DNA of 64,000 bases from Sphingosinicella flava (lineage in GTDB: Bacteria; Pseudomonadota; Alphaproteobacteria; Sphingomonadales; Sphingomonadaceae). The notes beneath the pieces were generated by a model, which worked only from the letters and a program-made list of their open reading frames with translations, was not told the DNA's origin and ran no database searches. Position 1 is the stretch's first letter; every line of letters starts with the position of its first letter. The stretch spans positions 1,903,122-1,967,121 of the forward strand of contig NZ_CP065592.1 of assembly GCF_016025255.1 (NCBI RefSeq), given 5' to 3'. The translations under genes were made by a program, and so were the position numbers. Shown here in pieces: positions 1 to 64,000 of the stretch.

Positions 1-324
1 CTTACCGCCGGCATGAAGCTGGGTCATGATGACCTCGGCCGCCGACACACCTTCCTCGGCATGGATGCCGGTCGGGATGCCGCGGCCATTGTCCTCGACC
101 GTCACCGATCCGTCGGCGTTCAATTGGATCTTCACCAGGTCGCAATGGCCGGCCAGCGCCTCGTCGATCGAATTGTCGGAAACCTCGAACACCATGTGGT
201 GAAGGCCCGATCCGTCGTCCGTGTCGCCAATATACATGCCCGGCCGTTTGCGGACCGCGTCGAGGCCTTTCAGAACCTTGATCGAGTCCGCGCCGTAGCT
301 GTTTTCAGAAGGAGAAGTTGCCAT
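1..324 (-). CDS. gyrB: DNA gyrase subunit B, N-terminal part (runs off the window)
   Basis: GyrB is the ATPase subunit of DNA gyrase, which introduces negative supercoils. Only the first 108 residues are present; the gene continues past base 1. The visible part is the start of the GHKL ATPase fold: the [10 protein letters not shown] strap near residues 27-36, the N-box around [13 protein letters not shown] (residues 47-59) with its ATP-magnesium Asn, and the [10 protein letters not shown]1 box near residues 76-84. The start is the ATG at 324-322, since the residues after it ([21 protein letters not shown]) are the usual short GyrB N-terminus. It follows recF on the same strand, as in many alphaproteobacteria, after a 376-base gap. 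Confidence 0.97.
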
Positions 325-700
325 GACGAGGATATAGCGAGGCGCAGGGGGGAACCCAAGGAAAAACGGCCGATTCGCAACGGCCAATACCAGGGCGGAA
401 GTTGACCGGATTTAGCCCTTCGCACGCCGCTCCCATCAACTTTGACAATTTCCACCGGTTTCGAAGCGGCAAGGCGCTGGGCATGGCGGGGAGCATGGCA
501 AAAGGTGGCCGTGTAGGAAAATGGAAAGTGGCCGCCCGTCCTCGCTTTGCGCGTCAACACATGCTGCGTCATTTCGGCGAAAGCCGGAATCTCTCTGCTC
601 TTGAGCTCTGAAGGAAGGGAGATTCCGGCTTTCGCCGGAATGACGGTTAGGGGGGAACGGGGCGGCTAAAGCAGTTGAAGCGTGTCAGCGGGTGCGGTGA
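325..700. other. Gap between recF and gyrB without a convincing gene
   Basis: This 376-base gap separates the stop of recF from the start of gyrB. Short open frames occur on both strands, but none has a good ribosome site or recognisable protein. It holds one long palindromic repeat (568-646), listed separately. The rest presumably contains the gyrB promoter; an AT-rich TATATC lies about 10 bases upstream of the gyrB start, but I cannot pair it with a clear -35 box. Confidence 0.5.
568..646. repeat. Palindromic repeat, family A copy 1 (recF-gyrB gap)
   Basis: An inverted repeat of two arms of about 27 bases (568-594 and 619-646) around a 24-base loop. The arms carry the core CGTCATTCCGGCGAAAGCC and its complement, with minor mismatches. 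The same core family recurs at 1934, 10121, 11603, 40443, 43953 and 51437. Transcribed, it would form a strong hairpin, but there is no following T-tract, so a classical terminator role is not supported. Confidence 0.85.
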
Positions 701-1891
701 TCAGCTCTCCCGTATCGCGCCGTTTTCCACCGTCAGCCACGTCGCCCCGGCGCCGACGCTATCGAACAGCGCCCGCTCCGTTCCCGTCATCCACACTTGT
801 CCGCCCGCGCTTTCGAGCCGGTCGAACAGGGCCGCGCGGCGGGAGGGGTCGAGGTGGGCGGTCACTTCGTCGAGGAGGAGGATCGGCCGCCGGTCCGCAT
901 GGTCGGCGACGAGATCGGCATGGGCGAGGACGATGGCGAGGAGGAGCGCCTTCTGCTCGCCGGTCGAGCAGGCCTCCGCCGCCTGCCCCTTGGCGAGATG
1001 GGTGACGAGGAGGTCCGTGCGGTGCGGCCCGGCAAGGGTTCGTCCGGCCGCCGCGTCGCGCCCGCGTCCGGCCTTGAGTTCGGCCCGGAGCGCCCCCTCC
1101 GCATCGTCGGCGGGGCGCCAGCCGCCCAAGGCGAGCCCGGCGCGCGCGAACGGCCCTTCGGCTTGCGCGGCCAGCCTTTCCCCGAGCCAGGCAAGCGCCC
1201 GTTCCCGCGCCTCGGCGATGCGCGCGCCATGTTCGGCCATCCCGGCTTCCAGCGCCCCGAGCCAGGCGGGATCGGCCGTTTCGGGTTCGGCCAGCAGCTT
1301 GTTCCGCGCCCGCATCGCCGCCTCGTAGCGGGCGGCATGGGTGGCGTGAGACGGCTCGAGCGCCAGCACCAGCCGGTCGAAGAAGCGCCGCCGCCCCGAC
1401 GCGCCTTCGGTGAACAGCCGGTCCATCGCGGGCGTGAGCCAGAGGACGGAGAGCCATTCACCGAGCGCGGCCGCGGAGGCGGTAGCGCCGTTGATGCGGA
1501 CCTGGCGGCGTTCGGGGGCGGTGGCGAGGGTGCCCGTGCCGATTTCGACACCCCCCTTTCCGTCAGGGGAGGGGCTGGGGGTGGGGCTGGTCGACATCGT
1601 AGGGCTCGCCTCTGCGAGGCTCGCACCCACACCTTGATCCCCTCCCTTGAAAGGGAGGGGAGAAGAAAGACGCGCCGCCACGCTAAAGCCTCCGGCACCC
1701 TTCTGCCGCGCCATTTCCGAAAGGCTGGCACCGCGCAGTCCACGTCCGGGGGTGAGGAGCGATACGGCCTCAAGGATATTGGTCTTCCCCGCGCCATTCT
1801 CGCCGGTCAGCACGACCAGACCCGGGCCCGGCGACAGGACGGCATCGGCATAAGAGCGGAAATCGGTGAGGGACAGGCGGGAGAGGTGCAC
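701..1891 (-). CDS. recF: DNA replication and repair protein RecF
   Basis: RecF is an SMC-like ATPase that helps load RecA at single-strand gaps with RecO and RecR. The 396-residue product shows the Walker A motif GENGAGKTN (residues 30-38), an ABC-type signature STGEQKALL and a Walker B stretch [11 protein letters not shown] near the C-terminus. The N-terminal [12 protein letters not shown] is typical of RecF. Residues of about 76-117 (rich in P, S, T and G) do not belong to the family: they are encoded by a palindromic repeat inserted in frame (1551-1662), which explains a length somewhat above the usual 350-375. The gene lies between dnaN and gyrB on the same strand. Confidence 0.96.
1551..1662. 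repeat. Palindromic repeat, family B, in frame inside recF
   Basis: The outer arms are CCCCTTTCCGTCAGGGGAGG-like on the left and CCCTCCCTTGAAAGGGAGGG on the right, separated by a GC-rich centre. The block resembles the family B elements at 35814 and 37198 (CCCTCCCC...GGGGAGGG). It adds about 40 codons to recF without a stop or frameshift. The peptide falls after the Walker A region, between the first strands of the ATPase lobe, probably in a surface loop. Confidence 0.7.
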
Positions 1892-1933
1892 TCCCGCCTC
1901 TTACGCGCCTGCCGGATGCTCGAGCAATGCCTG

Positions 1934-2019
1934 CCGTCACTCCCGCGAAGGCGGGTGTCCGGGAGGGGCCGCTGCCTGCCCGGGCAGCGACTGGATTCCC
2001 GCCTGCGCGGGAATGACGG
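1934..2019. repeat. Palindromic repeat, family A copy 2 (dnaN-recF gap)
   Basis: Two arms (CCGTCACTCCCGCGAAGGCG at 1934-1953 and GATTCCCGCCTGCGCGGGAA at 1994-2013, continuing TGACGG) flank a GC-rich centre. It fills most of the 134-base space between dnaN and recF. The element could separate or stabilise the dnaN part of a dnaN-recF transcript, which is inference only. Confidence 0.82.
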
Positions 2020-2025
2020 TGGGGC

Positions 2026-3138
2026 TTACACCCGCATCGGCATCAGCACGTAGAGCGCCGGAGCCTTGTCATTCTCGCGCAGCAGGGTCGGCGCGGCGGC
2101 GTCGGCGAGGTGGACCTCCACCGTGTCGCCCTCGATCTGGCCGAGGATGTCGAGCAGGTAGCGGGCGTTGAACCCGATCTCGAACCCCGCGGCATTGTAA
2201 TCGCCCGGCACCTCTTCGGCGGCGGTGCCATTTTCCGGGCTGGTGACGGACAGGGTGATCTTGTCCCGGTCGAGCGCGAGCTTCACCGCGCGGGTTTTTT
2301 CGCTGGCGATGGTGGCGACGCGGTCGACGCCTTCCATGAAGCTCTTGGGGTCGATCTTCAGCAACTTGTCGTTCGCGGTCGGGATGACGCGGCTGTAATC
2401 CGGGAAGGTGCCGTCGATGAGCTTGGAGGTCAGCACGGCATTGCCGAGGCCGAAACGGATCTTCGATTCCGACAGCGAAATCTGCACGGTGCCGTCGACC
2501 TCGTCGAGGAGCTTGCGAAGTTCGGCCACGCATTTGCGCGGAATGATGACGTCCGGCATGCCCGCCGCGCCTTCCGGACGGGGCACGGTGACGCGGGCAA
2601 GGCGGTGGCCGTCGGTCGCCGCCGCCTTCAAGACCGGCTGCGCTTCGTCCGACACGTGGATGAAGATGCCGTTCAGGTAATAGCGCGTCTCTTCGGTCGA
2701 AATGGCGAAGCGGGTCTTGTCGACGATCTGCCGCAGGGTGGCGGCCGGAAGCTCGAAGGCGCAGGGGAGATCGCCTTCGGCGATGACCGGGAAATCGTCG
2801 CGCGGCAAGGTGGCGAGGTTGAAGCGGGCGCGCCCGGCGACGACCTGCATCTTGCCCTCGCTCGCGGTCAGCTCGACCTGGGCGCCTTCCGGCAGCTTGC
2901 GGGCGATGTCGAACAGGGTGTGCGCCGACACGGTGGTCGCGCCCGCTTGCTGGACATTGGCCTCGACCGTCTCGTTGATCTGCAGATCAAGGTCGGTCGC
3001 CATCAGGCGGATGCCGCCGCCTTCGGACGCTTCGATCAGCACGTTCGACAGAATGGGGATGGTGTTCCTGCGCTCCACCACGGACTGCACGTGGCCGAGG
3101 CTTTTGAGGAGCGTGGCCCGTTCGATCGTCGCTTTCAT
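2026..3138 (-). CDS. dnaN: DNA polymerase III beta subunit (sliding clamp)
   Basis: DnaN forms the ring-shaped homodimer that tethers DNA polymerase III to DNA. The 370-residue length matches the family. The N-terminus MKATIERATLLKSLGHVQSV and the stretches IPILSNVLIEA, FPDYSRVIP and the C-terminal ALYVLMPMRV are clear family features; three clamp domains of about 120 residues each fit. Start is the ATG at 3138-3136. recF and gyrB follow on the same strand. dnaA is not in this window, which is common in sphingomonads, where dnaA lies elsewhere. Confidence 0.98.
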   Translation of the reverse strand: MKATIERATLLKSLGHVQSVVERRNTIPILSNVLIEASEGGGIRLMATDLDLQINETVEANVQQAGATTVSAHTLFDIARKLPEGAQVELTASEGKMQVVAGRARFNLATLPRDDFPVIAEGDLPCAFELPAATLRQIVDKTRFAISTEETRYYLNGIFIHVSDEAQPVLKAAATDGHRLARVTVPRPEGAAGMPDVIIPRKCVAELRKLLDEVDGTVQISLSESKIRFGLGNAVLTSKLIDGTFPDYSRVIPTANDKLLKIDPKSFMEGVDRVATIASEKTRAVKLALDRDKITLSVTSPENGTAAEEVPGDYNAAGFEIGFNARYLLDILGQIEGDTVEVHLADAAAPTLLRENDKAPALYVLMPMRV

Positions 3139-3217
3139 TGATAACCCCTATTCCGCATGAAACGCCGGTCCGCCGGGTTATAGCCAGAACTGGGACTATC
3201 GCTAGAGGCTAGCGCGC

Positions 3218-3254
3218 AAAAAACTGGGGCCGGGACGTCAGGCGTCCCGGCCCC
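3218..3254 (-). terminator. Intrinsic terminator of the outer-membrane protein gene
   Basis: On the minus strand a perfect 12-bp GC stem (3226-3237 paired with 3243-3254, five-base loop) is followed by six T residues (3223-3218). It starts 32 bases after the stop of the beta-barrel protein gene and lies before dnaN, so it should insulate the two genes. Confidence 0.9.
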
Positions 3255-3285
3255 AAACGCTTTGCCCGTGGCGATCCGGGAAGGA

Positions 3286-3966
3286 TCAGAAGCGCATGCC
3301 GATCGATGCGACCACCTGGTGACGGTCGAGGTCGATCGGGCCGCCGACATCTTCCGATTCAAAGTCGTCGAGGTCGAAATCGTCGTCGAAGTCGATGTTG
3401 GTATAGTTGGAATAACGATATTCCAGCTTGCCGTAGAGATTGGTGCCGAATTTCTGCTCGACGCCAGCGCCGAGGCGATAGCCATCGACATTGGTGTCGA
3501 ATTCAAAGGAATCGCTGTCGGTTTCGTATCCGGCCTCGATGCTGGTATTGGTATAGCCGCCCTTGACGTAGAGCAGAGTGGACGGCGTCACGGGAAAGCC
3601 GATGCGCCCGCCGACATAGATGTCGCGGCCCGCCTCGACCCGGCTGGTAAAGCCGAGGCCGTCCGGCGTGGTTTCATCGGCCTCCTGATTGGCGGACGAA
3701 TCCATATATTCGGCCTCGACACCGGCGACCACGCCGCCCAGGTCGAAATCGTAGCCGACGCCGATGCCGTAAGCGACGCCGTCGATCGATTCATCGCCCT
3801 CGTCGTCGCTGGTGTCCACGCCGTCGCCGTCGTCGTTACCGGATTTGAGGCTGTCGTAGCCGACGATCCCCTCGACGCGCGGTCCTGTAAAAGCCGCGCC
3901 GTTCTGGGCAAAAGCGGGCGTCGCGGCCGTGCCGGCAAGAAGAGCGGCAAGAACGATAGTACGCAT
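3286..3966 (-). CDS. Outer-membrane beta-barrel protein (OmpA-like/Opa-like porin family)
   Basis: The 226-residue product begins with a clear signal peptide, MRTIVLAALLAGTAATPAFA, cut before QNGA. The mature part alternates polar and hydrophobic residues and ends in MRF, the aromatic C-terminus used by outer-membrane barrels. It fits the small 8-strand OMP_b-brl family. Two acidic loops stand out: a run rich in D/G/E near residues 44-62 and another (DDDFDLDDFES) near 195-210. The start at 3966 was preferred to the ATG five codons upstream because GGAG precedes it by nine bases. A strong terminator follows. The specific role (porin, adhesion or surface stability) cannot be told. Confidence 0.85.
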   Translation of the reverse strand: MRTIVLAALLAGTAATPAFAQNGAAFTGPRVEGIVGYDSLKSGNDDGDGVDTSDDEGDESIDGVAYGIGVGYDFDLGGVVAGVEAEYMDSSANQEADETTPDGLGFTSRVEAGRDIYVGGRIGFPVTPSTLLYVKGGYTNTSIEAGYETDSDSFEFDTNVDGYRLGAGVEQKFGTNLYGKLEYRYSNYTNIDFDDDFDLDDFESEDVGGPIDLDRHQVVASIGMRF

Positions 3967-4025
3967 GATCACAAACTCCATTGGTCATTTTGCCTTGATG
4001 CAACGGGCGGTCCAGCGCCTAACGC

Positions 4026-4041
4026 CATGAAAAGTTTCATG
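4026..4041. promoter_or_regulatory. Perfect 16-base palindrome in a divergent intergenic region
   Basis: CATGAAA-AG-TTTCATG lies between the divergent beta-barrel gene (start 3966) and the IalB-like gene (start 4105). The location and symmetry suggest an operator, but no regulator can be named. The surrounding DNA is AT-richer than average, in keeping with a promoter region. Confidence 0.4.
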
Positions 4042-4104
4042 AACGTAGGATAAACGAGATTATTTGTGGCATGATCGCCACTTATTCTTCATGATGGCGC
4101 GCGC

Positions 4105-4584
4105 ATGCGCCGCTTGTTGTTTCTCCTGATTTTACCGTGTCTTGCCGCTGCGGCGCCCAACGGGCGGCAGGCGATCGGCCAGTTTCACGGCTGGGGCGCC
4201 TTTCGCGACGATCGGCCGAGGCGTTGCTTCGCGGCGGCGGAGCCCGCCGGGCGGCAGGGCTCGGGCGGCGCGGCCTATGTCGCCTTCTGGCCCGATGCGG
4301 GCAATCGCGCCCGCTTCAGCCTCTCCCTGCGCGCCGATCCGCGCCCGGGCTCGGCGATCCTGTTGGCTGTCGGCGACCGGCGCTTTCAATTCGTCGCGCG
4401 GGGACGGGACGCGGTCCCCGCCGATCCCCGCGCGAGTGCGGCCATCGTCGCCGCGATGCGCACCGCGAGCGCGATGACGGTCGTTTCAAGGTCGGTGCGC
4501 GGCGCCCGCCTGCGCGACGATTATGCGCTCGCCGGCTTCCCGTCCGCGGTCGACGCCGCCGCGCTCGCCTGCGCGCGCTGGTAA
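4105..4584 (+). CDS. Periplasmic protein resembling invasion-associated locus B (IalB) family
   Basis: A 159-residue protein with an N-terminal signal peptide ([20 protein letters not shown]). The body has [21 protein letters not shown], and a C-terminal Cys in ALACARW; the Cys near residue 41 and the one near the end could form a disulfide. The pattern of a short beta-rich domain with W-x-x-(F/Y)-x-D...C resembles IalB-like proteins, often found just upstream of rlmN in sphingomonads. That family match is from memory, so a plain hypothetical secreted protein remains possible. rlmN starts 31 bases downstream on the same strand, suggesting one transcript. Confidence 0.75.
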
Positions 4585-4615
4585 AATCGCCGCATTTCCC
4601 CTACATGGGCGCCAT

Positions 4616-5812
4616 ATGACAGCAGCAATGGCCATTCCGGGGCATATCGACCCCGTTCCCGTTCCGCGCCCGGAAGTGGCGAGCGACGACGCGCGCATGG
4701 ACCTGTTGGGCCTGTCGCGCGACGCGATCCGCGCCGCGCTCCTCGACGCCGGGCTCGACGAACGGCAGGCGAAGCTGCGCGCCAAGCAGCTCTGGCACCA
4801 GATCTACAATCGCGGCGCGACGGATTTCGACGCGATGAGCGACATCGCCAAGCCGCAGCGCGCCTGGCTCGCCGAACGCTTCAAGGTCGGCCGTCCGAAT
4901 ACCGTGGTTCAGCAGGTGTCGACCGACGGCACCCGCAAATGGCTGCTGAAGACCGACGACGGCCATGATTTCGAGATGGTGTTCATTCCCGACGCCGATC
5001 GCGGCACGCTCTGCGTGTCGAGCCAGGTCGGCTGCACATTGAATTGCCGTTTCTGCCACACCGGCACGATGCGCCTCGTCCGCAACCTGACGCCCGGCGA
5101 GATTGTCGGCCAGGTGATGCTCGCCCGCGACGCGCTCGGCGAATGGCCGAGCCAGCCGGAAGGGCGCATGCTCAGCAACATCGTGATGATGGGGATGGGT
5201 GAGCCGCTCTACAATTTCGACAATGTCCGCGATGCATTGAAGATCGTCATGGACGGCGACGGCCTCGGCCTCTCGCGCCGCCGCATCACGCTGTCCACCT
5301 CCGGCGTCGTGCCGATGATGGAGAAAGCGGGCGCCGAGATCGGCGTCAACCTCGCCGTCTCGCTGCATGCGGTAACCAAGGAAGTGCGCGACGAGATCGT
5401 GCCCTTGAACCGCAAATATGGCATCGAGGAGCTGCTCCAGGCCTGCGCCGATTATCCGGGCGCCAACAATGCCCGCCGCATCACGTTCGAATATGTGATG
5501 CTGAAGGACAAGAATGACAGCGACGAGGATGCCCGCGAACTCGTCCGCCTGATCAAGAAGTATAAATTGCCGGCGAAGGTGAACCTCATTCCATTCAATC
5601 CGTGGCCGGGCGCGCCCTATGAATGTTCGTCGGACGAGCGCGTCCAGCGTTTTTCCGACATCGTGTTCGAAGGCGGGATCAGCGCCCCGATCCGCCGCCC
5701 GCGCGGCCGCGACATCATGGCGGCCTGCGGGCAATTGAAATCGGCGGCGGAAAAGAAGAGCCGGGCCGAACTCGACAAGCTGGCGGAGGAGAAATTGGCG
5801 GCGTTGGGCTGA
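4616..5812 (+). CDS. rlmN: Dual-specificity rRNA/tRNA adenine C2 methyltransferase RlmN
   Basis: RlmN is a radical-SAM enzyme that methylates C2 of A2503 in 23S rRNA and of A37 in some tRNAs. The 398-residue product has the CX3CX2C iron-sulfur motif at Cys140, Cys144 and Cys147, and the C-terminal MAACGQL holding the Cys that carries the methyl group. [11 protein letters not shown] and [10 protein letters not shown] are further family blocks. The N-terminal accessory domain ([14 protein letters not shown]-like, residues 54-66) is present. Start at 4616 is uncertain: a second ATG lies at 4628, and neither has a strong ribosome site. Confidence 0.96.
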
Positions 5813-5897
5813 ACGATCGCCGAATTTGTTAAATCGCGCTTCCGCTCCCCCGGCGCCCGTATTAGGTCTTGGAGAGAAACGCGAATTTGGGACTACC

Positions 5898-7868
5898 ATG
5901 ACACGCACCGCTTCCCCCCAGGTCGCCGATACGCCGGGTGGCATGCGGGAGAGAATCCGGCTGTTCGATTGGGCATCGACGCCGCTCGGACCGCGCGAAG
6001 CCTGGCCCGAACCGCTGCGCTTCGCCGTCAATTTGTGCGAACATTCCAGCATGCCGACCGCGGTCTATTGGGGACGCGAGCTCCGGCTGATCTATAATGA
6101 CGCCTGGCTTCCCATGGCCGGAGACCGTCATCCTTGGGCCCTAGGGCGGCCGGCCAGAGAGGTCTGGGCCGAGATTTGGGCCGAAGTCGGTCCGCAATTC
6201 GACCAGGTCTGCGACACGGGCGAAGGCCTTTCCGCCACCGAAGCCCTGATCCCGCTGGTCCGCAACGGCGCCGTGCGCGAAACCTATTGGACGTACAGCT
6301 TGACCCCGCTGATCGGGGACAATGACCGGGTTCTCGGTGTGCTCAGCCAGGGCAATGACGTGACCCGCACCGTGATCGCCGAAAAGAGATTGTCCTATCA
6401 GGTGACCCTCGCCGATGCGCTGCGGGAGAGCATGGATCCCGGAGAAGTGAAATCGATCGCCGCCCGCATGCTCGGCACCGCGCTCGGCGTGGCGCGCAGC
6501 GGCTATGCCGAGGTCAATGACGATCGGCAGGCCTTCCTCGTCAACGGCGACTGGACGCGCGATGCGTCCATCCAGAGCTTCGCGGGCCAGGGGCTGCCGG
6601 TCGACGCCTTCGGAACGGAAGCGCGGGCCTGGCTCGACGCAGGCAACATATTGACGGTCAACGATCTTTCCGCCCAGCCGCATGGCGGCATGCCTTTCGC
6701 CGTCGCGCTCCGGAAAATCGGCGTCGCGTCGGCCATCGTCGTGCCGCTCGTCCGGCAAGGCGTCATGCATGCCGCACTTTATGTTCAGGACATCGTGCCC
6801 CGCCTCTGGAAGGGATCCGACGTCGCGATCGCCCGCGATACGGCGGAACGGACTTGGGATGCGGTGGAACGGGCGAGGTCCGAACAATCCTTGCGCGAAA
6901 ACGAAGATCATTACCGGCACGCCATCGAACTTAGTCCCTATGCGTTCTGGACCGCTCTTCCCGATGGCGGCCCGATCAACCGCATGTCGGGGCGCTGGGT
7001 GGAGTGGACGGGAACGTCGGGGCTCAACGATGACTGGGCTCTTGCCATGCATCCGGACGATCGCGAGCCTACTTTTGCGGCGCGGGATGAATCGCTCCGC
7101 ACGTCCAGGCCGTTCGATATGGAGCATCGGGTGCGCATGCGGGACAAGGGCTATCGCTGGGTACGTTCGCGCGCCTATCCGCGTTACGGAGCCGATGGGA
7201 AGCCTTGCCTGTGGTACGGGGTCATGGAGGATGTCGATGCCCGCCACCGGGCGGAAGAGCATCAAAGCCTGCTCATCAACGAGCTCAACCACCGGGTGAA
7301 GAACACGCTGGCGACGGTTCAGGCCATCGCGTCCCAGACCCTGAAGGGCGATCTGCCGCTTCCCGAAGCGCGCAGCCGGTTCGAGGCGCGGCTCCTGGCG
7401 CTGTCCCGCGCGCACAATCTGCTGACCGAGCAGAATTGGGAAGGCGCGCCCATCTGGCGGGTGGTCGCGGATTCGCTCGCCCATCTGTCGAGCGAGAAAG
7501 GCCGTTTCCGTCTGGACGGCGAGCCGTTGTGGCTCACGCCCCGCGCTGCGCTTGCCCTGGCGCTCGCCTGCCACGAATTGTCGACCAATGCGGTGAAATA
7601 TGGCGCATTGTCCACGGAGCAGGGCCATGTCGACGTCCGGTGGCGGATCGAAGGGGACATGATCCGCATCGAATGGCGCGAACGGGACGGGCCGCCGGTC
7701 TCGCGCCCGGCCGCGCGCGGCTTCGGGTCGCGCCTCATCGAGCGCGGCCTGGCGGGCGACCTCAACGGCAGGGCGCAATTGGAATTTAACCCGGATGGCC
7801 TCATATGCACGATCGAAGCGCCGCTGAGCGCCGTGCTCGCCCGGGAAGGGGAAAGGAATGGCCGATAA
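5898..7868 (+). CDS. PAS-GAF-PAS sensor histidine kinase of the HWE family
   Basis: A soluble 656-residue sensor kinase with no membrane segment. An N-terminal PAS-like region (residues about 15-150), a GAF-like region (about 165-320) and a second PAS/PAC unit (about 340-455, with MHPDDR and YRWVRSRAYPRY) precede the kinase core. The phospho-acceptor is His465 in NELNHRVKNTLATVQ, the N-box Asn564 lies in HELSTNAVKYG, and the family-defining W-x-E is at Trp593 (IEWRERDG). HWE kinases are typical of alphaproteobacteria and often sense light, redox or stress. The next gene, a response regulator, overlaps by 11 bases, which makes a cognate pair very likely. The ATG at 5898 follows a weak ribosome site. 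Confidence 0.93.
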   Translation: MTRTASPQVADTPGGMRERIRLFDWASTPLGPREAWPEPLRFAVNLCEHSSMPTAVYWGRELRLIYNDAWLPMAGDRHPWALGRPAREVWAEIWAEVGPQFDQVCDTGEGLSATEALIPLVRNGAVRETYWTYSLTPLIGDNDRVLGVLSQGNDVTRTVIAEKRLSYQVTLADALRESMDPGEVKSIAARMLGTALGVARSGYAEVNDDRQAFLVNGDWTRDASIQSFAGQGLPVDAFGTEARAWLDAGNILTVNDLSAQPHGGMPFAVALRKIGVASAIVVPLVRQGVMHAALYVQDIVPRLWKGSDVAIARDTAERTWDAVERARSEQSLRENEDHYRHAIELSPYAFWTALPDGGPINRMSGRWVEWTGTSGLNDDWALAMHPDDREPTFAARDESLRTSRPFDMEHRVRMRDKGYRWVRSRAYPRYGADGKPCLWYGVMEDVDARHRAEEHQSLLINELNHRVKNTLATVQAIASQTLKGDLPLPEARSRFEARLLALSRAHNLLTEQNWEGAPIWRVVADSLAHLSSEKGRFRLDGEPLWLTPRAALALALACHELSTNAVKYGALSTEQGHVDVRWRIEGDMIRIEWRERDGPPVSRPAARGFGSRLIERGLAGDLNGRAQLEFNPDGLICTIEAPLSAVLAREGERNGR

Positions 7869-8214
7869 GCTCAGGATCCTCATCGTCGAAGATGAGATGC
7901 TGGTGGCGATGAATATCGAGGACATGCTGGTCGAAAGCGGGCACGAGATCGCGGCGATCGCGAGCCGCCTCGACGCCGGACTCCAGCTGGCCCGGGAAGA
8001 GGCGATCGACTTCGCGATGCTCGACGTCAACCTCGCGGGCGACTTGTCCTTCCCGATCGCCGACATCCTGGAATCGCGCGGCATCCCCTATATTTTCGCG
8101 ACCGGTTACGGCCGCAAGGGCGTGCGCGACGAATATGGATCGGTGCCGGTCCTTCAAAAGCCGTTCCGCGCCCGCGACCTGCAGGAGGCGATCCGCGACC
8201 TGACGGCGCAATGA
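7858..8214 (+). CDS. Single-domain response regulator (CheY-like receiver)
   Basis: A 118-residue stand-alone receiver domain. Acidic residues Glu11/Asp12 (ILIVEDE), the phosphorylation site Asp56 (MLDVNLAG), the conserved Thr in FATGYG near residue 82 and Lys101 (LQKPF) are all present. There is no output domain. It overlaps the HWE kinase upstream by 11 bases and is therefore probably its phosphate acceptor. Such receivers usually act as phosphate sinks or by binding a partner protein. The next gene overlaps by four bases (ATGA). Confidence 0.95.
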   Translation: MADKLRILIVEDEMLVAMNIEDMLVESGHEIAAIASRLDAGLQLAREEAIDFAMLDVNLAGDLSFPIADILESRGIPYIFATGYGRKGVRDEYGSVPVLQKPFRARDLQEAIRDLTAQ

Positions 8215-8495
8215 CGGAAACGGGCGCGCCGCTTTGCTTTTTGTGCAGACGCCCGCTCGGGCAACGGGTGGAGTGGCATCATCCGGTGCCCAAGAGCCGG
8301 GGCGGGCGCGAAACGGCGGCGGTCCACCCGATCTGCCACCGCGTCATCCACGCCACGCTCGACAACAAGGCGCTGGAACGCAGCTATGCCACCCCCGAAG
8401 CGCTCCGCGCCCATCCCGATATCGCCGCCTTCATCCGCTGGGTCGCGAACAAGGATCCGGATTTCCACGCGCCGACGCGGCGCAGGAAAGTCTAG
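8211..8495 (+). CDS. Small HNH-type zinc-binding protein
   Basis: A 94-residue protein that is little more than one HNH/treble-clef domain. CFLC (Cys9, Cys12), EWHHPVPKSRGG (His23, His24) and HPICHRVIH (Cys42, His43, His47) provide the zinc site and probable catalytic His. The ICHRVIHATLDNKALE pattern resembles HNH proteins of unknown function rather than restriction enzymes. The start overlaps the stop of the response regulator (ATGA) and the stop overlaps the stop of the opposite-strand HNH gene by four bases. Whether it cuts DNA is unknown. Confidence 0.85.
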   Translation: MTETGAPLCFLCRRPLGQRVEWHHPVPKSRGGRETAAVHPICHRVIHATLDNKALERSYATPEALRAHPDIAAFIRWVANKDPDFHAPTRRRKV

Positions 8496-9058
8496 GCTTC
8501 CAGCTCGACGTCCCAATAGAGATAGTCGCGCCAGCTTTGATGCAGATAATTGGGCGGGAAGCGACGGCCGTGATCCTGCAATTGCCAGCTCGTCGGCCGC
8601 ACCGGCGTGCGATAGAGGTGCATGTGCGCTTCCGCCGGCGTGCGCCCGCCCTTGCGCAAATTGCACGGCGCGCAGGCGGCGACGACATTTTCCCAGGTCG
8701 TGCGCCCCCCATAAGCGCGCGGCACGACATGGTCGAAGGTGAGATCCCGGGACGTCCCGCAATATTGGCAGGAGAAGCGGTCGCGCAGGAACAGGTTGAA
8801 CCGCGTAAAAGCGGGAAATTCGGACGGCTTCACATATTGGCGGAGCGCGATCACCGAGGGGATCTTCATCGCCCGGGTCGGGCTGTGCACTTCCCGCTCG
8901 TAGGACGAAACGATATCGACCCGTTCGAGGAACACCGCCTTGACCGCGGTCTGCCACGGCCACAGGCTCAAGGGATAATAACTGAGCGGCGTATAATCGG
9001 CGTTCAGCACCAAAGCTGGGCAGGCTTCGGGATGTCGGATGAGATCGGGATGGTACAT
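8492..9058 (-). CDS. HNH endonuclease family protein
   Basis: A 188-residue protein with a C-terminal HNH domain: FSCQYCGTSRDLTFDHVVPRAYGG, then WENVVAACAPCNLRKGGRTP. Both CxxC pairs, the DH pair and the downstream Asn are intact, so the fold and metal site should be functional. The N-terminal half (ALVLNADYTPLSYYPLSLWPWQTAVKAVFLERVDIV) is the standard lead-in of a widely conserved bacterial HNH family. The start at 9058 was chosen because MYHPDL precedes this conserved block; upstream residues are not family-like. It is convergent with the small HNH gene, overlapping it by four bases. Confidence 0.9.
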   Translation of the reverse strand: MYHPDLIRHPEACPALVLNADYTPLSYYPLSLWPWQTAVKAVFLERVDIVSSYEREVHSPTRAMKIPSVIALRQYVKPSEFPAFTRFNLFLRDRFSCQYCGTSRDLTFDHVVPRAYGGRTTWENVVAACAPCNLRKGGRTPAEAHMHLYRTPVRPTSWQLQDHGRRFPPNYLHQSWRDYLYWDVELEA

Positions 9059-9253
9059 GGCCGGACAACAAGCTCCCGTTTCGCAAGGAAGAACGATCTC
9101 CCGAAACGCCGGCCCCCGGACCTGTCGCACTCAGATAGCGGGAGAATGGGCCTTGGGCAGCCTTCCTCTCCTGTTCGCCACCTTCTTCGCCACGAAAGGT
9201 GACGGGCGCATGACACACCAGCGGCGATTCGCGGTCAAGGGGTGATTTCACGC

Positions 9254-10120
9254 ATGCCGATACCCGTCACCACCCGCTTCGCGCCGAGCCCGACCGGGCG
9301 GCTGCACCTCGGCCACGCTTATTCATGCGTCCTGGCGCATGATTATGCCCGGCAGCGCGGCGGCCGCTTCCTGCTCCGCATCGAGGATATCGATCCCGGC
9401 CGGGCGCGGCCCGAATATGTCGCGGGCATCATCGAAGATTTGCGCTGGCTGGGCCTATCCTGGGACGGTGAGGTCACCTTCCAATCCCGCCGCCTGCCGG
9501 TTTATGCCGAAGCGCTGGAGCGGTTGAAGGCGATGGGGCTCCTCTATCCCTGCTTCTGCACCCGTTCGGAGATCGCCGCCGAGATCGCGGCCAGCGCCGC
9601 CGCGCCGCACGGTCCGGACGGGCCGCTTTATCCGGGCACCTGCCGAAACCTATCGCCGGAAACGCGGCAGCGCCGGTGCGCCGCGGGGCCCCATGCGTGG
9701 CGTCTTGACGTCACATCCGCTCTCGCGCGCACCGGCCCGCTTTACTGGGAAGATGGCGACACCGAGGTTCCGGCCGAGCCGGAGGCGTTCGGGGATGTCG
9801 TCCTCGCCCGCAAGGATGCGCCGACCTCTTATCACCTCGCGGTCACGATCGACGACGCGGCGCAGGGCGTCACCGATGTCGTGCGCGGCCGCGATCTTTA
9901 TGCCGCGACCGATATCCATCGCCTGCTCCAGGCCTTGCTCGGATTGCCGACGCCGCATTATCGCCACCACGATCTGCTGACCGACGGGGAAGGCCGCCGT
10001 CTCGCCAAGCGCAGCGGCGCGCCGACGCTTGCCGGGTTGCGCGATGCGGGCGCTGATCCCGGCGCGCTCGTCGCGGACCTGCGCGCCGGGCGGTTGCCTG
10101 CTGGATATTGCACTGCTTGA
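9254..10120 (+). CDS. gluQRS: Glutamyl-Q tRNA(Asp) synthetase
   Basis: GluQRS is a shortened glutamyl-tRNA synthetase that attaches glutamate to the queuosine base at the wobble position of tRNA-Asp. The 288-residue length lacks an anticodon domain, as expected. RFAPSPTGRLHLGHAYS carries the HIGH-type motif, CFCTRSE with GTCRNLS forms the zinc site, RGRDLYAATDIHR is family specific, and RLAKRSGA is the KMSKS-like loop. The ATG at 9254 has a purine-rich site about ten bases upstream; an in-frame GTG at 9242 is less likely. A palindromic repeat begins directly after the stop. Confidence 0.95.
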   Translation: MPIPVTTRFAPSPTGRLHLGHAYSCVLAHDYARQRGGRFLLRIEDIDPGRARPEYVAGIIEDLRWLGLSWDGEVTFQSRRLPVYAEALERLKAMGLLYPCFCTRSEIAAEIAASAAAPHGPDGPLYPGTCRNLSPETRQRRCAAGPHAWRLDVTSALARTGPLYWEDGDTEVPAEPEAFGDVVLARKDAPTSYHLAVTIDDAAQGVTDVVRGRDLYAATDIHRLLQALLGLPTPHYRHHDLLTDGEGRRLAKRSGAPTLAGLRDAGADPGALVADLRAGRLPAGYCTA

Positions 10121-10193
10121 TTGTGCTCCGGCGAAGGCCGGAGCCCAGCGGCACCGCCTGTATGAACGGGCTCCGGCCTTCGCCGGAGCACAA
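10121..10193. repeat. Palindromic repeat, family A copy 3, perfect arms
   Basis: Two perfectly complementary 26-base arms (10121-10146 and 10168-10193) around a 21-base loop. Core: TGTGCTCCGGCGAAGGCC. It starts at the base after the gluQRS stop. It is the cleanest intact copy in the window and closely matches the copies at 11603 and 43953, which have the same 71-73 base span. Confidence 0.92.
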
Positions 10194-10234
10194 CCCTTCT
10201 TCTCAACCTTTCAATCTGGCTTTAGAGAAAGGCC

Positions 10235-10432
10235 ATGGACACCTTCCTTCTCATCCTCATCATCCTCGTCGCGCTCGCGACATTGGCCGTGCTGGTGCGC
10301 GGCGTCATCGGCATGGCGCAGGGCAAGGATCTGACCGGGCAGCGCAGCCAGGGCCTGATGCGCAAGCGCGTCATGTACCAGGCGGTGGCGATCATCCTCG
10401 TCATCCTGTTCCTGATGATGGCGCGGGGCTGA
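10235..10432 (+). CDS. Small membrane protein with HIG1-like twin-transmembrane domain
   Basis: A 65-residue protein with two predicted membrane helices (residues about 3-24 and 46-62) joined by a short basic loop containing TGQRSQGLMRKRVMYQ. This pattern fits the HIG1/twin-transmembrane family, short inner-membrane proteins found next to cobalamin adenosyltransferase genes in sphingomonads; related eukaryotic proteins associate with respiratory complexes. A GAAAGG ribosome site stands just before the ATG. The adenosyltransferase gene starts nine bases after its stop. Its function here is unknown. Confidence 0.8.
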   Translation: MDTFLLILIILVALATLAVLVRGVIGMAQGKDLTGQRSQGLMRKRVMYQAVAIILVILFLMMARG

Positions 10433-10440
10433 GCGGCCGC

Positions 10441-11001
10441 TTGGTCAAGCTCAACAGGATCTACACGCGCACCGGCGACGCCGGGGACACCGGCCTCGCC
10501 GACGGCTCCCGCATTTCGAAGGCGAGCCCGCTGGTGGCGGCGATCGGCGCGGTCGACGAAGCGAACAGCGCCATCGGAGTCGCGATCGAGGCGGTGGCCG
10601 ACGGGCCGATGCGCGACAGCCTGCGCCTCATCCAGAACGAATTGTTCGACCTCGGCGCCGATCTCGCCACGCCCGGCCCGGATTTTGCGCCGTCCGGGAT
10701 GACGTTGCGCATCACCCCTTCCCAGGTCGAGCGGCTGGAACGCGAGATCGACGCGATGAACGAAGGTCTTGAGCCCTTGCGCAGTTTCATCCTGCCGGGC
10801 GGAAGCGGCGGCGCGGCGGCGCTTCACCTCGCCCGCGCCATCGTCCGCCGGGCGGAACGCGACGGGATCGCCGCCGGGGACGTCAATCCCGCCGCGCTCA
10901 CCTATCTCAACCGCCTGTCCGATCATCTGTTCGTGATGGCCCGCGCCGCGGCGACGGGGTCGGGCGGCGAGATCCTCTGGCGCCCCGGGGCCACCCGCTG
11001 A
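10441..11001 (+). CDS. PduO-type cob(I)yrinic acid a,c-diamide adenosyltransferase
   Basis: The enzyme transfers adenosyl from ATP to corrinoid to make the B12 coenzyme. The 187-residue product begins VKLNRIYTRTGDAGDTGL, the ATP-binding loop of the PduO class, and contains ARAIVRRAERD with the conserved catalytic Arg and NRLSDHLFVMAR near the end. The best start is TTG at 10441, because VKLNRIYTRTGD is the natural N-terminus and no ATG lies near it. The preceding small membrane gene is probably co-transcribed. A gene symbol is withheld, as cobO, pduO and mmaB usage varies. Confidence 0.93.
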   Translation: MVKLNRIYTRTGDAGDTGLADGSRISKASPLVAAIGAVDEANSAIGVAIEAVADGPMRDSLRLIQNELFDLGADLATPGPDFAPSGMTLRITPSQVERLEREIDAMNEGLEPLRSFILPGGSGGAAALHLARAIVRRAERDGIAAGDVNPAALTYLNRLSDHLFVMARAAATGSGGEILWRPGATR

Positions 11002-11087
11002 ACGAACGCTTCGCTTCCGAAACGGGTCCGGAACATTCGGGCTGCCCGCGCGTCTTTCGTGCGACTAGGAATGGCTGAAGGACGGCC

Positions 11088-12398
11088 ATGGCGACCCATC
11101 CGCGCACGCATTTCGAAAACGACCGGCTGAGCGGCGATTTCGGCGCCACCCGCGCCCTCTCCAGCGCCATTGCCGCGCCCTTGTCGGATGCCGACGCGAC
11201 GATCCAGCCGATGCCGGACGCGTCGCCCGCCAAATGGCATCTCGCCCACACGACCTGGTTCTTCGAAACCTTCGTGCTGCGCGACCATGTGCCTGGCTAT
11301 CGCGTGTTCGACGCGCGGTGGCCGTTTCTGTTCAACAGCTATTATAATGGCGAGGGCGACCGCCATGCCCGCCCGCGCCGGGGCATGCTGAGCCGCCCGG
11401 CGCTGGACGAAGTGCTGGCCTATCGCGACCATGTCGATGCCGCGCTCGCCGGTGCGCTCCCTGATCTCCCTTCCGAGGCCCTGATACTCGTTGAGCTCGG
11501 CATCCATCACGAGCAGCAGCATCAGGAATTGATGCTGATGGACATGAAGGCGGCCTTCGCTGAAAATCCGCTGGCGCCGGCGATGTGGCCGGCATCTCCA
11601 CAGTGTTCCGGCGAAGGCCGGAACCCAGTCTCACAAGACGGCGCCGCTGGGCTCCGGCCTTCGCCGGAGCACATCAACTGGATCGAGGGGCGGAGCGGCC
11701 TCGCCCATATCGGCCATGACGGGCGCGGCTTCGCCTTCGATTGCGAAGGGCCGCGCCATCCGCTCTTGCTCGCGCACCACGCTCTCGCCGACCGGCTGGT
11801 GACGAATGGCGAGTGGCAGGATTTCATGGCCGACGGGGGCTATGCGCGCTCCGAATATTGGCTGTCCGACGGCTGGGCATGGGTCCAGGCGGAAGGGGCA
11901 GCCGCGCCGCTTTACTGGCGGGAGGGGGCAGGGGGCTGGCAGCGCTTCGGCCTCGACGGGCTGCAGCCCGTCGATCCCGCCGAGCCGGTCTGCCACATTT
12001 CTTATTACGAGGCGGACGCTTATGCGCGCTGGGCGGGCGCCCGCCTGCCGACCGAAGGGGAATGGGAAGCGGCGGCCGCGACCCTCGATCCGGGCGCTGG
12101 CAATCAGCTCGACGCCGCAGGGCCCGTCCGGCCGCTGGCCGCCACGGGCTCCGGCTTGCGCCAGATGTTCGGCGACGTCTGGGAATGGACGATGAGCGCC
12201 TATCTCCCCTATCCGGGCTTCAAGCCCGCCGAAGGCACGGTCGGCGAATATAACGGCAAGTTCATGTGCGGGCAGTTCGTGCTGAAAGGCGCGAGCTGCG
12301 CCACGCCGCGCGGCCACAGCCGGGCCAGCTACCGCAATTTCTTCTATCCCCACCAGCGCTGGATGTTTTCCGGCCTGCGCCTCGCGAAAAGCCTATGA
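11088..12398 (+). CDS. egtB: Ergothioneine biosynthesis sulfoxide synthase EgtB
   Basis: EgtB is a non-haem iron enzyme that joins hercynine to a thiol donor using oxygen. The N-terminal DinB-like part has His51 in KWHLAHTTWFFE and the HHEQQHQE block (His141, His145), giving the three-His iron site. The C-terminal FGE-sulfatase-like domain shows LPTEGEWEAAA, GDVWEWTMSAY and the end block SYRNFFYPHQRWMFSGLRLA. Residues of about 171-196 are encoded by an in-frame palindromic repeat (11603-11673) between the two domains. egtD overlaps the stop by four bases, forming an egtBD operon. Confidence 0.96.
   Translation: MATHPRTHFENDRLSGDFGATRALSSAIAAPLSDADATIQPMPDASPAKWHLAHTTWFFETFVLRDHVPGYRVFDARWPFLFNSYYNGEGDRHARPRRGMLSRPALDEVLAYRDHVDAALAGALPDLPSEALILVELGIHHEQQHQELMLMDMKAAFAENPLAPAMWPASPQCSGEGRNPVSQDGAAGLRPSPEHINWIEGRSGLAHIGHDGRGFAFDCEGPRHPLLLAHHALADRLVTNGEWQDFMADGGYARSEYWLSDGWAWVQAEGAAAPLYWREGAGGWQRFGLDGLQPVDPAEPVCHISYYEADAYARWAGARLPTEGEWEAAAATLDPGAGNQLDAAGPVRPLAATGSGLRQMFGDVWEWTMSAYLPYPGFKPAEGTVGEYNGKFMCGQFVLKGASCATPRGHSRASYRNFFYPHQRWMFSGLRLAKSL
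11603..11673. repeat. Palindromic repeat, family A, in frame inside egtB
   Basis: Arms GTGTTCCGGCGAAGGCCGG (from 11603) and CTCCGGCCTTCGCCGGAGCAC (to 11672) flank a loop of about 18 bases. The element is almost the same as the intergenic copy at 10121. It encodes about 25 residues between the iron-binding and FGE-like domains of EgtB and contains no stop in the egtB frame. Confidence 0.9.
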
Positions 12399-13363
12399 TG
12401 GACGCGGCCCGCGCCTCGGTCGACGCCGATCCGGCATTCCGCGCCGACGTGCTGGCGGGCCTTGCGGCGCCGGTCAGAGCGGTGCCCGCGCGCTGGCTCT
12501 ATGACCGCGCCGGATCGGAATGGTTCGAAAGGATCACCGGGCTTCCCGAATATTATCCGACACGGACGGAAGTCGCTTTGCTGAAGCGCCATTGCCCGGA
12601 CATCGCGGCGGTGACGGGCACGGGCGGCGCGGTGATCGAATTCGGCTCCGGTTCCTCGACCAAGACGCCGATCCTGCTGAACTGCGTCCACCCGGCGGCG
12701 TATGTGCCGATCGACATTTCGGGCGACTTCCTCCGCGATGCGGCGGCGAGCTTGCAGGAAGCGTTTCCGGCGCTCCCCATCCATCCCGTGGAAGCCGATT
12801 TCATGAAGCCGATCCAGCTTCCGCGGGACGTCGCGACCCTTCCCAAGCTCGGCTTCTTTCCCGGCTCCACCATCGGCAACATGGTGCCGCGCACCGCCGT
12901 CGACCTGCTCCGCGCGATGAAGGACACGCTTGGCGACGGCGCCTTCCTGCTGATCGGCATGGACCGGATCAAGGACGTATCGATCCTCATTCCGGCCTAT
13001 GACGATGCGCAAGGCGTGACGGCCGCGTTCAACCTCAACCTTCTCCACCGCATCAATCGCGAGCTCAAAGGCACGATTCCGGTCGGCGCCTTCCGCCACC
13101 GCGCGCTGTGGAACGACGGCAAGGCGCGGATCGAGATGCATCTCGAAGCGCTGGAGGATGTCGACTTCACCGTCGAAGGCCGGCCCTTTGCGATGACGAA
13201 GGGCGAGACGATCCACACGGAGAACAGCCACAAATATGGCCCCCGCGACGCGCGCCTGCTCCTCCACGCCGCCGGATGGGGCGTGCGCGCCGAATATACG
13301 GACGAAAAGGACCAATTCGCCCTCCTCCTCGCCGAAGCCGAACCGCCCCGCTTCGCGCCGTGA
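12395..13363 (+). CDS. egtD: L-histidine N-alpha-methyltransferase EgtD
   Basis: EgtD trimethylates histidine to hercynine, the first step of ergothioneine synthesis. The 322-residue product shows the lead-in LPARWLYDRAGSEWFERITGLPEYYPTRTE (as separate family blocks), the SAM motif EFGSGSSTKTP, GFFPGSTIGN and the C-terminal IHTENSHKYG, all family markers. The ATG overlaps the egtB stop (ATGA), so the two are translated together. The final part EYTDEKDQFALLLAEA ends the SAM domain normally. Confidence 0.96.
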   Translation: MMDAARASVDADPAFRADVLAGLAAPVRAVPARWLYDRAGSEWFERITGLPEYYPTRTEVALLKRHCPDIAAVTGTGGAVIEFGSGSSTKTPILLNCVHPAAYVPIDISGDFLRDAAASLQEAFPALPIHPVEADFMKPIQLPRDVATLPKLGFFPGSTIGNMVPRTAVDLLRAMKDTLGDGAFLLIGMDRIKDVSILIPAYDDAQGVTAAFNLNLLHRINRELKGTIPVGAFRHRALWNDGKARIEMHLEALEDVDFTVEGRPFAMTKGETIHTENSHKYGPRDARLLLHAAGWGVRAEYTDEKDQFALLLAEAEPPRFAP

Positions 13364-13471
13364 TCCGCAGGAGCGGAAACATTTTCCTACTCGGCATCGA
13401 TCTGTCATCAGCGGGGGATGACCGCTCATTCCCGTCGCGAAGCCGCCGTTGACAGCGCAAGATTGCATGTC

Positions 13472-13573
13472 GTGAAAACGCGCCACGCCCTCAATTTCAT
13501 CAACTTCGCCTCGAAGCGGGCGGGCGCCATTGCCCCTTCACCGGCGGATGGCTACATGCGTAACGAACCTTAG
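13472..13573 (+). CDS. Possible 33-residue leader peptide upstream of yggT
   Basis: A GTG-started mini-ORF reads MKTRHALNFINFASKRAG followed by 15 more residues and stops at a TAG that overlaps the start of the yggT ribosome site. It shares the block H-x-x-x-F-I-N-F-x-S-K-R with a 43-residue mini-ORF placed directly before sufD (37004-37135 on the other strand); at the DNA level 26 of 28 bases match. I do not recognise the peptide. It may be a real small protein, a leader that couples to yggT, or a remnant of a repeated element. Confidence 0.3.
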   Translation: MKTRHALNFINFASKRAGAIAPSPADGYMRNEP

Positions 13574-13586
13574 GGGCGGAGAAACC

Positions 13587-13880
13587 ATGCTGTTCGCGAT
13601 CTACGATATCATCAACCTGCTGCTGACCGTCCTCACCTGGATCATCATCATCCAGGCGATCCTCAGCTGGCTCGTCGCCTTCAACGTGGTGAACACCGGC
13701 AACGGCTTCGTCGCCCAGTTCCTGACCGCGCTCGACCGGATCACCGAGCCGCTCTACCGGCCGGTGCGGCGCCTGCTGCCCGACTTCGGCGGCATCGATT
13801 TCTCGCCGCTCGTCGTGCTGCTGATCATCGCCGCGATCCGCATCCTGCTGCGCGGCCTCCTCTTCGACATCGCCTACTGA
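13587..13880 (+). CDS. YggT family membrane protein
   Basis: A 97-residue inner-membrane protein with two hydrophobic regions (residues about 3-28 and 70-92) and the family block [27 protein letters not shown] in the middle. YggT proteins have been linked to cell-envelope and osmotic stress, but a molecular function is not settled. The ATG at 13587 was chosen for its GGAG site seven bases upstream and because the protein then begins at the first membrane helix. folD begins five bases after the stop. Confidence 0.9.
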
Positions 13881-13884
13881 TCCG

Positions 13885-14772
13885 ATGGGCGCGGCGGTCA
13901 TCGACGGCAAGGCGTTCGCCGATACCCTGCGGGGCAAGGTCGGCGCGGCCGTTGCGGCCTTCCGCGAACAGACCGGCCGCGCGCCGGGCCTCGCCGTCGT
14001 GCTGGTCGGCGAGGATCCGGCAAGCCAGGTCTATGTCCGCTCGAAGCACAAGGCGACAGTCGCCGCCGGCATGGAGAGTTTCGAGCATCGCCTGCCCGCC
14101 ACTGCCGCGCAGGACGCCCTGATCGCACTCGTCGAGCGCCTCAATGCCGACGAGGCGGTGGACGGCATCCTCGTTCAACTCCCGCTGCCCAGGCATATGG
14201 ACGAAAAAGCGGTGATCGCCGCCATCGATCCGGCCAAGGATGTGGACGGCTTCCATGTCATCAATTCCGGCAAGCTCGCCGTTGGCGAAGAGGCGCTCGT
14301 GCCCTGCACGCCCCTCGGCTGCCTGATGCTGCTGAAGGACCGCCTCGGCGACCTCTCCGGCCTCGAGGCGGTGGTGATCGGCCGGTCGAACATCGTCGGC
14401 AAGCCGATGGCGCAATTGCTCCTCCAGGAAAGCTGCACCGTCACGATCGCCCACAGCCGCACCCGTGACCTGTCCTCCGTCGTGCGGCGGGGCGACATCG
14501 TCGTCGCCGCCGTCGGGCGCCCGGAAATGGTGAAGGGCGACTGGCTGAAACCCGGCGCCACGGTGATCGACGTCGGCATCAACCGCGTGCCGGGCGAAGA
14601 GGGCAAGAGCCGCCTCGTCGGCGACGTCGATTATGCGGGCGCGGCGGCGGTCGCGGGCGCGATCACGCCGGTGCCGGGCGGCGTCGGTCCGATGACCATC
14701 GCCGTCCTCCTCCGCAACACGCTCGTCGCCGCGTCCCGCCGCGCCGGCCTAGGGGCGCCGGAGGGATTGTGA
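13885..14772 (+). CDS. folD: Bifunctional methylenetetrahydrofolate dehydrogenase/cyclohydrolase
   Basis: FolD interconverts 5,10-methylene-, methenyl- and 10-formyl-tetrahydrofolate using NADP. The 295-residue product has the catalytic Lys54 and Tyr50 in VYVRSKHKA, the [11 protein letters not shown] block, the NADP-binding [14 protein letters not shown], and the C-terminal [15 protein letters not shown]. Length and motifs are complete. The stop overlaps the GTG start of marC (GTGA), indicating coupled translation. Confidence 0.97.
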
Positions 14773-15392
14773 TCGACCTCTTCGTCTCGGCCTTCGTCAC
14801 CTTTTTCGTGATCATCGATCCGCCGGGCTGCGCGCCGATCTTCGCCAGCCTGACGAACGGAACGGCGCCCGCGCATCGCCGCGCCATGGCGATCCGGTCG
14901 GTGTCCATCGCGGCGGGCATCCTTCTGTTCTTCGGGCTGCTCGGCGAAAAATTGCTCGGTGCGCTCGGCATCAGCCTCGCCGCCTTTCGCATTGCGGGCG
15001 GGATCATGCTGTTCCTGATCGCACTCGAAATGGTGTTCGAAAAGCGCACCCAGCGCCGCGAAAGCCGCGCCCAGGAAATCAGCGCCACGCCGGAAGCGGA
15101 GGATATTTCCGTCTTCCCGATGGCGATCCCGATGATCGCCGGACCCGGTTCCATTGCTTCGATCATGCTGCTCATGGCGCGCTCGGACGGCCCGCAGGAA
15201 TCGGCTATCGTGCTGGGCGCCCTGGCGGCGATTCTGGTGCTGACGCTCGTCGCGCTGCTGCTCGCCGGGCCGCTGATGCGGCTCGTCGGCCAGAAGGTCG
15301 AGGCGATGATCACCCGCATCCTTGGCGTCATCCTCGCCGCGCTCGCCGCCCAGTTCGTGATCGACGGCATTTCGGTCAGCTTCCAGGTTTGA
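14769..15392 (+). CDS. MarC family integral membrane protein
   Basis: A 207-residue protein with six predicted membrane helices. [41 protein letters not shown] and [20 protein letters not shown] are characteristic of the MarC/UPF0056 family, whose transport substrate is unknown. The start is GTG at 14769, inside the folD stop, because the next residues [17 protein letters not shown] are the natural first helix. The 3' end overlaps the opposite-strand membrane glycosyltransferase-like gene by 17 bases. Confidence 0.92.
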
Positions 15393-17157
15393 CCACCCGC
15401 CACATCTTGTAAGGATTGTCCTTCGGCAGCGGAACGGGCTGCAGCCACCCCGGCACCTCGCCCGCCGCGAGCTGGGCGTAGAATCCCTTCGGCGCCTGGT
15501 TCTTGTAGATGGTCGATTCGGAAAGGTTGGGGCAGATCAGCACATAATCGATGCCGCGCCGGGCGACGGTGGCCCGGGCATTCGCCGCGCTTCCGCGAAA
15601 GGCGCGCTGGACGTCGAGAATGGCCTCCGCATTGCGGTGATAGGGGCCCGCGACCGCATCGTGATGGGTCATCGTGATGAGGCGGGGCCCAAGGTCGACG
15701 AAGGTCAGCACATAGCCCCTCGGCTGCCGCGCGATGGGTCTTAGCGCGGCGATGGAGGGACAACGGGTGTTGGCGGCACCAACGGCGCGGCGCATGGGCC
15801 CCGGCTTTTCGGCGAAGCGGGATGCGATCCATTGCGGCCCCACGCCGGTGATCAGGGCGAACAGCAGGGCGACGCCGGCCAGCCGGACCGCCACGCTTGC
15901 GCGGCGGCGGAGGAGCGGCACCAGGATCCAGGCCAAGGCCGCCGCGCCGGGCACGGCGAGCAGCTGGGCCGCCGCCGCCGCGCGGGTCTGCCAGAGCAGC
16001 AGCGCCGCGGCGACGAGGGCGAGTGCGGCCAGCGCCGCCCAGCGTGTCAGGCGCCGCCCATCCCGCCGCGTCCGCCACAGCATCATCGCGTAGCCGATGA
16101 GGCCCATCAGGGGCAGGGTCGTCATCATGACGATGGTCTGAAGGTTGTGGGTGTAGACCGGCCGCGCCTCCTTCACATTGTCGAGCCACAGGCGCTGCAG
16201 TTCCGGCGGCACGCCCTCCAACCGGCCCAGGCAGTCCGGCCAGGCGAGCGCGAAGCCCGCGGCGAGCGCGGCCCCGCCAAGCGCGGCAAGGCCGAGCCTT
16301 TGCAGGGCCCCGCCGCGCACGAACAGCCCGAGCAGGACGGACAGGGCGCCCGCCGCGCTCATCGCCGACAGCCAGACCGGCGAAAGCGCGTCGCAGACCG
16401 GCAACCGGTTGGCATGGGACGCGAACAGCAGATAGCCGAGCGCCGTCCCCGTCGCGAGGCTGGCGCCATAAGCGGCGAGCCGCCGCGCCTCGCCGCCGTC
16501 GCGCACCCACATCAGGCCGATCGCGGCGCCGGCGAGGGCGAGGTAGAGCAGCATTTCAAGGCCGACCGCGAGCGACAGGGCGGTGGCGATGCCGACCGTC
16601 AGCCCGCCCCGCGCCCGCCGATCGTCGGCCAGGCCGAGCATGACGAGGCTGAGAAAGGCGAGCTGCCAGCCATGGTGATCGACGCGCAAGGGCATCCACA
16701 TGCCGCGCACGGAAGCGGCGCAGAACAGGATGGCGATGCCGAGCGCGAAGGCGGGTGGCGACAACAGGCGCCGCGCCAGGATGGCGATGGCAGTCATCGT
16801 GACGGCCATCGGCAAGAACGGGGCAAGCGACAGCGCCGCTTTTTCCGCCATCGCCCCGCCGAAAAAGGGCTTCAGCAGCAGGATGAGGCCGGCGATCGGC
16901 AGGTCGGGTATGCGCGACCAGTGGATATTGGCGCCGTAAGGCGGGTCCATCCGATATTGGCGCAGGTCGAACCAGCCCTGCCCGGCGAGCCAGGCGCGCA
17001 CCTGCATGATCCGCATGTGATCGTCGGTGTCGACCGGCGCGAATCCCTGGATGAGCGCCCAGCGCTGATAGAGGAGCCAGGCCGCCACCAAGATGAAGGC
17101 AAGAGCCGTCAGCCAGCGCCAGTGCCGCCCCGCCCAGCCTTCGATCCCATCCGCCAT
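15376..17157 (-). CDS. Polytopic membrane protein resembling GT-C glycosyltransferases
   Basis: A 593-residue protein with about 11-12 hydrophobic segments and a soluble C-terminal part (from about residue 470). After the first helix, the loop carries DTDDHMRIMQVRAWLAGQ, an acidic motif in the position where GT-C enzymes such as STT3 and PMT hold their catalytic Asp pair. Later residues HHDAVAGPYHRN and YVLICPNLSE suggest the periplasmic tail domain. I infer a lipid-linked sugar transferase. The gene diverges from gtrA (62-base gap), consistent with a shared glycosylation locus. Related proteins are sometimes mislabelled as AcrB-like. Confidence 0.75.
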   Translation of the reverse strand: MADGIEGWAGRHWRWLTALAFILVAAWLLYQRWALIQGFAPVDTDDHMRIMQVRAWLAGQGWFDLRQYRMDPPYGANIHWSRIPDLPIAGLILLLKPFFGGAMAEKAALSLAPFLPMAVTMTAIAILARRLLSPPAFALGIAILFCAASVRGMWMPLRVDHHGWQLAFLSLVMLGLADDRRARGGLTVGIATALSLAVGLEMLLYLALAGAAIGLMWVRDGGEARRLAAYGASLATGTALGYLLFASHANRLPVCDALSPVWLSAMSAAGALSVLLGLFVRGGALQRLGLAALGGAALAAGFALAWPDCLGRLEGVPPELQRLWLDNVKEARPVYTHNLQTIVMMTTLPLMGLIGYAMMLWRTRRDGRRLTRWAALAALALVAAALLLWQTRAAAAAQLLAVPGAAALAWILVPLLRRRASVAVRLAGVALLFALITGVGPQWIASRFAEKPGPMRRAVGAANTRCPSIAALRPIARQPRGYVLTFVDLGPRLITMTHHDAVAGPYHRNAEAILDVQRAFRGSAANARATVARRGIDYVLICPNLSESTIYKNQAPKGFYAQLAAGEVPGWLQPVPLPKDNPYKMWRVVKPGS

Positions 17158-17219
17158 CGCAGCCCCTTTGCTCTTCCCAAGTGCCTATAGGGCCATTAGT
17201 CGCTGAAGGGTAAAGGGCA

Positions 17220-17648
17220 ATGCGCGACGGAAGAATGGATATCACCCGAAAAGACAGCGAAGCTCAGGCATTGCTGATGCAGTTCATCCGGTTCGGTATG
17301 ACCGGCGGGTTCGTAACCCTGCTCGGCATCGGCGTTTATCTGCTCGCCGCGATGCAATTCGATGTGCTGCCCTTCGTTGCTAATGTGCTGGCCTATGCGG
17401 TGGCGGTGACGACCGGCTACGTCCTCCACAGCCGCTTCAGCTTCAGGGGGCATGGGCGCCGCGACAATGCGGTGCGGACGACCGGCCGCTTCTTCATCGT
17501 GTCGATGGTGAGCCTGGCCTTGAACAGCCTGTTCGTCTGGGTGCTGACCGGACCCTTGGGCGGACCCGATTGGTGGCCGACCATCCCGATGCTGTTCGTG
17601 ACGCCGCTCGTTACCTTTTCCTTGAACCGTCATTGGGTCTTCGCCTGA
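17220..17648 (+). CDS. GtrA family membrane protein (probable lipid-linked sugar flippase)
   Basis: A 142-residue protein with four membrane helices. FIRFGMTGGFVTLLGIGVYLL, the conserved TTGYVLHSRFSFRG after the second helix and FSLNRHWVFA at the end are GtrA family signatures. GtrA proteins are thought to flip undecaprenyl-phosphate-glucose or similar carriers across the inner membrane. A GtrB-like transferase lies at 18310-19335. The next gene starts within the stop codon (TGATG). An alternative start is the ATG at 17235. Confidence 0.92.
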   Translation: MRDGRMDITRKDSEAQALLMQFIRFGMTGGFVTLLGIGVYLLAAMQFDVLPFVANVLAYAVAVTTGYVLHSRFSFRGHGRRDNAVRTTGRFFIVSMVSLALNSLFVWVLTGPLGGPDWWPTIPMLFVTPLVTFSLNRHWVFA

Positions 17649-18376
17649 TGGAACGCGTCATTTACGACCGCATGGCGGAGCTCGACGAGGTGCATTGGTG
17701 GTATCGCGCCCGCCGCCGCGTCCTCGCCAGCCTGATCGCGCGGCGGATAGGGCCACCGAAGGAAGCGCGCATCCTGGAGGTGGGCTGCGGCACCGGGCAC
17801 AATGTGCTGATGCTCCGCCAGTTCGGGACCGTGGACGCGGTGGAGATCGATGCCGATGCGCGCGCCGTCGCCGAAAAGAGGCTCGGCCAGGCGGTCGGCA
17901 GCGCGCCGCTTCCCACGCTCGAGGGGGTTGCCGAGGGGGCCTACGATCTTGTCGCCTTGCTCGATGTGCTGGAGCATGTCGAAGACGACCGTGCCGCGTT
18001 GCGGTCGCTGGCGAAGCGGTTGAAGCCGGGGGGCAAGTTGCTCCTTACCGTGCCCGCCCACCCCTGGATGTGGAGCGCGCACGACGTCGCGAACCACCAC
18101 CATCGGCGCTACACGAAAGGCGCGCTCAAGGCCGCGATCCAGGAGGCGGGGTTGAAGATCGAGATGATGAGCTGGTTCAATTCGATCCTTTTCCCGCTCG
18201 CCGCCGTCGCGCGGGTGAAGGACCGGCTGACCGGCAAGGAAGGGAGCGACGACGCCTTGCCGCCCGCGCCCATCAACCGCTTCTTCGACGCCGTGTTCGG
18301 GCTGGAGGCCTATGCGGTCGGGCGGCTGCCCTTCCCGCCCGGCGTGTCGATCGTGGCGGTGGTTTCGGCGACATAG
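17648..18376 (+). CDS. Class I SAM-dependent methyltransferase
   Basis: A 242-residue methyltransferase. Motif I is ILEVGCGTGHNVLML (residues about 40-54), the acidic residue follows in VDAVEIDADA, and LLDVLEHVEDDRAALRSL plus LKPGGKLLLTVPAHPWMWSAHD complete the fold. The block NHHHRRYTKGALKAAIQEAGL is typical of methyltransferases in polysaccharide or lipid-sugar clusters. The start shares one base with the gtrA stop. The last 67 bases overlap the GT2 gene on the other strand. The substrate is unknown, but the context points to a sugar or its lipid carrier. Confidence 0.9.
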   Translation: MERVIYDRMAELDEVHWWYRARRRVLASLIARRIGPPKEARILEVGCGTGHNVLMLRQFGTVDAVEIDADARAVAEKRLGQAVGSAPLPTLEGVAEGAYDLVALLDVLEHVEDDRAALRSLAKRLKPGGKLLLTVPAHPWMWSAHDVANHHHRRYTKGALKAAIQEAGLKIEMMSWFNSILFPLAAVARVKDRLTGKEGSDDALPPAPINRFFDAVFGLEAYAVGRLPFPPGVSIVAVVSAT

Positions 18377-19335
18377 CCGAGCGACTGGCGCCCGCCCGCC
18401 CGGCCCGCCACGTCGGCGACGATATAGAGCGGGCGGCGCTTCGTCTCGATATAGAGACGGCCGAGATATTCGCCGATCATGCCGAGCACGAACATCTGCA
18501 CCGCGCCCAGCACGACGACGACCAGCATCATCGACGTCCAGCCCTGGATCGCGTTTCCGGCCAGCCAGCCATAAGCGATATAGAGGACGAGCAGGAAGGA
18601 CACTGCCACCAAGGCGAGGCCGAAATGGCTGGCCCAGCGCAAGGGCGCGGTCGAGAAGCCGGTGATCGCGTCGAAGGCGAAGGCGAGCATCTTGGACAGG
18701 GGATATTTGCTGTGCCCGGCATGCCGTTCCCGCCGGTCATAGAGGAAGGGCACCTGCCGGAAGCCGATCCACGCCACCATGCCCCGAATGAAGCGCGCCT
18801 GTTCGGGCATGCTGAGCAAGGCGTCGAGCGCGCGGCGGCTCATCAGGCGGAAGTCGCCCGTGTCGAGAGGAATTTCGACATCGGTGAGCCGGGCGAGGAG
18901 ACGGTAGAAAAGGGAGGCGGTCGCCTTCTTGAACGCCGTCTCTCCAGCCCGGGCGCGGCGGACGGCATAGACGACGTCGGCCTCCTGGCTCTCCATGGCG
19001 GCGAGCATATCGCCCAACAGCTCCGGCGGATCCTGCAGATCGGCGTCGATGATGAGAATCTTCTCGCCCGAACACAGATCGAGGCCTGCGGTCAGGGCGA
19101 GCTGGTGACCATGATTGCGCGACAGGTTGACGGCGAGCAGGCGGGGGTCGCCTGCCGCAAGCCGCTGCATGACCGGCCAGCTGCCGTCGCGCGAGCCATC
19201 GTTCACGAGGACGAGTTCGTAATCCTCCCCCACCACCGCCGTCCGTGCAGCCATTGTGACGCGACGATGAAGCTCGGGCAGGCAAGCCTCCTCGTTGAAG
19301 CAGGGGATGACGATCGATAGCTGCGGTCCGGTCAT
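18310..19335 (-). CDS. GT2 glycosyltransferase, GtrB/ArnC/DPM1-like
   Basis: A 341-residue enzyme with an N-terminal GT-A domain (SIVIPCFNEEACLPELHRR, VNDGSRDGS, the DADLQDPPE metal motif near residues 97-105) and two C-terminal membrane helices (residues about 235-255 and 270-295). This architecture is that of bactoprenol-phosphate glycosyltransferases (GtrB) and ArnC. With GtrA nearby it probably loads a sugar on undecaprenyl phosphate. Its ATG overlaps the stop of the upstream gene on the same strand (four bases); the last 20 codons overlap the methyltransferase on the other strand. Confidence 0.92.
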   Translation of the reverse strand: MTGPQLSIVIPCFNEEACLPELHRRVTMAARTAVVGEDYELVLVNDGSRDGSWPVMQRLAAGDPRLLAVNLSRNHGHQLALTAGLDLCSGEKILIIDADLQDPPELLGDMLAAMESQEADVVYAVRRARAGETAFKKATASLFYRLLARLTDVEIPLDTGDFRLMSRRALDALLSMPEQARFIRGMVAWIGFRQVPFLYDRRERHAGHSKYPLSKMLAFAFDAITGFSTAPLRWASHFGLALVAVSFLLVLYIAYGWLAGNAIQGWTSMMLVVVVLGAVQMFVLGMIGEYLGRLYIETKRRPLYIVADVAGRAGGRQSLGYVAETTATIDTPGGKGSRPTA

Positions 19336-20918
19336 TGGCCTTCCTTGGGAGACGCCCCTGGCGGCGTGCGGTCCGCGACCCGATACAACACGCTCGACCC
19401 ATTGCGCCAGATTGGCTGGAGTCCTCGCGTCAGTGCCGGGTCATAGGGCGGCGGATTGATCAGCCAGACATAATCAAAGGCTCGGCGCGGGAATTGGGCG
19501 AGAGCTTCATTCATCGTCCGCCATTGTTCGAACCGGCAGCGCCGACTGACAACTTGTTGGGATGGATCGCGCCGGAAGCCAACACCATCGGGATACGTGG
19601 CCTGCAGGAGCTGCGCGCCGGGCATGGACCATTGGTCGTTGGAAAAAGCATTCCGTCGAACCAAGGCGATACCGGGCAGATGTTCAAGGCGGCTCATCGC
19701 CCAAGGTTTGACGCAAGTGGTTCCGACGAAGGAAACGAGGCGGGCATCGTGCGGTAAGTGATCGAGAGCCGCGAGATTGCGGTCATACTCCTTGTCGAAA
19801 AGAGCGAAGCTGATTGTCGACCCAATGGTGCGAGCGCCGAAAAACGAGAGGCCCATGACGGCGAGCAGAGTTGCAAGGCGGCGTGAAGCCCCTTGGCGGA
19901 AACGAACCGCAAGGGTGGCAACTGCCATCACATAGGGAACCAGCCGCATATCTGCATAATTGGATCCGAATACGATGCGGGGCAGCAGTATATAGACCAG
20001 GCTCAGGAAAATCGCCGAGGCTAGGAGGTTGCGTGAATAAGTGAGCCGCCGATGGAAAACAGCAATTACCAGCAGCAGGGCCACGACCACAAGCGCGCCG
20101 ACGTCGAAATAATACCAGCGATCGCGTAGCGCCATCTCCACCCAGCGCCATTTGAGCGTCCAATTGAACCAATCCGCCGTTTGGCCGGTTACATGCTCCC
20201 CGCTTCGCCAGAGCAACATCAGGAGAATCGGAGGCGCCAGTGATAAGCAGTGAAGCCCGGCTGTCCATCCGGCACGGAAAAAGCCGCGCCGCATATCCCA
20301 CTGCCGCACCAATTCGGCCGAAAACGCCATAACGCCCAAGGTGCCCCATCCGAAGGTATGGGTGACCCAGATGACGATGGACAACGGAACGAAGAGGGCT
20401 GCCCGCAATTTCAGGCGACCAAGCCGCGCCAGTCTCAGCCATAAGGCGAAGGCAAGTAGGCCGAGGCCCATGGACAAGGCGAAGTTCACGAAGCCGAAGG
20501 CAAAGGGGAAGTTGAAAGCGAAAGGAAGAGCGAAAAAGGCCGTGGGCGGTATTTCCCCATGAACCTCATGCGCCACCCACAGCAATCCGACGGCTGTAAG
20601 TACCGGAATGGACAGAATGATCGATTTGGAAGCCAACTCGTTGCCGAATATATGGCTGAGGGGCACGATAAGCAGGTCGACGCCGAGGTTACCGATCAAG
20701 CTCCAATCAAAAGTGTAGTAACGAGCGAGAGTCGCCGAGTGAGGCAATTCCATCTGCACATGATAGCGGCCCATATGCCCCGGCAGATCGGTCAAAGGCG
20801 GAATTTCCGGAAGCAGCAGAGGCAGCCCGCTCAAGAGAATGAGTGCAGCGATTAGCCATGGGTGTTTCCAAAACGGGCGTTCTGGACCCGAACGTGGAAA
20901 GGAAGCCTGTGCGATCAT
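19332..20918 (-). CDS. Polytopic membrane protein, probable GT-C-like glycosyltransferase
   Basis: A 528-residue protein with about ten hydrophobic helices. The first loop holds LTDLPGHMGRYHVQMEL, an acidic motif in the usual GT-C position, and the C-terminal 130 residues are soluble. I cannot name a family with certainty. It precedes and overlaps the GtrB-like gene, so a role as the final sugar-transferring enzyme (the GtrC role) is plausible. Codon choice is less GC-biased than in housekeeping neighbours, suggesting more recent arrival or weaker selection. Confidence 0.7.
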   Translation of the reverse strand: MIAQASFPRSGPERPFWKHPWLIAALILLSGLPLLLPEIPPLTDLPGHMGRYHVQMELPHSATLARYYTFDWSLIGNLGVDLLIVPLSHIFGNELASKSIILSIPVLTAVGLLWVAHEVHGEIPPTAFFALPFAFNFPFAFGFVNFALSMGLGLLAFALWLRLARLGRLKLRAALFVPLSIVIWVTHTFGWGTLGVMAFSAELVRQWDMRRGFFRAGWTAGLHCLSLAPPILLMLLWRSGEHVTGQTADWFNWTLKWRWVEMALRDRWYYFDVGALVVVALLLVIAVFHRRLTYSRNLLASAIFLSLVYILLPRIVFGSNYADMRLVPYVMAVATLAVRFRQGASRRLATLLAVMGLSFFGARTIGSTISFALFDKEYDRNLAALDHLPHDARLVSFVGTTCVKPWAMSRLEHLPGIALVRRNAFSNDQWSMPGAQLLQATYPDGVGFRRDPSQQVVSRRCRFEQWRTMNEALAQFPRRAFDYVWLINPPPYDPALTRGLQPIWRNGSSVLYRVADRTPPGASPKEGQ

Positions 20919-21089
20919 CCAGGATGCATATCATTCGAGGAGCGGAAATGAGCAACAGCAGATGCTAACAGGCCAAGCATGACGTTTGCCGTAAAATTTG
21001 CAAGCCGTGGTCAAGGTTTTGTAAACCATGCCCATTTAGGAGCGGGCATTGGATTGAGGGCGATATAACAGCGTGTTTAAGGGGAGAGT

Positions 21090-22304
21090 ATGTCGGAATT
21101 GGTAGTAGAAAAGGAGGAAAGAGCGTCCCCGGCTTTTTGGGTCGTTGCAATATTTTTGACCCTTCTCGTCTTCATTCATCACGATCTCCACAACGTCTTC
21201 AAGGAGTTCAGCCTATCTGTTGGGCGCGATGTTATCCTGGGGCGCGATTTCGCCAATGTGTTTACCGCAGGCCGTCTTCTTATCGAAGATAAGCTTGCAA
21301 TCATTTATGATATTGAGAGCTATCGAGCCTACCAAACTGGGTTGTTCGAAGGGGCAATCCGCGAACATAATTATTCCTACTCGCCAGTGTCGTTCCTTTA
21401 TGTTTGGCTGTTCGGGTTAATCCCCTATATCCTATCGTATATCCTTTGGACTGGGGCGACTGGTGCAGCCTTCATATGGGCGGCGCGTCCTTACATGAAG
21501 ACAGCGGGATTGCCGGCATGGGTAACGCTTTTGCTTCCCGCGTCGATCATCAATATCTGGGCCGGACATTATGGATTTCTGTTCGGAGCACTTTGGCTAG
21601 GTGCCTGGCGAATGCTTGACAGCCGCCCGCGAACCGCCGGCATGCTCGTCGGCTTCATGATCGTTAAACCGCATCTGGCAATTCTGATGCCCTTTGTCCT
21701 TGCAAGGCGGCGTGCTTGGATTCCGTTCGTGTATGCGGGTCTGACCGTGGCAGCGGCCATTGCCATATCGATTGTCTGTTTCGGAATCGAACCTTGGGTC
21801 ATTTACGTGACCAGAACCTCTTCTTTTCAGGCCTCATTGGTGGACGATATCAAGGCCTTCTTCGTCACGATGATGCCGACAGTCGCACCGATCCTGTTCC
21901 TGATGGAGCTTCCCGCGCCGTTGATCTGGACCATTCAAGCCATAGTATCGGCGGGAGCGTTCGCCGCAATTCTGCGCTTCTTGCCGAAGGATACAGAACG
22001 GGCAGGCTTCGCAACGGCATGCGCCACCTTCCTCGTACTGCCCTATGCCTTCATCTACGACATGACGATCATGAATGTCGCTGCCGCACTCATGCTGACT
22101 CAAATGCATCAAGACGACCGGCCTTGGCAGAGGGCGGCCGGTTACTTGGGATTCGTTTTGCCGCTCATCACGATCTTCCTTGGGCGGTGCGATATACCCC
22201 TAGCGCCAATAATCATCGCGATGCAATTTGTCGCTTTGCTGGTAAAAACGGCCCCTTTTACCTTGCCTCACGCCGTGCCAGCAGTCGCAGGCGCAGGGCG
22301 TTGA
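21090..22304 (+). CDS. GT87 (DUF2029) family membrane glycosyltransferase
   Basis: A 404-residue protein with about nine membrane helices. The early block [24 protein letters not shown] matches GT87/DUF2029 proteins, relatives of mycobacterial mannosyltransferases that use polyprenyl-phosphate sugars. [13 protein letters not shown] and [12 protein letters not shown] fit the same family. A strong AAGGGGAGAG ribosome site precedes the ATG. Base composition is visibly AT-richer than the flanks and the upstream 171-base gap is AT-rich with a small ATGCCC/GGGCAT hairpin. The 3' end overlaps argG by 47 bases, so the C-terminus may be extended relative to relatives. Confidence 0.85.
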
Positions 22305-23478
22305 GCTTGATGAAGCCTTCGGCGTCGCGCTGGTCGTAGGCGCCTTGGTCGTCTTCGAAGGTGACGACCTTTTCCGAATAGAGGCTGTTCGGGGATTTGC
22401 GGCCGACAATGTGCGCGCCGCCCTTGTAGAGTTTCAGGCGGACGGTGCCCGACACCTTTTGCTGGCTGTGGTCGATCGCGGCCTGCAACATCTCGCGTTC
22501 CGGCGAGAACCAGAAGCCGTTGTAGATGAGCTCGGCATAACGCGGCATAAGCTCGTCCTTCAGATGTGCGGCGCCGCGGTCGAGGGTGATCCCCTCGATC
22601 GCGCGATGGGCGGCGTGGAGGATGGTGCCGCCCGGCGTCTCGTACATGCCGCGCGACTTCATGCCGACGAAACGGTTCTCGACGAGATCGAGGCGGCCGA
22701 TGGCGTGGGTGCGGCCAAGGTCGTTCAGCTTCGCAAGCAGGGCGGCGGGCGACAGGCCTTCGCCGTCGACGGCCACGGCATCGCCGCGCTCGAAGTCGAT
22801 CGTGATATAATCGGCCTGGTCCGGCGCGGCTTCGAGATGGTCCGTGCGCGAATAGACATAGTCCGGCACCTCCTGCCACGGATCCTCGAGCACCTTGCCT
22901 TCCGACGAGGTGTGGAGAAGGTTGGCGTCGGTCGAGAAGGGCGCTTCGCCGCGCTTGTCCCGGGGCACCGGAATCTGGTGCGCTTCGGCATATTCGATGA
23001 GCTTGGTGCGGGACGTCAAATCCCATTCCCGCCACGGGGCGATCACCTTAATGTCGGGGGCGAGCGCGTAATAGCCGAGCTCGAAACGGACTTGATCGTT
23101 GCCCTTGCCGGTCGCGCCGTGGCTGACCGCATCGGCGCCGACCTGACGGGCTATCTCGATCTGGCGCTTGGCGATGAGGGGGCGGGCGATGGAGGTGCCG
23201 AGGAGATAGAGGCCCTCGTAAAGCGCGTTGGCGCGCATCATCGGGAAGACGTAGTCGCGGACAAATTCCTCCCTGAGGTCGTCGATGAAGATGTGCTCGG
23301 GGCGAACGCCCATCAGCTCGGCCTTCCGGCGGGCGGGCTCCAGCTCCTCGCCCTGTCCGAGGTCGGCGGTGAAGGTCACGACCTCGCAACCGTAGGTTTC
23401 CTTCAGCCATTTCAGAATAACGCTCGTGTCGAGGCCACCCGAAAAGGCCAAGACCACCTTGCTCACATTCTGCGCCAT
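22258..23478 (-). CDS. argG: Argininosuccinate synthase
   Basis: ArgG joins citrulline and aspartate with ATP in arginine synthesis. The 406-residue product starts [20 protein letters not shown], with the P-loop AFSGGLDTS at residues 11-19. [16 protein letters not shown], the [13 protein letters not shown] block and RLLARREAR near the end are all typical. Start at 23478 gives the normal N-terminus; a longer upstream frame is not family-like. argH, the next enzyme, lies about 3.4 kb away on the same strand rather than adjacent. Confidence 0.98.
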
Positions 23479-23546
23479 CGCCCGCCTTTCAAAGAGTCGC
23501 GGCGCAATGCCAAGGGCGGGGCCGGTGTTCAAGCATTTAACGTGGA

Positions 23547-24773
23547 TCAGGCGCGGAGCGCCCGTTCGGCCTCGGCGATATAGTCGCGGGTGAGAGGCAA
23601 AGCGTCGCGGCGGCGGATATATTGAAGCTGGTAATTGACCAGCCCGCCGTGGCGGAAGGCGACGATGGCTCCGGCGAGATAGAATTGCCACATCCGAAAG
23701 AAACGGTCGTCGTAGAGCGCCACGATCTCCTCCCGCCGCTCGGTGACGCGGCGATACCAATGCGCGAGCGTCAGGGCATAATGGAGGCGCAGGGTTTCGA
23801 CGTCGGCGACGATCATCTTCTCCCGTTCGCTCGCCGCGACGATTTCGGACAAAGCGGGGTTGTAGCCGCCGGGGAAGATATATTTCGCCGTCCAGGCATC
23901 GGTGACGCCCGGTCCCCCCATCCGCCCGATCGTGTGAAGCAGCATCACGCCGTCTTCGGCCAGAAGCTCCCGGCATTTCCTGAAGAAGGTCCGGTAATGC
24001 GGCGGGCCGACATGTTCGAACATGCCGACCGATACGATGCGGTCGAAACGGCCGGTGACAGCGCGATAGTCGACCAGTTCGAATTGTACGCGATCCCCGG
24101 CCCCGGCTTCCTCGGCACGCCGGCGGGCGACCTTCAACTGTTCTTCCGAGAGGGTGATGCCAAGCACGTCCACATCGGCCACCCGGTTGAGATAGAGCGC
24201 CATGCCGCCCCAGCCGCAGCCGATGTCGAGCACTTTCTGCCCCGGCTTCAGGTGGAGCTTCGCGGCGATATGCGCCTTCTTGTCGGCCTGCGCGGTATCG
24301 AGGTCGTTCGCCGGATCGGTGAAATAGGCGCAGCTATATTGGCGGTCGGCGTCGAGGAAGAGATCGTAGAGCCGATCGGACAGGTCGTAATGATGCGCGA
24401 CATTGCGTTTCGAACGGCGTTGCCAGTTGAGGTGGTGGAGGCGTGACAAAAACCCGCCTGCACGTTCGCGCAGGCCGCTCTGCCCACTGCCTCGGTCCCA
24501 CGGGCCGTTGCTTCGAACGAGATCCAGAAGGTCGAGGATTTCGCCCCTCTCCATCACCAGCCGGCCGTTCATATAGGCTTCGCCCGCGCCGAGACGGGGA
24601 TCGCGGACGATGTCGAAGGGCACGCGAGCGTCGGTGAAACGGATGGCGACGGGCGCACGTGACGGGTCTGCGCTGCCGTAACGGCGGGTCGATCCATCCG
24701 CGCCGGTGACCGTCAGCTCGCCTTGTCGGACGATCCGGTCGAGCATCCTGTCCATCAACCGCATCGGACCCAT
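23547..24773 (-). CDS. cfa: Cyclopropane-fatty-acyl-phospholipid synthase
   Basis: Cfa transfers a methylene group from SAM to unsaturated acyl chains of membrane phospholipids. The 408-residue product has an N-terminal lipid-binding part ([15 protein letters not shown]), the block [28 protein letters not shown] motif [15 protein letters not shown], and [11 protein letters not shown]-terminal residues [20 protein letters not shown] are standard. Several ATGs cluster at the start (24776, 24773, 24764); 24773 gives the best spacing to the GGGGAGG ribosome site. argG follows after 68 bases on the same strand. Confidence 0.94.
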
Positions 24774-24853
24774 CATGACCTCCCCTTGCGAAAGGATGCG
24801 CATGCTGCGCGGCGTGCAGAATAGATCATTGCGAAGGCAGCGAAAATACGGGT

Positions 24854-25810
24854 TTAGCGCCTGAACCAGTGAAGCCGTGCGAAATAAGCGGCGATGACGA
24901 GGCCAATGGCGGTGCAGAAGGCAACCACCCCCCAGAAGGCCCATGGCTCTTGCGCATAGGGAATGCCCCGCACGTTCATGCCAAGGAGACCGGTAACGAA
25001 GGTCAAAGGCAGGAAGATGAGCGCAACGATGGCGATGATGAGCGAACGCGTGTCGAGCTGCTCGGCGCGCAGGTCGGTCAATTGTTCATGGAGGAGAGCG
25101 GCACGCTCGCGCACCGCCTCCAACTCCTCCGCCATGCGGGCGAAGCGATCCGCGGCGTCGCGGATGTGGAGCTGATCTTCTTCCGCCAACCAGTCGAAGC
25201 CCATCGCGGCGAGGCTCACAAGCGCGTCGCGATCGGGCGCGACGAAGCGGCGATAGGCAATGGCCTCGACCCGGATTCCGGCGATTCGCGCGCGCAAGCG
25301 GTAAATGCTCCGCGTCTCCAGCTCCGTCTCGCAATCGTCGAGCTGGTCGCCGAGATCGGCCACCTGGGGATCGAGTTCCCGGCTGATCGTGCGGGCGAAG
25401 GCGGCGACGAGGTCTCCCGGATCGAGGATGCTGCCCGCCTCCATTTCTTTCACCACCGTGGCGGTCGCGGCCATCGGCCGGCGGCAGACCGATGTGATCT
25501 TGCCGTGGCGGACCCAGAACCGAATCGAGACGAGCCGGTCGGTGCTTTCAACGCCTGCCTCGGCGAGGCCGCGCAGGTTGACGAGAGCGCCATCGCTGAT
25601 CCGGTCGCAGCGCGGCCGGGTTTCGGTGGCGACGAGAGCGCTCGCCGCGACGTCGGGCATATCCTCCTCGCCCGCCAGCAATTGCACTTCCTCGTCGACG
25701 CCGTTCTCGGCGTGCAGCCAGACGAAGCCGGGGCCACGATAAGCGGCGGCTTCCTCGCGGCCAATCCGGCGGGCCGGGCCGTCGCCGGCGAGAAAAGCGA
25801 CGCAACGCAT
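24854..25810 (-). CDS. CorA/ZntB family divalent cation transporter
   Basis: A 318-residue protein with a large cytoplasmic N-terminal domain and two C-terminal helices. The ion-selectivity motif GMN is present in VTGLLGMNVRGIPY. The N-terminal part (GFVWLHAENGVDEEV, VSIRFWVRHGKITSVCRRP) and the long helical coil (residues about 150-260) resemble ZntB, which moves zinc, more than CorA proper. The start at 25810 leaves a four-base gap to galU; the ribosome site is weak. Metal specificity cannot be decided from sequence. Confidence 0.9.
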   Translation of the reverse strand: MRCVAFLAGDGPARRIGREEAAAYRGPGFVWLHAENGVDEEVQLLAGEEDMPDVAASALVATETRPRCDRISDGALVNLRGLAEAGVESTDRLVSIRFWVRHGKITSVCRRPMAATATVVKEMEAGSILDPGDLVAAFARTISRELDPQVADLGDQLDDCETELETRSIYRLRARIAGIRVEAIAYRRFVAPDRDALVSLAAMGFDWLAEEDQLHIRDAADRFARMAEELEAVRERAALLHEQLTDLRAEQLDTRSLIIAIVALIFLPLTFVTGLLGMNVRGIPYAQEPWAFWGVVAFCTAIGLVIAAYFARLHWFRR

Positions 25811-25814
25811 CGTT

Positions 25815-26675
25815 CTAACCAATGCCCGCGATGAAGGCGCGGACTGCGGGGCCGACATCGTCCCGCTCCAGCGCCAAGGCGATATTGGCCGTGACAAATC
25901 CGGCCTTGTCGCCGCAATCGTAGCGCTTGGCGGCGACGGTGACGCCGTGGAAGGGCTGGGTGCCGATGAGGGCGGCCATCGCGTCGGTCAGCTGGATCTC
26001 GCCGCCCGCGCCCTTCACCGGATTGTCGAGCACCTTCATCACTTCCGGCTGAAGGATGTAGCGGCCGATGACGCCCAAGGTGGACGGCGCCTCTTCCGGC
26101 TTCGGCTTTTCGACCAGGCCGGTGATTTCGGTGGCATTGCCGTCACGCGCTCCGGGCGTGATGATGCCGTAGCTCGCGGTGCGCTCGCGGGCGACGTCCT
26201 CGACGCAGATGATGTTGCCGCCGAAGCGGTTATAGGCCTCCATCATCTCGGCAAGGCAGCCGGGTTGCCCCCACATCAGATCGTCGGGAAGGATGACGGC
26301 GAAGGGCTCGTCGCCGACAATGTCGCGGGCGCACCAGACGGCGTGGCCGAGGCCCAAAGGCTCTTGCTGGCGCACCGACACGACGCCGCCATAAGGAACG
26401 CGGGTGGGCGACAGCGCGTCGAGCGACTTGCCGCGTGCGGCCATCGTCGTTTCGAGCTCGAAGGCGATGTCGAAATGATCCTCGAGCGCGCCCTTGCCGC
26501 GGCCGGTGACGAAGATCATCTGCTCGATCCCGGCCTCGCGCGCTTCGTCCACCGCATATTGGATGAGCGGGCGGTCGACGATGGGCAGCATTTCCTTGGC
26601 GAAGGCCTTGGTGGCGGGAAGGAAGCGGGTGCCGAGGCCGGCGACCGGAAAGACTGCCTTGCGAACGGGTTTCAT
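25815..26675 (-). CDS. galU: UTP-glucose-1-phosphate uridylyltransferase
   Basis: GalU makes UDP-glucose for envelope polysaccharides and lipid-linked sugars. The 286-residue product has the nucleotide loop FPVAGLGTRFLPATKA, the Lys-containing KEMLPIVDRPLIQYAVDEA, DDLMWGQPG, and GLVEKPKPEEAPS with YDCGDKAGF. It is complete. It may supply the Gtr-type glycosylation genes at 15376-22304. The small lipoprotein gene and argH lie upstream on the same strand. Confidence 0.97.
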   Translation of the reverse strand: MKPVRKAVFPVAGLGTRFLPATKAFAKEMLPIVDRPLIQYAVDEAREAGIEQMIFVTGRGKGALEDHFDIAFELETTMAARGKSLDALSPTRVPYGGVVSVRQQEPLGLGHAVWCARDIVGDEPFAVILPDDLMWGQPGCLAEMMEAYNRFGGNIICVEDVARERTASYGIITPGARDGNATEITGLVEKPKPEEAPSTLGVIGRYILQPEVMKVLDNPVKGAGGEIQLTDAMAALIGTQPFHGVTVAAKRYDCGDKAGFVTANIALALERDDVGPAVRAFIAGIG

Positions 26676-26696
26676 CAGGACTCCAGGACTGTAATG

Positions 26697-26930
26697 TCAG
26701 GTGGGCGGTAGATCGAACCGGTCGGTTTCACGCTCCTCCGAGCGGGTGAGCGCTTCTTCCGTCCGTTGCGGGCGTGCAATGGTCGGCTGCTCGAGAAGTT
26801 CCGAGGGCGAGGGCGGTTCGGCCGCGCCGAGCGGGGCGGGCGGCAGGCTTTCGCCCGGCGCCGGGCGCAGCGCCTCGCGCTGACCGCAAGCGGCGAGGAG
26901 GAGCGGAAGGATCAGGATCGCGGCTCTCAT
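26697..26930 (-). CDS. Small proline-rich lipoprotein
   Basis: A 77-residue protein with a signal peptide and lipobox LLAACGQ (Cys15), followed by a disordered, Pro- and Glu-rich tail. It overlaps the argH stop by four bases, so it is translated with argH. Short lipoproteins next to argH or lysA are seen in many proteobacteria (LptM-like, formerly YifL); that similarity is by position and size only. Function unknown. Confidence 0.8.
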
Positions 26931-28303
26931 GCGCTGTCTCCCAAAGCGGCGCGGGCATCGGCGATGCGGGCGCGGACCCCCGACGGCGCGGTGCCACCGA
27001 AGCTGGTGCGGCTCCCGACCGAGGCCTCGACGCTCAGCACGTCGAACACGGATGCGTCGATGCGCGGATCGATCGCCTGCAGCAGGGCAAGGTCGAGCTC
27101 CCAGAGAAAGCAGCCTTTTTCCTCGGCGGCGCGAACCGCCTTGCCGGTAATCTCATGCGCTTCGCGGAACGGCACGTTCGCGGCGCGGACCAGCCAGTCG
27201 GCAAGGTCGGTCGCGGTCGAAAAGCCCGCCGCCGCCGCCGCGCGCATCCGATCGGGGCGGAAGGCCGCGGTTTCGACCATCCCGGTCATCGCCGCGATGG
27301 ACAGGGCGAGCAGGTCATGCGCTTCGAAGACCGGCGGCTTGTCGTCCTGCATGTCCTTCGAATAAGCGAGCGGAAGGCCCTTCATCGTCATCATGAGGCT
27401 GGTGAGGCAGCCCGTGATGCGGCCCGAATGGCCGCGCACCAGTTCGGCGGCGTCGGGATTGCGCTTTTGCGGCATGATCGACGAGCCGGTCGAATAAGCG
27501 TCGGGGAGGGCGACGAAGCCGAAGGGCTGGCTCGCCCAGATGATGAATTCTTCGGCAAGGCGGGAGAGATGGAGCGCGCACCCCGCCGCGGCCATCAGAT
27601 AATCGAGCGCGAAATCGCGGTCGGACACGGCGTCGAGGCTGTTCGCCATCGGCCGGTCGAAGCCGAGCGCCGCGGCGGTGGCTTGCCGGTCGAGCGGGAA
27701 GCTGGTTCCGGCGAGCGCGGCGGCGCCGAGCGGGCTTTCGTTCATCCGCGCCCGCGCGTCGGCAAAGCGGGAGCGGTCGCGCCGGATCATTTCGACATAG
27801 GCCATCAAATGATGGCCGAGCGTCACCGGCTGCGCCACCTGAAGATGGGTGAAGCCGGGCATGACGGTGTCGGCATGCTCCTCCGCGCGCGCGAGGAGGG
27901 CGCGCTGGAAGGCGAGGAGCCCGGCGTCCACCGCGTCGATGGCGTCGCGCACCCACAGGCGGAAATCGGTGGCGACCTGGTCGTTGCGGGAGCGGGCGGT
28001 GTGGAGGCGCCCGGCGGGGGGGCCGATCAGTTCCTTGAGGCGGCTTTCCACATGCATGTGGATATCCTCGAGCGCCAAGTCCTCGGCTACGCCGTTCGCT
28101 TCATATTCGGCGGCGATGCGGTCGAGGCCGTCGCGGATCGCATGCACATCGTCCATGCCGACGATCTTCTGCGCGCCGAGCATGGCGACATGGGCCTTGG
28201 AGGCAGCGATGTCCTGCCGCCACAAGCGCTTGTCGAAGGGGATGGAGGCATTTATCTCACGCATCACAGCGGAGGGCCCTTCGGCGAAGCGCCCGCCCCA
28301 CAT
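26927..28303 (-). CDS. argH: Argininosuccinate lyase
   Basis: ArgH releases fumarate from argininosuccinate to give arginine. The 458-residue product starts [20 protein letters not shown] and includes [14 protein letters not shown], the TPLGAAA-like [10 protein letters not shown] and the fumarase-superfamily signature [16 protein letters not shown]. The start at 28303 gives the usual N-terminus, which is only 16 bases from the divergent TlpA-like gene. The stop overlaps the lipoprotein gene. Confidence 0.97.
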
Positions 28304-28319
28304 TGCATTGGAGTTGCCC

Positions 28320-28871
28320 GTGCGGCTTTCGATTACTTTCCTCCTTGGCTTTGGCGCCCTTGCGCTCAGCGCGTGCGATACGGAAAAGGCGCCGGAGCCG
28401 CAAGGCAATGCGGCGGAAACGGCGCCATCTCAGGCGGCTGGGATCGATCGATCGCATAAGGGGAAGGCGGCGCCGGACGCGGCGTTCCAGGATCCGGACG
28501 GCGAGCCCGTGACTCTCGCCGCCTTCAAGGGCAAGCCGGTGCTGGTCAATCTATGGGCGACCTGGTGCGCGCCGTGCATCGCGGAGCTGCCGACGCTCGA
28601 CGTGCTGGCCGCGGCGGGTACGGTGCCGGTGGTGCTCGTCAGCCAGGACATGGGCGGGCGCGAAGCGGTCGACGCCTTTCTTGCCAAGCGGGCGCTCAAG
28701 GCTTTGGACTCGCATCTCGATCCCGACGCGGCGTTGATGACGGCGCTCGGCGCCTCGACCCTGCCGACCACCATTCTCTATGATGCCGAAGGCAAGGAAG
28801 TGTGGCGGATGGTCGGCGAGAAGGATTGGTCCGGCGCGGAAGCGGCAAGCCTGATCGCCGAGGCGCGCTAG
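28320..28871 (+). CDS. TlpA/ResA-like thioredoxin-fold lipoprotein
   Basis: A 183-residue protein started by GTG, with GGAG six bases upstream. The lipobox ALSACD (Cys19) anchors it to a membrane; the thioredoxin domain follows, with active site WATWCAPC near residues 82-89, [12 protein letters not shown] and the cis-Pro loop [10 protein letters not shown]. Such proteins reduce disulfides in the periplasm, for example in cytochrome c maturation. It diverges from argH with only 16 bases between the start codons, so the promoter of each must lie inside the other gene. Confidence 0.9.
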
Positions 28872-28908
28872 GCCGTTTCGCGTCAGGGCTGCGCTCGATC
28901 AGGCGGGG

Positions 28909-29712
28909 CTAACGCCGCTCGATGCCGTAATCGATCCTGATCCGGACCCAGCTGCCCACCAGCGGCTTGCCGCCCAGGCGCGGAGGCAGCACCTTGAACT
29001 CCCAGGCTGCGGCCAGGACGGCGCGCGTGATCTGCGATCCTCGTGGATATTCGTCGAGCCCGACGCAATCCTCGACCCGATAATCCGGCGCGGTGCGGCA
29101 CGCGATCAGGCCCCAACCCGGCCCGTCGGCCGTCGACAAATAGCCGCGCAACTGGTCGGGACGAGGCCTACGATACCAGGCCGCCGCATAAAGCGGCTCG
29201 CCATTGGGCGCCGTCCCCACCCGTTCGCTGTCGCGGAGAAGGGGGGAGCCGCCTTTGTCCGGCGGGCCATAGACCTGACGGCGCGCCGGCGCCGGCTGGA
29301 TGGCATTCCGGGGAATATCGGGAGATGGCAACCGCTCGTTCGGTGTCAGAGGGATGATAGGCGGAGCGACCGGTGCGGGCTTTGCTTCGATGGGGGACGT
29401 TGGCTCGGCAGTCTGCACGGGCACAGGCTTATCTTCCGTCTGCTGCGGGACAGGCCGCTTATCCGCCTGTTGCACGCGTTCAGGACTGCTCGGCTCGGAG
29501 GCTTTCAGGGCTTCTGAGGCGCCGAGGTCGATGACCGTCATGCTCTCCTTTTCCCGGCCGGGCTGCTTGTCCGCGCCGAGCGAGAGCAAAAGGAGGAGCA
29601 GGAGCGCTTCGACCAGAAGGGCCAAGCCGATGGCGAGCGTGCGGCGTCCTGCTCCAAGGCGGAGCCGCTCGAGAAAGAGAGGGATGGGAACGAGGCTAGG
29701 CTGAAAACTCAA
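28909..29712 (-). CDS. TonB-like membrane-anchored, proline-rich protein
   Basis: A 267-residue protein with a short cytoplasmic start, one membrane helix (residues about 20-40, [22 protein letters not shown]), a long Pro/Glu/Lys linker (about 60-150) and a folded C-terminal domain. This is TonB architecture, but the C-terminal domain lacks obvious TonB sequence identity. The only start upstream of the helix is TTG at 29712, overlapping the dapD stop (TTGA). It may serve the large TonB-dependent receptor family, or may be an unrelated envelope protein. Confidence 0.65.
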
Positions 29713-30536
29713 TCGCGCAGCAATTCGTTGATGCCGGTCTTGGCACGGGTCTGGGCGTCGACGCGCTTGACGATGACCGCGCAATAGAGAGACGGGCCGC
29801 CGTTCGGATCGGGGAGCGCGCCGGGCACCACCACGGCGTAAGGCGGCACCTCGCCCCGGAAGATTTCGCCGCTCGCGCGGTCGACGATCTTGGTGGAAGC
29901 GCCGAGATAGACGCCCATCGACAAGACCGCGCCTTCGCGGACGATGACCCCTTCGGCCACCTCCGCGCGGGCGCCGATGAAGCAGCCATCCTCGATCACC
30001 ACCGGATTGGCCTGGAGCGGTTCGAGGACGCCGCCGATCCCCGCGCCGCCGGAGAGGTGGACGTTCTTGCCGATCTGCGCGCAGCTGCCGACTGTCGCCC
30101 AAGTGTCGACCATCGTGCCTTCGCCGACATAGGCGCCGATATTGACGAAGCTCGGCATCAGGATCGCACCTTTGCCGATGAACGCGCCGCGGCGGACGGC
30201 GGCGCCCGGAACCGCACGGAAACCGGCGGCGCGGAAGGCGGCTTCGTCCCAACCGGAGAATTTGGACGGCACCTTGTCGAAGGCCGGAGCGCCCGCCGCG
30301 CCGCCATCGACCAGGGCGTTGTCGTTGAGACGGAAGGAGAGGAGAACGGCCTTTTTCAGCCATTGGTTGACCGTCCAGCCGCCCCCGCCGTCCGGCTCGG
30401 CGACGCGGGCCGTGCCGCTGTCGAGTAGGGCGAGCGCCTCGTTCACCGCGTCGCGCACCGCCCCGGTGGTGGTGAGCGAAATGCCCTCGCGCGCGTCCCA
30501 GGCCTGTTCGATCGTCCCTTGCAGCGCGCTCGTCAT
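29709..30536 (-). CDS. dapD: 2,3,4,5-tetrahydropyridine-2,6-dicarboxylate N-succinyltransferase
   Basis: DapD succinylates tetrahydrodipicolinate in lysine and meso-diaminopimelate synthesis. The 275-residue product has an N-terminal helical domain ([17 protein letters not shown]), then left-handed beta-helix hexapeptide repeats ([53 protein letters not shown]). The C-terminal [16 protein letters not shown]-like block is present. Its ATG overlaps the stop of the upstream phosphatase gene by four bases. Confidence 0.97.
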
Positions 30537-31207
30537 CGTCTCTTGTCCCCCAGGATTTCGGTTAGCCAGACGCCGATATCCGCGATCCGGTAATCGATAA
30601 AGGCCGGATCGGCATCGTGCCCGCCGCTTTCCGAGCCATTGTCGATCCACACCGTCGTCATGCCGAGCGCCTTGGCCGGTTTCAAATTGCGGGCCATGTC
30701 CTCGACGAACAAGGCGCGGGAAGGATCGATAGCGTGCGCTTCGCACAGCGCGGCATAGGAAGCGGGATGAGGCTTTGGCACATAGTCCATGGCATGGATG
30801 TCGTGCATCCCGTCCCAAAGATTGGCGAGGCCCAATCTTTCGAGAACGCGGGCGGCATAGTCGGCCGACGCATTGGTGAAGATATATTTGCGCCCCGGCA
30901 GCCGGTCGATCGCCCTGACCAGCGCCGGATCGGCGGAAATCCGGGCGAGGTCGATGTCGTGGACATAGTCGAGGAAGTCGTGCGGATCGACGCCGTGGGT
31001 CGCCATCAGTCCCGCGAGAGTCGTGCCGTGTTCGAGGAAATGCCGCTTCTGTACCCGCCGCGCCTCGGCCGAATCGCAGCTCAGGAGGCGTTCGATATAT
31101 TCGCCCATGCGAATATCGATCAGCGAGAACAGGTTGGCTGAGGCCGGATAGAGGCTGTTGTCGAGATCGAAAATCCAGGTGTCGATATGGGCAAGATCGG
31201 CGTGCAT
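30533..31207 (-). CDS. HAD-family pyrimidine 5'-nucleotidase-like phosphatase
   Basis: A 224-residue HAD enzyme. Motif I is [13 protein letters not shown] with the two catalytic Asp residues (about 14 and 16); motif II Ser/Thr lies in [11 protein letters not shown]; motif III Lys in [10 protein letters not shown]; motif IV acids in FVEDMARNL. This pattern, with the LDNSLYP loop and small helical cap, matches Sdt1-like pyrimidine 5'-nucleotidases. It heads the dapD-TonB-like operon. The physiological substrate is not certain. Confidence 0.88.
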
Positions 31208-31365
31208 CGCCCTTTCTTAAGAGAGGGCCCCGGAAGACGAAAGCGCGGAAACGGAAGGGGCGTTAAACCGGACCTTTACTTCTGACGAGGTAAGGCAGCT
31301 TCATCCTTCATGTTCAATTCATCGGCGATTGGCAAATAAGTCTTTCTTTTAGAGCGGGTTACAGC

Positions 31366-33654
31366 ATGAGCAATCGCGGCAGAAGATTGGCATACGCCCT
31401 TTCGGTGGCGGCTTTGTCGGCGGCGCTCGCCGCTTGCGGCGGCGGGAATAGCGGCAGCGCGCGCCCCGCGCCTCTTCCCGCGCCGCCCCTGGTCAATCCG
31501 CCGCCTCCGCCGCCTCCGCCGCCCCCACCCCCTCCGCCCCCTCCAGCGTCGGTCAATTACGACACGTCGGAATATCGCCGTTCGAACGGCGCGAGTTCCG
31601 CGGGCGCCCTTGCGGCTTATAATGCGGGTGGGCGCGGCCAGGGCGTGAAGGTCGCCGTCGTCGACAGCGGCATCAACCCGAACCTGCCCGAATTCGCCGG
31701 ACGCATCGACAGCGCGAGCCGCGACATGGTCGCCAGCCGCGGCGTCAGCGACACGGAAGGACATGGCACGGCGGTGTCCGGAGTCATCGCCTCCAATCGC
31801 AACGACAGCGGCATCATGGGCGTCGCCTTCGAATCGACGATCCTTTCGCTCAACACCTCCAACCCGAACGATTGTTCGGCGGACGATGGCTGCAAGCATT
31901 ACGATAACGACATCGCGCGGGCGATCGATGTTGCCCGCCAGAACGGCGCGCGAGTCATCAACATCTCGCTGGGCGGCGAGGGCGCGGGAAGCAGCGTGCT
32001 GTCTGCCGTCAGCCGCGCCACGGCGGCCGGGATCGTGGTGGTGATGTCGGCGGGCAATGAAAGCACGGCCAATCCAAGCGGCTTCGCTCTACAATCCGCC
32101 GCCTACGGCAACGGGCTGCTCATTATAGCAGGCGCGCACGATGCGACGGGACAGCTTTCCACTTTTTCAAACAAGGCGGGCACGGGCGCGCAGCATTATT
32201 TGACGGCACTCGGCAGCCGCGTCTTGGCTCCCGATGAAAATGGCGGTCTCTATTATTGGAACGGCACTTCCTTTTCGGCACCGGTCATCAGCGGTGCAGC
32301 CGCGCTCCTCGCCAGCGCCTTTCCGAACCTGACCGGCGCGCAGATCGTCCAGCTTTTGCTGAAGACGGCTGACGATGCCGGAGCCGCCGGGCAGGATGCG
32401 GTCTACGGCCGGGGCATTCTCAACATCGCGCGCGCTTTCCAGCCCCAGGGCACGACCACGGTGGCGGGCAGCGCCGTCCCCGTGTCGACGACATCAAACG
32501 GGCAGACGTCGGGCGCGATGGGCGACGCCAGCCAGGCCATGAAGGGCGTGATAATTCTCGACGGCTATTCGCGCGCTTATGCTGTGAACCTCGCGCGGAC
32601 CTTGTCTCGCATTCCGGCCGAGCGCCCGCTTTCAAGCGCCTTTTCAGGCAATACCCGGACGCGCGCGGTGTCGGCTGGTCCGGTTTCCGTATCTCTGACC
32701 GTCGAGCGGGATTTTACCGGCAAGGCGCAGGTCGGTCTCGCGCAAACGGGGCTCACTTATGCAGACAGCCGTGAGGCAAAGGCGGTGGCCGGTATGGCGA
32801 TCGCCCAGGTGACGCCAAGGACGGCGGCGGCCTTCGGCTTTTCGGAAAGCGGGCGTGCCTTGCAGCGGCGGCTGTCCGGCGCGGAGCAGAATGCCTTCCT
32901 TGTCGCCCACGATCCGATGACACGCACCGGCTTTTACGGCCAGGGCGCCAACAGTTTCGGCGTCCGGCAGAATGTCGCCGGTTTCGGTGTCACGGCGACG
33001 AACGAAGCCGGGCAGGTCTATCAATCCGGCCCCTCCTTCGGTCTTCCGGATTCGAAATACCGGATGACCGCCGTCACCGTGGACCGGCGGATCGGGCCGG
33101 CCAGCGTTTCCGCCGGCCTGTCTCAGCTGCAGGAAAGCGACACGGTGCTCGGCGGCCGGTTCGGCGCGGCCTTCGGCGCGAACGGGGCGAAGACGCATTT
33201 CCTCGACATCGGCACGGCCTATCCGGTCGGCGCGGGCTGGAACGCCGCCGTCAATTACCGGCGCGGCTGGACGCGGATGAATGTGTCCGGCGCGCTTGCC
33301 GACAGCGGCGCGCTGGTGAGCGACGCTTTCTCGTTCGATCTGGCGCGGCGGAGCAATTGGGCGCGCGGCGACAGCCTCGCCTTCCGGATCATGCAGCCGC
33401 TGCGGGTGCGCGTCGGCGGGTTCGGGATGAATGTGCCCGTTTCCTACGACTACAAGACCGGCGCGGTCGGCTACGAACGGCAGTTCTTCAATCTCGCGCC
33501 GACCGGACGGGAACTGGATTTCGAAGCGGCTTACGGCTTGCCGACCTTTGGCGGGCACCTCAGCGCCAATGCCTTCTACCGGATGCAGCCGGGGCACATC
33601 CAGGCGGCGAGCGCCGATGTCGGCGCGGCGATCCGCTTTACCCTGGGGATGTGA
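31366..33654 (+). CDS. S8 (subtilisin) family serine protease, surface lipoprotein/autotransporter-like
   Basis: A 762-residue protein. A lipobox LAAC (Cys24) ends the signal region; a run of 16 prolines (residues 45-60) forms a spacer. The subtilisin domain has the catalytic Asp100 (VAVVDSGIN), His133 (TEGHGTAVSG) and Ser302 (NGTSFSAP), with oxyanion Asn231 (SAGNES). Two Cys (170, 176) may form a disulfide. Residues from about 400 to the end look beta-rich, ending AAIRFTLGM, resembling autotransporter barrels of sphingomonad S8 proteases. The stop abuts the sufA stop with no gap. A 158-base gap precedes it; I see no clear promoter there. Confidence 0.9.
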   Translation: MSNRGRRLAYALSVAALSAALAACGGGNSGSARPAPLPAPPLVNPPPPPPPPPPPPPPPPASVNYDTSEYRRSNGASSAGALAAYNAGGRGQGVKVAVVDSGINPNLPEFAGRIDSASRDMVASRGVSDTEGHGTAVSGVIASNRNDSGIMGVAFESTILSLNTSNPNDCSADDGCKHYDNDIARAIDVARQNGARVINISLGGEGAGSSVLSAVSRATAAGIVVVMSAGNESTANPSGFALQSAAYGNGLLIIAGAHDATGQLSTFSNKAGTGAQHYLTALGSRVLAPDENGGLYYWNGTSFSAPVISGAAALLASAFPNLTGAQIVQLLLKTADDAGAAGQDAVYGRGILNIARAFQPQGTTTVAGSAVPVSTTSNGQTSGAMGDASQAMKGVIILDGYSRAYAVNLARTLSRIPAERPLSSAFSGNTRTRAVSAGPVSVSLTVERDFTGKAQVGLAQTGLTYADSREAKAVAGMAIAQVTPRTAAAFGFSESGRALQRRLSGAEQNAFLVAHDPMTRTGFYGQGANSFGVRQNVAGFGVTATNEAGQVYQSGPSFGLPDSKYRMTAVTVDRRIGPASVSAGLSQLQESDTVLGGRFGAAFGANGAKTHFLDIGTAYPVGAGWNAAVNYRRGWTRMNVSGALADSGALVSDAFSFDLARRSNWARGDSLAFRIMQPLRVRVGGFGMNVPVSYDYKTGAVGYERQFFNLAPTGRELDFEAAYGLPTFGGHLSANAFYRMQPGHIQAASADVGAAIRFTLGM

Positions 33655-34008
33655 TCAGACGGTAAAGCTCTCGCCGCAGCCGCAGCTGCCCTTGGCGTTG
33701 GGATTGTCGAAGACGAAGCCCGCGGCGAAATCGTCTTCCTTCCAGTCCATGCGGCTGCCGATCAGATAAAGGATCGAGGCGCCGTCCACGAACAGGGTGC
33801 CGCCCGGCGTGTCGATCCGCTCGTCGAAGGGATCGGCCGTGGTCACGTAGTCGACCGAATAAGCGAGGCCCGAGCAGCCGCGGCGCGGGGTGGAGAGCTT
33901 GACGCCGACGGCGCCTTCGGGCGCGCGGGCCATCAGGTCGGCGATGCGCTGCTCGGCGGCGGGCGTCAGCGTCAGGGCTGCGGGGCAAGTGCGGGTGACG
34001 GTGGTCAT
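33655..34008 (-). CDS. sufA: SufA-type iron-sulfur cluster assembly scaffold (A-type carrier)
   Basis: A-type carriers pass iron-sulfur clusters from SufBCD to target proteins. The 117-residue product contains the three conserved Cys: Cys45 (RRGCSGLAY) and Cys109/Cys111 (GSCGCGESF). LTPAAEQRIADLM and FVDGASILYLIGSRMDW are standard. It is the last gene of the suf operon, separated from sufT by a gap that contains a partial repeat. Symbols erpA and iscA are possible, but context favours sufA. Confidence 0.94.
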   Translation of the reverse strand: MTTVTRTCPAALTLTPAAEQRIADLMARAPEGAVGVKLSTPRRGCSGLAYSVDYVTTADPFDERIDTPGGTLFVDGASILYLIGSRMDWKEDDFAAGFVFDNPNAKGSCGCGESFTV

Positions 34009-34022
34009 GAGATCTCCGATAA

Positions 34023-34061
34023 GCCCTCCCCCTCGATGGGAGGGACTTTAAGGGGAAGGGG
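34023..34061. repeat. Partial family B palindrome between sufT and sufA
   Basis: CCCTCCCCCTCGATGGGAGGG followed by AAGGGGAAGGGG resembles half of the family B elements at 35814 and 37198. It lies in the 73-base space between the sufT stop and the sufA start. Probably a truncated copy. Confidence 0.6.
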
Positions 34062-34081
34062 CGCCAGAGTGCCTTGCACCA

Positions 34082-34549
34082 TTACAGCATCCCCAATTCG
34101 AGTTTCGCTTCATCCGACATCTTCTGCGGATCCCAGGGCGGATCCCAGACGAGCTCGACTTCGGCATGGCCGATGCCGGGGACGGAGCCGACGCGGAGTT
34201 CCACTTCGCCGGGCATGGATTCCGCGACCGGGCAGTGCGGCGTCGTCAGCGTCATCAGCACCTTGGCGTGATTGTCCGCGCCGATCTGGACGTCATAAAT
34301 GAGGCCGAGATCGTAGATGTTCACCGGGATTTCCGGATCGTAGATTTCCTTCAGCGCGTCGATCACCGCTTCATAGAGATCCCCGCCGGGGTCGGTCGGC
34401 AGCTCCTCCTGCGGCTTCTGCGCGAGGAAGCCGGCGAGATAATCGCGCTTGCGCTCGAAGCCTTCGCGCGGCGCATCGTCGACGCGCGCCTTGGGCGGCT
34501 TCGCGGCTTCCGTCACCTCTTCGACTTCAATCTTCCGTTCCTGGTTCAT
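34082..34549 (-). CDS. sufT: SUF system iron-sulfur assembly protein SufT (MIP18/DUF59 family)
   Basis: A 155-residue protein whose C-terminal 100 residues form the MIP18 fold: IDALKEIYDPEIPVNIYDLGLIYDV, TTPHCPVAESMPGEV with the conserved Cys, and VELVWDPPWDPQKM. SufT helps mature iron-sulfur proteins under high demand. The first 50 residues are charged and probably disordered. Its ATG overlaps the sufS stop (ATGA). Confidence 0.94.
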   Translation of the reverse strand: MNQERKIEVEEVTEAAKPPKARVDDAPREGFERKRDYLAGFLAQKPQEELPTDPGGDLYEAVIDALKEIYDPEIPVNIYDLGLIYDVQIGADNHAKVLMTLTTPHCPVAESMPGEVELRVGSVPGIGHAEVELVWDPPWDPQKMSDEAKLELGML

Positions 34550-35796
34550 CCGAAAATTCTCGCTACGCGTTCGATGCCCTGCACCAGCGCCTCGACATCT
34601 TGCGGGCCGTTATAGACGCCGAAGCTGGCGCGGGCGGTGGCGGGCACACCGAGTTGATCCATCAAAGGCTGGGCGCAATGATGCCCGGCGCGGATCGCCA
34701 CCTGGGCCTCGTCCAATATGGTGCCGATATCGTGGGGATGAACCCCCTCCATCACGAAGCTGACGATGCCGGCACTGTCCTCCGGCCCGAGCAGACGGAC
34801 GCTGTTGATGCGGGACAGCGCCTCGCGGGCCTGGGCGACGAGGGCCGCTTCATGAGCGTGAATGGCTTCAAGGCCGATGCCGTCGACATAGTCGATCGCG
34901 GCTTCCAGCCCCAGCGCGCCCACGATGTGCGGCGTGCCTGCCTCAAACCGCATTGGCGGCGGGGCATAAGTCGTCTTTTCGAAGGTCACGCGGTCGATCA
35001 TCGCGCCACCGCCTAGCATCGGGGGCATCGCCTCAAGCAGTTCGCTGCGCGCCCAGAGGACACCGATGCCGGTCGGGCCATAAAGCTTGTGACCGGAAAA
35101 GACGTAGAAGTCGCAGTCGAGGTTCTGAACATCGACCGGCAGGCGCGGCACGGCCTGGCAACCGTCGAGGAGCAATTTGGCGCCGACCTTGTGCGCGATC
35201 CGCGCCGCGCGCCTGGCGTCGAGGATCGAGCCGAGGACGTTCGAGACATGGGCGAAAGCGATGATCTTGTGCCGCTCCGTCAACATGGCCTCGGCGGCGT
35301 CGAGATCGATGCGGCCGTCCGCAGTGAGCGGCGCGACGTCGATCTCGGCGCCGGTTTTCTCGGCGATCATCTGCCAGGGGACGATGTTGGAATGATGCTC
35401 CAGCACGGAAAGGAGGATGCGGTCGCCGGGCTTCAGCGTGATGCCGCCCCAGCTTTGCGCGACGAGGTTGATGCCCTCCGTCGCACCGCGCACGAAGACG
35501 ATTTCGGAGGGGCTCTTCGCGTTGATGAAGCGGGCGACCCGTTCGCGGGCTTTTTCATAGGCGACCGTCATGTCGGCCGAGCGCGTGTAGACGCCGCGAT
35601 GCACGGAGGCATAGGTCTGCGCATAGGCGCGGTCGATCGCTTCGATCACCGGCTTCGGCTTCTGCGCGCTGACGGCGGTGTCGAGATAGTGCCAGCCTTC
35701 CGGAATCGCCGGGAAGTCGGTGACCACGTCGAGGGGACATTCCGCTACAGAAAGACGTTCGTCCGGAGCGAAGTCGAGGGGCGTTGGCACGTTCAT
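34546..35796 (-). CDS. sufS: Cysteine desulfurase SufS
   Basis: SufS is a pyridoxal-phosphate enzyme that takes sulfur from cysteine for cluster assembly. The 416-residue product has the PLP Lys237 (FSGHKLYGPTG), the persulfide Cys374 (AGHHCAQPLM), and VRGATEGINLVAQSW and LEHHSNIVPWQ. The N-terminal loop reads YLDTAVSAQKP where relatives usually have YLDNAA; the change is conservative. No separate sufE is seen in the operon. Its start shares one base with the sufD stop. Confidence 0.96.
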   Translation of the reverse strand: MNVPTPLDFAPDERLSVAECPLDVVTDFPAIPEGWHYLDTAVSAQKPKPVIEAIDRAYAQTYASVHRGVYTRSADMTVAYEKARERVARFINAKSPSEIVFVRGATEGINLVAQSWGGITLKPGDRILLSVLEHHSNIVPWQMIAEKTGAEIDVAPLTADGRIDLDAAEAMLTERHKIIAFAHVSNVLGSILDARRAARIAHKVGAKLLLDGCQAVPRLPVDVQNLDCDFYVFSGHKLYGPTGIGVLWARSELLEAMPPMLGGGAMIDRVTFEKTTYAPPPMRFEAGTPHIVGALGLEAAIDYVDGIGLEAIHAHEAALVAQAREALSRINSVRLLGPEDSAGIVSFVMEGVHPHDIGTILDEAQVAIRAGHHCAQPLMDQLGVPATARASFGVYNGPQDVEALVQGIERVARIFG

Positions 35797-37004
35797 CAGC
35801 GCGGCCCTTCCTTCCCCTCCCCCTTGATGGGGGAGGCCGGGTGGGGGTGATCTACGTCGGAGGGCTGAGTATTTCCGGAAACATCACCCCCACCCAACCC
35901 TCCCCCATCAAGGGGGAGGGCTTTTAGGGAAAGCCATTTCATCGCGTCGGCGTGGAAGGCATCGCGCACCTTTTCCTCGCCGATCCGGTCGATGGCGTCG
36001 GCGACGAAGGCCTGGGTGAGGAGGGCTTTGGCTTCCTCAAGCGGCACGCCGCGGCTGGCGAGGTAGAAGAGGGCGTTGCGGTCCAGCTCGCCGACCGTCG
36101 CGCCATGGGCGCATTTGACGTCATCGGCGAAGATTTCGAGTTCCGGCTTGGCGTTGATCGTCGCCGAACGCTGGAGGAGGAGGCCGCGCAGGGATTGCTC
36201 GCCATCCGTCTTCTGTGCCCCGCGCGCCACTTCGACGCGGGCCGCGACCGAGCAGGTGGCCTGGTCGTCCGCGACCGAGCGCCAGACCTGGCGGCTCATG
36301 CCGTGCGGCGCACTGTGGCGGAGGACGAGGTTGGCGTCGTGACGCTGTTTGCCGCGCGCGAGCAGGGCGCCGCCCGCTTCTGCGAAACCTTCCTCGCCCT
36401 GTAGGTCGATGTGGCCGTCGAGGCGCGTGTCCGCGCCACCCGCCGCGAGCGTGACGGAGACGAGGCTGGCGCCTTCCCCAAGCGTGGCACGGTCGGTGAG
36501 GCTGACGAAGCCGCTTTCGCCGATCAGACGGCGGCTCAGCATCAGGCGGGCGCTCTTCGCGAGGCGGATGCCGGTGAGGCGGTTGGTCCAGCCGCTGCCG
36601 ACATAGGTTTCGACGATGCTCGCCTGAGCATCCGCGTCGAGCGCGATTTCGGCGGGGAGATGGTCGGCGGCGCCGGTCGAGACGTGGATGACCTGGATGA
36701 TCCCGGCCGGGGCGTGATCCCGGCCGAGGCGCAATGACCAGCCTTGCTGTCCAGTGAGGCGGGCGAGGGGATGATCGTCGGCACGCGCTTCGACCGGACC
36801 GATGGTGAGCGGGCCGAGGGTGCTGCGGCTTTCGTCCAGCCTGCCGTCGATAAAGACGAGGCGCGGGCCTTCACCGTCACAGGCGATCCATGGAAGATCG
36901 CCGGGTGTCGCGCCGCCCGGCCTCCTAGCGGCAATATCGGGTAGCGCTGACAGGTCGCTCCAGCGCCAGCCTTCGAGCCGATTCGAGGGGAGATCGAGCA
37001 GCAT
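35796..37004 (-). CDS. sufD: Iron-sulfur cluster assembly protein SufD
   Basis: SufD forms the SufBC2D complex with SufB and SufC. The 402-residue product has the SufB/D beta-helix core: LHGHIDLQG-type repeats, LLQRSATINAKPELEIFADDVKCAHGATVGELDRNALFYLASRG and EEAKALLTQAFV. The start is the ATG at 37004; a longer upstream frame would include repeat DNA and is rejected. The last 40 or so residues (GGGLGGGDVS... to ...KGEGKEGPR) are encoded by family B repeat DNA (35814-35920), replacing the native tail. A mini-ORF ends within its start codon. Confidence 0.95.
   Translation of the reverse strand: MLLDLPSNRLEGWRWSDLSALPDIAARRPGGATPGDLPWIACDGEGPRLVFIDGRLDESRSTLGPLTIGPVEARADDHPLARLTGQQGWSLRLGRDHAPAGIIQVIHVSTGAADHLPAEIALDADAQASIVETYVGSGWTNRLTGIRLAKSARLMLSRRLIGESGFVSLTDRATLGEGASLVSVTLAAGGADTRLDGHIDLQGEEGFAEAGGALLARGKQRHDANLVLRHSAPHGMSRQVWRSVADDQATCSVAARVEVARGAQKTDGEQSLRGLLLQRSATINAKPELEIFADDVKCAHGATVGELDRNALFYLASRGVPLEEAKALLTQAFVADAIDRIGEEKVRDAFHADAMKWLSLKALPLDGGGLGGGDVSGNTQPSDVDHPHPASPIKGEGKEGPR
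35814..35920. repeat. Palindromic repeat, family B, encoding the sufD C-terminus
   Basis: Left part CCCTCCCCCTTGATGGGGGA (from about 35816) continues into GGTGGGGGTGAT; right part ATCACCCCCACCCAACCC continues to TCCCCCATCAAGGGGGAGGG at 35920. Each half is itself partly palindromic. sufD reads through it in frame and stops 18 bases after its outer edge. Confidence 0.85.
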
Positions 37005-37135
37005 CAGAGCGCCTCCGCCCAAATGCGCTTCGAGGGGAAGTTGATGAAAATGATGCTGTGGCGATGTTTTCCGGCCTTGCCTGCAGCCGGGGCGTGGAGG
37101 GCGCTCCGGAACAGCAGGTTCGACAAGGTCTGCAT
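37004..37135 (-). CDS. Possible 43-residue peptide translationally coupled to sufD
   Basis: An ATG-started mini-ORF whose TGA overlaps the sufD ATG (TGATG). The C-terminal part HRHSIIFINFPSKRIWAEAL carries the block F-I-N-F-x-S-K-R also found in the mini-ORF upstream of yggT at 13472-13573. The reading frame sits exactly between a family B repeat and sufD. The overlap suggests coupling, but the peptide matches no family I know. Could be chance or a remnant. Confidence 0.35.
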   Translation of the reverse strand: MQTLSNLLFRSALHAPAAGKAGKHRHSIIFINFPSKRIWAEAL

Positions 37136-37197
37136 GGTTGAAGGCCAAGCACGAACAGGGGTCTGTAGGAAAGTCGTAAGTGTCGAGTGCCCCATAG

Positions 37198-37303
37198 CCC
37201 CTCCCCTTGATGGGGAGGGGTTGGGGAGGGGTGATGGTTGGCGTAAGGCAGTGACCTTCCCCAGCATCACCCCCACCCAACCCTCCCCCATCAAGGGGGA
37301 GGG
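37198..37303. repeat. Palindromic repeat, family B (sufC-sufD gap)
   Basis: CCCCTCCCCTTGATGGGGAG on the left and CCTCCCCCATCAAGGGGGAG on the right, with ATCACCCCCACCCAACCC inside; nearly the same as the sufD element at 35814. It occupies the centre of the gap between sufC and sufD. It has no T-tract, and the operon is expected to continue through it. Confidence 0.85.
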
Positions 37304-37332
37304 CTTTAATGCATCAAGGGACAAGGTGAGCT

Positions 37333-38163
37333 TCACGCCGCGATTGCTCCATAGCCTTCGCGTTCCAGCTCCAGCGCGAGTTCGGGGCCGCCCGATTTGA
37401 CGATGCGGCCGCCCGCGAGGACGTGGACGAAATCGGGCGCGACGATGTCGAGCAGGCGTTGATAGTGGGTGATGAGGAGCACGGCCTTGTCGGCCTTGCG
37501 CATGATGCGGTTGATGCCTTCGCCGACGACACGCAGCGCGTCGATGTCGAGGCCGCTGTCGGTTTCGTCCAATACGGCGAATGTGGGGTCGAGTATGCCC
37601 ATCTGGACCATCTCGTTCCGTTTCTTCTCGCCGCCCGAAAAGCCGACATTCACCGGGCGCTTCAGCATATCCATGCTGAGGTCCAGCGCCCCCGCTTGCT
37701 CGCGCGAGAGGCGGAGGAAATCGCCTGCGCTGATCTCCTCCTCGCCCCGCGCGCGGCGCTGGGCATTGAGCGCGGTGCGCAGGAACTGGACGTTCGACAC
37801 GCCGGGGATCTCGACCGGATATTGGAAGCCGAGGAACAGGCCGGCGGCGGCGCGCGCGTCGGGATCGAGGGCGAGCAGGTTTATCCATCCATCGTCATTG
37901 CGAGCGGAGCGAAGCAATCCATCTTCGGCGCCATGGATTGCCGCGTCGCTCCGCTCCTCGCAATGACGAGGGCGGAAGAGAACGGAGCCTTCCGTCACCT
38001 CATAACCGGGCCGGCCGCCGAGCACATAGCCGAGCGTCGACTTGCCCGCGCCATTGGGGCCCATGATCGCGTGGACCTCGCCCGCCTTCACCTCGAGGCT
38101 GAGGCCGTTCAGGATCTGCTTGCCGTCAACTTCGGCGTGGAGGTTTTCAATTTTGAGCATCAT
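37333..38163 (-). CDS. sufC: Fe-S cluster assembly ATPase SufC
   Basis: SufC is the ABC-type ATPase of SufBC2D. The 276-residue product has Walker A GPNGAGKST (residues 35-43), signature SGGEKKRNEM and Walker B FAVLDETDSGLDIDAL. Residues of about 64-95 (RPRHCEERSDAAIHGAE and onward to GWIN) are foreign and encoded by a palindromic repeat (37893-37968), placed after GYEVTEGSVLF and before LLALDPDARAAAG. Family members are about 245-250 residues; the extra length equals the insert. Start is either of two adjacent ATGs. It overlaps the upstream gene by 17 bases. Confidence 0.96.
   Translation of the reverse strand: MMLKIENLHAEVDGKQILNGLSLEVKAGEVHAIMGPNGAGKSTLGYVLGGRPGYEVTEGSVLFRPRHCEERSDAAIHGAEDGLLRSARNDDGWINLLALDPDARAAAGLFLGFQYPVEIPGVSNVQFLRTALNAQRRARGEEEISAGDFLRLSREQAGALDLSMDMLKRPVNVGFSGGEKKRNEMVQMGILDPTFAVLDETDSGLDIDALRVVGEGINRIMRKADKAVLLITHYQRLLDIVAPDFVHVLAGGRIVKSGGPELALELEREGYGAIAA
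37893..37968. repeat. Palindromic repeat, family C, in frame inside sufC
   Basis: Left arm CGTCATTGCGAGCGGAGCGA (37893-37912) continues to AAGCAATCCAT; the right arm ATGGATTGCCGCGTCGCTCC (37933-37952) continues to CTCGCAATGACG (37968). On the minus strand it reads as CEERSDAAIH...LLRSARND, a peptide encoded by a palindrome widespread in bacterial genomes. It adds about 32 codons to sufC. Confidence 0.92.
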
Positions 38164-38491
38164 TCCAATTCCACGATGATCCGACGCTGAATCGAACCTT
38201 CTTCAAAAACTCCAGATCGGCTACCGGCCACCCGAGTGCATTGCCCAAAACAAAGGGTGTACCGCAAAGGGGGCAATAGGCTTCCGAATCGTCATTTAAA
38301 GGCACTTCGCTGAACCCGTCCGCGTCAGCACGAGGATCATCGATTTCCAGGGTGCACCATTCGTCAATCTGAGCCGGTGGAAACACATTATGGCAATTGT
38401 AGCAGCCACAAAGGGTGCTCCGTAGTATCTCAGAAGCTGTATTTCGGGCATACCAATAATCCTGTCCTCGAGGCACATCCTCGAACTTCAC
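38147..38491 (-). CDS. Cysteine-rich, zinc-ribbon-like protein inside the suf operon
   Basis: A 114-residue protein that I do not recognise. It has CGCYNC (Cys28, Cys30, Cys33), a single Cys in EWCTLEI and CPLCG near residue 73: a CxxC...CxxC pattern fit for one zinc site. The rest is acidic ([24 protein letters not shown]). It overlaps the sufB stop by four bases and the sufC start by 17, so it is translated as part of the operon. GC content is lower than the suf genes, which points to a later insertion. A general zinc-ribbon cytoplasmic protein family is likely; a role in iron-sulfur work is possible but unproven. Confidence 0.75.
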
Positions 38492-39960
38492 CCGACACTC
38501 CCCTCCAAACTGATCCCCAGCAGCTTCTGCGCTTCCACCGCGAATTCCATCGGGAGCTGCTGGAGGACTTCCTTGGCGAAGCCGTTGACGATGAGGGCGA
38601 CGGCGTCTTCCTGGTTCAGGCCGCGCTGCATGGCGTAGAAGAGCTGATCGTCGCTTATCTTGGAGGTGGTCGCCTCATGCTCGATCTGCGCCGAGGGATT
38701 CTTCACCTCGATATAGGGGACGGTGTGGGCGCCGCATTGGTCGCCGAGCAGCAGGCTGTCGCATTGCGTGAAGTTGCGGACGTTCTCGGCGCCCGCATTC
38801 ACTCGGACGAGGCCGCGATAGGTGTTGTTGGACTTCCCCGCGCTGATCCCCTTCGACACGATGGTCGAGCGGCTGTTCCTGCCGATGTGGATCATCTTGG
38901 TGCCGGTATCGGCCTGCTGCATGTTGTTCGTCAGCGCGACCGAGTAGAATTCGCCGACGCTGCCCTCGCCCTTCAAAATGCAGGACGGATATTTCCAGGT
39001 GATGGCGGAGCCGGTTTCGACCTGCGTCCAGCTGACCTTCGAACGGTCGCCCGAGCAGAGTGCGCGCTTGGTGACGAAATTGTAGATGCCGCCTTTGCCT
39101 TCCGAGTCGCCCGGATACCAATTCTGGACGGTGCTGTATTTGATCTCGGCATCGTCGAGCGCGACCAACTCGACCACGGCGGCGTGGAGCTGGTTTTCGT
39201 CGCGCATGGGAGCGGTGCAGCCTTCGAGATAGGAGACGTAGCTGCCCTTGTCGGCGACAATGAGCGTGCGCTCGAACTGGCCGGTATTTTCCGCGTTGAT
39301 GCGGAAATAGGTGCTAAGCTCCATCGGGCAGCGGACGCCTTCGGGAATGTAGACGAAGGTGCCGTCGGAGAAGACCGCGCTGTTCAAACAGGCGAAATAA
39401 TTGTCGCGCTGCGGGACGACGCTGCCGAGATATTTCCGCACCAGATCGGGATATTCGCGGATCGCTTCGGAGATGGAGAGGAAGATGACGCCGGCCTTCT
39501 TCAATTCCTCGCGGAAGGTGGTCGCAACCGAGACGCTGTCGAACACGGCGTCCACGGCGACCTTGCGCGCGCCTTCGACGCCGGCCAGCACCTTCTGCTC
39601 CTCGATCGGGATGCCGAGCTTTTCGTAGACGCGGAGGATTTCGGGATCGACCTCATCAAGCGAGCCCAATTTCTCCTTCGCCTTGGGTTCGGCGTAATAA
39701 TAAGCGTCCTGGAAATCGATGGCCGGAATGTCGAGCTTCGCCCAGCTCACTTCCTCCATCTCCAGCCAGGCGCGATAGGCCTTGAGGCGCCATTCGAGCA
39801 TCCATTCCGGCTCGCCCTTCTTGGCGGAGATGAAGCGGACGGTGTCCTCGTTCAGGCCCTTGGGCGCGAACTCCTGTTCGATGTCTGAGGAGAAGCCCCA
39901 TTCATAGGTGGAGGCGCGGTCGGCGGCTTCCTGGGCATCGCGGTTACGCACGTCGGTCAC
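38488..39960 (-). CDS. sufB: Iron-sulfur cluster assembly scaffold SufB
   Basis: SufB is the scaffold of the SufBC2D complex on which clusters are built. The 490-residue product is full length. [58 protein letters not shown], the Cys in [21 protein letters not shown] and [23 protein letters not shown] (listed as separate blocks) match the family. The stop overlaps the next gene by four bases; its start overlaps the rrf2 regulator stop by four. Confidence 0.98.
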
Positions 39961-40370
39961 GCTACTTCACCTTGGCTGAGAGTGGCGAGGCTGACGCTTG
40001 CGAGCGCGCCGCGCACCGCGCCCGAAACGGCGCTCATATGGGGTTTCACTTGGCAGCTGCTCTCCAGCGCGCACTCTAAGCGCGCCGTTTCGGCACAGGC
40101 GGTCATCGCGATCGGCCCTTCCACCGCTTCGATAATATCCGCGAGGCTGATTTCGCTGGCGGTTTTCAGAAGCTGAAAGCCGCCGCCAGCGCCACGCGCC
40201 GAGGCGAGCAGACCCGCGCTTGCCAGCCGCCCGACCAGTTTCTGCGCAGTGGGGAGCGGCACGCCCGTTTCCTCCGCGAGCAGGGTCGCGTTGAGGCGCG
40301 CGCCCGCGCCATGGCGGGCGGCTGCGGCCATCATCACGACGGCATAATCGGCGAGGGAAGTGAGGCGCAT
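39957..40370 (-). CDS. Rrf2-family transcriptional regulator of the suf operon (IscR-like)
   Basis: A 137-residue regulator with an N-terminal winged helix ([45 protein letters not shown]) and three Cys at 92, 100 and 106 ([22 protein letters not shown]), the same spacing class as IscR iron-sulfur ligands. It heads the suf operon and overlaps sufB by four bases. A 23-base inverted repeat lies eight bases upstream of its start, a good autoregulatory site. It probably senses cluster status and represses or activates suf. Confidence 0.94.
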
Positions 40371-40377
40371 CTTTTAT

Positions 40378-40400
40378 AATCGGACTGATTCGTTCCGATT
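40378..40400. promoter_or_regulatory. Putative operator of the Rrf2 regulator / suf promoter region
   Basis: Arms AATCGGA (40378-40384) and TCCGATT (40394-40400) are perfectly complementary with nine bases between. The site ends eight bases from the rrf2 start codon and overlaps an AT-rich TTATAAA-like stretch. Its position at the head of the suf operon makes it a strong candidate for binding of the regulator. Confidence 0.55.
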
Positions 40401-40442
40401 GGCATGTGGCCTCGGAAGTCGAGGAAATCAACCGCCCCTTTG

Positions 40443-40513
40443 CGTCATTCCAGCGAAAGCCGGAATCTTCCGTGACGAAGGCAGTGAGATTCCAGCTTTC
40501 GCTGGAATGACGG
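40443..40513. repeat. Palindromic repeat, family A (upstream of exoribonuclease)
   Basis: CGTCATTCCAGCGAAAGCCG (40443-40462) and GATTCCAGCTTTCGCTGGAA (to 40508) continuing TGACG. The span is about 71 bases. It fills most of the 180-base region between the divergent rrf2 and exoribonuclease genes. Confidence 0.88.
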
Positions 40514-40549
40514 TGTTGCTTTTGGGGGAGGCGGGTTAATGAGCCCCCC

Positions 40550-41005
40550 ATGCGCTATTTCCTCGACACCGAATATAACGGCACGGGCGGCGAATTGATC
40601 AGCCTCGCTCTCGTGCCGGAGAATGGGGGCGAGGAATTGTATCTCGTCCTGCCGCTGCCGGAGACGGTGCATGAGTGGGTGGAGCGCCACGTCGTCCCCT
40701 ATCTCGACATGATTCCCGACGATTTCCCCGGCGGGCGCACCACGCGGGAATCGGCTCCGCATGAGGTGGCACGCTATTTGGCCCACGATCACGACACGCT
40801 GATCGTCGCGGATTGGCCGGAGGATATCGCGCTTTTCTGCCAGCTCCTCGTCACCGGGCCCGGCGACATCGCGGACGTCTATCATTTGAAGTTCGAGCTG
40901 CTGCGCACTCCCGGCTTCAGCACCGCGCGGAACAGCAAGGTGCCCCACAATGCCCTGCACGATGCGCGGGCATTGCGGGATTTCGTTCTGGACTGGGAGG
41001 GCTAG
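40550..41005 (+). CDS. 3'-5' exoribonuclease (Rv2179c-like, DEDD superfamily)
   Basis: A 151-residue protein starting MRYFLDTEYNG, where Asp6 and Glu8 are the first acidic pair of the DEDD exonuclease core. IVADWPEDIALFCQLL and the closing ALHDARALRDF provide the later Asp residues. Proteins of this size and pattern resemble the Rv2179c-like RNase T relatives that trim 3' overhangs of RNA. It stands alone, converging with the DUF885 gene with a four-base overlap. Confidence 0.85.
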   Translation: MRYFLDTEYNGTGGELISLALVPENGGEELYLVLPLPETVHEWVERHVVPYLDMIPDDFPGGRTTRESAPHEVARYLAHDHDTLIVADWPEDIALFCQLLVTGPGDIADVYHLKFELLRTPGFSTARNSKVPHNALHDARALRDFVLDWEG

Positions 41006-42828
41006 GCCGCTTTCTTCCGCGCGATCCACTGGTCGACATTCCGTTCCAGAAGGTCGAGCGGGACCGGGCCGGAGAGCAGGACGGCGTCGTGGAATTCCTT
41101 GATGTCGAACTTGTCGCCCAAAGCCTGCTGCGCGCGGGTGCGCAATTCTTCGATCTTCAATTTGCCGACCATATAGGCCGTCGCCTGGCCCGGATAGACG
41201 ATGTAGCGTTCGATCGCCTTGACGATGCCGCCCTTGGCGTCGGCGCTATTGTCCTCGACATATTTGATCGCCTGTTCGCGGGTCCAGCGTTTGTGGTGGA
41301 TGCCGGAATCGACGACGAGGCGGATGGCGCGGTGCAGCTCCAGCTGCAAGCGGCCGAAATCGCTATAGGGATCCTTATACTGACCCATGTCCTTGCCGAG
41401 CCGCTCGGCATAAAGGCCCCAGCCTTCGGAATAAGCAGTGAAGCCGCCGAACCGGCGGAAGGGCGGCACGCTGTCGCCAAGCTCCGTCTGCACGGCGAGC
41501 TGGAGGTGGTGGCCCGGAATGCCTTCGTGATAGAAGAGCGCCTCGATCTCGGTCCACGGCATGTCGGCCATGTTGTAGAGGTTGACGTAATAGATGCCGG
41601 GGCGCGAGCCGTCCGGCGCCGGTCTGTCGTAAAAGGCTTTGCCCGCCGATTTCTCGCGGAACGGCTCGACCCGCTTCACCTGCAACGAGGATTTGGGCGT
41701 GGTGCCAAAATAGCCGGGAAGCAGCTTTTCCATCTCCGTGTTGAAGGTTTGCGTCTTGTCCAGATATTGCTGGCGCCCGGCATCGGTGTTCGGGAAATAG
41801 AATTGCGGATCGGTCCGCATCTTTTCGAAAAATTGCTGCAAGGTGCCGGTGAAGCCGACTTGGCGCATGATCCCGCGCATCTCGTTGTGGATGCGGTCGA
41901 CCTGGTCGAGGCCGAGCTGGTGAATTTGATCGGCATTGAGGTTGGTGGTGGTGTAGGAGCGCAGCAGCGCCGCATATTGCCCGGCGCCGTCCTTGAACCG
42001 CCAGATGCCATCGTCGGTCCCGGCCTGCTTCTCCTGCTCCTGCATCAGCGCGATGAGGCGTTCGTAAGCGGGCTTCACGTCTTCGACGAGCGCCTTGCGC
42101 GCCTCCTCGATCAGGCGCGCCTTTTCGCCCTCCGCGATGGCGAGCTTGCCGACCTTCGTCTTGAAGTCGGCGAAGACGTCATTGTCCGCGCCAGTGTCGA
42201 AGGGCGCGCCGGAGATGACGTTCCGCGCGTCGCTGATCACATAAGGGAAGACCCATTTGGGCGGCAGCACGCCGAGCGCCGCCCGCTCCTTCGCCTCCGC
42301 CATGGCCTGATCGAGATAGGTGTCCAGCGTCCTGAGGCGCGATACATAGGCCTCGGCCTCGGCGAGATTGTCGACGCGGTGGATGTTGATGAGGAAGGCG
42401 GGGCCTTCGCTTTGCGCGCCGTTCATCTGGTCGAAGACATAGCCATAGTCGCGATAGGGCCAGAGCGACTCGCTCCGCGCGATGCGGTTTTCGAAAATAT
42501 CGACGCTCAGCTGATCCTCGGGCGACAGCGAAGCGCGTGGAAAGCGGGCGCGCAGGTCGGCAAGGGTCTTGAGGTCGAGCGCGCGGCTTCGTTCATCGGC
42601 GGCGGCGCCGATCTCGTCCCACTTGCCATAATCGCCGTCGCGGATCGCGCGATAGGATTTGGAAATGGGCGACAAAGCGAGCTGGGCCTGATCGTACGCT
42701 TCGAAGAGAGCGGCGAGACCGGCATTTTTCGCGGGCGCAGCGGCCGGAGCCGGGGCTTGAGGCGCCGCTGCGGCGATGGCGGGGGCCGAGAGAAGTAGCG
42801 TGGAAGCGAGAAGCAGGGAACGCAGCAT
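41002..42828 (-). CDS. DUF885 family secreted protein (probable metallopeptidase-like)
   Basis: A 608-residue protein with a signal peptide (MLRSLLLASTLLLSAPAIAAAA) and an Ala/Pro linker. DUF885 proteins are helical, with a metal-site block; here it is FYHEGIPGHHLQLAVQ, near residue 430, with GFTAYSEGWGLYAERLG following, a zincin-like arrangement. They are thought to be peptidases; the substrate is unknown. The start at 42828 has GGAG at good spacing and opens the signal peptide directly. It diverges from pyrD. Confidence 0.92.
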   Translation of the reverse strand: MLRSLLLASTLLLSAPAIAAAAPQAPAPAAAPAKNAGLAALFEAYDQAQLALSPISKSYRAIRDGDYGKWDEIGAAADERSRALDLKTLADLRARFPRASLSPEDQLSVDIFENRIARSESLWPYRDYGYVFDQMNGAQSEGPAFLINIHRVDNLAEAEAYVSRLRTLDTYLDQAMAEAKERAALGVLPPKWVFPYVISDARNVISGAPFDTGADNDVFADFKTKVGKLAIAEGEKARLIEEARKALVEDVKPAYERLIALMQEQEKQAGTDDGIWRFKDGAGQYAALLRSYTTTNLNADQIHQLGLDQVDRIHNEMRGIMRQVGFTGTLQQFFEKMRTDPQFYFPNTDAGRQQYLDKTQTFNTEMEKLLPGYFGTTPKSSLQVKRVEPFREKSAGKAFYDRPAPDGSRPGIYYVNLYNMADMPWTEIEALFYHEGIPGHHLQLAVQTELGDSVPPFRRFGGFTAYSEGWGLYAERLGKDMGQYKDPYSDFGRLQLELHRAIRLVVDSGIHHKRWTREQAIKYVEDNSADAKGGIVKAIERYIVYPGQATAYMVGKLKIEELRTRAQQALGDKFDIKEFHDAVLLSGPVPLDLLERNVDQWIARKKAA

Positions 42829-42913
42829 TATAGTCTCCGCAAGGAATAGATGCCGCACCGTAACGGCTTCGCGGCTTTTGACCAGTGCATCCATGACTGC
42901 CATAGGCGGGGGC

Positions 42914-43942
42914 ATGGCGCTTTATCCGCTGATCCGTCCCTTGCTGTTCCGCCTCGACGCCGAGCGGGCGCACGGCCTCACCATCGCCGCGTTGAAGAGG
43001 CTGCGGCCTGGAGTGCCGGACGAGGATCCGGTTCTGGCTACCGATGTCGCGGGGCTGCATTTTCCCAACCCCGTCGGCCTCGCGCCGGGTTTCGACAAGA
43101 ATGCCGAGGTGTTCGGCCAGGCGCTGCGTCTCGGCTTCGGCTTCGCGGAAGTCGGCACGCTGACCCCGCGCGCGCAGGGCGGCAATCCGAGGCCGCGCCT
43201 GTTCCGGCTGGTCGAGGATCGGGCGGTGATCAACCGGATGGGCTTCAACAATGCTGGACTGGACGCGGCCAAGAAGCGGCTTGCCGGGCGCGGGCCCGGG
43301 ATCGTCGGCGTCAATATCGGAGCGAACAAGGACAGCGCCGACCGGATCGCCGATTATGCCCGGGGTGCACGGGAGATGGCGCCGTTCGCCAGCTACCTGA
43401 CCGTCAATATCTCCTCCCCCAACACGCCGGGGCTGCGCGCGTTGCAGGACAAAGGCGCGCTCGACGAATTGCTCGCGGCGGTTGCGGAGGCGCGGGGAGC
43501 AGGCGGGCCGCCGGTCTTCCTGAAGCTCGCGCCCGACCTGCGCAGGAGCGAGATCGGCGACATCGTGGCGGTCGCGACCGCGCGGAAGATGGACGCGCTG
43601 ATCGTTTCCAACACTACGCTCGCGCGGCCGCATCTCCATTCGCTCCACTGCCGGGAGCAAGGCGGACTGTCGGGCGCCCCGCTGAAGTGCATCGCGCTGG
43701 AGGCCTTGCGCGATTTTCGCAGCGCGGCCGGCGGCGCGATTCCGCTGATCGCGGCAGGCGGGATCGAGAGCGGGGCCGACGCCTATGCCCGCATCCGCGC
43801 CGGGGCGAGCCTGGTGCAAATCTATTCGGCCATGGTTTATGAAGGGCCCGGGCTCGCGCGGCGGATTGTGCGGGAGCTGCGTGCCCTAGTGCGGCGCGAC
43901 GGTTTCGCGACGCTCGCCGAGGCTGTGGGCGCGGACGCTTAA
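42914..43942 (+). CDS. pyrD: Dihydroorotate dehydrogenase (quinone), class 2
   Basis: PyrD oxidises dihydroorotate to orotate in pyrimidine synthesis, passing electrons to quinone at the inner membrane. The 342-residue product has the N-terminal membrane-contact helix (MALYPLIRPLLFRLDAERAHGL), APGFDKNAE, NRMGFNNAG, VNISSPNTPGL with the catalytic Ser, LKLAPDL and the FMN-phosphate site IPLIAAGGI. The ATG at 42914 was chosen because it starts the standard helix; an in-frame ATG lies at 42893. Confidence 0.96.
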   Translation: MALYPLIRPLLFRLDAERAHGLTIAALKRLRPGVPDEDPVLATDVAGLHFPNPVGLAPGFDKNAEVFGQALRLGFGFAEVGTLTPRAQGGNPRPRLFRLVEDRAVINRMGFNNAGLDAAKKRLAGRGPGIVGVNIGANKDSADRIADYARGAREMAPFASYLTVNISSPNTPGLRALQDKGALDELLAAVAEARGAGGPPVFLKLAPDLRRSEIGDIVAVATARKMDALIVSNTTLARPHLHSLHCREQGGLSGAPLKCIALEALRDFRSAAGGAIPLIAAGGIESGADAYARIRAGASLVQIYSAMVYEGPGLARRIVRELRALVRRDGFATLAEAVGADA

Positions 43943-43952
43943 TCCAGCTTCT

Positions 43953-44023
43953 TGTGCTCCTGCGAAAGCAGGAGCCCAGCGGTGCGGCATGAACGACTAG
44001 GCTCCTGCTTTCGCAGGAGCACA
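43953..44023. repeat. Palindromic repeat, family A (pyrD-ggt gap)
   Basis: Perfect 24-base arms: TGTGCTCCTGCGAAAGCAGG (43953-43972, continuing AGCC) and its complement ending 44023, with a 23-base loop. It occupies nearly the whole gap, ending ten bases before the ggt start. The 71-base span equals the egtB and 40443 copies. Confidence 0.92.
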
Positions 44024-44032
44024 TTTGGCCTT

Positions 44033-45712
44033 ATGTCACGCGCTATGCTGAACCGCTTCCTCCTGCTCTTCGCCCTTTTCGTCATGCCGGTGGCAACCAG
44101 CGCGCAGGGCGTCGTTTCCTCGGCCGATTCGCGCGCGACGGCGGCGGGGCAGCAGATCCTGCGCGACGGGGGCAGCGCCGCCGACGCCGCCATGGCGATG
44201 ATGCTGGCGCTGACCGTGGTGGAGCCGCAATCCTCCGGCATCGGCGGCGGCGGATTCCTGATCCATCACGATGCCGCGACCGGGCGGACGCAGACGATCG
44301 ACGGGCGGGAGAAAGCGCCTGCCGCCGCGACACCGGAGCGTTTCTTGGGCGCGGACGGCAAGCCGCGTCCATTCATGCAGGTCGTGCCCGGCGGCCTGTC
44401 GGTCGGCGTGCCCGGCAATATCGCCCTGATGGCGCAGACCCACGCCAAATGGGGCAGGCTGCCCTGGGCGCGCCTGTTCGATCCGGCGATCAAGCTGGCG
44501 GAAGATGGTTTCGCGGTCAGCAAGTCGACGGCGGGCTATCTCGCCATGGTCGCGCCGACGTGGAAGGATTTCCCGGAAAGCCAGGCGATTTATTGGAGGG
44601 ACGGCAAGCCGCTCGCGGCCGGCGAAACGGTCAGGAACCCGGCGCTCGCCGCGACCCTGCGCCGGATCGCCGCCGAGGGGCCGGATGGTTTTTACAAAGG
44701 GCCTGTAGCGGACGCCATTGTTAACGCCGTGCAGGGATCGAAGCGCAATGCGGCGGACATGACGCGCGCCGACCTTGCCGCTTATGAGGCGAAGGAGCGG
44801 CCGCCGGTCTGCATGGCCTATCGCGCCTATAAGGTCTGCGGCATGGGCCCGCCCTCGTCCGGCGCGACGACGGTGCTGGGAATATTGGGAATGCTCGAGC
44901 GGTTCGACATGAAGGCCATGGGCAAGGACGATCCGCGCGCCTGGCACTTGATCGCCGAGGCGATGAAGCTCGCTTATGCCGACCGCGACACCTGGGTGGG
45001 CGACCGCGATTTCGTCGACGTTCCGGTCGCCGGGCTGATCGACAAAGCCTATCTCGCGAAACGGTCCGCCGGTATCTCGCCGGCCCGCCCCCTCGGCCGT
45101 TACGAGGCGGGCATGCCGCCAGGCGCCGCGCCGCGGACCGCCGCCATGTCCGGCGAGGTGCCGAGCACCACCCATTTCGTCGCGGTCGACGGACGCGGGA
45201 ACGTCGCGAGCATGACGTCGACCGTCGAGGGCATTTTCGGCAGCCAGCTCGTCGCGGGCGGCTTCATTCTCAACAACGAATTGACCGATTTCAGCTTCGC
45301 TCCGGAGAAGGACGGCGCGCCGGTCGCCAACCGGGTGGAGGCGAACAAGCGCCCGCGCTCCTCCATGTCCCCGACCATCGTCTACGACGCGAGCGGCAAG
45401 CCGGTGTTGGCGCTGGGATCGGCGGGCGGGCCGCGCATCATCATGCATGTGGCGAAGACGCTGATCGGCTGGATCGACTTCGGTCTTCCGGTGGCGGAGG
45501 CGATCGCGCTCCCCAACATCTATTTCGGCGGGGACGCGACCTTGGTGGAAAAGGGCACCTTCCTGGCCGCGATGCAGGGTGAGATGACACGTTATGACGG
45601 GCTGGTCACCGCGAGCGATCTCGGTTCGAAGGTCAATGCCGTCGAATATGTGGACGGCGCCTGGCGCGGCGCCGCCGATCCGCGCAGCGAAGGCAATGCC
45701 CTTGCCGAGTGA
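44033..45712 (+). CDS. ggt: Gamma-glutamyltransferase (periplasmic)
   Basis: Ggt cleaves the gamma-glutamyl bond of glutathione and related compounds. The 559-residue precursor has a signal peptide (LNRFLLLFALFVMPVATSAQG), the large-subunit block VEPQSSGIGGGGFLIHHD and, at the self-cleavage point, GEVPSTTHFVAVDGRGN, where the second Thr should become the N-terminal nucleophile. NNELTDFS and RPRSSMSPTIV fit the small subunit. The start is either ATG 44033 or 44045; neither has a clear ribosome site, and the repeat ends ten bases upstream. Confidence 0.95.
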   Translation: MSRAMLNRFLLLFALFVMPVATSAQGVVSSADSRATAAGQQILRDGGSAADAAMAMMLALTVVEPQSSGIGGGGFLIHHDAATGRTQTIDGREKAPAAATPERFLGADGKPRPFMQVVPGGLSVGVPGNIALMAQTHAKWGRLPWARLFDPAIKLAEDGFAVSKSTAGYLAMVAPTWKDFPESQAIYWRDGKPLAAGETVRNPALAATLRRIAAEGPDGFYKGPVADAIVNAVQGSKRNAADMTRADLAAYEAKERPPVCMAYRAYKVCGMGPPSSGATTVLGILGMLERFDMKAMGKDDPRAWHLIAEAMKLAYADRDTWVGDRDFVDVPVAGLIDKAYLAKRSAGISPARPLGRYEAGMPPGAAPRTAAMSGEVPSTTHFVAVDGRGNVASMTSTVEGIFGSQLVAGGFILNNELTDFSFAPEKDGAPVANRVEANKRPRSSMSPTIVYDASGKPVLALGSAGGPRIIMHVAKTLIGWIDFGLPVAEAIALPNIYFGGDATLVEKGTFLAAMQGEMTRYDGLVTASDLGSKVNAVEYVDGAWRGAADPRSEGNALAE

Positions 45713-45772
45713 CGCCAGAGCGGCATAGGAACGTCACGGACAGACGCGGGAAAGCCGCGCTGGGGGAGAGAG

Positions 45773-47560
45773 ATGCGCCAGCTCGAACATTTCAACAATC
45801 TCGTCACCATGTTCTTCACCCGCGCGCGGGAAAAGGGCGATGCGCCTTTTCTGTGGGCGAAGAGGAACGGGACGTGGCAGGCGACGACCTGGGCGACGGC
45901 CGCCGCGAGCGTCGCCGCCATCGCGTCGAGCCTGAAGGCATTGGGTTTGCAGCCCGGCGACCGGGTGATGATCGTGTCGGAAAACCGGCCCGAATGGCTG
46001 ATCGCGGACCTCGCCATCATGGCGGCGGGCTGCGTGTCCGTGCCGACCTACATCACCAACACGACGCGCGATCACCAGCATATCATCGACGATAGCGGCG
46101 CGCGGGCGATCTTCGTGTCGAGCGAGAAACTCGCCAAGACCCTGCTCCCCGCCGCCGTTCGTTCAGGCTGCGAGCACATCATCGGCATGGAGCCGATCCG
46201 CAACCAGGCGTCGAACCTGCGCTTCCACGATTGGGACGCCCTCGTCGCGGCGGGCAGCGCCGACGTCGCGGCCTGCGCGAAAGCGGCGGAGGCCCTGACC
46301 CGCGACGACCTGGCCTGCATCATCTACACATCGGGCACCGGCGGCGCGCCGCGCGGCGTGATGCAGCATCACGGCGCGATCCTCCACAATTGCGAAGGCG
46401 CGGCGGAGATCATCTCCGAAGACTTCGGCTGGGACGACGAAGTGTTCCTCTCCTTCCTCCCCGCCAGCCACGCTTATGAACATAGCGGCGGCCAGATGTT
46501 CCCGATGGGGCTGGGCGGGCAGATCTATTATGCCGAAAGCCTGGAAAAGCTCGCCGCCAATATCGAGGAGGTGCGTCCCACCATCATGATGGTGCTGCCC
46601 CGCCTGTTCGAAGTGCTGCGCGCCCGCATCCTCAAGACGATCGAGAAGCAGGGCAAGGCGACCCAATATCTGCTGAAGCGCGCGATGGAGATCGGCGCCA
46701 AGGATTATGCCGGGAAGGTGCCGCTGAAGGACCGGCCGATGGACTTCATTCTCGACCGCACCTTTCGCCCGAAGATCTTCGCCAAGTTCGGCGGGCGGAT
46801 GAAGGCGATGATTTCGGGCGGCGCCCCCCTCAATCCCGATGTCGGCATCTTCTTCCACTCGATCGGCCTCACCCTGCTTCAAGGCTATGGCCAGACCGAA
46901 GCGGGGCCGGTGATCAGCGCGAACCGGCCCAAGGTCGGCCTCAAGATGGACACGGTCGGGCCGCCGGTCAGGAACACGGACGTGCGGATCGCCGAGGATG
47001 GCGAAATATTGGTGCGCGGCGAGCTCGTCATGAAAGGCTATTGGCGCAACGAAGCGCATACCGCGTCGACCATTGTCGATGGCTGGCTGCACACGGGCGA
47101 TGTCGGCCATTTCGACGACAAGGGCCGCATCGTCATCACCGACCGCAAGAAGGACATCATCGTTCTCGACAAGGGCGACAATGTCGCGCCCCAGCGCGTC
47201 GAGGGCATGCTGACCCTCCAGCCCGAAATCGCGCAGGCGATGGTGGTCGGCGACCGCCGCCCCTATCTGGTCGGCCTGGTCATGCCGGACGCCGAATGGA
47301 TGGCCGAATGGGCCAAGGCCAACGGCAAGCCGAACGATTTGGCGACGCTCAGGACCGATCCTGACTTCGTGAAAGCGGTGGGAGCGGCGGTCAACCGGGT
47401 GAGCGCGGAGTTGTCGGTGATCGAAAAGGTCAGGAGCTTCATCATTGCCGATGAGCCCTTCACCACCGCGAACGAGCAGATGACGACGACGCTCAAGATC
47501 CGGCGGCATGTGCTGAAGGACATTTACGGCCCGCGGCTCGACGCTTTGTACAAGCGGTGA
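45773..47560 (+). CDS. Long-chain fatty acid CoA ligase-type AMP-dependent synthetase
   Basis: A 595-residue adenylate-forming enzyme. The P-loop reads IIYTSGTGGAPRGVMQ (usual: TSGTTGxPKG), followed by FLPASHAYEHSGGQ, GYGQTEAGPV, GWLHTGDVG and RKKDIIVLDKGDNVAP. The C-terminal catalytic Lys is likely in TTTLKIRRHV. Length and motifs match long-chain acyl-CoA synthetases (FadD15-like). The strong GGGGGAGAGAG ribosome site directly precedes the ATG. A small hairpin at 47569-47592 follows the stop but lacks a T-tract. Confidence 0.93.
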   Translation: MRQLEHFNNLVTMFFTRAREKGDAPFLWAKRNGTWQATTWATAAASVAAIASSLKALGLQPGDRVMIVSENRPEWLIADLAIMAAGCVSVPTYITNTTRDHQHIIDDSGARAIFVSSEKLAKTLLPAAVRSGCEHIIGMEPIRNQASNLRFHDWDALVAAGSADVAACAKAAEALTRDDLACIIYTSGTGGAPRGVMQHHGAILHNCEGAAEIISEDFGWDDEVFLSFLPASHAYEHSGGQMFPMGLGGQIYYAESLEKLAANIEEVRPTIMMVLPRLFEVLRARILKTIEKQGKATQYLLKRAMEIGAKDYAGKVPLKDRPMDFILDRTFRPKIFAKFGGRMKAMISGGAPLNPDVGIFFHSIGLTLLQGYGQTEAGPVISANRPKVGLKMDTVGPPVRNTDVRIAEDGEILVRGELVMKGYWRNEAHTASTIVDGWLHTGDVGHFDDKGRIVITDRKKDIIVLDKGDNVAPQRVEGMLTLQPEIAQAMVVGDRRPYLVGLVMPDAEWMAEWAKANGKPNDLATLRTDPDFVKAVGAAVNRVSAELSVIEKVRSFIIADEPFTTANEQMTTTLKIRRHVLKDIYGPRLDALYKR

Positions 47561-47608
47561 AATTTCCTGTCATCCGGCCTTCGTCGGGTGACGGAAGAGA
47601 GCGGCGTC

Positions 47609-48010
47609 TTACTGAACTGCCTTACGGTAGGGAACGAATTCCCCGAGGCCGCAGCTGCCGTAATGCATGCCGGAGGTGAGATCGACCACGTCGACGATAT
47701 CGCCCCGGCACAATTGGCCCGTGGTCGATTTCGCCACCAAAGTTCGTCCGGAATCCAGGAACGGGCATCCGGCCGGGGGCCGGTTGACGTAGATCCGGTC
47801 CCCCGGGCCTGAAAAGAGGATCGCCGCGCCATTGTCGACGGTGCGATTGCTCCGCAGGTCGCGCTGGCTGACGCAGCTGCGCGGGACTTCGGCCGCGCGT
47901 CCGGCCAGTTCGGTGGCCAATTCGGAATCGGTGGCAGCGTTGGGCGGCGCGTCCGGATAGGTCGAGCAAGCGGCGGTAAGAGCGGCGATTGGAATGAGGA
48001 GGGCACGCAT
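47609..48010 (-). CDS. Small lipoprotein with conserved cysteines
   Basis: A 133-residue protein with signal peptide and lipobox LTAACST (Cys15). The mature part has four further Cys (SCVSQRDLRSNRTVDNG, GCPFLDSG, LCRGDIVDVVDL, SCGLGEFVPY), able to form two disulfides. No family name comes to mind with certainty, although the SCVSQRDLRSNRTVDNG block is common in sphingomonad lipoproteins. It follows gloB by 14 bases on the same strand. Confidence 0.85.
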   Translation of the reverse strand: MRALLIPIAALTAACSTYPDAPPNAATDSELATELAGRAAEVPRSCVSQRDLRSNRTVDNGAAILFSGPGDRIYVNRPPAGCPFLDSGRTLVAKSTTGQLCRGDIVDVVDLTSGMHYGSCGLGEFVPYRKAVQ

Positions 48011-48024
48011 GGGCAATTCCTTTC

Positions 48025-48753
48025 CTAACCGGTGAAACGATCCTTTGCCGCGCGCCGTTCCGCAAGCGCATCCGCCGATTTGGCGCGCATGAACGGGTTG
48101 GTCGCGCGTTCGAGAGCGATGGTGGTTGGCACCGTCGCTTCGCCCACCGCTCGCGCACGTTCGACATCCGCCATACGCGCCGCAAGCGCCTTGTTGTCCG
48201 GCTCCACGCTCAAGGCGAAGCGGCCGTTCGACAACGTATATTCGTGCGCGCAGTAGACGGCCGTTTCCGGCGGCAACTGCGCCAGACGCTGGAGATTGGC
48301 GTGCATCTGCTCCGCCGTGCCTTCGAACAAGCGCCCGCAGCCCATGGCGAACAAGGTGTCGCCGACGAAGACGATCCCTTCCGACGGCAAATGATAGGCG
48401 ATATGTCCGGCGGTATGGGCGGGAACGTCCATCACCTGCGCGCCGATGGCGCCGATAGAAACGGTGTCGCCCTCCCGCACTTGCCGGTCGAGCGTCGGGA
48501 TGCGATGCGCTTCGGCGGCGGGACCGGTGACCGTGCAGCCCGTCGCGGACTTGATCGCTTCGTTGCCGCCGGTGTGGTCGGGGTGCCAGTGCGTGTTCCA
48601 GATCTGGGTGATCCGCCAGCCGCGCGCCGCCGCTTCCTCCATAACCGGATCGGCAACGGCGGGATCGATGACCACCGTTTCTCCGGACACCGGATCGTGC
48701 ATTAGCCAGATATAATTGTCCGACAGGGCTGGAATGCGGACGATGTCTACCAT
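48025..48753 (-). CDS. gloB: Hydroxyacylglutathione hydrolase (glyoxalase II)
   Basis: GloB hydrolyses S-lactoylglutathione to lactate and glutathione. The 242-residue metallo-beta-lactamase-fold product contains the metal motif THWHPDHTGGN, further ligands in HTAGHIAYH, FVGDTLFAMGCGRLFEG and YCAHEYT, and the C-terminal helical domain with ALERATNPFMRAK. It overlaps the gloA stop by seven bases, forming a glutathione-dependent methylglyoxal detoxification pair. The ATG at 48753 gives the usual start VDIVRIPALSDNYIWL. Confidence 0.96.
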   Translation of the reverse strand: MVDIVRIPALSDNYIWLMHDPVSGETVVIDPAVADPVMEEAAARGWRITQIWNTHWHPDHTGGNEAIKSATGCTVTGPAAEAHRIPTLDRQVREGDTVSIGAIGAQVMDVPAHTAGHIAYHLPSEGIVFVGDTLFAMGCGRLFEGTAEQMHANLQRLAQLPPETAVYCAHEYTLSNGRFALSVEPDNKALAARMADVERARAVGEATVPTTIALERATNPFMRAKSADALAERRAAKDRFTG

Positions 48754-49160
48754 GTGCCGGTATTCGGCATCGACGCCCACGGCTCGGCGGGCTCAAGATA
48801 GCCGTCCTGCAGCAATTCGATCGAGATGTTGTCGGGCGTGCGGACGAAAGCCATGTGCCCGTCGCGCGGCGGGCGGTTGATCGTGTAGCCCGCGTCCATC
48901 AGCCGCTGGCAGGTGTCGTAGATATTTTCAACCCGGTAGGCGAGGTGGCCGAAGTTGCGGCCGCCGTCATAGCCTTGCTCGTCCCAATTGTGGGTGAGCT
49001 CGACCTGCGCCTGTTCGTCCCCGGGCGCGGCGAGGAAGATCAGGGTGTAACGCGCCTTTTCATTCTCCATCCGGCGCACTTCCTTGAGGCCCAGAAGCTC
49101 GAAGAAGCGGATCGTCGCCTGGGGATCGGACACGCGAATCATGGTGTGCAGATATTTCAT
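48747..49160 (-). CDS. gloA: Lactoylglutathione lyase (glyoxalase I)
   Basis: GloA isomerises the methylglyoxal-glutathione adduct to S-lactoylglutathione. The 137-residue product has two VOC-fold halves: MKYLHTMIRVSDPQATIRFFELLGL, VELTHNWDEQGYDGGRNFGHLAYRV, and MAFVRTPDNISIELLQ, holding His7, Glu near 56, His74 and Glu near 118 as metal ligands. It heads the gloA-gloB-lipoprotein operon and diverges from the SIMPL-domain gene with 89 bases between starts. Confidence 0.95.
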   Translation of the reverse strand: MKYLHTMIRVSDPQATIRFFELLGLKEVRRMENEKARYTLIFLAAPGDEQAQVELTHNWDEQGYDGGRNFGHLAYRVENIYDTCQRLMDAGYTINRPPRDGHMAFVRTPDNISIELLQDGYLEPAEPWASMPNTGTW

Positions 49161-49249
49161 ATTGGCTCCGGAACGTTCAGCTGCGCGAAAGCGGGTCGAT
49201 GCTGTATATGGGGGATGAACGACCGGGTTCCAGCAGGGAAGGAGCTTGC

Positions 49250-49957
49250 ATGACTCAGGATCGCAGTACGGCATTGATCGCCGCGGCTCTTCTGGCTCTC
49301 GGCATCGTGCTCGGCGGATATCTGCTGGGCGATGGGCTCAGGCGCTCGCGCCTCGCCGACCGGTCGGTGACGATGCGGGGTCTCGCCGAGCGCGACGTCA
49401 CTGCCGATCTCGCGACTTGGACCATATCCTATTCCGCGCAGGGAACCGATCTCGCCGCCGTCCAGGCCGCGAGCGACCAGGACACGCGCATCATCGCCGA
49501 TTTCTTCCGCCGTTCCGGTTTCAAGGATAATGAGATCAGCACGGCCAGCGTCGGGGTCAGCCAGTATTTCGACAATGACCGGGGCGAGAACCGCATCACC
49601 GTCACCCGCAGCCTTCAACTCCGCACCAATGACGTCATGAAAGCGCGCGCCGCTTATGCGCGGCAGGCCGACCTGATCCGCGCAGGCGTGGCGGTGCAGG
49701 AAGGATCGGGCATGGTGTACAGCTTCACCAAATTGAATGACGTCAAGCCCGCGATGATCGCGGAATCGACCAAGGACGCCCGCCGCGCCGCCGAGCAGTT
49801 CGCCAAGGATTCCGGCGCGGAGGTCGGCGCCATCAAGCAAGCGACGCAGGGTTATTTTTCGGTCGGCGCCCGCGATGGCGACGAAAGCGAAAGCGGCGGC
49901 GGCTCGCCTTTCCAGAAGGTGAGGGTCGTCACGACCATCGACTTCTATCTGGATTGA
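49250..49957 (+). CDS. SIMPL domain-containing membrane-anchored protein
   Basis: A 235-residue protein with one N-terminal hydrophobic segment (residues about 8-28) and a periplasmic SIMPL/DUF541 domain (VTMRGLAERDVTADLATWTISY, RSGFKDNEISTASVGVSQYFD, GSGMVYSFTKLNDVKPAMIAESTKDARRAAEQFA as blocks). SIMPL proteins have been tied to oxidative-stress defence and envelope integrity, but the mechanism is unclear. A GGAG site nine bases upstream fixes the ATG. The stop overlaps the opposite TPR gene by 13 bases. Confidence 0.92.
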   Translation: MTQDRSTALIAAALLALGIVLGGYLLGDGLRRSRLADRSVTMRGLAERDVTADLATWTISYSAQGTDLAAVQAASDQDTRIIADFFRRSGFKDNEISTASVGVSQYFDNDRGENRITVTRSLQLRTNDVMKARAAYARQADLIRAGVAVQEGSGMVYSFTKLNDVKPAMIAESTKDARRAAEQFAKDSGAEVGAIKQATQGYFSVGARDGDESESGGGSPFQKVRVVTTIDFYLD

Positions 49958-50691
49958 GGCGGCGCGCCGTCCGCAAGAGCAGCGCTGGCCGCGCGTCCCG
50001 CTTCCGAATTGGGATCGGCCTTCGCGGCGCGCTCGTAGAAGCCGCGCGCTTCGTCGGATTTGCCCGCCTTGCCGGCGATGGTTCCGGCCTGCAGCAGCAC
50101 GTCCGCATCATCGGGTGCGAGCGCCAGCGCCTTGGCGATATCCGCTTCGGCGCGGGACAAGGCATTTTCGCGCAGCGCGAGCGCCGCCGACAGATACCAG
50201 GCGAAGGGATCGCCCGGCACCAGTTTCAGGCCTGCATCGATATCGGCTCGCGCGCCGGACATGTCGCCGAGCGCGACGCCCGCCCGGGCGCGGTCGAGAT
50301 GGATTTCGCCCGTAAGTTCGGGTGCCGTACCTTCGATTTTCAAGGCCGCGTCGAAAGCGGCGCGGGCACGAACGGCGTCGTTCATCGCCAGCCAGGCATT
50401 GCCGGATTGCGTCCAGAAATCGGCGGCCGCCGGAGTCTTCGTTCCTTCCGCTTCACGCGCCGCCTGTTCGTAGGCGACGGCGGCATCCTGCCACCGCTCC
50501 AGCGCGACATAGGCGAGCCCCAGGCATTGGCGGGCGGGGAGGCCGCCACCCTTCACACGCCAGTCGCTCGCCGTTTCCACCGCCTTGGCGGGCGCGGAGC
50601 GGACCTCTGCGAGGCAGTTCTTGTAAGCGCCGTCCGGCGCCGGCACGGCCGCCGTTTGCAGGAGAGCGGCGGTCAGAAGGGAAAGGATCAC
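49945..50691 (-). CDS. Secreted tetratricopeptide-repeat protein
   Basis: A 248-residue protein started by GTG (overlapping the hydrolase stop as GTGA) with a short signal-like N-terminus (ILSLLTAALLQTAAVPAP). Helical TPR units run from about residue 55 to 235: LGLAYVALERWQDAAVAYEQAA, NAWLAMNDAVRARAAFDAAL, IDAGLKLVPGDPFAWYLSAALAL and DVLLQAGTIAGKAGKSDEARGFYERA. It likely acts as a protein-binding scaffold in the periplasm. It converges with the SIMPL gene. Confidence 0.9.
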   Translation of the reverse strand: MILSLLTAALLQTAAVPAPDGAYKNCLAEVRSAPAKAVETASDWRVKGGGLPARQCLGLAYVALERWQDAAVAYEQAAREAEGTKTPAAADFWTQSGNAWLAMNDAVRARAAFDAALKIEGTAPELTGEIHLDRARAGVALGDMSGARADIDAGLKLVPGDPFAWYLSAALALRENALSRAEADIAKALALAPDDADVLLQAGTIAGKAGKSDEARGFYERAAKADPNSEAGRAASAALADGAPPQSR

Positions 50692-51425
50692 AGGGCCTCC
50701 AGCAGCCCGCTTACCGTCCGGATCAAAAGAGCGATATCCGAGTCCCGGGACAGGCGATGATCGCCATCCTTTATCAGCAGGGTCTGCACGTCGGATGAAC
50801 GCAGCCGCTCCATGAGATTGAGGGACACCGCCCAAGGCACGTCATCGTCCTTCAAGCCGTGGAGAAGGCGGATCGGACAATCGATCGCGATCGGCGCGTC
50901 CAGCACATGCAGCTTCTCACCGCTTTCCCAGAAGGCGCGCGTGGTGAGGATGGGCGGATCGCTATAAGGCGAAGCTTCCTCGATCCGGCCCATGCCGCGG
51001 ATCGTCGCCTTGTCTCCGTCCGAAAACCCCCAATCGGTGAAATCGGGCGCCGCGGCGATCCCGACGAGGCCCTTGACCAATCCGGGCCGGGCGAGCGCCG
51101 CCAGCAGCATCAACCACCCGCCCATCGACGAGCCGACGAGGACGACCGGGCCCTTCGCGATTTCGTCGATCATCAGCAGGGCGTCGTCCCACCAATCGTG
51201 CAGCGACTGATCCTCGAACGCGCCGCCGCTTCCTCCGCAACCGCCATAGTCGAAGCGCAGGAAGGCGCGCCCCGTTTCCGCCGCCCAGGCGTCGAGCGCC
51301 AGCGCCTTCGTTCCCTCCATGTCCGACATGTAGCCGGGAAGAAAGACGAGCGTCGGGCCCGTCCCCGCCCGATGGCGGTAGGCGAGGCGGCGCTCTTTGG
51401 AATCGAGAAATTGCAGATCCGTCAT
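50688..51425 (-). CDS. Alpha/beta hydrolase
   Basis: A 245-residue alpha/beta hydrolase. The nucleophile elbow is GSSMGGWL (Ser about 100), FLPGYMSDMEGTKA gives the oxyanion region, LLHGLKDDDVPW the acid and DGDHRLSRDSD the His. The pattern resembles ABHD10-like (palmitoyl-protein thioesterase or carboxylesterase) enzymes in alphaproteobacteria. The substrate cannot be assigned. The TPR gene starts within its stop. Confidence 0.9.
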   Translation of the reverse strand: MTDLQFLDSKERRLAYRHRAGTGPTLVFLPGYMSDMEGTKALALDAWAAETGRAFLRFDYGGCGGSGGAFEDQSLHDWWDDALLMIDEIAKGPVVLVGSSMGGWLMLLAALARPGLVKGLVGIAAAPDFTDWGFSDGDKATIRGMGRIEEASPYSDPPILTTRAFWESGEKLHVLDAPIAIDCPIRLLHGLKDDDVPWAVSLNLMERLRSSDVQTLLIKDGDHRLSRDSDIALLIRTVSGLLEAL

Positions 51426-51436
51426 ACCTTTTCCCA

Positions 51437-51521
51437 GTTATTCCCGCGAAAGCGGGAATCCAGAGCGGCGCTGGCGACTGCTCCCACCATCGTCTGGATT
51501 CCCGCCTTCGCGGGAATGACG
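51437..51521. repeat. Palindromic repeat, family A (hydrolase-symporter gap)
   Basis: GTTATTCCCGCGAAAGCGGG on the left and CCCGCCTTCGCGGGAATGAC on the right, extended by AATCCAGA/TCTGGATT. Arms are about 29 bases, loop about 25. It fills the 109-base gap between the symporter stop and the hydrolase start, which are on the same strand. Confidence 0.88.
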
Positions 51522-51534
51522 GGGGAGGAGGTCA

Positions 51535-52851
51535 TCAGCGCAGGCTTTCGTCGCCCACCGGCGGCGGCATGTGCGACGGCGCCTTGGGCGGCACGATCTC
51601 GGCCGGTTCGAGGGGGTCGAGATGGCCTTCCCACTTGGCGACCACTGCGCTCGCCACCGCATTGCCGACGACATTGGTCGCCGAACGGCCCATGTCGAGG
51701 AAATGGTCGACCGCGATGATGAGCAGCAGTCCGGCCTCGGGAATATCGAAGAAGGCGAGGGTCGCGGCGATGATGACGAGGCTGGCGCGCGGCACGCCCG
51801 CAATCCCCTTCGACGTCACCATGAGGACGAGGAGCATCGTGATTTCCTGCCCCAGGCTCAAATCGATGCCATAGGCCTGCGCGATGAAGATCGTCGCGAA
51901 GGTCATGTACATCATCGACCCGTCGAGGTTGAACGAATAACCGAGCGGCAGCACGAAGCTGGCGATGCGCGGCGGCACGCCGAAACGGTCCAGCGCCTCG
52001 AGCGTGCGCGGATAGGCGGCCTCCGACGAGGCGGTCGAGAAAGCGAGGATCAGCGGATCGCGGATGTAGCGGACGAGCAATCTTGTGCGCGGGCCGACGA
52101 TCAGGAAGCAGACGGCGATCAGCAGCATCCAGAGCAACGCCAGGCCGACATAGAAGCTGCCCATGAAATAGCCGAAGGTGCCGAGGATGGCCGGGCCGCG
52201 TTCGGCGATCGTACCCGCGACGGCCGCGAAGACGGCGACCGGCGCCACGCGCATCACATAATCGGTGATCTGCAGCATGACGTGGACCAAAGCCTCGGTC
52301 GCCTTGACGATCGGCGCCGCCTTCTCGCCGACGGCGGTCAGCGCCACGCCGACGAAGAGCGAGAAGACGACGATCTGCAGGATCTCGTTCGTCGCCATCG
52401 CCTCGATCATCGAAGCGGGGACAAGGTGGGTGATGAAATCCTTGAGGTTGAAGGCGGCGCGTTCGACCCCGCTCGCCGCGCTCGCATCCGGAATCGGGAA
52501 GTTGAGGCCGACGCCCGGCTGGAACAGATTGACGAGGATGAGGCCGAGGCTGAGCGAGACGAGGCTGGCGCAGATGAACCAGCCGACCGCGCGGAAGCCG
52601 ACGCGCCCCAGTGCCGCCGTGTCGCCCATATGCGCGATGCCGGTGACGAGCGTCGCGAAGACGAGCGGCGCGATGATCATCTTGATGAGGCGCAGGAAAA
52701 GCGTCGTGACGATGGAGAAATAACCGGCGATGTCCTTGAGCAGCGCCTGGCCTTCCGGCGTTCCGCCGCCGACGCCGGCATTGATCGCCCAGCCGACGAT
52801 GATGCCGAGCATGAGGCCCGCCAGGATATAATAGGTTAAACGCTTTGCCAC
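51535..52851 (-). CDS. Dicarboxylate/amino acid:cation symporter (DAACS family)
   Basis: A 438-residue transporter with eight membrane helices and two re-entrant loops. Family blocks are FLRLIKMIIAPLVFATLVTGIAHMG, the serine-rich loop AFSTASSEAAYPRTLEAL, SFNLDGSMMYMTFATIFIAQAYG and VDHFLDMGRSATNVVGNAVAS. The latter includes the Asp and Asn residues that bind substrate and sodium or protons in GltP/DctA. Likely substrates are glutamate, aspartate or C4-dicarboxylates. The last 25 residues are a proline-rich tail. Confidence 0.95.
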   Translation of the reverse strand: MAKRLTYYILAGLMLGIIVGWAINAGVGGGTPEGQALLKDIAGYFSIVTTLFLRLIKMIIAPLVFATLVTGIAHMGDTAALGRVGFRAVGWFICASLVSLSLGLILVNLFQPGVGLNFPIPDASAASGVERAAFNLKDFITHLVPASMIEAMATNEILQIVVFSLFVGVALTAVGEKAAPIVKATEALVHVMLQITDYVMRVAPVAVFAAVAGTIAERGPAILGTFGYFMGSFYVGLALLWMLLIAVCFLIVGPRTRLLVRYIRDPLILAFSTASSEAAYPRTLEALDRFGVPPRIASFVLPLGYSFNLDGSMMYMTFATIFIAQAYGIDLSLGQEITMLLVLMVTSKGIAGVPRASLVIIAATLAFFDIPEAGLLLIIAVDHFLDMGRSATNVVGNAVASAVVAKWEGHLDPLEPAEIVPPKAPSHMPPPVGDESLR

Positions 52852-52948
52852 CGGCAGCCCCTTGAATATCTTTATGCGGCCAAGAAAGCGATTGCGGGCC
52901 GGAGGTCAAGCGCAACGTTCCCCGCCGCAGCGTCCGGCCATGCGCGGC

Positions 52949-54010
52949 TCAGGATTTTTCGGCCTGGCCTTTGGGTGGCGGCTGGCAAATGTCCTGCAGG
53001 GCCAGCCATTCCTCCGCGCTCAGGACAGGCGTGTAATGCCGCCCTTTTTCGACGGCCGCCGCAAAGCGTGCGCGGCGGCTGCCGGGGGCGGGATGGGTCG
53101 AAAGATAAGCGAGGGCGTCGGCGGCCCGGCCAAGGCGCGCATCGTCCTTGGCAAGCCGCTCGAAAAAGGCCGCGGTTCCGGCGGGCGAAATGCCGGCGCG
53201 GCGCAGGGCGAGGAGCGCCCCCTCGTCCGCCTCGCCTTCCGCATCCCGGCTATAGCCTGTTTCCAGCACGGCCTGGACGTTGCCGCCGGTATTGCCGCCG
53301 ACCGAAGAGAGGAGCAGGTTGAAGCCGAAATGGCGGATCATCGCCGCGGTGACGTGGCGTTTTTCGACATGCGCCATTTCATGGCCGAGCACACCGGCGA
53401 CTTCGTCCGGACCCTGCGCCTCGATCAGGAGATCCTTGAAAATGACGATGTTGCCGCCGGGCAGCGCGACGGCGTTCACCATGGAGAGGTCGGCGACGCG
53501 CACCTTGTAGCGCCCCGCATCGGGGGAGAGCCGCGCGGCGAGCCTGTCGAGCGCCCGCTGCCCTTCCGGCGTCGCGCACATATTGGCGTCGAGATCGCCG
53601 AGCAGCAATGTGCCGAAGCGCTGTTCCCAGGCAAACGGCACCATCGGCGCGAGGAGGTCCGGCAGGCGGTTGGCAAGAAACAGGACCGCCGCCGAGACGG
53701 CAAGACCGGCGGCCAGCGCCCTGGGCAGGCCGATCCGGTCGATCCAGCCGCCATAGACGCGCAATGCGGGGAGGTGCGCGGCGAGGGCCGGATCGATGGG
53801 CTTTGCAAGGCCCAGGCGCCAGCCCGGACGGCCATCCAGCCCATAGACATCGGCATCGGCCCGGCTCTCAATCGCGCGAAGGGCCGACGGATCGAGGGCC
53901 TCGGCATCACCGGTATCGGTGAGGACGAGCCGCCAGCCATGGCCGCTTTCCTCCAGCCGCGCAGCACGGCGGACGGCGACCCGACCGTCGTAGAGCCAGC
54001 CGTCCTGCAT
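52949..54010 (-). CDS. M48 family zinc metallopeptidase with N-terminal membrane segment
   Basis: A 353-residue protein. Residues 1-90 form an unknown domain, a membrane helix spans about 96-116, and the M48 domain follows, with the zinc site GHEMAHVEKRH (HExxH) and the third ligand in EADEGALLALRRAG. LSTHPAPGSRRARF is standard for M48. The start at 54010 lies one base after the stop of the YjgN-like gene upstream; an upstream extension would overlap that gene. The pairing of YjgN-like and M48 genes is a recurring one and suggests joint action in the inner membrane. Confidence 0.92.
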   Translation of the reverse strand: MQDGWLYDGRVAVRRAARLEESGHGWRLVLTDTGDAEALDPSALRAIESRADADVYGLDGRPGWRLGLAKPIDPALAAHLPALRVYGGWIDRIGLPRALAAGLAVSAAVLFLANRLPDLLAPMVPFAWEQRFGTLLLGDLDANMCATPEGQRALDRLAARLSPDAGRYKVRVADLSMVNAVALPGGNIVIFKDLLIEAQGPDEVAGVLGHEMAHVEKRHVTAAMIRHFGFNLLLSSVGGNTGGNVQAVLETGYSRDAEGEADEGALLALRRAGISPAGTAAFFERLAKDDARLGRAADALAYLSTHPAPGSRRARFAAAVEKGRHYTPVLSAEEWLALQDICQPPPKGQAEKS

Positions 54011-54011
54011 C

Positions 54012-55118
54012 CTAGAAGGAGCCGAAATCGAAGGCGTCGGCCAGGCCCTCCGCATCGCCCGGCGCCTGCATGGCCGACTGGCTCAGAAGGTCGAGGTCGA
54101 TCAGGCCGTAAGCCTCCATATGCCGGACGAGAAAGCTGTAATTGCGGTAGGACAGGAACATGATGCCGACCCCCAAGGTCACGATCACCAGGCCGATATT
54201 GCCGAGAATCAGCTTCACCCAATCCCAGGTGCGGGCGTTGAAATGGAAGTCGATGCCCGCGACCGACGTTGCTCCCGCACATATCCGGTAGAGAAGGGCA
54301 TAATAAGCGAGGCCGAGGATCAGGAAGAGGACGTAGGTGAGGACGAAGGCCGGGATCATCAGCATGAGAAGGCCAAGCACGGCGGACTCCGGCGAACCCT
54401 CCAGCGCCGCCGTTCCCGCGACCAGGCCTCCGGCGATCGTCAGCACGAGAAAGACGCCGAGCGGCAGGAAATAGACGAGCATCCAGCGCTTCATCAGCGG
54501 CTCGAAGAGGGCGTCGGCCGTAAAGGGGTGCGAGCCAAAGCTCATCCGGTTCCAGCGTGCGTTCCACAAGCTCGCCATCGACCAGGGCAGCAGCAGGCCC
54601 ATCGCCGCGATGCCGACGCCGTAACGCCACATCGCGGACAATCCGTAACGCCAACCCGGATCGGCGCTGCCGCCGCGTATGCCGTGCCAATAGGTGCGGC
54701 TCAGCTGATAGCGGAGCGCCCGAAAACGGGCGACGTTGAAGAGGTAGAGCAGGCCGATATAGATGAAGGCGGTGATCGCACCGCCCAGCAGCCATTCGCC
54801 GCGCAGGACCATCGCCTCCACGAAGACATTCAGGACCAGGATGCCGGGCAGGAAGGCGGCCATCACGATCAGGAAGCCGACGAACATTTCCTTGCCGGTG
54901 CCGGTCCATTCGAAAGTGTCGTCGATGAAGCGGGTGCGGCTCCACAAATAGCGCCGCTCCCGCGCCTTGGCCCAGAAACGGTAGATGCCGAGCGTGACGA
55001 TCGTCAGCGCCAGATTGGTGAGCGCGATCGGCAGGAATTCCCGCCAGGTGCCCGTGAACGCGAAGCTCGAAACGGGGCGGTCGCTCGCGGCGTCGATTTG
55101 CCCTTCGGCGCTGTTCAT
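54012..55118 (-). CDS. YjgN (DUF898) family membrane protein
   Basis: A 368-residue protein with about eight membrane helices. Repeated blocks such as FAFTGTWREFLPIALTNLALTIVTLGIYRFWAKARERRYLWSRTRF and the later NARTWDWVKLILGNIGLVIVTLGVGI show internal duplication of the DUF898 unit. Function unknown; YjgN has been linked to cell-envelope permeability in other bacteria. The next gene on the strand is the M48 peptidase, one base away. It diverges from thrS. Confidence 0.92.
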   Translation of the reverse strand: MNSAEGQIDAASDRPVSSFAFTGTWREFLPIALTNLALTIVTLGIYRFWAKARERRYLWSRTRFIDDTFEWTGTGKEMFVGFLIVMAAFLPGILVLNVFVEAMVLRGEWLLGGAITAFIYIGLLYLFNVARFRALRYQLSRTYWHGIRGGSADPGWRYGLSAMWRYGVGIAAMGLLLPWSMASLWNARWNRMSFGSHPFTADALFEPLMKRWMLVYFLPLGVFLVLTIAGGLVAGTAALEGSPESAVLGLLMLMIPAFVLTYVLFLILGLAYYALLYRICAGATSVAGIDFHFNARTWDWVKLILGNIGLVIVTLGVGIMFLSYRNYSFLVRHMEAYGLIDLDLLSQSAMQAPGDAEGLADAFDFGSF

Positions 55119-55181
55119 TCCTCATCCCCCCAAATGGTCCGGGCAGCCTGATCCGCATCGGCGGCGATGGCAAGAGCTTCC

Positions 55182-55209
55182 TTGACAGCGTTCCGCCCCC
55201 ATTTATGGC
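55182..55209 (+). promoter_or_regulatory. Predicted sigma-70-type promoter of thrS
   Basis: TTGACA (55182-55187) matches the -35 consensus; after 16 bases TATGGC (55204-55209) can act as -10. It lies 42 bases before the thrS start, between the divergent YjgN-like gene and thrS. Confidence 0.5.
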
Positions 55210-55251
55210 AGGGCCATTCCCTTTTCCCGCATGAAAGCGCCAAGGTTTCCC

Positions 55252-57252
55252 ATGTCCGAGATGTTCAAGATCGCCCTTCCCGACGGTTCCGTCCGCGAAG
55301 TGGCGCCGGGCACCACGCCGGGAGACGTCGCGGCGGCGATCGGGCCGGGCCTCGCCAAGGCGGCGATCGCGGCGCGGGTGAACGGCGAGCTGCGCGACAT
55401 CATGCGGCCGTTCGAAGGCGATTCCGATCTCGCGCTGGTGACGAGCCGCGACGAGGTGGACGCGCTGGAACTCGCCCGGCACGATTTCGCCCATATCCTC
55501 GCCGAGGCGGTGCAGAATTTGTATCCGGGGACGCAGATCACCTTCGGTCCGGCGACCGACGACGGCTTCTATTACGATTTCGCGCACAAGGGCCGGCCGT
55601 TCACCGACGAAGACCTGCCCGCCATCGAGGAAGAGATGCGGCGGATCATCCGGGCCGACCAGCCGCTGCGCCGCGAAGTGTGGACACGCGACGACCTGAT
55701 CGCCCGCTTCAAGGCCCAGGGCGAGACGTTCAAGGCCGAATGGGCGGCGGAGCTGCCGGAGGGCGAGGAGCTGACCGTCTATTGGTCGGGCGACAAATGG
55801 ATGGACATGTGCCGGGGGCCGCATCTCGCCTCGACCGGCAAATTGGATCCGCAGGCGTTCAAGTTGACGCGCGTGTCGGGCGCTTATTGGCGCGGCGACC
55901 AGAAGAATGCGATGCTCTCGCGCATCTACGGCACGGCGTGGCTCAACAAGAAGCAATTGGACGCGCACCTTCACCGGCTCGAGGAAGCGGCGAAGCGCGA
56001 TCACCGCAAGATCGGGCAGGAAATGGACCTTTTCCATCTCCAGCCCGAAGCGCAGGGATCGGTCTTCTGGCACCCCAAGGGCTGGGTGATCTGGCGGAGC
56101 CTCGAAGCCTATATGCGCCGCAGATTGGATGCGGCGGGCTATCAGGAGATCAAGACGCCGCAGCTGATGGACGCGCGGCTGTGGGAGCAATCCGGTCACT
56201 GGGGCAAATATCGCGAGAATATGTTCGTGGTGCCGGACGAAGTGCCCAATACCGATGAAGAAGGACCGGTGATTTCGGGCGAGGCGTCGTGGATGGCGCT
56301 CAAGCCCATGAACTGCCCGGCCCACGTCCAGGTCTTCCGCCAGGGCATCACATCCTATCGCGATCTGCCGATGCGCCTCGCCGAATTCGGCTGCTGCCAC
56401 AGGAACGAAGCGCATGGCGCGCTGCACGGTATCATGCGGGTGCGGCAATTCACGCAGGACGATGCGCATATCTTCTGCCGGCAGGATCAGCTGGTCGAGG
56501 AAGTGCGCGCCTTTTGCGACCTGCTCGACGCGGTCTATCGGGATCTCGGCTTCGAAAGCTATGCGATCAAGCTGGCGCTGCGGCCCGAAAAAAGGTTCGG
56601 GTCGGACGAAATGTGGGATTGGGCCGAGCAGAGCTTGCGCGACGCGGTCGCGGCGACCGGGCGCGCGACGCCTGAATTCGGATGGGAGGAACTGCCGGGC
56701 GAAGGCGCCTTCTACGCGCCGAAACTCGAATTCCACCTGACCGACGCGATCGGCCGGACCTGGCAGTGCGGCACGCTGCAGACGGACACGGTGCTGCCGG
56801 AACGGCTCGACGCGAGCTATGTCGGCGAGGACGGCCAGCGCCACCGTCCGGTCATGCTACACCGCGCCATTCTCGGCACGTTCGAGCGGTTCATCGGCAT
56901 CCTCATCGAGCATCATGCCGGGCGTTTCCCGCTCTGGCTCGCGCCGGTGCAGGCGGTGGTCGCGACCATCGTATCGGACGCCGACGATTATGCCGAAGAG
57001 GTGCGCGCGAAGCTCGCCGCCGCGGGACTGCGGATCGAAACCGACACGCGCAACGAGAAGATCAACTACAAGGTTCGCGAGCATAGCCTCGCCAAGGTTC
57101 CGGCCCTGCTGGTCGTCGGCAAGCGCGAGGCGGAAGAAGGCACGGTGGCCGTCCGCCGCCTGGGCCAGGACGGGCAGCAGGTGGTGAAGGTCGATGATCT
57201 CATCGCCATGCTCCGCGCCGAGGCGACACCGCCCGATCTGCGCGGTGTCTAG
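55252..57252 (+). CDS. thrS: Threonyl-tRNA synthetase
   Basis: ThrRS charges tRNA-Thr and edits mis-charged serine. The 666-residue product has the TGS domain (residues 1-62, [14 protein letters not shown]), the editing domain with [16 protein letters not shown] and [10 protein letters not shown], the class II core with [20 protein letters not shown] and [27 protein letters not shown] (separate blocks) and the anticodon domain. Start at 55252 has AAGG six bases upstream; an in-frame ATG at 55231 is possible. It is followed after 60 bases by the HNH-DGQHR gene rather than directly by infC. Confidence 0.97.
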
Positions 57253-57312
57253 CGCGACTTGCCTCGCCCGAATTATTGAAGCACCATTCCGACTCAAAGG
57301 GATGGAGGGGGA

Positions 57313-58929
57313 ATGTCTCTAGGGTTGCGGCAATTGTCGGCGGGGGACCGCAAAACGCTTATTCAGGAACTCTGGGCCTCGCAAAATGGGAAATGCTACA
57401 TTTCCGACAGCGCGATAGACCTCCTGCTGCACGAGCATGATCTGGACATAGATCATGTCATTCCCACTCGAGACGGCGGAAAAGACGACAAATCCAATTG
57501 GGCACTGACCTTCAGCAGCTATAATCGCAGCAAGCAAGCGTCCGATCTGCGAATCGCCAGAATCCTGGCAAGACTGGAAGCCATGCGTAGCGGTATCACC
57601 GATCCGCGAGGCATCAATCTCGGCCATATCCTCGATCATTCCCAAGGAGGCCGCCACCCGCTGAAGTTCCAGCTCTCGCAAGACAAAGCGGCGATCAGCT
57701 ATTCATATGCCGCTGTCGGCGATCCATCCATCCGGTCAGCGCCTCTATTCAGGGATAAATTGTCAGACCTCGAATATGTATTCCTCCACCTCCCGATCGA
57801 ATATCTATTTCACGACGACACGCTCAACCCCCGCGGCATAGGCAATAATATTCGAGGTCTCATCGAAGAATTTTTCCGCGGCTTCCCGCAATTGCATGTG
57901 CCTTTGGGATGGATCGACACCACGGAAGAGGGCGGTTCACGCGTTCGTATCTTCGATGGTCAGCATAAGGCTGCGGCCCAGATTCTCTTGGGCGTGCGTG
58001 CGCTCCCGATCCGCTTGTTCGTTAACCCCGACCGGGATCTCTTGCTGACCGCGAATACGCGAGCCGGGACGACGCTCCGGCAAGTTGCCTTTGACAAGGC
58101 CACGCAACGTCATCTTGGCGCGAGCATCTTGAGGGACAGGGTTCTAAGATTCCTATCGGATCGTCAGCATCCCAGCGATTATACGAGCTTCACCGAGCAG
58201 CAGCTCGTCGATCACTTCAAGGGCGAACAAGCGCAGATGAAGCGTTACATTATCGATGCGCAACGAAACGATGTCACCTACCATCCTGACAATAGACTGC
58301 GCGATTTCATTGAAATGGGCGGTAAGGGAACGGAACGACCTATTTCCTACAGCGCGGTCGAAAAAGCGATCTATTCGCAGATGATCTTTGGCGGAATGCT
58401 GGACACGCCAGCCGATTACAAATCGGAAGCCGGGGAAAATCCGCGCGATCTGGAGCGGGAACAGATTGTGCGTTTCCTGAATCTCGTCGCCGCCCACATC
58501 TATGTCGGATTTTATGACTTCGAGGTGGGGAGCGGCAAAATCGAAAGCAAGGTGCAAAAAGGCGAGGTAGTTCCCGACGAACATCTGCGTGCCCATCGCA
58601 TGGGCCGCGAGGAGATCCTTTATGCCTGGATCGAACTGGCGATGATCGTGTGCCAGACCAGCGTCATTGCAGGCGGAAAGACCTGGGATAAGGACCGGCC
58701 ATTTCATAAACCGTTGTCGGAACAGGTTTGGAAGAGCTTAGAGCATTTCGTGATCAATTTTTCACGGCTTCCGCTTTGGAAAAACCGTTCGTTGTCAGCC
58801 ACGATTTTCGGGGGCAAGCAGAATTTCCAATTCTGGAAAGATGCCTTTGCCACAGGCACGGCCAACGGCATCCACATTCTGGCGGGCGGTGGCGTAAGCC
58901 TTATCGACTTGATGAACGAGCCCTCTTAA
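57313..58929 (+). CDS. HNH-like nuclease fused to DGQHR-motif (DndB/DUF262-like) domain
   Basis: A 538-residue protein with two recognisable parts. Residues 13-80 resemble an HNH nuclease: CYISDSAID, DIDHVIPTRDGGKDDKSNWALTFSSYNRSKQ (His48, Asn62, Asn71), but only one of the usual four zinc Cys (Cys28) remains. Residues 205-260 contain FDGQHKAAAQILLG and LPIRLFVNPD, the motif of DGQHR proteins such as DndB and of the DUF262 ParB/Srx-like family. The rest is helical with no match I know. GC content is lower than in thrS and infC, which it separates. A strong GGAGGGGG ribosome site precedes the ATG. A modification-dependent nuclease or DNA-binding defence protein is an inference. Confidence 0.75.
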   Translation: MSLGLRQLSAGDRKTLIQELWASQNGKCYISDSAIDLLLHEHDLDIDHVIPTRDGGKDDKSNWALTFSSYNRSKQASDLRIARILARLEAMRSGITDPRGINLGHILDHSQGGRHPLKFQLSQDKAAISYSYAAVGDPSIRSAPLFRDKLSDLEYVFLHLPIEYLFHDDTLNPRGIGNNIRGLIEEFFRGFPQLHVPLGWIDTTEEGGSRVRIFDGQHKAAAQILLGVRALPIRLFVNPDRDLLLTANTRAGTTLRQVAFDKATQRHLGASILRDRVLRFLSDRQHPSDYTSFTEQQLVDHFKGEQAQMKRYIIDAQRNDVTYHPDNRLRDFIEMGGKGTERPISYSAVEKAIYSQMIFGGMLDTPADYKSEAGENPRDLEREQIVRFLNLVAAHIYVGFYDFEVGSGKIESKVQKGEVVPDEHLRAHRMGREEILYAWIELAMIVCQTSVIAGGKTWDKDRPFHKPLSEQVWKSLEHFVINFSRLPLWKNRSLSATIFGGKQNFQFWKDAFATGTANGIHILAGGGVSLIDLMNEPS

Positions 58930-59061
58930 GGGGCACGCGCAATCTTCGGCGCTACACATTATGGCGCGAAATCTGAAGCGGCCTGGCGGCTGCATCTTCC
59001 AATTCCTCGCGTCAGCGACTAGGTGAAGGCCTGTCCTTCTGAACCACATGGAGATTGTGCT

Positions 59062-59604
59062 ATACGTCCCCCTCTGAACCGGCGCCCGATGGCGCCGCCC
59101 ATGAATGGCCCCCGCTATAACGAGTTCATTCAGTCTCCAAAGGTGCGCGTCATCGATGGAGATGGCGAGAATCTGGGTGTGATGTTCACGCGTGAGGCGA
59201 TTGAGCAGGCGGCGGAAGTCGGCCTCGACCTCGTCGAAGTGTCGCCCAACGCCGACCCGCCCGTCGCCAAATTTTTGGACGTAGGCAAATATAAATACGA
59301 GGCGCAGAAAAAGGCGAACCTCGCCCGCAAGAGCCAGAAGACGCAGGAGATCAAGGAGATCAAGATGCGTCCCAATATCGACGATCACGATTACGACGTG
59401 AAGATGAAGTCGATCCACAAGTTCATCGGCGAAGGCGACAAGGTGAAGGTAACCTTGCGCTTCCGTGGCCGCGAGCTCGCTCACGGGCAGCTCGGCATGC
59501 AACTCCTTCAGCGCGTCCAGGCCGATACCGAAGCCGATGCGAAGGTCGAGCAGCATCCGCGCATGGAAGGCCGCCAGATGCTGATGGTGCTCGCGCCGAA
59601 ATAA
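59062..59604 (+). CDS. infC: Translation initiation factor IF-3
   Basis: IF-3 controls start-codon selection by binding the 30S subunit. The C-terminal 170 residues are clear: [69 protein letters not shown] and [12 protein letters not shown]. The start is uncertain. ATG 59089 has no ribosome site, and family members begin with RRPM just upstream of it. ATA 59062 has GGAG (59050-59053) eight bases upstream, so I chose it; IF-3 genes often use rare start codons for autoregulation (AUU in E. coli). GTG 59023 is less likely. A terminator follows. Confidence 0.95.
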
Positions 59605-59638
59605 GGGCTTAGCCCATCGCCGATGCTCTCAAAGGGCG

Positions 59639-59677
59639 GGCGGAAGAGGTCTTTCAGGCTTCTCGTCCGCCTTTTTT
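59639..59677 (+). terminator. Intrinsic terminator after infC
   Basis: GGCGGA (59639-59644) pairs with TCCGCC (59666-59671), with further GAG/CTC pairing inside after one mismatch, followed by six T residues (59672-59677). It starts 35 bases after the infC stop. Confidence 0.8.
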
Positions 59678-59702
59678 CATGCTGCACATGCGAATTGCCG
59701 CC

Positions 59703-59846
59703 CCGGCAGGATATGGCGGCTTTGGCGCTTTCCGTAACGGCAAGCTGCACGGGGTGCCTTCTAGCCAGTTTTCGTTTGAAACTATCTTGTTGCGAATTTG
59801 CAATGAATCCTGCGAAAGCGGCGCGATTCCGCCATTATCCTGCTGG
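59703..59846. repeat. Long-range imperfect inverted repeat upstream of the TonB receptor
   Basis: CCGGCAGGATATGGCGG (59703-59719) faces CCGCCATTATCCTGCTGG (59829-59846), with one extra base and one mismatch; the pairing can be extended inward by a CGCTTTC/GAAAGCG match. The 109-base interior is AT-rich for this genome. It lies between the infC terminator and the receptor start (232-base gap) and may be regulatory or a small element remnant. Confidence 0.45.
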
Positions 59847-59909
59847 CTGACCCCCTTTCTTTTCGATAGGCTCCCTTCAAAAGAAACCAATTTCAGTTGG
59901 GAGAGGGCA

Positions 59910-62795
59910 ATGACGAAATCAATTTGGTTGCTGTCGGCGGGGGCGCTGGCGATGTCCGTGCCGGCTTACGCGCAGGACAATAGCAGCGAGACGAGCCAGA
60001 CCACCGTCACCGAACAATCCGCCGCGGTTCAGCAGGACCAGGATATCGACGAAGCCAACGACATCATCGTTACCGCGCAAGGCCGTGAGCAGATTCTGCA
60101 AGACGTGCCGCTGGCGGTGAACGTCGTGGATGCCGAAGCCCTGCAGAATTCGGGGGCGACCGATATCCGCGCGCTCAACCAGCTCGCGCCGTCGCTTCTC
60201 GTCTCGTCGACGGGTTCTGAATCGAACGGTTCCGCCCGTATCCGCGGCATCGGCACGGTCGGCGACAATCCCGGCCTCGAAAGCTCGGTCGCCGTGTTCA
60301 TCGACGGCGTCTACCGCTCGCGCACCGGCATCGGCCTCAACGAGCTTGGCGAGATCGACCGCGTCGAAGTGCTGCGCGGGCCGCAGGGTACCCTCTTCGG
60401 CCGCAATGCGTCGGCGGGCATTCTCAACATCGTGTCGAAGAAGCCGAACCTCAACGCGATGGAAGGCTATGGCGAGTTCACCTACGGCAATTACGACCTG
60501 CTCCGCCTCGGCGCAGGCATAACCGGACCGATCGGAGAGAGCGGCCTTGGCTATCGCCTGGACGGCGTCTGGGTGCAGCGCGACGGCTATTTGAAGGTCA
60601 ACGATCCGCAGGGCGGCACCGAAAGCCGCCTCAACGACCGCGACCGCTATTTCGTGCGCGGACAGCTGTCCTATGAGCCGAGCAGCGATTTCGAAGTCCG
60701 CTTGATCGGCGATTATTCCAAGCGCGATGAAAGCTGCTGCGGCGCCGTCTATCTCGAAACGCGGGAAACCTACGATCCGACCCCAGGCGTGGCGGGCGAC
60801 TATGCCTATCGCCCCACGAACCGCATCGTGAATATCCTGCAGGCATTGGGCGAAACCTTCCCCAACAGCGTGAACGGCAATCCTTACCGCCAGAACCCGT
60901 ACAACCGTGTCGCATCCGTGACGCCGGGCCGGACCTATCGCAACGAGACCGAGGATTACGGCTTGTCGGGACAGATCGATTGGGATGCCGGCTTCGGCAC
61001 CCTCACCTCGATCACCGCCTATCGCGGCTACAAGGCTGGCGGTGCGGGGGACATCGACTATGGCCGCGCCGACATCGCCTATCGCCCGGCGGATGGGAAC
61101 AATTTCAGGAAGTTCGAGACGTTCAGCCAGGAGCTGCGGCTCCAGGGATCGGCGTTCGAGGACAGGCTCGACTGGCTGGTCGGCGCTTATTTCGCCAATG
61201 AAGACCTGCACGTCGCCGATAACACGCGATTCGGCGAAGATTATGGGGCATTCGCCGCCTGCCGCGTTGTGGCAGGCCTTAACAATCCGGCTTTGGTTCG
61301 CGTTGGCCGACCCGGTTGCGTGAGCACTGAGCAAGTTCCTGGTTTTCCAATCAACTACCGACAGGCACTGGCAGGTCAGATTGCGGGCCTTGCTGGCGGT
61401 GGTGCGACAGGCTTAGCGCGCGCGGGGACAATCTTGAGTGGCCTCGATCGCTTGGGCTTCGTCAGCGATGTGGGCGATATTCGTGCGAATTATTATCAGG
61501 ACAGCACCAATTATGCGTTCTTTACGCACAATATTTTCAACATCACGGATCAGCTGAGTGTCACGCTCGGCCTCCGCTACACGAACGAGAACAAGAAATT
61601 CCGGGCGGATTTCAACAACAACAATGCGGCATGCCCGGCCCAACAGGCATCCTTGCTGCCGCTTCTCGCTCAGATCAGCGCCGATCCGACGCTGACCGCG
61701 GCCAATCGCGCGCAATTGCAGCAGGTCGTGGGCGGGATCGTAACCCTGACCTGCCAAGGCAATTCCAGCACATCGCTCAACGGTCTCGATCTCAGCGACG
61801 AGTTTGACGACGGCGAGCTGACTGGTACCGGCATCCTTTCGTTCAAGCCGACCGAAGACCTGATGACCTATGCCAGCTATTCGAAGGGCTATAAGGCGGG
61901 CGGCTACAATCTTGACCGCTCGGCGCTCGGCACCCGCCCGGTGGGCGCCAACCCGACGCTTGGCATTCGCGACAATGGCGACGTCGAAGATCTGCGCTTC
62001 GCGGCGGAGAAGGTCGACGCATATGAAATCGGCTTCAAATATGGCGGCCGCGGCTTCACGCTGAACGTCGCCGGTTTCTGGCAGGAGTTCAAAAACTTCC
62101 AGCTCAACACCTTCAACGGATCGGTGTTCATCGTCCAGAATATCGGATCCTGCGCGGACGATCTGGGCGGCGGCGACCGCGACGCGTCGGCGGCGACCGG
62201 CGCCTGCTCGGGCGACAAGAAAGCGGGCGTGCGCTCGCGCGGGGTCGAGGTTGAAGCCTCGCTTCGCCCGTCGCGCGATCTCAATGTCAATCTCGGCTAT
62301 ACCTACGCCCAGACCAAGTACCGGAACAACCTGACCGGTGCGGGCACCGATCCGCTCGATCCGTTCCTGTTCCTGCTGCCGGGCGACAATGTATCGAACG
62401 CGCCGGAGCATGTCGTGACGACGTCCGTCTCCTGGACGCCGGAAATCGGCAATAGCGGCCTCACCGGCCTCGTCTATGTCGATAGCCGCATGACGTCGGA
62501 CTATAATACCGGCTCCGACCTATTCCCGGAAAAGGAACAGGACGGCTATGCGGTCGTCAACGCCCGCATCGGCGTGCGGGGCCCGGACGAGCGCTGGGCG
62601 GTGGAACTTTGGGCGCAGAATTTGCTGGACGAGGAATATCAGCAGGTTGCGTTCAATTCGCCGTTCCAGGGCGCGAACAGCCGGGCGCAGGTCGCGGCTT
62701 TCGGGGCACCAGGCTTCGCCACGGCGAACCAGCTCTTCTCGACCTACCTGGCCGAGCCGCGTACCTACGGTCTGACGGTTCGCGGCCGCTTCTAA
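59910..62795 (+). CDS. TonB-dependent outer-membrane receptor
   Basis: A 961-residue receptor. The signal peptide is MTKSIWLLSAGALAMSVPAYA; a Gln/Glu-rich linker leads to the TonB box region EANDIIVTAQ. The plug follows (QDVPLAVNVVDAEAL, IRGIGTVGDN, VEVLRGPQGTLFGRNASAGILN) and the 22-strand barrel ends in LTVRGRF. It resembles sphingomonad receptors for siderophores or plant- or carbohydrate-derived compounds; the ligand is not predictable. Bases of about 61265-61770, encoding a Gly/Ala-rich extracellular loop, use AT-richer codons. GGGAGAGG precedes the ATG. Confidence 0.95.
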   Translation: MTKSIWLLSAGALAMSVPAYAQDNSSETSQTTVTEQSAAVQQDQDIDEANDIIVTAQGREQILQDVPLAVNVVDAEALQNSGATDIRALNQLAPSLLVSSTGSESNGSARIRGIGTVGDNPGLESSVAVFIDGVYRSRTGIGLNELGEIDRVEVLRGPQGTLFGRNASAGILNIVSKKPNLNAMEGYGEFTYGNYDLLRLGAGITGPIGESGLGYRLDGVWVQRDGYLKVNDPQGGTESRLNDRDRYFVRGQLSYEPSSDFEVRLIGDYSKRDESCCGAVYLETRETYDPTPGVAGDYAYRPTNRIVNILQALGETFPNSVNGNPYRQNPYNRVASVTPGRTYRNETEDYGLSGQIDWDAGFGTLTSITAYRGYKAGGAGDIDYGRADIAYRPADGNNFRKFETFSQELRLQGSAFEDRLDWLVGAYFANEDLHVADNTRFGEDYGAFAACRVVAGLNNPALVRVGRPGCVSTEQVPGFPINYRQALAGQIAGLAGGGATGLARAGTILSGLDRLGFVSDVGDIRANYYQDSTNYAFFTHNIFNITDQLSVTLGLRYTNENKKFRADFNNNNAACPAQQASLLPLLAQISADPTLTAANRAQLQQVVGGIVTLTCQGNSSTSLNGLDLSDEFDDGELTGTGILSFKPTEDLMTYASYSKGYKAGGYNLDRSALGTRPVGANPTLGIRDNGDVEDLRFAAEKVDAYEIGFKYGGRGFTLNVAGFWQEFKNFQLNTFNGSVFIVQNIGSCADDLGGGDRDASAATGACSGDKKAGVRSRGVEVEASLRPSRDLNVNLGYTYAQTKYRNNLTGAGTDPLDPFLFLLPGDNVSNAPEHVVTTSVSWTPEIGNSGLTGLVYVDSRMTSDYNTGSDLFPEKEQDGYAVVNARIGVRGPDERWAVELWAQNLLDEEYQQVAFNSPFQGANSRAQVAAFGAPGFATANQLFSTYLAEPRTYGLTVRGRF

Positions 62796-62816
62796 GCGCC
62801 CGCATCTTTAAGGCAG

Positions 62817-62850
62817 AAAGGGCCTCCTGTTTTCGAACAGGGGGCCTTTT
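62817..62850 (+). terminator. Intrinsic terminator after the TonB receptor
   Basis: An 11-bp stem (62821-62831 with 62836-62846, one G-T pair) closed by a TTCG loop, followed by TTTT and preceded by AAAG. It lies 21 bases after the receptor stop. Confidence 0.85.
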
Positions 62851-62867
62851 CCTTACCAACGTCTATT

Positions 62868-62957
62868 GGGCTCCGGCCCTCCGGCGCAGCGCAAATAAAC
62901 TACGGCCGCCCAACGGTATCGAAAGAACGGCTGGGTTCCGGCCTGCGCCGGAACACA
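62868..62957. repeat. Degenerate family A repeat (receptor-glnD gap)
   Basis: GGGTTCCGGCCTGCGCCGGA (62934-62953) continuing ACACA is the right half of a family A element (compare 10168-10193). The left half GGGCTCCGGCCCTCCGGCGC (62868-62887) is in the same rather than opposite orientation or has decayed. Probably a damaged copy. Confidence 0.6.
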
Positions 62958-62964
62958 AAGAGGC

Positions 62965-64000
62965 TTAAGCTGCGTTCCGCGCTTTTATTGGCCGCTCGCC
63001 ACCCGCCGCGGCCGCCAAATGCTTGTGAAGCGCCTTGAGCTTGGCCGGGCTTTCGATCTTTCCGCCCTTGGCATCGGTCAGATAGAAGACGTCGACCGCG
63101 CGTTCGCCATAGGTGGCGATGTGGGCGGAATGGATGCTCATTTTCGACTGCAGGATCGCGCCCGCCAGGCCGCTCAGCAAGGCGGCGCGATCGCGGGCGT
63201 TGACCTCGACGATCGTGTAGCGGCTCGACGCCTCGTTATCGATGAACACGGCGGGTTGAATGGGGAAGGCTTCGGCACGCGGCAGGGGCAACGCGCGCGC
63301 TTCAAGCCGGGCAATCTCAGGCTCATGGCCTGAGGCGGCGGCGAGCACTGCCTTTTCCAATCGCTCGAGCTGGTAACGGTCGCAGCAAGGCGCGCCGTCC
63401 GCGCCCTGAACCAGAAAATTGTCGAGCGCCATGCCGTCCAAGGTCGTGTGAATGCGCGCGTCGATGATATTGCCGCCGCCCAAGCTGATCGCCGCCGCGG
63501 TGCGGTAGAAGAGGCCTGGTTGATCCTTGGCATAAAGGGTGATCAGGGTTGCGCCCCGCTCCTCCTCCGCATTGAGCGCGAGCGCCGGTCCGCCGTCGGG
63601 AATCCGGTCGGCTTCGTCCATCAGCCGGGCGTTGCGCTCCACAACGTCCAGCGGCTCGGCGAGCCAATAGGAATCGGCGAACCGCGTAGTGAGCCGGGCG
63701 AAGCGGCTATCGTCCCAGCGGAGGCGGGCGGCAAGGTCGTCCTGGATGGCGGCGATCCGTTCGGCGCGGCCCTTTTGCTTGTGGCCGAGCCGCAAAAGCT
63801 CCTCCGCGCTTTCGAAAAGGGTGCGCAGCAGCTGTCGCTTCCAGCCGTTCCAGACGCCCGGACCCACGGCGCGAATGTCGACGACGGTGAGCATCAGGAG
63901 GAGGCGCAGCCGCTCCGGGCTTTTTACCCGCTCCGCGAAATCGGCGATGGTTTCGGGGTCGCTGAGGTCGCGCTTGAAGGCGGTCGCGGACATGAGGAGA
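62965..64000 (-). CDS. glnD: Bifunctional uridylyltransferase/uridylyl-removing enzyme GlnD, C-terminal part
   Basis: GlnD senses glutamine and modifies PII proteins. Only the last 345 or so residues are here; the gene runs past base 64000. The visible part includes the end of the HD domain (MSATAFKRDLSDPETIADFAERVKSPERL, LLMLTVVDIRAVGPGVWNGWK as blocks) and two ACT domains: ATLITLYAKDQPGLFYRTAAAIS (residues about 148-225 of this part) and YTIVEVNARDRAALLSGLAGAI (about 255-330). The reading frame is open through the window edge, so an internal ATG at 63993 is not the start. Confidence 0.95.
   Translation of the reverse strand, partial: LLMSATAFKRDLSDPETIADFAERVKSPERLRLLLMLTVVDIRAVGPGVWNGWKRQLLRTLFESAEELLRLGHKQKGRAERIAAIQDDLAARLRWDDSRFARLTTRFADSYWLAEPLDVVERNARLMDEADRIPDGGPALALNAEEERGATLITLYAKDQPGLFYRTAAAISLGGGNIIDARIHTTLDGMALDNFLVQGADGAPCCDRYQLERLEKAVLAAASGHEPEIARLEARALPLPRAEAFPIQPAVFIDNEASSRYTIVEVNARDRAALLSGLAGAILQSKMSIHSAHIATYGERAVDVFYLTDAKGGKIESPAKLKALHKHLAAAAGGERPIKARNAA

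What the first reader, a model, noticed from the sequence alone, without database searches (positions are those of the whole stretch)
57313..58929. HNH plus DGQHK-domain protein inserted between thrS and infC
The sequence shows an N-terminal HNH-like block with only one of the usual zinc Cys residues, then a DGQHK motif domain and a long unassigned C-terminal region. Established: GmrSD, BrxU and SspE place a DUF262 (DGQQR) domain first and an HNH/DUF1524 domain last; DndB has a DGQHR motif without a nuclease. Here the order is reversed and the motif is of the DndB type. thrS and infC are often neighbours, and this gene is less GC-rich than either. Inference: a single-gene modification-dependent nuclease or a phage-defence protein not yet described.
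Basis: partly seen in the sequence, partly recalled or inferred. Interest (0 to 1): 0.8.

Follow-up and report, generated by a model that had tools for sequence, protein, structure and literature searches.

The report
Wandering HNH–ParB-fold nuclease gene
A single gene slipped between two core translation genes encodes a probable DNA-cutting enzyme fused to a nucleotide-binding switch domain; relatives are scattered across bacteria, archaea and viral contigs, often beside restriction enzymes, so it is probably an undescribed kind of phage-defence nuclease.

Summary
ORF 57313-58929 (538 aa), between thrS and infC, starts with an HNH domain (D47/H48/N62/N71, one zinc-type Cys), has FDGQHK at 214-219 and an unassigned C-terminus. 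It is GC-poor (53.9% against 64.8%). AlphaFold2 and Foldseek give Cas9-type HNH and ParB/sulfiredoxin folds; the helical C-terminal half has no credible PDB match. The DGQHK region resembles DndB (92%), DUF262 hardly (5.5%, three sequences). The gene is sporadic (1 of 26 congeneric genomes) and its relatives cross phyla and domains. Of 18 members, 8 lie within 5 kb of profile-confirmed defence genes, including HsdM/Bpu10I/HsdR and MvaI/PifA; the window copy does not stand among these. Best explanation: an NTP-gated HNH restriction nuclease working on the SspE/GmrSD principle, with reversed domain order, a Lys-ending DndB-type motif and an unmatched C-terminal domain. Target, NTP and modification dependence are untested. 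New variant of a known kind; not a member of GmrSD/SspE or DndB. ParB-fold/HNH fusions as a class are already in print (PMC12704722, passages).

The parts
57313..58929 (+). whole gene: HNH - ParB/Srx-like (DGQHK) - helical C-terminal protein, 538 aa
   Evidence: relatives; dN/dS 0.12 against L002, dS 1.76
57313..57597 (+). HNH nuclease domain, about residues 1-95; D47 H48 N62 N71
   Evidence: PF01844; Cas9 HNH by sequence and by fold (8f43, prob 1.00); the four residues are invariant in A4, 11 sequences; the boundary is read from the model
57640..58059 (+). ParB/sulfiredoxin-like domain, about residues 110-249
   Evidence: AF2 model; Foldseek to Srx (3cyi, 1xw4, prob 1.00) and ParB/Noc/PadC; boundaries read from the secondary structure, Foldseek did not print aligned ranges
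57799..57834 (+). conserved EYLFHDD-x2-NPR stretch (residues 163-174), proposed equivalent of ParB box I (inference)
   Evidence: D168 and R174 invariant in A2, 12 sequences
57952..57969 (+). FDGQHK signature (residues 214-219), proposed NTP-phosphate site (inference)
   Evidence: invariant in A2; DGQHK in 15 of 15; strand 211-215 then helix 217-225 in the model
58096..58926 (+). C-terminal helical region, residues 262-538, no known fold found
   Evidence: AF2 pLDDT 88.3, pTM 0.88; best of 24 Foldseek hits E 2.9, prob 0.02
57304..57312 (+). GGAGGGGGA directly upstream of the ATG, ribosome-binding-type stretch
   Evidence: read from sequence; no test
55231..57252 (+). thrS, left flank (context)
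59023..59604 (+). infC, right flank (context)

Best explanation
It is a horizontally moving, single-gene restriction factor. Shown here: an HNH domain with its catalytic-type residues conserved, a predicted ParB/sulfiredoxin-type domain carrying a DndB-like DGQHK signature, and a helical C-terminal region, kept under purifying selection and found repeatedly among restriction genes. Inferred: the DGQHK domain binds, and probably hydrolyses, an NTP; recognition of foreign DNA, most likely a DNA modification or another non-self state, by the ParB-like and/or C-terminal domain throws that switch; this releases the HNH domain to nick or cut the DNA. That is the recognise-hydrolyse-activate logic reported for SspE, rebuilt with the nuclease at the N-terminus. 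No methyltransferase gene adjoins the window copy, so self-avoidance would have to come from needing a mark or signal that the host lacks.
For: HNH: Pfam, PDB-sequence and fold matches; D47/H48/N62/N71 invariant in A4. ParB/Srx fold: sulfiredoxin, ParB, Noc and PadC among the top Foldseek rows. DndB link: hhalign prob 92.1, E 6.4e-7; 50 column-shuffled controls reach at most 0.43, reversed 0.07. Profile-confirmed defence genes within 5 kb in 8 of 18 members. Sporadic, cross-domain distribution. dN/dS 0.12 (window-L002) and 0.04 (L007-L008). Precedent: SspE GTP hydrolysis, dependent on its DGQQR Arg, licenses a C-terminal HNH (PMC13251355, abstract and passages).
Against: No direct functional evidence. 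In 9 of 18 members I saw no defence gene close by, among them the window copy and its two nearest relatives L002 and L003. Foldseek E-values are modest (best 3.3e-3, 0 of 271 hits at or below 0.001). With the pentapeptide masked the DndB probability falls to 18%, and no member scanned matches the DndB or ParBc Pfam models. The Lys where SspE needs Arg could change or abolish hydrolysis. One viral member sits before a terminase gene, which would also fit a phage packaging role. Window-L002 dS is near saturation and window-L003 dS could not be computed.
Confidence: 0.6

Rival explanations
1. A free-standing homing-type or phage-derived HNH endonuclease gene that spreads selfishly or helps packaging, with the ParB-like domain only guiding DNA binding.
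For: HNH domain; one viral relative lies after a resolvase and before a terminase gene (L016); in the window, L002, L003 and L008 the gene sits alone among what look like housekeeping genes.
Against: Members lie in unrelated places, 8 of 18 near defence genes; no intron, intein or shared target site was noticed, though none was searched for. The pattern scans of the viral collection confirmed 2 contigs whose match includes the FDGQHK domain, and the phage and plasmid records gave none.
Confidence: 0.15
2. An abortive-infection or NTP-depleting effector: the ParB/Srx domain hydrolyses nucleotides, or the HNH cuts host DNA, once infection is sensed.
For: Such roles are proposed for DndB and ParB-superfamily proteins (PMC10853773, passages); PifA, TIR and OLD-type genes are among the neighbours.
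Against: No conserved partner gene was seen beside the members compared; the conserved HNH residues suggest a DNA target.
Confidence: 0.15
3. A DndB-like regulator or accessory of DNA phosphorothioation.
For: Profile similarity to DndB around the motif.
Against: No PF14072 match in the window genome; no dnd-type gene among the neighbours scanned, though dnd and ssp genes as such were not searched for genome-wide; DndB is known (recalled, and as the finding says) without a nuclease domain.
Confidence: 0.04
4. A cellular repair or metabolic enzyme inherited vertically.
For: Solo position between housekeeping genes in the window.
Against: 1 of 26 congeneric genomes; the tree mixes phyla and domains, with an archaeal member 64% identical to a verrucomicrobial one.
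Confidence: 0.03

Closest known systems
SspE (DUF262/DGQQR-HNH, Ssp phosphorothioate defence)
   Same: ParB-superfamily NTPase-type domain plus HNH domain in one protein (PMC13251355); proposed NTP-gated nuclease
   Different: SspE has DUF262 first and HNH last, with DGQQR; here HNH is first, the motif is DGQHK, and the profile match to DUF262 is weak (5.5%, only three sequences). ssp genes were not searched for specifically
GmrSD (DUF262-DUF1524, type IV restriction); BrxU (recalled as of this kind)
   Same: ParB/Srx-fold domain plus HNH with D-H-N-N type residues, found in defence islands (PMC4619093, passages)
   Different: Order reversed; no GmrSD_N (PF03235) match and no DUF1524 match in the Pfam scans; C-terminal helical region unmatched
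DndB (PF14072, DGQHR domain)
   Same: Signature region aligns at 92% probability over 39 columns
   Different: No PF14072 match; carries an HNH domain; Lys replaces Arg; no dnd context seen among the neighbours scanned
ParB-CTPase-fold/HNH fusions (PF02195 with PF01844) mentioned in PMC12704722
   Same: Same two fold classes in one protein (passages)
   Different: This family is not detected by PF02195; the passages I saw give no function for the HNH fusions, and whether the survey holds this family was not checked (supplements not read)
Cas9, IscB and PtuB HNH domains
   Same: HNH domain by sequence and fold
   Different: Matches cover only the HNH stretch

Membership tests
GmrSD/SspE (DUF262-HNH) | DUF262 (PF03235) domain with DGQQR | tested here: not met
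   No Pfam match in the window protein or the other 11 members scanned; hhalign prob 5.5% against three DUF262 proteins, a shallow test; motif is DGQHK
GmrSD/SspE (DUF262-HNH) | HNH domain C-terminal | tested here: not met
   HNH is N-terminal
GmrSD/SspE (DUF262-HNH) | modification-dependent, NTP-coupled cleavage | not testable with these tools
   needs biochemistry
DndB (PF14072) | match to the DndB profile | tested here: not met
   No PF14072 match by hmmscan at E up to 1; none in G000
DndB (PF14072) | DGQHR signature region | tested here: inconclusive
   hhalign prob 92% over 39 columns, 18% with the motif masked; Lys for Arg
DndB (PF14072) | genomic link to dnd genes | tested here: inconclusive
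   none among the selected neighbours scanned; dnd genes not searched for otherwise
ParB/sulfiredoxin fold superfamily | ParB/Srx fold | tested here: met
   On a predicted model: the ParB and Srx rows among the best 33 have prob 0.75-1.00, best E 3.3e-3; the Pfam ParBc model does not match
ParB/sulfiredoxin fold superfamily | NTP binding | not testable with these tools
   needs a binding assay
HNH endonucleases (PF01844) | HNH motif with catalytic His and Asn | tested here: met

The most novel reading that the evidence does not exclude
A previously unnamed class of one-gene antiviral nuclease, spread through bacteria, archaea and mobile DNA, in which an N-terminal Cas9-type HNH is gated by a DndB-type ParB/Srx NTPase with an invariant DGQHK (Lys) signature and a C-terminal helical sensor of unseen fold. 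It would have evolved separately from the DUF262-HNH (GmrSD/SspE) line and arrived at the same 'NTP switch plus HNH' solution with reversed architecture.
Probability: 0.45. Interest if true: 0.72.

Novelty: new variant of a known kind. Interest (0 to 1): 0.58.

Why it matters
If right, it adds a compact, easily testable one-gene defence family of which Pfam, NCBIfam and PADLOC, as searched, recognise only the HNH part. It would test whether ParB/Srx NTP switches were recruited more than once to license HNH nucleases, and whether a Lys can stand in for the Arg reported as essential in SspE. The unmatched C-terminal domain may be a new sensor of foreign or modified DNA.

Tried and rejected
Ordinary-enzyme reading: rejected on distribution. 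CRISPR reading suggested by Cas9-named hits: rejected, only the HNH segment matches. GmrSD/SspE membership: rejected by the tests above. Phage and plasmid record searches gave no match. Rfam scan of 54500-60000: 0 matches. Promoter/terminator scan uninformative: 2 promoter-like sites, both on the other strand, against 1.5 expected; 0 terminators against 2.3 expected. Foldseek with the C-terminal half gave no credible fold. Rows dropped before counting members: 20 viral loci (L017-L036) that match only in HNH-size stretches, and the hit in G017 (residues 16-76, in a 1151-aa frame). L003 and G059 were counted as one: both contigs are 769,987 bases long. The first gene list took antisense frames in some GC-rich loci; later lists used a GC-position rule. 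A translation of L004 was in the wrong frame and was not used.

Full report
What is there. The ORF at 57313-58929 (+) encodes 538 residues; 60 bp separate it from the thrS stop, and infC follows. Pfam finds an HNH domain (PF01844, E 1.7e-5, above cut-off) at residues 42-74, two weaker HNH models below their cut-offs, and nothing else. NCBIfam and PADLOC hits on the window protein are the HNH parts of Cas9, IscB and PtuB models. Against solved structures the family profile matches the end of a maturase reverse transcriptase (E 3.2e-11) and Cas9 HNH domains (E 2.3e-6 and weaker). D47, H48, N62 and N71 are invariant in the 11-sequence alignment A4; their spacings of 14 and 9 equal those I recall for Cas9 H840, N854 and N863 (recalled, not from a call). 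Of the zinc-type cysteines only C28 remains in the window copy; 7 of 15 members compared have CFIC.

Fold. AlphaFold2 on A4 gives mean pLDDT 84.9, pTM 0.73. Foldseek against PDB puts human sulfiredoxin with ATP:Mg first (E 3.3e-3, prob 1.00), with ParB-family proteins (pNOB8-like ParB-N, PadC, Noc, Caulobacter and Myxococcus ParB) and Cas9 HNH domains behind; 0 of 271 hits reach E 0.001. Against viral models 3 of 498 hits reach E 0.001 (a helicase-named protein, an unnamed one, an occlusion protein); further down, several are named ParB/Sulfiredoxin, HNH or sulfur-modification proteins. In the model FDGQHK lies at the end of a strand (211-215) and the start of a helix (217-225). That this corresponds to the sulfiredoxin signature loop is inference, following the GmrS argument in PMC4619093 (passages seen). 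The C-terminal 277 residues, modelled alone, give pLDDT 88.3 and pTM 0.88, and the best of 24 PDB matches has E 2.9.

Which ParB/Srx branch. hhalign of the core (residues 100-290 of A2) against four proteins from the PF14072 (DndB) search gives probability 92.1, E 6.4e-7 over 39 columns; a second query (A3, divergent members) gives 85.1. Against three DUF262 proteins the values are 5.5 and 1.0; seven DUF262 loci were fetched and in only three did the script find a DGQQR frame, so this side is shallow. E-values are for one comparison. Of 50 column-shuffled DndB controls the best probability was 0.43; reversed 0.07; with the pentapeptide masked 18.0; no such controls were run for DUF262. DGQHK, with Lys, is in 15 of 15 members compared. 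In SspE the Arg of DGQQR is essential for GTP hydrolysis (PMC13251355: abstract and passages), so the fixed Lys is a real point of difference.

Site and spread. The window genome has one copy. In its genus 1 of 26 genomes has it. In the order sample 5 of 396 genomes match, the window genome included; one of the five is a bare HNH hit (G017) and one a divergent member (G315). Other samples: 2 of 240, one already known; 6 of 294, two already known; own phylum 2 of 398, both known. In 24 congeneric genomes with a returned infC locus thrS precedes infC in all 24: 18 with at most 276 bp between the matched cores, 2 with 389 and 627 bp, and 4 with 1.3-2.0 kb; what fills these four was judged by eye: a membrane protein on the other strand in two, a cupin-like and a TAT-signal protein, and a VapBC-like pair. 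The nearest relative G172 (infC 96%, thrS 92% aa) has the site without the gene. A MAG, L002 (its genus was not established), has a 73% identical gene at the same site with an extra ORF. Synonymous divergence of the gene between window and L002 (dS 1.76) exceeds that of thrS (0.70), which fits separate arrival or replacement at a shared hot spot better than plain descent, although dS is near saturation and only one core gene was compared. In the FastTree of 15 members an archaeal member (L101) is 64% identical to a verrucomicrobial one (L005) and 65% to another archaeal one (L006), and a same-order relative (L082) groups with the Clostridia/Bacillota pair (support 0.974); the window-L002 branch itself has low support (0.437).

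Neighbours. I counted 18 distinct members: window, L002-L009, L016, L082, L083, L099-L104. L083, L099 and L100 are divergent (18-22% identical to the window protein). Seven are truncated, decayed or cut by contig ends (L004, L007, L008, L009, L082, L102, L103). Profile-confirmed defence genes lie within 5 kb in 8 of 18: L005 HsdM - this gene - N6_N4 methylase - Bpu10I - HsdR; L101 N6_N4 methylase (type III-like, my reading) - 136-aa ORF - this gene - ResIII; L083 C5 methylase, Vsr, MvaI/BcnI - this gene - PifA/KAP; L104 type IIG enzyme; L100 Eco57I-type enzyme and AlbA_2; L006 BrxD/SngB-like ATPases and an OLD-type ATPase, with a BrxHI/SngC-like helicase at 6 kb; L004 TIR/ThsB, Abi_2, YhcG (the gene there carries a stop in its HNH part); L102 TIR and type ISP (PADLOC was run for part of these). 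L009 shows what look like the same helicase and ATPase genes as L006, not scanned. In the other 9 (window, L002, L003, L007, L008, L016, L082, L099, L103) I saw none close by; these were judged mostly from ORF lists, several contigs are short, and L103 has a methylase-like ORF 7 kb away. The rest of the 64-kb window was not scanned for defence genes. For scale, PF02384 methylases number 47 in 99 genomes of the order, roughly 0.15 per Mb at about 3.2 Mb a genome, so one within about 12 kb by chance is of order 0.002 per gene; 2 of 18 members have one at E <= 1e-10 (L005, L100). This control is rough: one family, one order, while the members come from many groups.

Mechanism. Shown: conserved HNH residues, a predicted ParB/Srx fold, selection, mobility and context. 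Inferred: NTP binding at DGQHK, sensing by the ParB-like or C-terminal domain, and release of HNH cutting. Dual ATP/GTP binding by a DndB-like protein is reported in PMC12704722 (passages), and SspE gives the precedent for coupling. Modification dependence is the simplest way for a solo gene to spare its host, but nothing here tests it.

Novelty. Searches for DGQHR, DGQQR with HNH (40), HNH with ParB, sulfiredoxin and restriction (43), HNH/DndB/ParB/defense from 2018 (72, 20 of 28 papers listed), HNH with 'DGQHR domain' (74), DGQHK (89) and ParB-HNH phrases (90) showed no description of this family; I saw listings, and passages of five papers. The library lacks most subscription papers and all bioRxiv preprints. 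PMC12704722 calls ParB-CTPase/HNH fusions novel (passages only), so the combination as such is in print.

Noticed in passing
window 59050-59110: infC shows no ATG where its conserved N-terminus begins; an in-frame ATA (59062) follows a GGAG stretch (59050), and both are conserved in the nearest relative. It may use an unusual start codon, as E. coli infC is recalled to do.
   Followed up: partly
thrS-infC interval in congeneric genomes (L067, L068, L069, L074): The interval is a variable insertion site: 4 of 24 genomes hold 1.3-2.0 kb of other sequence, by eye a VapBC-like pair, a membrane protein, and a TAT-signal protein resembling one in L002.
   Followed up: partly
window 21090-22304: Another GC-poor ORF (53.3%, the lowest of 37 in the window), by eye a membrane protein.
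   Followed up: no
L083 3755-13326: Compact island in a same-family genome: integrase, C5 methylase, Vsr, MvaI/BcnI enzyme, divergent HNH-DGQHK gene, PifA-like KAP ATPase.
   Followed up: partly
L006 276-7057, and L009: Archaeal BREX/Shango-like helicase and BrxD/SngB-type ATPase genes and an OLD-type ATPase next to the HNH-DGQHK gene (L009 by ORF list only).
   Followed up: partly
L004 before 8064; L082 7363-9727: Decayed copies: a stop inside the HNH part in Spirosoma, and a copy split around transposase-like ORFs.
   Followed up: no
L016 3128-7986: A viral contig carries the gene between a resolvase and a terminase large-subunit gene.
   Followed up: no
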